Source of the DNA: a bacterium
GTDB taxonomy: Bacteria > Planctomycetota > J058 > JAJDCP01
Direction: 5' to 3'
Assembly (NCBI GenBank): GCA_030428695.1
Contig: JAUIEM010000268.1
Location: forward strand, 1-13,954
Length of the DNA: 13,954 bases
The notes under the pieces: generated by a model
The model's database searches: none
Told to the model about the DNA's origin: nothing
What the model saw: the letters and a program-made list of their open reading frames with translations, nothing else
Shown: positions 1 through 13,954 of the stretch, piece after piece
Numbering within the stretch: position 1 is the stretch's first letter
How the letters are laid out: each line of letters opens with the position of its first letter
Made by a program: the position numbers and the translations under genes

Positions 1-999
1 CGGGCACGCCGCCAGCACCTGGTCGCCGACGGCGTGCCCGTGGGTGTCGTTGACCCGCTTGAACAGGTCGATGTCGCACAGACACAGCGACACCGGCTGC
101 TCGTAGCGGCGCCGCGTGTACAGGGCCCGCGCGATCTCGCGGTCGAGGTGCCCGCGGTTGACGAGGCCGGTCAGGGCGTCGCTGCGGGCCTCGGAGCGCA
201 GACGCTCCTCGAGCTGTTTGCGGACCGTGATGTCGCGGCCGATCGCGATCAGGCCGCGGCGCCGTCCGTCCGCGTGGAACAGCGGCGCCTTGATCACCTC
301 GATCACCCGGCGCCCGGCCCCGGTCGCCGGCGTCTCGAGCTCTTCCCGCACCAGCTCCCGCTCGGCGAAGGCCCGCTCGTCGCTCGCCGAGAGCTGGCGC
401 AGGCACTCGGCGAGGGCCGCGGTGGGGTGCGCGTGCACCCCGGGCAGGAGCGCGCCGAGCTCCTCGGCGCTGCGCCCCTCGTAGGGGACGCCCTGCAGCT
501 GGAAGAGCTCGAGCGCGACCGCGTTCGCGCGCGTCCAGCGGCCGTCGGCGTCGACCGACCAGACCGCGTCGGGCAGGGCGGAGAACAGCGCGTGCAGCTC
601 TTCGTTGCGCTCGGCGAGGGCCGCCTGGGAGGTCAGCACGCGGCGCCCGGCCGCCAGCCGGCTGCGCAGCTCCTCGGCCTGGACCGGCTTGCTGAGGAAG
701 TCGTCCGCGCCCGCATCGAGGCCCGCGACGATCGACTGCTTGCCGGTCTTGCTGGTGACGAGGATGGTGTACACCTGCGGCAGCAGCCCCTCCTCCTTGA
801 GCCGCGCGCAGACCTCCAGGCCGGTCATGCCGGGCATCATCCAGTCGAGCAGGGCCAGCTTCGGCGCCTGCTCGCCCCGCAGCAGCTCCCAGGCCTCCGC
901 GCCGTCACGCGCCTGCACGGCGGTGTAGCCCCAGTCGGCGACCAGGGCCGAGAGCAGGAAGCGGGTCGCGCTCGAGTCGTCGGCGACCAGGATCTTCAT
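1..999 (-). CDS. Response regulator with REC, PAS and GGDEF domains (putative diguanylate cyclase), cut by window start
   Basis: I translated 333 residues from the minus strand, from ATG at 999 down to the window edge with no stop. Residues 1-120 form a receiver domain: acidic pair D7/D8, phosphoacceptor D52 (in LLDWMMP), T82 and K104 (in FLSKP). Residues about 133-262 look like a PAS sensor domain ending in IAIGRDITVRKQ, the usual PAS/PAC junction. Residues 273-333 are the first third of a GGDEF domain: DALTGLVNR, then D309 in CDIDLFKRVND, then GHAVGD. The family makes cyclic-di-GMP from two GTP. The GG(D/E)EF signature itself lies about 20 residues beyond the edge, so activity cannot be judged. 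The start is supported by GGAGGAA (1011-1005) five bases upstream and by an ATGA overlap with the stop of the sensor kinase gene. It is probably translationally coupled to that gene and probably receives phosphate from its HPt domain. Confidence 0.93.
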   Translation of the reverse strand, partial: MKILVADDSSATRFLLSALVADWGYTAVQARDGAEAWELLRGEQAPKLALLDWMMPGMTGLEVCARLKEEGLLPQVYTILVTSKTGKQSIVAGLDAGADDFLSKPVQAEELRSRLAAGRRVLTSQAALAERNEELHALFSALPDAVWSVDADGRWTRANAVALELFQLQGVPYEGRSAEELGALLPGVHAHPTAALAECLRQLSASDERAFAERELVREELETPATGAGRRVIEVIKAPLFHADGRRRGLIAIGRDITVRKQLEERLRSEARSDALTGLVNRGHLDREIARALYTRRRYEQPVSLCLCDIDLFKRVNDTHGHAVGDQVLAACP

Positions 1000-3900
1000 C
1001 GCGCTTCCTCCTCGACCCGCGCCCAGTCACAGCGCGCGACCGCGTGCTGCAGCGCGGCGAAGGCGGCGTGCAGCTGCGGAACCAGCGCCGCGCGCGCGGC
1101 GCGGTCGTCGATCACCCGCTCGAGGCCCTGGGCGAGCGCGCGGACCCGCTCGGCCCCGATGTGGGCGGCGTCGCCCTTCAGGGTGTGGACGATCCGCCGC
1201 AGCTCGTCGAGCCGGTCGCCCGCGTCGGCTGCGTCGAGCTCCCGAAGCCGGCCGGCGCCCTCCTCGAGCACCAGGCGCGCCAGCTGGCGCAGGCGCGGCA
1301 CGTCGCCTCCGGTGGTGCCGAGGCCGCGCTCCGGCGCGAACACCGGCTGCTCGTCCGGCGCGGGCTCGGCCCGGGCCGGAGGCCCGACCGCGACGCCGCA
1401 CAGGACGCGGGCCATCGCCTCCGGACGCATCGGCTTGGGGAGAAAGTCGTCCATGCCGGCCGCGAGGTAGCGCTCGCGGTCTTCTTCCCGCGACTTTGCG
1501 GTCATCGCGACGATGCGGGTGCGCGTGGGACCTTCCTCCGCGCGGAAGCGGCGCGTGGTCTCGTAGCCGTCCATCTCGGGCATCTCGATGTCCATCAGCA
1601 CCACATCGTAGCGATGCGATCGCAATTGCTCCAGCGCGTGTCTCCCGTGGCGGGCGATCTCGACCTCGCAGGCCATCTCCTCGAGGTAGCCGAGGGCGAC
1701 CATCAGGTTGATCGGGTTGTCCTCGACCAGCAGCACCTTCAGCCCCAGGCGCGGCAGCAGGGTGGTGCCGCGGCGTGCGGCAGGGGGCGCGCTGGCCAGC
1801 GCGTCTGCGGAGGCTTCGCGGAAGGCGACCTGCAGGCTGAACACCGAGCCCTCGCCGACCGTGCTGCGGACGGCGATGCTTCCTCCCATCATCGCGACCA
1901 GACCCCGGCTGATCGACAGGCCGAGCCCGGTGCCGCCGTGGCGTCGCGTGGTCGAGATGTCGGCCTGGGCGAACTGGTCGAAGATGCGGGAGAGCTGCCC
2001 GGCGGGGATCCCGATCCCGGTATCCCGCACGTCGATCGCGAGCTGCACGACGCTGTCGGTGCGCGCGATGCAGCGGGCGGCGAGCACGACCTCGCCGGCG
2101 TCGGTGAACTTGACCGCGTTGCCGACGAGGTTGACGAGCACCTGGCGCAGGCGGACCGGGTCGGCGAGGACGACGCGCGGCACATCCGCCGCCATCTCGA
2201 CGCGCAGCGCGACCCGCTTGTTCTCCGCGGCGAAGCGCAGCAGCTCGACGATGTCCTCGAACAGGCCGGACAGGTCGACCGGCGTCTCCTCGAGCTCGAG
2301 CCGGCCCGCCTCGATCTTCGAGAAGTCGAGGATGTCGTCGATCACGCGCAGGAGGGCATCCGCAGAGCGCCGGATCGCCTCGACGTAGCCGCTCGGTTTC
2401 TCATCGAGGCCGGCGCGGAGCAGGAGCTCGGCCATGCCGAGCACACCGTGCATCGGCGTGCGGATCTCGTGGCTCATGTGGGCGAGGAAGGTGCTCTTGG
2501 CGTGGGTCGCCTGCTCGGCGGCCTCCTTCGCTTCGCGCAGCTCGCGCTCCATGCGCTTGCTGTCCGTCACGTCGCGGATGGCGACGACGCCGAGCTCGCG
2601 TCCTTCGTCCTGCAAGCGGCGCGTGCGCATCTCCCCGACGTAGCGGCTCTCGTCGCGGCGCAGGCCGACGAACTCGAAGGGCTCTCCCGCGCGGTCGGCG
2701 AGGCGGCTCTCGACCAGCCCGCGGGAAGGCGCGGCGATCAGCTCGAGCAGCGGGCGTCCGACCAGCTCTTCGCGCCGCGCGGCGCAGATGCGGGTGAAGG
2801 CAGGGTTGGCGTCGACGATCTGCCCGTCCTCGAGCACGACGATGCCCTCGAAGGCGGCCTGGGACAGGCGGCGGAAGCGGGCCTCGCTCTTCTCGAGCGC
2901 GCGCGCCTGCTTCTCGAGGAACTCGTTCTCCATGCGCATGCGGTCGCGCTCGGCGCGCGCAGCGATGGCGCGGGCGTTGGTGATCGAGATCGCGGCCTGC
3001 GTCGCGATCAGCCGCACCATCTGCACGCGCTCCGCGGTGAAGCTGCCCGGCGTCAGGTTGTTCTCGAGGTAGACGATGCCGAGCGTGCGGCCCTGGTGGC
3101 TGAGCGGCGCGCACAGGATGGAGCGCGGCCGATGCGCGGTGATGTACGCGCTGTCGGAGAGCTGCCGGTCGCGCATCGCGTCGGCGCAGACGAAGCTCTC
3201 CCCGCTCTTGAACACCAGCCCGACGATGTCCGGCGGGACCAGCTGCCGGCCCTCGAAGGTCGCGTCGACCGCGACCCCGGGCACGGTGCGGATGGTGTCG
3301 AGCTCCCCTGCCGCCTCGATGCGAAGACCGCCCTGCTCGGCGAGCACGAGGCAGGCGCGCTGCGCGCCGGCGTTCTCGAGCACGATCCCGAGCAGGCGCT
3401 CGAGCAGCCGCCCGAGCTCGAGCTCGCCGGACAGGGCCTGCGAGGCCGACAGCACGCTCGGGATGTCGAGCAGCCGCTGGGAGCGGCCCATGCTCCCCGT
3501 CCCGGGCTCCACGGTTGGCTCCCATACCGGCCGCAGCAGGGTCCCGAAGCGCTCCTCGAGCTCCCGCACCTTGGCCTCGGCCCCCCAACGCCGGTACGCG
3601 TCCCGGGCCTCGGCGAGGTAGTGGCCGGTCAGATGTCCCCGGCCGCGGGCCGCGAACATCCGCCCGGCGCGTTCGAAGGCGAGCGCCTCGCACAGCACGT
3701 GATGGCTCGCCCGGGCCTCGTCGATCGCCCGGTCGAAGCCGAGCCGCGCGCGCGCCTCGTCGCCCTCGAGCGCCGCCAGCGAGGCGCCGAGCAGCAGGTG
3801 GAGGCCGCCGAATCGGGCCGGCGCCTGCGCCCGGCAGCGCGCGACCCGGTCGAGGAGGCGCTGGCCGCGGGCGAGGGCCGCGCGGCGCTCGGCGGGGGTG

Positions 3901-6900
3901 TCCCGCCCGATGGCGAGCTCGAGCAGGCAGTCGAAGCCGGGCAGGGAAGGCGGAGTGGAGCTGGACGGCGCGGGCTCCTGGTCGGGGAACAACAGCGCGC
4001 ACAGGCGCTCATCGAAGCCGGGGCGCAGCGAGGGGCTCGCCCGCGCCGGGATGCGGCCGGATGACGTGCGCGGCCCCGCCTCCCCGGGCTCGTCGGGCGC
4101 TCCGACCAGCGTCTCGAGCAGGCGGCGGGCCCGGGCGAGCAGGGCGTCCGGTCGCGGCTGGCCGGCGCGGGTCAGGGCCTGGCGGGCGGCGCGCACGGTG
4201 CGGTCTGTGTCGTCGAGGGGCAGGCCGAGGAAGAGCTGGCGCTCGAGCAGGGCGTTGAGGGCGTAGAAGGCGTACTCGAGGTCTCCCCGGCCCAGGCAGC
4301 GCTCGAAGTCCTCCCGCAGGGGCTCGAGCGTCGCGGTCAGCGGGTCGAGTGCAGCGGGCTTGGCCGATGCGGGGAGCCAGAAGCGCAGGAAGATGTCGAA
4401 CAGGGTCTGCGTCCGGGCGATCTCCCGTGGATCTTCCCCTGCCTCCGCCAGCGCGAGGGCTTTGCGGCCGAGGACCAGCCCGCGCGGCGCGACGACCGAC
4501 AGGGCGTACCACATCAGCACCGTCGGCCGCTCCTTCGCGTCCCTGCAGGCCGCCGCCCGCTCCAGGGCGAGCGAGAGCAGCCCGCCGAGGCGCTCCGGCG
4601 CGGCGCAGAAGGCCGCGGGCAGCAGCGCCGCGAGCAGCCGCACCGGGGCGGCCTGCTCCGGGTCCGGCTCGCGCCGCGCCGGGTCCCACTCCCCCGGCCG
4701 CACCCGCGCGCGCAGCCACAGCGCGCGCCAGCGCTTGCGCCAGGGGCCGCTGGGCGCGGGCGGGTGCAGGCCGAGGAGCGCGAGCCCGGCCTCCCCTTCG
4801 GCGAGCGCCGCGGCGGGGCGTCCGGCCGCGGCGAGCGAGCGCACGCTCAGCTCGTGGGCCCGCAGCTTGTCGAGGGGCGCCCGGGCCCGGGCGGCGAGAG
4901 TGCGGCAGAGGCGCGCCCGCGCGGATTCCTTCCCGCACAGCCCCGCGGCCTCGGCGGCTTCCGCGGCGAGCCGGGCGCAGAGGGCGTTGTCCGCGCCGTC
5001 CCAGCCCCCGTCCCCGAGCAGCCGCAGACCGGCGCCGAACAGGTTGTAGGCGAGCTCGAAGCCGCCGCTCAGCCGCGCCTGCCGGCCGACCTCGAGGTTG
5101 AGCCGGGCGAGCTCGAGCCGTTCCTCCGGCTTCTCGAGCAGGCGCGCCCCGCGGTTGAGGTGTTTGACGACATCGAACAGCCGGTGTCCGGACTCGGTGC
5201 TCTTCAGGGAGGCGCGCCAGTGGCGCCCGAGTCGCAGGTGCAGGGCCGCCCGCCGCGCGCGGGGCAGACGCCGGTAGGACGCCTCCCGCACCCGCTCGTG
5301 GACGAACTTGTAGCCCCCCTCCCCTCGTCCGCGGCGCGGCCGCACGAGCCCTTCCCGCACCGCCTCGGCGAGCACCTGCTCGCAGCTCGCGGCGGTGGAC
5401 ACGTCGGTCAGGAAGGCGAGGGTGCGGGTCCGGAAGCGGGTGCCGACCACCGCCGCGACGGTGACGAGCTCCAGGCACGGGGCGGAGAGTGTGGAGAGCC
5501 GCGCGGCGAGCATGTCGACGACGTTGTCGGTGATCGTGCGTGCGGCGATCGCGGCGAGGTCCCAGGACCAGCGCCCGCGAGAGAAGCGGATCAGCTCCTC
5601 GCCGACGACATCCTGCAGGAACTGGCGCAGGAAGAAGGGGTTGCCCTCGGTCTTCGCGCGGCAGATCTCCGCGAGCGGCCCGAGCCGCCGGGCCGAGCCG
5701 CCGAGGGCGGCGCTGAGCAGCGCGACCAGGTCGCCCTCCCGCAGGGGCCGGGGGACGATGCCAGCGATCGGTGTGCCGTTGTGCTCGAGGAAGTCGAGCA
5801 GCTCGCGGACGGGGTGCCCGGCGCCGACCTCGCGGTCCCGGTAGGCGGCGATGATCAGCAACCGGTCGGCGAGGCCGTCGACCGCGAGCCGCTCGAGCAT
5901 CTGCAGGGAGAGCGGATCGGCCGCGTGCAGGTCGTCGAGGGCGAGCACGCACGGCTGGCCGGGCCCGGAGAAGCCGGCGATGCAGTGCAGGAAGGCGCGG
6001 TGGAAGCGGCTCTGCGACTCGCTCGGGCTCAGCTCCGGCACCTCCGGCTGGGGACCGAGCAGCTCGACGATCTCGGGCAGGGCCTGGGCGACGACGGCCG
6101 CGTTCCGACCGAGCCGGGCGCGCAGCCGGGCGCGGACGGTCTCCCGCCGCGCCTCCGGGCCCGCCCCCAGCCGCACGATCAGCTTCTGCAGCGCCTCGAT
6201 CCAGACCGCGAGCGGCAGCCGGCGGTGGGGATCGCAGGTCGCGCAGGCGAACAGCCCGCCGGCGCTCTCGACCGGTCCGCGCAGGCCGTTGAGCAGCGCG
6301 GTCTTGCCGATCCCGAGGTAGCCGCGCACCGTCACGACCTCGACGCCGCCCTCGCACACCCGGGCGAACGCGAGCTGCAGGGCGTCGAGCTCGGCCTCGC
6401 GCCCGAACAGACGCTCGGGGAAGGTGAACCGCGGCGAGGTGTCGTCGCGGCCGAGGGGGAAGCGCGGGACCGCCCGCTGCTCGCGCCAGCGCCAGGCGCA
6501 CTCGAGCAGGTCGCGCTTCAGCCCTGCCGCGGTCTGGTAGCGCAGGGCGGGGTCCTTCTCGAGCAGCTTGGCGATCAGCGCGGACAGGCCCTCGGGGAGG
6601 CCCGGGTTGAGCTCGTGCGGGGGCGGCGGGACGACCGCGAGGTGGCTGTGGACGAGCTTGCGCGGGTCCGCCTCCTCGAAGGGCAGCCGTCCGGTCAGGA
6701 GCTGGTAGCAGGTCGCGCCGAGGGCGTACAGGTCGGAGCGGCGGTCGACCGCGTGCTCCGTGCGCCCGGTCTGCTCCGGGGAGATGTACGCGAGCTCGCC
6801 GTCGAGCTCGCCCGGCAGCGCGAGCTCGTCGTCCTCGGCGAGGGTGGCGCCGCCGAAGCCGAGCAGGGTGAGCTCTTCGCTCTCCGGGTCCCAGGCCAGG

Positions 6901-7328
6901 GCCGCGGGCTGCAGGTCGCGGTGCAGGCTGCCGCGCGCGTGCAGCGCTTCGAGCAGGTCGCAGGTCGCGGTCGCGATCGCGAAGAAGGCGGGCAGCTCGT
7001 CGAGCGGCAGCTGCAGGCTCAGGGGCCGGCCGCGGAAGCCCTCGAGGACGAGCACCGGGCCCGCGTCGCTCGCGAGCAGGTCGAGGACCCGGGGGACGCC
7101 CTCGAGCGCGAGCCGGGCGAGGACCGCGTGCTCCCGTCGCAACCGCGCCTCGGCCTCGGGTCCCGGACCGTCCGGGAAGCACAGGCACACCGCGCGGTTG
7201 TCGGCGTGGCTGCGGGCCCGGACCAGGGTCGGCGTCAGGGTCTCGAGGAGCTGGTAGCCCGGCACCCGGCGCGCGGCGCGCGGCGTGCCCACGGCGGGGT
7301 CGGACGGCGGCTCAGTCCGGTTCCGCAA
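996..7328 (-). CDS. Giant hybrid sensor histidine kinase: pseudokinase-AAA-helical-GAF-PAS-HisKA-HATPase-REC-HPt
   Basis: A 2110-residue signalling protein with no evident membrane segment, so probably cytoplasmic. In order: a Ser/Thr-kinase-like domain (about 24-280; HRD 136-138 and SPE 183-185 present, DFG replaced by GFG at 157-159); a predicted AAA-type ATPase (about 305-600; Walker A GYLGIGKT 336-343, Walker B ALDD 463-466); a long helical, probably TPR-like region (about 650-1260) with a Pro/Ser-rich linker near 1075-1130; GAF (about 1295-1455); PAS (about 1477-1590); a coiled-coil-like stretch; HisKA with phosphoacceptor H1620 in SHEIRTP; HATPase_c with N1737, DTGIGI 1769-1774 and GGTGLGL 1798-1804; REC with E1869/D1870, D1913, T1943 and K1965; HPt with H2048 in HTLKGD. 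The front resembles the STK-AAA-GAF-HK class of cyanobacteria and myxobacteria. The start is uncertain: TTG at 7328 overlaps cutA by 17 bases and has GAAGAG five bases upstream, whereas GTG at 7292 lies 19 bases after cutA without a clear Shine-Dalgarno. No in-frame ATG precedes the kinase domain. Confidence 0.95.
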   Translation of the reverse strand: MRNRTEPPSDPAVGTPRAARRVPGYQLLETLTPTLVRARSHADNRAVCLCFPDGPGPEAEARLRREHAVLARLALEGVPRVLDLLASDAGPVLVLEGFRGRPLSLQLPLDELPAFFAIATATCDLLEALHARGSLHRDLQPAALAWDPESEELTLLGFGGATLAEDDELALPGELDGELAYISPEQTGRTEHAVDRRSDLYALGATCYQLLTGRLPFEEADPRKLVHSHLAVVPPPPHELNPGLPEGLSALIAKLLEKDPALRYQTAAGLKRDLLECAWRWREQRAVPRFPLGRDDTSPRFTFPERLFGREAELDALQLAFARVCEGGVEVVTVRGYLGIGKTALLNGLRGPVESAGGLFACATCDPHRRLPLAVWIEALQKLIVRLGAGPEARRETVRARLRARLGRNAAVVAQALPEIVELLGPQPEVPELSPSESQSRFHRAFLHCIAGFSGPGQPCVLALDDLHAADPLSLQMLERLAVDGLADRLLIIAAYRDREVGAGHPVRELLDFLEHNGTPIAGIVPRPLREGDLVALLSAALGGSARRLGPLAEICRAKTEGNPFFLRQFLQDVVGEELIRFSRGRWSWDLAAIAARTITDNVVDMLAARLSTLSAPCLELVTVAAVVGTRFRTRTLAFLTDVSTAASCEQVLAEAVREGLVRPRRGRGEGGYKFVHERVREASYRRLPRARRAALHLRLGRHWRASLKSTESGHRLFDVVKHLNRGARLLEKPEERLELARLNLEVGRQARLSGGFELAYNLFGAGLRLLGDGGWDGADNALCARLAAEAAEAAGLCGKESARARLCRTLAARARAPLDKLRAHELSVRSLAAAGRPAAALAEGEAGLALLGLHPPAPSGPWRKRWRALWLRARVRPGEWDPARREPDPEQAAPVRLLAALLPAAFCAAPERLGGLLSLALERAAACRDAKERPTVLMWYALSVVAPRGLVLGRKALALAEAGEDPREIARTQTLFDIFLRFWLPASAKPAALDPLTATLEPLREDFERCLGRGDLEYAFYALNALLERQLFLGLPLDDTDRTVRAARQALTRAGQPRPDALLARARRLLETLVGAPDEPGEAGPRTSSGRIPARASPSLRPGFDERLCALLFPDQEPAPSSSTPPSLPGFDCLLELAIGRDTPAERRAALARGQRLLDRVARCRAQAPARFGGLHLLLGASLAALEGDEARARLGFDRAIDEARASHHVLCEALAFERAGRMFAARGRGHLTGHYLAEARDAYRRWGAEAKVRELEERFGTLLRPVWEPTVEPGTGSMGRSQRLLDIPSVLSASQALSGELELGRLLERLLGIVLENAGAQRACLVLAEQGGLRIEAAGELDTIRTVPGVAVDATFEGRQLVPPDIVGLVFKSGESFVCADAMRDRQLSDSAYITAHRPRSILCAPLSHQGRTLGIVYLENNLTPGSFTAERVQMVRLIATQAAISITNARAIAARAERDRMRMENEFLEKQARALEKSEARFRRLSQAAFEGIVVLEDGQIVDANPAFTRICAARREELVGRPLLELIAAPSRGLVESRLADRAGEPFEFVGLRRDESRYVGEMRTRRLQDEGRELGVVAIRDVTDSKRMERELREAKEAAEQATHAKSTFLAHMSHEIRTPMHGVLGMAELLLRAGLDEKPSGYVEAIRRSADALLRVIDDILDFSKIEAGRLELEETPVDLSGLFEDIVELLRFAAENKRVALRVEMAADVPRVVLADPVRLRQVLVNLVGNAVKFTDAGEVVLAARCIARTDSVVQLAIDVRDTGIGIPAGQLSRIFDQFAQADISTTRRHGGTGLGLSISRGLVAMMGGSIAVRSTVGEGSVFSLQVAFREASADALASAPPAARRGTTLLPRLGLKVLLVEDNPINLMVALGYLEEMACEVEIARHGRHALEQLRSHRYDVVLMDIEMPEMDGYETTRRFRAEEGPTRTRIVAMTAKSREEDRERYLAAGMDDFLPKPMRPEAMARVLCGVAVGPPARAEPAPDEQPVFAPERGLGTTGGDVPRLRQLARLVLEEGAGRLRELDAADAGDRLDELRRIVHTLKGDAAHIGAERVRALAQGLERVIDDRAARAALVPQLHAAFAALQHAVARCDWARVEEEAR

Positions 7329-7641
7329 CGCAGCTCTTCTTCACCCACGCGACGTACCCCTCGAGGCTCGCGCCGACGTCGACCGGCAGCGCGACGATCT
7401 CGGGCAGGTCGTAGGGGTGTTGGTCGACGATCGCCGCGCGCAGCGCGGGGAGGCGCTCCGCGGAGGTCTTGATCAGCAGCGTGATCTCGTCGTCCTCACA
7501 CAGCTTCCCCTCCCAGCTGTACACGCTGCGCACCCCCGGCAGCAGATTGACGCAGGCCGCCAGGCGCTGCTCGACCAGGGAGCGCGCGAGCGTCCGGGCC
7601 GTGTCGTCGGCGGCGGGGCAGTTGCACAGGACCACGAACAT
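7312..7641 (-). CDS. cutA: CutA1-like divalent-cation tolerance protein
   Basis: A 109-residue cytoplasmic protein that fits the CutA1 family in length and motifs. Visible hallmarks are CVNLLPGVRSVYSWEGK (residues 30-46), ITLLIKTS (53-60), HPYDLPEIVALPV (75-87) and the Tyr-x-x-Trp-Val near the end. CutA1 proteins form very stable trimers with a ferredoxin-like fold. They were first linked to copper tolerance, but their exact role is unsettled. I chose ATG at 7641 over an in-frame start nine codons upstream because GAGGAGGAG (7654-7646) sits just ahead of it and the extra residues (MRGPTRRRR) do not belong to the family. The stop lies inside the start region of the giant sensor kinase, so the two are probably co-transcribed. 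The link between a CutA protein and a phosphorelay is unexplained. Family assignment is secure; function is inferred from the family. Confidence 0.93.
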   Translation of the reverse strand: MFVVLCNCPAADDTARTLARSLVEQRLAACVNLLPGVRSVYSWEGKLCEDDEITLLIKTSAERLPALRAAIVDQHPYDLPEIVALPVDVGASLEGYVAWVKKSCVAEPD

Positions 7642-7689
7642 CCGTCTCCTCCTCGTCGGGCCGCGCATCGGACGGGCCGCGATTGCGAC

Positions 7690-7717
7690 TTGTGAAAGCG
7701 CGTCGCTTTCCTATCAT
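7690..7717 (+). promoter_or_regulatory. Candidate sigma70-type promoter for the AAA gene
   Basis: TTGTGA (7690-7695) and TATCAT (7712-7717) are separated by 16 bases. They match the sigma70 consensus at four and five of six positions and lie about 40 bases ahead of the GTG start at 7759. Read on the other strand, the same AT-rich island gives TATGAT (7718-7713), a possible -10 for cutA, but no convincing -35 accompanies it. It is the only clear AT-rich patch in the divergent region. Prediction by eye only. Confidence 0.45.
7694..7710. promoter_or_regulatory. Perfect 7-3-7 dyad within the divergent promoter (possible operator)
   Basis: GAAAGCG, CGT, CGCTTTC: seven-base arms that pair perfectly around a three-base centre. 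The dyad fills most of the spacer between the candidate -35 and -10 of the AAA gene and lies in the predicted cutA leader. A protein bound here could control both divergent units. It could alternatively act as a leader hairpin in the cutA mRNA. I do not recognise the motif as belonging to a named regulator. Confidence 0.45.
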
Positions 7718-7758
7718 ACCTGCTCGCCGAGACAGTGCGCACGTAGCGGAGCCAGGCC

Positions 7759-9684
7759 GTGAAGGACAGACGCGTCGAAGTCGCCGCGCTCGCCCGCGAG
7801 GGACCGAGCTCCGAAGCCCCGATCTGCCGGGTCGGCGAGGGCATGTTGGCCAAGCTGCGCAGCGCACCGGGCGACCTCGTCGAGATCCGCGGGCGCCGCT
7901 CGGCGGCCGCCAAGCTCGTGCTGGTCCAGGGGCTGGGGGACGGCGTCTGCGAGGTCGACCCGCAGCGCCTGGCCCAGGCCGGCATCGAAGGGGAAGCCTC
8001 GGTGCGGCTGGCGGCGACCCCGCGGCGCTACGCGCGGCGGGTGATCCTCAGCCCCGACACCGCCGTCCTCGACATGATCGCGCTCGAAGACGGCGACCCT
8101 TCGCTCGTCGGCCTGCCGGTCGTGCGCGGCTCGACGCTGCACAACCCGGTGACCGGCAAGACCGCCTTCGTGATCCGCGAGACCTTCCCCTCCGGCGTCG
8201 TGTGCCTCGGGCCGAACACCCACTACTCGATCATCAAGCCGGGCAAGGCCGAGAAGAGCCGCCAGGTCTCCAGCCTCGACCTCGGGGGCATGCGCCACGA
8301 GATCCACCGGCTGCGCGACCTGTTCGAGCTCGCGCTGCGCAAGCCCGAGGTGTTCGACAACCTCGGCCTGGACGGGCCGAAGGTGTTCCTGCTCAGCGGA
8401 CCGGCCGGCGCGGGCAAGAGCGTGCTGGTCGAGGCCCTCGCGTTCGAGGTCAAGGCCTCGAAGCTCGTGCTCTCCTTCCCGCGCATCGCGATGGCGACCA
8501 AGGAGCGCCCGGCCAGCGTCTTCGCCCGCACCCTCGAGGAGGCGAAGCGCAACCTGCCCGCCCTGCTCGTGCTCGAGGACGTCGACGCCGACCTCGGGGG
8601 CGAGGCCGTCGAGGCGGCCTGCTCCCTGCTCGCAGAGGTGCGGTCCCGGGCGCGGATGGCGGCGGTGCTGACCTGCCGGGCGCCGGAGAAGCTGTCGCGG
8701 GCGCTCGCGGGCCAGTGCGAGGACGTCACCGCCCTGCCGCTGCCCGATCTCGCCGAGCGGGAGGAGATCCTGCGGGTGGCCGCCCGCCACATCGCGATGC
8801 AGGACGTCGCCTTCGACGACATCGCGGCGGCGACCTCGGGCGCGGTCGCCGGCGACCTGATCGGGCTGCTCAAGGAGGCCGTGCTGGTCGCCTACCAGGA
8901 GGCGGTCGACGAGGCGCGCCCCGAGACCAGCCTGGTGCTCTCCTCCGAGCACTTCGCGGTCGCCCTGCGACGCTTCGTGCCGAGCGGCCGCGAGCTCGCG
9001 CCGTCCTGCCTGTCCCTCCCGGGAGGCTTCGCCGCCGTCCTGGCCGACGGCGCGGTGCTCGACCACGCCCGCAACCTGCTGCTCAACCTCGACGCGCCGC
9101 GGCCCCGGGGGGTCCTGCTCAGCGGGCCGGCGGGGTCCGGCAAGTCGACCTTCGTCGCCGGGCTGGCCTTCGAGCTGATCGGGCCCCTCCCCTGCCTCAA
9201 GGCCTCCCCCCTCGTTCCCTTCGAGGACGGGCTGCGGGCCCTCAAACAGCGCCTGGCGCGCGGCGAGGGGGGGATGTTCTGCATCGAGGACGCCGACCGC
9301 CTCGGGCGCGACGAGCGGGAGCTCCTGCGCGCCTTCCTGTTCGCCTCCGACCCGCGCTGGCAGGCGCTGGTGACGGCGCGCGAGCCGGCCGCTCTCGGTG
9401 GGCTGCTCGCGCCGGGCTGTCTGGAAGCCGAGCTCGCCCTCGCGCCGCCGGATGCGGGCCAACGCGAGCGCTTCTTCTCCCAGCTCTTCGCCGGGCTCGA
9501 GCTCAAGCGCGGCCTGAGCCACGGCTCGATGGCGGGCGCGACGGAGGGCCTCTGGCCCGAACAGCTCGCCCGGGTCGCGAAGAAGGCGGTCGAGCTGTGT
9601 CTGGCGGAGGCGGGCGAGGACCTCCCCCGGCTCGGCAACAAGACCTTCAAGGCGGCGCTCGCGGCGGTGACCGGGAACCCGTGA
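7759..9684 (+). CDS. Cdc48/p97-like tandem AAA protein with altered catalytic residues
   Basis: A 641-residue soluble protein laid out like Cdc48/p97/VAT. Residues about 5-90 resemble the double-psi barrel N subdomain (GDLVEIRGRRSAAAKL) and about 92-165 the second N subdomain (GLPVVRGSTL). AAA module D1 runs about 171-410 and D2 about 415-640. Walker A is GPAGAGKS (214-221) in D1 and GPAGSGKS (456-463) in D2. Each Walker B ends Glu-Asp, not Asp-Glu (E273/D274; E510/D511). The sensor-1 Asn is replaced by C306 and A540, and the arginine-finger positions by Q319/D322 and C554/A557. Canonical family members are hexameric unfoldases that extract proteins from complexes. This one may hydrolyse ATP poorly or act as a scaffold. 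The start is GTG at 7759 with a modest CGGAG upstream. It stands alone, divergent from cutA and ended by the hairpin at 9730-9756. The family call is firm at the fold level; the substrate is unknown. Confidence 0.85.
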   Translation: MKDRRVEVAALAREGPSSEAPICRVGEGMLAKLRSAPGDLVEIRGRRSAAAKLVLVQGLGDGVCEVDPQRLAQAGIEGEASVRLAATPRRYARRVILSPDTAVLDMIALEDGDPSLVGLPVVRGSTLHNPVTGKTAFVIRETFPSGVVCLGPNTHYSIIKPGKAEKSRQVSSLDLGGMRHEIHRLRDLFELALRKPEVFDNLGLDGPKVFLLSGPAGAGKSVLVEALAFEVKASKLVLSFPRIAMATKERPASVFARTLEEAKRNLPALLVLEDVDADLGGEAVEAACSLLAEVRSRARMAAVLTCRAPEKLSRALAGQCEDVTALPLPDLAEREEILRVAARHIAMQDVAFDDIAAATSGAVAGDLIGLLKEAVLVAYQEAVDEARPETSLVLSSEHFAVALRRFVPSGRELAPSCLSLPGGFAAVLADGAVLDHARNLLLNLDAPRPRGVLLSGPAGSGKSTFVAGLAFELIGPLPCLKASPLVPFEDGLRALKQRLARGEGGMFCIEDADRLGRDERELLRAFLFASDPRWQALVTAREPAALGGLLAPGCLEAELALAPPDAGQRERFFSQLFAGLELKRGLSHGSMAGATEGLWPEQLARVAKKAVELCLAEAGEDLPRLGNKTFKAALAAVTGNP

Positions 9685-9729
9685 GCGACGGCCGCCCCGC
9701 CGTCCACAGGAGACAGTGCGCCATCGAGA

Positions 9730-9763
9730 AGACGACCGCCGCTGAGGCGGTCGTCTCTTGTGT
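9730..9763 (+). terminator. Intrinsic terminator-like hairpin between convergent genes
   Basis: AGACGACCGCC (9730-9740), loop GCTGA, GGCGGTCGTCT (9746-9756): a perfect 11-bp stem followed by CTTGTGTT on the plus strand. It lies 45 bases after the AAA gene stop and 21 bases beyond the stop of the convergent metalloprotease gene, so it may end transcripts from both sides. The U-tract is mediocre on the plus strand and absent on the minus strand. Confidence 0.75.
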
Positions 9764-9777
9764 TCGCTGCGTGCGCT

Positions 9778-11568
9778 CTACGCGCGCTGCGTGGCGGGCC
9801 GGCGCCGGCGCGCGAGCACCAGCAGGCCGACACCGAGCAGCCAGGTCCAGGCGGCGCCGTCGGGAGCGCTGCCCATCGCGCAGCCGCCACCCCCGCCACC
9901 GCCCCCGCCCTCAGCCGAGGCGCCCGGTGCGGGGTTGCTCGGGGCTGGGTTCGGCGTCGGCGTCGGCGGAGGCGGCGCTCCGTCCGACGTGAAGGAGAAG
10001 CCGTTGAAGGTCGCGTCCTGCCCATTCGGGTGGATCACGGTGACCAGGACCGAGCCTTGGGCATGGCTCGGCGTCTGGGTGACCAGACGGGTCGGGGAAG
10101 CGAGCTGGACGTTCTCGGCGAGGGTGTCTCCGTACAAGACCTTGCAGCCGTCGACAAAGTCCTCGCCGTCGATGAAGACCTGGGTCCCCCCGCCGCCCGG
10201 GCCGTCGCTCGGGCTCAGGCCGGTGATCGTCGGGCCGGGACGCATCACCTCGAAGCCGCCGGTCAGGATCGCGAGGTTGTCACCCCCCGCGTTCCGCACG
10301 ATCACCGATCGCAGGCCGGGCATCGCGAACGGCTGCACGTACAGCGTCGCGATCACCTGGTTGCCGTTGAACAGGGCGTTGTTGACCTGCACGTCGCCGT
10401 TGTCGTTGCCGACCTCGAGGATGCTCCCGGGGAACAGTCCGTTGCCCCCGAACGAGACCGTGATGGTCTTGCCGAGGTTGCCGACCCCCATGTTGCCCTG
10501 GTTGACGCTGGTCAGGTTGTACTTCTGCCCGGACGGATCGGGCAGCGCGACCAGCGCGCCGAGGTCGAGGATCTCGCCGGCGGCGAGGAAGATGTCGCTC
10601 GGGCTGCTGTTGCCCCCGACGAAGGTGGTCGTGAAGCTCGTCGTCGGGTTGGAGATCTGGAACATGTTCGCGTCGGTCACCGGCCCGTCCAGAGGCTCGA
10701 CGTAGACCTCGTAGGTCCCGAAGGCGAGGCCGCTGATCGCGAAGCTCCCGTCCGCTGCGGTCAGGGTGGACGAGGCCGGGATCCCGTTCTGGTCGATCGC
10801 GACGACGTGGCCTGCGACGATCGGGTTGCCGCCGACCGTCCACGAACCGGTCAGGCTTCCGGTGCCGCTCGCGACCGGATACAGCGAGCGCGCGCCGGCG
10901 ATGTCGTCGGCCTGCAGCGAGCGCTGGGTCTTCGAGTTCGAGAAGGTGAAGGGCACCATCGTGCAACCCCACACCGGGCTGTGGTCGAGCCCGAGCAGGT
11001 GTCCGATCTCGTGGGTGGCGACGGCCTGGATGTCGAAGGTCGAGCCCCCGGGGTTGGCGGTCGGCGTCGAGAAGGTGAAGTCGCGGCCGTTGAAGATGAT
11101 GTCCGCGTCGACGATCTGGTTGCCGACGAACTCGACCGGCGTGATCGCGACCAGCCCGCTGCTGGCCGTGCCGAAGAAGCCGGTCTCGTTGTTCTCGTCG
11201 AAGGTGATCATGTGGACGCCGTTGTCGGTGTAGTCGGACGACGGCCGATCGCGGTCGGGGCCGAGATCCTCGTAGAAGCTGATCCCGGAGCCGGTGACCT
11301 CCTCCCAGGCGGCGAAGGCGAGCCGGATCGCGGCGTCCTCGCTCTCGTCGGGGATATCGTCCGAGCCGGCGCGCCGGATCACGTACGGGATGAGCGGGGC
11401 GTTGCCCGCCCAGGTCATCCCGCCCGCTTCCTGGTTGAGGCGGACGAAAGCGTAGGTCGTGTACGAGCACAACGTCACGCCGAGGAGCGCGACCGCCAGA
11501 CCGGACACGATGAGCGCGCGCCTGGTCACGGTCACGGCAGGGCAGCGCAGCTCGGATTCACAGGACAT
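9778..11568 (-). CDS. Secreted matrixin-type zinc metalloprotease with IPT/TIG-like module and MYXO-CTERM-like tail
   Basis: A 596-residue exported protease. Residues 16-36 form a signal peptide or anchor with a twin arginine at 16-17 and a possible cleavage after TTYA (37-40). The catalytic domain (about 52-232) carries the metzincin zinc motif HEIGHLLGLDH (186-196) and a likely Met-turn at M204 (CTMVPF). No propeptide or cysteine switch separates signal and catalytic domain. Residues about 236-300 look like a carboxypeptidase-regulatory beta domain (AADGSFAISGLAFGTYEVYV). Residues about 445-527 look like an IPT/TIG immunoglobulin-like domain (PTITGLSPSDGPGGGGTQV). Then come a Pro/Thr linker (531-548), nine glycines (554-562), C563, a hydrophobic stretch (571-586) and RRRR: the layout of MYXO-CTERM surface-sorting tails. 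ATG at 11568 was chosen because GGAGGG lies six bases upstream and the signal peptide follows; 92 further codons upstream lack protein-like character. It is probably the last gene of a three-gene operon. Confidence 0.9.
   Translation of the reverse strand: MSCESELRCPAVTVTRRALIVSGLAVALLGVTLCSYTTYAFVRLNQEAGGMTWAGNAPLIPYVIRRAGSDDIPDESEDAAIRLAFAAWEEVTGSGISFYEDLGPDRDRPSSDYTDNGVHMITFDENNETGFFGTASSGLVAITPVEFVGNQIVDADIIFNGRDFTFSTPTANPGGSTFDIQAVATHEIGHLLGLDHSPVWGCTMVPFTFSNSKTQRSLQADDIAGARSLYPVASGTGSLTGSWTVGGNPIVAGHVVAIDQNGIPASSTLTAADGSFAISGLAFGTYEVYVEPLDGPVTDANMFQISNPTTSFTTTFVGGNSSPSDIFLAAGEILDLGALVALPDPSGQKYNLTSVNQGNMGVGNLGKTITVSFGGNGLFPGSILEVGNDNGDVQVNNALFNGNQVIATLYVQPFAMPGLRSVIVRNAGGDNLAILTGGFEVMRPGPTITGLSPSDGPGGGGTQVFIDGEDFVDGCKVLYGDTLAENVQLASPTRLVTQTPSHAQGSVLVTVIHPNGQDATFNGFSFTSDGAPPPPTPTPNPAPSNPAPGASAEGGGGGGGGGCAMGSAPDGAAWTWLLGVGLLVLARRRRPATQRA
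9884..9910. repeat. C-rich/G-rich tract encoding nine glycines
   Basis: The plus strand is a run of CCG, CCA and CCC triplets. The coding (minus) strand reads as G-runs of two to five bases split by single C or T. It encodes the poly-Gly segment of the metalloprotease tail. Mixed codons limit simple slippage, but several close G-runs could form a G-quadruplex in the coding strand or mRNA. Confidence 0.6.
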
Positions 11569-11650
11569 CGGCAACCCTCCGGTGCTCCGGACCTGGAAGA
11601 CAACTGCTCGGCTTCGCGGGCCCTCGCCGCCGCTGGCTGCGCCGCTCGTC

Positions 11651-11675
11651 GCTCGCATAGAGCGCGTGTGCGAGC
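11651..11675. repeat. Inverted repeat between the exported-protein gene and the metalloprotease gene
   Basis: GCTCGCA (11651-11657) and TGCGAGC (11669-11675) are perfect complementary arms around an 11-base loop. It sits in the 172-base gap ahead of the metalloprotease start. There is no T-run on either side, so it is not a typical terminator; an mRNA processing or stability element is possible. I saw no convincing promoter in the same gap. Confidence 0.4.
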
Positions 11676-11740
11676 TCCTCGCTCCTTGCCATCGACGACG
11701 ATCCCTCACGGAGAACGAGCATGTGTTCCCTTCCCGTCCC

Positions 11741-12319
11741 TTAGCGGCCTTCTCCAGCGGTCTTCCTGGCGCGGTAGTGTTCGCGGACGTAGTCGAGCAG
11801 CTCCGGCTCGGGGGTCTCGTCCATCTCTCCCTCGCGATGCTCACCCGTCATCTCGTCGACCAGCTCGAGGCCGGCCATCTCGCGGCGGGCGCGTCCGTCT
11901 TTCAGGCTGTACTTGCCTTGCGCGAGGCCGACGCAGAACCGGGCCGGCGCGTCGGGGGCCTGCTCGACCGCGACGAGCACGCGCTCGCCGAGCTCGAAGC
12001 TCGACGTCCCGTGGATCATCAGTTTGCGCTCCCCGAGCTGGCCGCCCCAGCGCCGGAAGGTGAAGATCCCGTCGGCGAACTGGTACGTCTCACCGATCTT
12101 CTCGACCTCGGAGCTGAAGAAGCACTCTTCGACGCGAAGGGAGATCTCGGTGTAGATCACGCCGTCCTCGGTCTCGCCGGCTTCGATGGCGACGACTTCG
12201 CCGAGCACCGTCGTGCTCGCCCGCTCGAGGACCTGGTCGGCGCTCATCGCGACCACGGTGGTCGCCAGGGCCGGACCGGCGCAGACAGTCAGGAGGAGGC
12301 AGAGGCCGATTCGTTGCAT
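11741..12319 (-). CDS. Exported protein of unknown function, beta-rich, with GERVLV/VGLAQGKY motifs
   Basis: A 192-residue protein. Residues 1-19 form a clear Sec signal peptide (MQRIGLCLLLTVCAGPALA) with a likely cleavage before T20. The mature part opens with a predicted strand pattern (TTVLGEVVAIEAGETEDGVIYTEISLRVEECF), then a Trp-Gly-Gly segment (91-93), IHGTSSFELGERVLVAVE (102-119) and FCVGLAQGKYSL (128-139). The tail (about 150-192) is charged and probably helical. This order (early strands, Gly-Gly pair, 'F..GE.VLV', 'VG..QGKY') recalls uncharacterised exported proteins that I associate with metalloprotease neighbours in deltaproteobacteria; that resemblance is from memory and I know no assigned function. 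The ATG is preceded by GGAG at seven bases. The gene starts 14 bases after the stop of the HAMP-like membrane protein and ends 172 bases before the metalloprotease, so a role in export, folding or control of that protease is an inference from position only. Confidence 0.8.
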   Translation of the reverse strand: MQRIGLCLLLTVCAGPALATTVVAMSADQVLERASTTVLGEVVAIEAGETEDGVIYTEISLRVEECFFSSEVEKIGETYQFADGIFTFRRWGGQLGERKLMIHGTSSFELGERVLVAVEQAPDAPARFCVGLAQGKYSLKDGRARREMAGLELVDEMTGEHREGEMDETPEPELLDYVREHYRARKTAGEGR

Positions 12320-12333
12320 CGCTTGCTCCGGTG

Positions 12334-12756
12334 TCAGTCGCTGCTGGACGCGAGGGTGGTGACGAGCTCGTTGACCTCGTCCGCGAGCGGCAGCAGCTGG
12401 TCGCCCTGGCGGAGCCGGACGGAGCCGGACACGCGCCCCTCTTCACGGTAGGTCGTGTGGACCTCGCGGATCGAGGTCTGGATGCGGTACGCGGCTCCGA
12501 GCAGCCGGTGCCAGTGGACGACGCAGTAGATCGCCAGCCCGATCGATCCGAAGCTGAGCAGGGTCGTCACGATGCCGAGCATGTACAGGCTGCCGAGGCC
12601 GATCTGCCCGGAGTCGCCGGTCATCAGGGCGGGGAAGGCAGTGTAGGCGAAGAAGCCGAACAGGATCAGGTTGACCGTGGCGAGGGCCCAGATCAGCTTG
12701 TAGCCGAGCAGGACGCTGCGGTCGGCGACGAAGGCCTTGCGGCGGTTCGGGGTCAC
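12334..12756 (-). CDS. Two-helix membrane protein with a C-terminal HAMP-like domain and no output domain
   Basis: A 140-residue inner-membrane protein. Transmembrane helices are predicted at about 19-42 (YKLIWALATVNLILFGFFAY) and 53-80 (IGLGSLYMLGIVTTLLSFGSIGLAIYCVV). They are followed at 81-137 by a HAMP-like module: HRLLGAAYRIQTSIREV as the first amphipathic helix, RVSGSVRLRQGDQLLPLADEVNELVTTL as the connector and second helix. The Pro that usually opens HAMP helix 1 is Ala here. HAMP domains normally pass signals from membrane helices to a kinase, cyclase or chemoreceptor tail, but this protein stops right after the HAMP. The start is GTG at 12756, supported by GAGGAG about seven bases upstream; the open frame continues to 13494 but that extension is Arg/Pro-rich and not protein-like. 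It heads the operon with the exported protein and metalloprotease. It may be a signalling adaptor or a structural membrane protein. Confidence 0.82.
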   Translation of the reverse strand: MTPNRRKAFVADRSVLLGYKLIWALATVNLILFGFFAYTAFPALMTGDSGQIGLGSLYMLGIVTTLLSFGSIGLAIYCVVHWHRLLGAAYRIQTSIREVHTTYREEGRVSGSVRLRQGDQLLPLADEVNELVTTLASSSD

Positions 12757-13097
12757 GGGTGTGCTCCTCGGTAGGACCCTGACGCGGACGGGCGGAGCTG
12801 GATGCATGCAACCAGGTCGCTGCGCACACGGCGGAGGGTGTTTCATGCTAGCAGATAGTAGCGTGCAACGGGTGGGGCGGCTAGACCTATTTGCAGTTGA
12901 GGGACCCGAAGCGATCCTCGCGCCGGAACGAATGACAACGACATACGAGACAGTGGGACGCCGCCGGGCCGCATACGAAACCCAATGCGACGAATGGTGC
13001 GTCCAGCTTCCCGTTTTTGGTCGCCCAACGCCGCCGGTCAGTCCGCGTACCACCGCCGTCCCTTTCGGACCCGAGCGGGCCGCAGCAGCCGCTGTCG

Positions 13098-13111
13098 CTC
13101 GTGCGCACGAG
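13098..13111. promoter_or_regulatory. Perfect 14-base palindrome upstream of the YbjN-like gene (possible operator)
   Basis: CTCGTGCGCACGAG reads identically on both strands with no central gap. It ends nine bases before the candidate -35 at 13121, where a dimeric activator would typically bind. The regulator is unknown. Chance palindromes of this length are rare in a 444-base gap but not impossible in GC-rich DNA. Confidence 0.45.
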
Positions 13112-13120
13112 ATTTCGCCG

Positions 13121-13149
13121 TTGCTCCCGCGTGCCGGACGCGCTATGAA
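13121..13149 (+). promoter_or_regulatory. Candidate promoter for the YbjN-like gene
   Basis: TTGCTC (13121-13126), 17-base spacer, TATGAA (13144-13149), about 50 bases ahead of the ATG at 13201. The matches to sigma70 consensus are three and four of six, so the case rests on ideal spacing and position. The gene also has a good Shine-Dalgarno, AAGGAG, five bases before its ATG. Confidence 0.4.
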
Positions 13150-13200
13150 TAGCTTCCACAACCGCAGACCGTTCAGGCCTCGACCTGTGAAGGAGTTGTC

Positions 13201-13683
13201 ATGAGTTTGATGCGCCGGATGTCCCTCGAACGCTTCGAGGAAGTGATGGCGGAGCTGGGCGTGCAGTTCACCCCGCTCGGCGAAAACCACTACGCCGCCA
13301 AGCACGGTTCGACCGTGGTCGAGATCAAGGCCGAGCCCTGGAAGGCCCGGGACCTGCTGGTCCAGGTGTCTGCGACCGTGGTCGAGGGAGGCGCCTTCTC
13401 CGAGGAGCTCGGCAGAAAGCTCCTCGACCTCAACGTCAGCCATCCGTTCGGAAGCTTCGGCCTCGACGCTGCGGGCAATGTGATCTTCCGTCACTGCCTG
13501 GTCGGCTCCACGCTCGACGTCAAGGAGCTGAAGACGTCCTTCCAGTCGGTCGCCGAGACCGCCGATGAGTGGGATGACAAGCTGGTCGAGCTGGCGGGCG
13601 GGACCCGCGCGAGCGAATCCGAGCGCTGGGCCTCCGTCGAGTGGAAGGGTGGCGAAGCCCCCGCCGAAAGTGCCGACAGCTGA
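13201..13683 (+). CDS. YbjN-like (type III secretion chaperone-fold) protein
   Basis: A 160-residue soluble protein with no signal peptide or membrane helix. It has the sequence flow of YbjN/TY-chaperone-like domains: an N-terminal helix (SLERFEEVMAELGV), a beta sheet (YAAKHGSTVVEIKAEPW, DLLVQVSATVVEG), then the most typical part, KLLDLNVSHPFGSFGLDAAGNVIFRHCLVGSTLD (about 73-106), and a last helix ending in ADEWDDKLVEL (121-131). The C-terminal 25 residues are Ser/Glu-rich and probably disordered. The fold resembles CesT-type secretion chaperones; bacterial YbjN proteins are loosely tied to stress and motility, but no biochemical role is settled. The ATG is well supported by AAGGAG at five bases. 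A short gap (48 bases) to the next plus-strand gene suggests an operon. The family call rests on motif resemblance. Confidence 0.75.
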   Translation: MSLMRRMSLERFEEVMAELGVQFTPLGENHYAAKHGSTVVEIKAEPWKARDLLVQVSATVVEGGAFSEELGRKLLDLNVSHPFGSFGLDAAGNVIFRHCLVGSTLDVKELKTSFQSVAETADEWDDKLVELAGGTRASESERWASVEWKGGEAPAESADS

Positions 13684-13731
13684 TCCGTCGCACCTCTAGC
13701 TGCCCGACAGCCTTCGACCAGGAGCTCCCCG

Positions 13732-13954
13732 ATGAGCCCGTTTGATTCACCCGGATGCCCGCTGCGGACCCGGATGCCGCAGATCTCTCCCTCGCGACGC
13801 GACCCCGGTGCATCGACCGGGATGAGAGTCCTGAGCATCCTGTTGCTCGTCGTGTTCTGCGCCGCGCCGTCCATCGCCTGTGAACAACCCGCCCTCGAGA
13901 CCATCACCGCCGCCGAGATCCAGGCCCATGTCGACGTCCTGGCAGGACCTGCGA
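13732..13954 (+). CDS. Exported protein, probable M28-type peptidase lipoprotein, 5' end only
   Basis: Seventy-four residues are visible before the window ends. A hydrophobic signal segment (MRVLSILLLVVFCAAPSIA, residues 31-49) is followed by C50, a plausible though non-ideal lipobox (SIAC). Next comes ALETITAAEIQAHVDVLAGPA. The pattern 'ITA..I..HV..LA' just after a signal peptide is how many M28 (aminopeptidase Y/S-like) zinc peptidases begin, but no catalytic residue is in view, so this is an inference. ATG at 13732 has GGAG seven bases upstream, yet it gives an unusual 30-residue polar extension before the signal peptide. ATG at 13822 would give a textbook signal peptide but lacks a clear ribosome-binding site. 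Confidence 0.6.
   Translation, partial: MSPFDSPGCPLRTRMPQISPSRRDPGASTGMRVLSILLLVVFCAAPSIACEQPALETITAAEIQAHVDVLAGPA

Follow-up and report, generated by a model that had tools for sequence, protein, structure and literature searches.

A very rare Cdc48 variant with both ATP sites changed in similar ways

BCS1 reads Glu-Asp at Walker B, yet it keeps both the sensor Asn and the arginine finger. In NSF, the module other than D2 stays active. The canonical arrangement is illustrated by p97, which reads Ala346-Thr347-Asn348 at sensor 1 and whose arginine fingers are R359 and R362 (excerpt of PMC12529919), i.e., 11 and 14 residues after Asn348. In actinobacterial Cpa, the sensor Asn and the arginine finger are missing from D1, as stated in an excerpt of PMC6017811. 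The STAND NTPases have their own set of motifs: Apaf-1 has GKS, LLILDDVWDSW and TTR, NOD1 and NALP1 have TAR, and the small helical subdomain of STAND proteins carries a GxP signature with a proline that contacts adenine (excerpt of PMC2323615). In NLRP3, the sensor-1 Arg lies within a TTR motif, and the substitution R351T cuts ATPase activity more than 10-fold (excerpt of PMC9633759). Here, we describe a Cdc48-like protein whose two modules both depart from the canonical pattern.

The gene lies at 7759-9684 (+) of the window, by which we mean the whole stretch of 13,954 nucleotides that was analysed. It encodes a 641-aa protein, P0003, with a GTG start; all features of the gene given below are on the same strand. 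The open reading frame, its homologues, and its profile and fold matches establish a real Cdc48-type protein with N-D1-D2 order, and the start at 7759 is supported by two homologues that both align with the protein from residue 1. The best structural match of the predicted model is p97, and the model, the fold matches and the TIGR01243 match together give an N-domain followed by two AAA modules, which is the Cdc48 architecture. TIGR01243 aligns over residues 22-386 with 139.3 bits (E 1.5e-40), below its curated cut-off of 802.65. The CDC48_N family PF02359 is absent from the 17 families that the protein matches at E 0.001, and also from the 25 of 30 P0003 matches listed in a further profile search; it was found in five of six control Cdc48s, the sixth of which (P0014) is without the first lobe.

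The first N-domain lobe (residues 1-88; 7759-8022) is placed by the TIGR01243 alignment and is 75-78% identical between P0003 and its two homologues. The second lobe with the N-D1 linker (residues 89-172; 8023-8274) is the most conserved part in a comparison of the three sequences, nearly identical in all members while the ATPase modules diverge. D1 (residues 173-410; 8275-8988) matches PF00004 with 53.5 bits, best over residues 211-327, and a canonical D1 profile gives the D1 modules of the family best-domain scores of 110-122 bits. D2 (residues 421-641; 9019-9681) is matched weakly by profiles and, modelled by itself from three sequences (pLDDT 72), adopts a classical AAA fold: the 50 fold matches listed include FtsH, p97, PAN, proteasome ATPases and other AAA proteins.

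The gene stands alone, between a divergent cutA 90 bases upstream and a convergent metalloprotease gene downstream. GC content is 72%. The former (7312-7668, -) encodes a CutA1-family protein. The latter (9778-11844, -) encodes an M10 matrixin-type metalloprotease that carries an IPT/TIG domain and a Gly-rich tail. This tail includes a hydrophobic stretch and an Arg run and resembles a myxosortase signal; the myxosortase-dependent family NF041905 matches this protein below its cut-off, which may point to a host resembling a myxobacterium. Elsewhere in the window are a response regulator-PAS-GGDEF protein interrupted by the window end (1-999, -), a 2110-aa open reading frame with Ser/Thr kinase, AAA_16, GAF, PAS, HisKA, HATPase, response regulator and Hpt domains (996-7328, -), and a YbjN/CesT-like TY-Chap1 chaperone-type protein (13201-13683, +).

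Close relatives are few. Among 5.8 billion proteins searched, the only close homologues were P0004 (69% identity) and P0005 (68%), which are identical to each other at 576 of 654 positions; the next match fell from 910 to 187 bits. Because the protein searches with the full-length sequence and with a segment of P0005 scored the roughly 8000 candidates sharing most words, divergent family members could have been missed. Residues 1-172 alone recovered the same three proteins out of 2898 candidates, and residues 226-412 of P0005 recovered the three members plus two others with 29-32% identity that are named or matched as Cdc48. A search of genome contigs with the window protein gave no match, and with the family alignment it gave only a 33% match to the N-domain (residues 16-99) in a betaproteobacterial metagenome-assembled genome (L001), which has eight CDC48-profile matches, all below the cut-off. 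No relatives were found among viral contigs. Among plasmids, 56 records matched, and the 20 of these that were listed had 24.5-28.5% identity. For the combinations of Cdc48 with STAND, pseudoATPase or pseudoenzyme, and for bacterial Cdc48, the titles and abstract openings of the open-licence literature yielded no account of such a protein. This is a very rare Cdc48 variant, with both ATP sites changed in similar ways.

The nucleotide-binding motifs are intact. Sequence and homologue alignment give Walker A as GPAGAGKS in D1 (residues 214-221; 8398-8421) and GPAGSGKS in D2 (residues 456-463; 9124-9147). The lysines that an earlier note on this DNA had reported as retained, K220 and K462, are both present, and the protein can probably bind ATP. 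That note's Glu-Asp order at Walker B is likewise borne out by homologue and profile alignments, with Glu273-Asp274 in D1 (8575-8580) and Glu510-Asp511 in D2 (9286-9291). The Walker B and sensor-1 residues are common to all three family members. Also invariant in the three is a Gly-Leu-Trp-Pro at the start of a lid helix in D2 (residues 597-600; 9547-9558), where canonical Cdc48 has G-x-S-G-A.

The identity of the sensor-1 residues bears most directly on function. In D1, sensor 1 is settled by profiles, model and control survey as Arg307 (8677-8679), where canonical Cdc48 has Asn: profiles built on 25 canonical Cdc48s set the D1 sensor Asn on this residue in all three members. In D2, it is likely Arg541 (9379-9381). 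Here the canonical profile, with one of the three members aligned through, sets the sensor Asn on R542 of P0005, which is R541 of the window protein. The predicted model has residues 306 and 540 as the last of strand beta-4, each followed directly by the Arg, and 540 is again the last when D2 is modelled alone. The distance from sensor 1 to the second finger is 14 residues in all 138 control modules (described below), and the same 14 residues in D2 of P0004 and P0005 support Arg at D2 sensor 1; the window protein itself has 13 in D2, and D1 of the family has 12. A MAFFT alignment disagrees for D2, with a gap in the sensor column, and the family D2 modules stop short of that column in the control-survey profile. 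The earlier note had rightly taken sensor 1 to be changed in both modules, but it named C306 and A540. Those positions are one residue off and are ruled out by the profile register and the p97 numbering; given the Ala-Thr-Asn order of p97, C306 corresponds to the Thr and not to the sensor Asn. Since Asn has been replaced by Arg, and not simply lost, the most likely reading is a cis-arginine site and no longer a loss of catalysis.

The arginine fingers are gone from both modules, as had been claimed, with a correction to the positions. By profile and survey, the D1 finger region is at residues 317-319 (8707-8715) and that of D2 at residues 551-554 (9409-9420). The first D1 finger site is a gap in the window protein and Asp in the homologues, and the second, position 319, varies (Gln, Leu, Leu). 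In D2, the first site, position 551, is Ala, Ala and Gly, and the second, Cys554, is common to all three. Thus Q319 and C554 are indeed second-finger sites. D322 and A557, also put forward as fingers, are later non-finger positions according to the p97 numbering and the profile. Taken together, the alignments and profiles show that neither module has Asp-Glu, a sensor-1 Asn and arginine fingers. The protein is Cdc48/p97 by descent, and in the tests applied it did not pass as a functional member of the Cdc48/p97 family.

How might a ring without fingers work? One suggestion was that another trans-acting residue replaces them. Position 314 of D1, which lies past sensor 1 and ahead of the finger sites, is basic in all three members (Arg, Lys, Lys), and in D2 of P0004 and P0005 an Arg immediately precedes the first finger site. 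However, canonical proteins have a Pro at position 314, which is five residues short of the second finger; the window protein has no counterpart of the D2 Arg, and position 545 reads Ala, Arg, Lys in the three members. With Arg at sensor 1 in both modules, an arginine in cis is already available, and a substitute in trans is unnecessary. An active homo-hexameric ATPase of this kind, with a residue such as position 314 of D1 in place of the fingers, seems to us very improbable. Alternatively, the same cell might make a canonical Cdc48 that joins this protein in one assembly and supplies both fingers and threading force. Retained P-loops and lost fingers would fit a subunit that receives the fingers of its neighbor, and Pex1/Pex6 offers a model, a double-ring heterohexamer whose D1 ring is inactive (excerpt of PMC10518020). 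The gene, though, sits by itself between cutA and the metalloprotease gene, and no second Cdc48 was seen among the genes examined within the window; we regard a mixed ring as improbable.

To what extent these changes are unusual depends on the comparison. We compared 69 control Cdc48 proteins (138 modules) by one profile; 67 were among the 120 listed of 182 matches (P0006-P0073 without P0069), P0123 and P0124 were added, and P0069 and P0074-P0122 (mostly FtsH) were excluded. The sensor-1 residue of the 138 control modules is Asn (92), Ala (28), Ser (9), Gly (6) or Gln (3), and never Arg. Judged by Walker B, sensor 1 and the two fingers, D1 is canonical in 27 of 69 controls and degenerate in the other 42 (within P0025-P0073), several of which are named as actinobacterial; D2 of these 42 is canonical. 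In their D1 modules, Walker B is Thr-, Asn-, Gln- or Ser-Asp, sensor 1 is Ala, Gly, Ser or Gln, and there is no finger Arg. Degeneration of D1 alone is thus ordinary in bacterial Cdc48s, and D1 of the window family, taken by itself, has changes comparable to those of a Cpa-type D1. D2 is canonical in 65 of 69 controls. The four that deviate (P0011, P0023, P0068, P0071) have Ser at D2 sensor 1, a canonical D1 and both fingers, and in three of them the catalytic Glu of D2 is replaced by Gln or Asp. This is the reverse of the degenerate-D1 pattern. None of the 69 deviates in both modules. The view that deviation in both modules is unusual is upheld to this extent: it applies to D2 and to the combination, and not to the D1 changes alone.

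The segments that grip substrate in a threading motor have also changed. In the D1 pore-loop-1 region (residues 241-253, PRIAMATKERPAS; 8479-8517), alignments place Lys/His-Glu at the canonical Tyr-Gly, and the aromatic-Gly motif of pore loop 1 is absent from D1 and from the alignment of D2. The Walker A-Walker B distance in D2 is 48 residues vs 53 in 69 of 69 controls, i.e., the pore-loop-1 segment is five residues shorter. From Walker B to sensor 1, the stretch with pore loop 2, there are 31 residues in D2 vs 43-46 in controls, and 34-35 in D1 vs 36-46. These changes are partly common to the degenerate control D1 modules but are not seen in control D2 modules.

Conservation within the family is inverted: the tightest constraint is on the N-domain and not on the ATPase. 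Across the three sequences, 68 of 70 positions in the second lobe (89-158) and 13 of 14 in the adjoining segment (159-172) are invariant. Identity between P0003 and its homologues is 97% in the second lobe, 69-71% in D1 and 52-58% in D2. The second lobe exceeds D2 by 0.39 and 0.45 in fractional identity. Among control pairs with 60-80% overall identity (590 found, 545 usable; the P0004-P0005 pair is outside this range), the second lobe is more conserved than D2 in only 5 of 545, by at most 0.044.

An inverted gradient of this kind could be read as decay of the ATPase, and D2, the least conserved module, does score poorly against canonical profiles. Tests on the motifs, which use three related sequences at the protein level only, give a mixed result: D2 motif positions are invariant at 9 of 10 vs 108 of 221 across the module (hypergeometric P = 0.008), falling to 4 of 5 (P = 0.17, not significant) without Walker A, and D1 motif positions are invariant at 8 of 9 (P = 0.15, not significant). 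Most of the D2 signal comes from Walker A. The counts therefore speak more for conserved nucleotide binding than for selection on each unusual residue, and the altered residues taken alone are no more conserved than the background of their module. However, the reading frame is intact, with a GC content of 0.96 at third codon positions of the open reading frame 7759-9684 (+), and so is Walker A in both modules. The altered set is present in both homologues, located on other contigs, which makes sequencing error or recent decay unlikely, and neither homologue has the canonical residues there, the observation that the earlier note had said would count against it. We give a decaying gene or a sequence error hardly any credence. 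The argument of that note that parallel changes indicate selection is consistent with the recurrence of the set in both homologues and the D2 test, and receives no significant support from D1 or from the motifs other than Walker A; selection is plausibly behind the changes.

The strongest rival to the reading that we prefer is a pseudo-ATPase scaffold, in which nucleotide would be permanently bound in both modules and never hydrolysed, the sensor-1 Arg would hold ATP, and the N-domain would be on display. Conserved P-loops next to rebuilt catalytic residues are consistent with this, as is an almost frozen second N-lobe in a protein whose D2 is its least conserved module. There are precedents: CED-4 is constitutively ATP-bound with no apparent hydrolysis, according to an excerpt of PMC7583971, and D1 of Pex6 binds ATP but cannot hydrolyse it (excerpt of PMC10518020). 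On the other hand, a pure scaffold need not keep the Asp of the second Walker B acid and the sensor-1 Arg, both of which are kept in three of three members, and the sensor-1 Arg of NLRP3 promotes hydrolysis (excerpt of PMC9633759). The nucleotide-locked scaffold proposed in the earlier note is a possible explanation, but we hold it less likely than the reading that follows.

The reading that we prefer is that this Cdc48 has given up threading and become a switch or scaffold that is gated by nucleotide and works through its N-domain, a proposal to which we would give an even chance. The protein descends from a double-module Cdc48, whose threading function would have been lost. Both sites appear to have been rebuilt alike, with a GKS P-loop, a Glu-Asp Walker B, a sensor-1 Arg and no trans arginine fingers, and the Arg of the same subunit would read the gamma-phosphate, by analogy with a self-contained STAND-type switch. 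With pore-loop segments altered or shortened, there would be no threading. Binding of ATP, with slow hydrolysis or none, most likely governs how the D1-D2 body is shaped or assembled, and the state of that body would present the N-domain, whose near-frozen second lobe probably carries a partner-binding surface. A more specific version, that matching substitutions made the Cdc48 AAA double-ring motor into a cis-arginine switch of the STAND kind, by convergence and with the N-domain as the output surface, is tentative, and we put it at somewhat less than even. If true, a ring motor can keep its architecture and yet become a switch or scaffold. The family is also a direct test of how far a sensor-1 Arg in cis can replace trans arginine fingers, and a case in which the annotation "CDC48 ATPase" can mislead on function.

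The likeness to STAND NTPases is a matter of motifs. The window family has GKS, hhhhED and TCR in D1, and GKS, hhhhED and TAR in D2. With STAND NTPases (Apaf-1 and the NLRs, i.e., NB-ARC/NACHT), it shares the sensor-1 Arg in T-x-R, less certainly in D2, the GKS P-loop, the missing arginine fingers and an Asp as second Walker B acid, as in Apaf-1 (excerpt of PMC2323615). It differs from them in having Glu, and not Asp, as the first Walker B acid (the Mg position) in both modules, and in consisting of two AAA-type modules and a Cdc48 N-domain. Its GLWP is a GxxP and not a GxP, and is present in D2 only. The STAND winged helix with a sensing His is not evident in the modelled secondary structure. 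Profile matches are of little help here: nSTAND_NTPase5 (PF25199) matches P0003 with 42.6 bits (cut-off 34), its best stretch ending at R307, and PF00004 scores higher, at 53.5 bits. In six controls, nSTAND_NTPase5 scored 28.2 or 27.8 or was not among the matches listed, and PF25199 is named in the precomputed domains of many ordinary Cdc48s. As STAND models match ordinary Cdc48s too, we dropped such matches as proof of membership. Descent from STAND proteins was likewise not adopted: both modules, including D2 folded alone, have AAA proteins among the fold matches listed, and the 50 listed for D2 contain no STAND entry. With AAA folds in both modules, the STAND-like pattern would be convergence.

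With BCS1, the protein shares the Glu-Asp order at Walker B, but the sensor Asn and the finger are changed here. Its nearest kin are Cdc48, p97 and VAT (TIGR01243), with which it shares the N-D1-D2 order and fold, the P-loops, the GG motif before D1 and the AAA lid helices, and from which it differs in Walker B, sensor 1, arginine fingers and pore-loop segments, in both modules. Cpa has a canonical D2, whereas D2 of the window protein is without Asp-Glu, Asn and fingers. Pex1/Pex6 and D2 of NSF show a Cdc48-type module reduced to a structural or nucleotide-binding role (excerpts of PMC5070193 and PMC10518020); the other module of Pex1/Pex6 is active, and the window protein has changed in both, to similar residues. 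Each of the degenerate Cdc48-type proteins discussed above (Cpa, Pex1/Pex6 and NSF) keeps one working module, whereas in this family both have been rebuilt.
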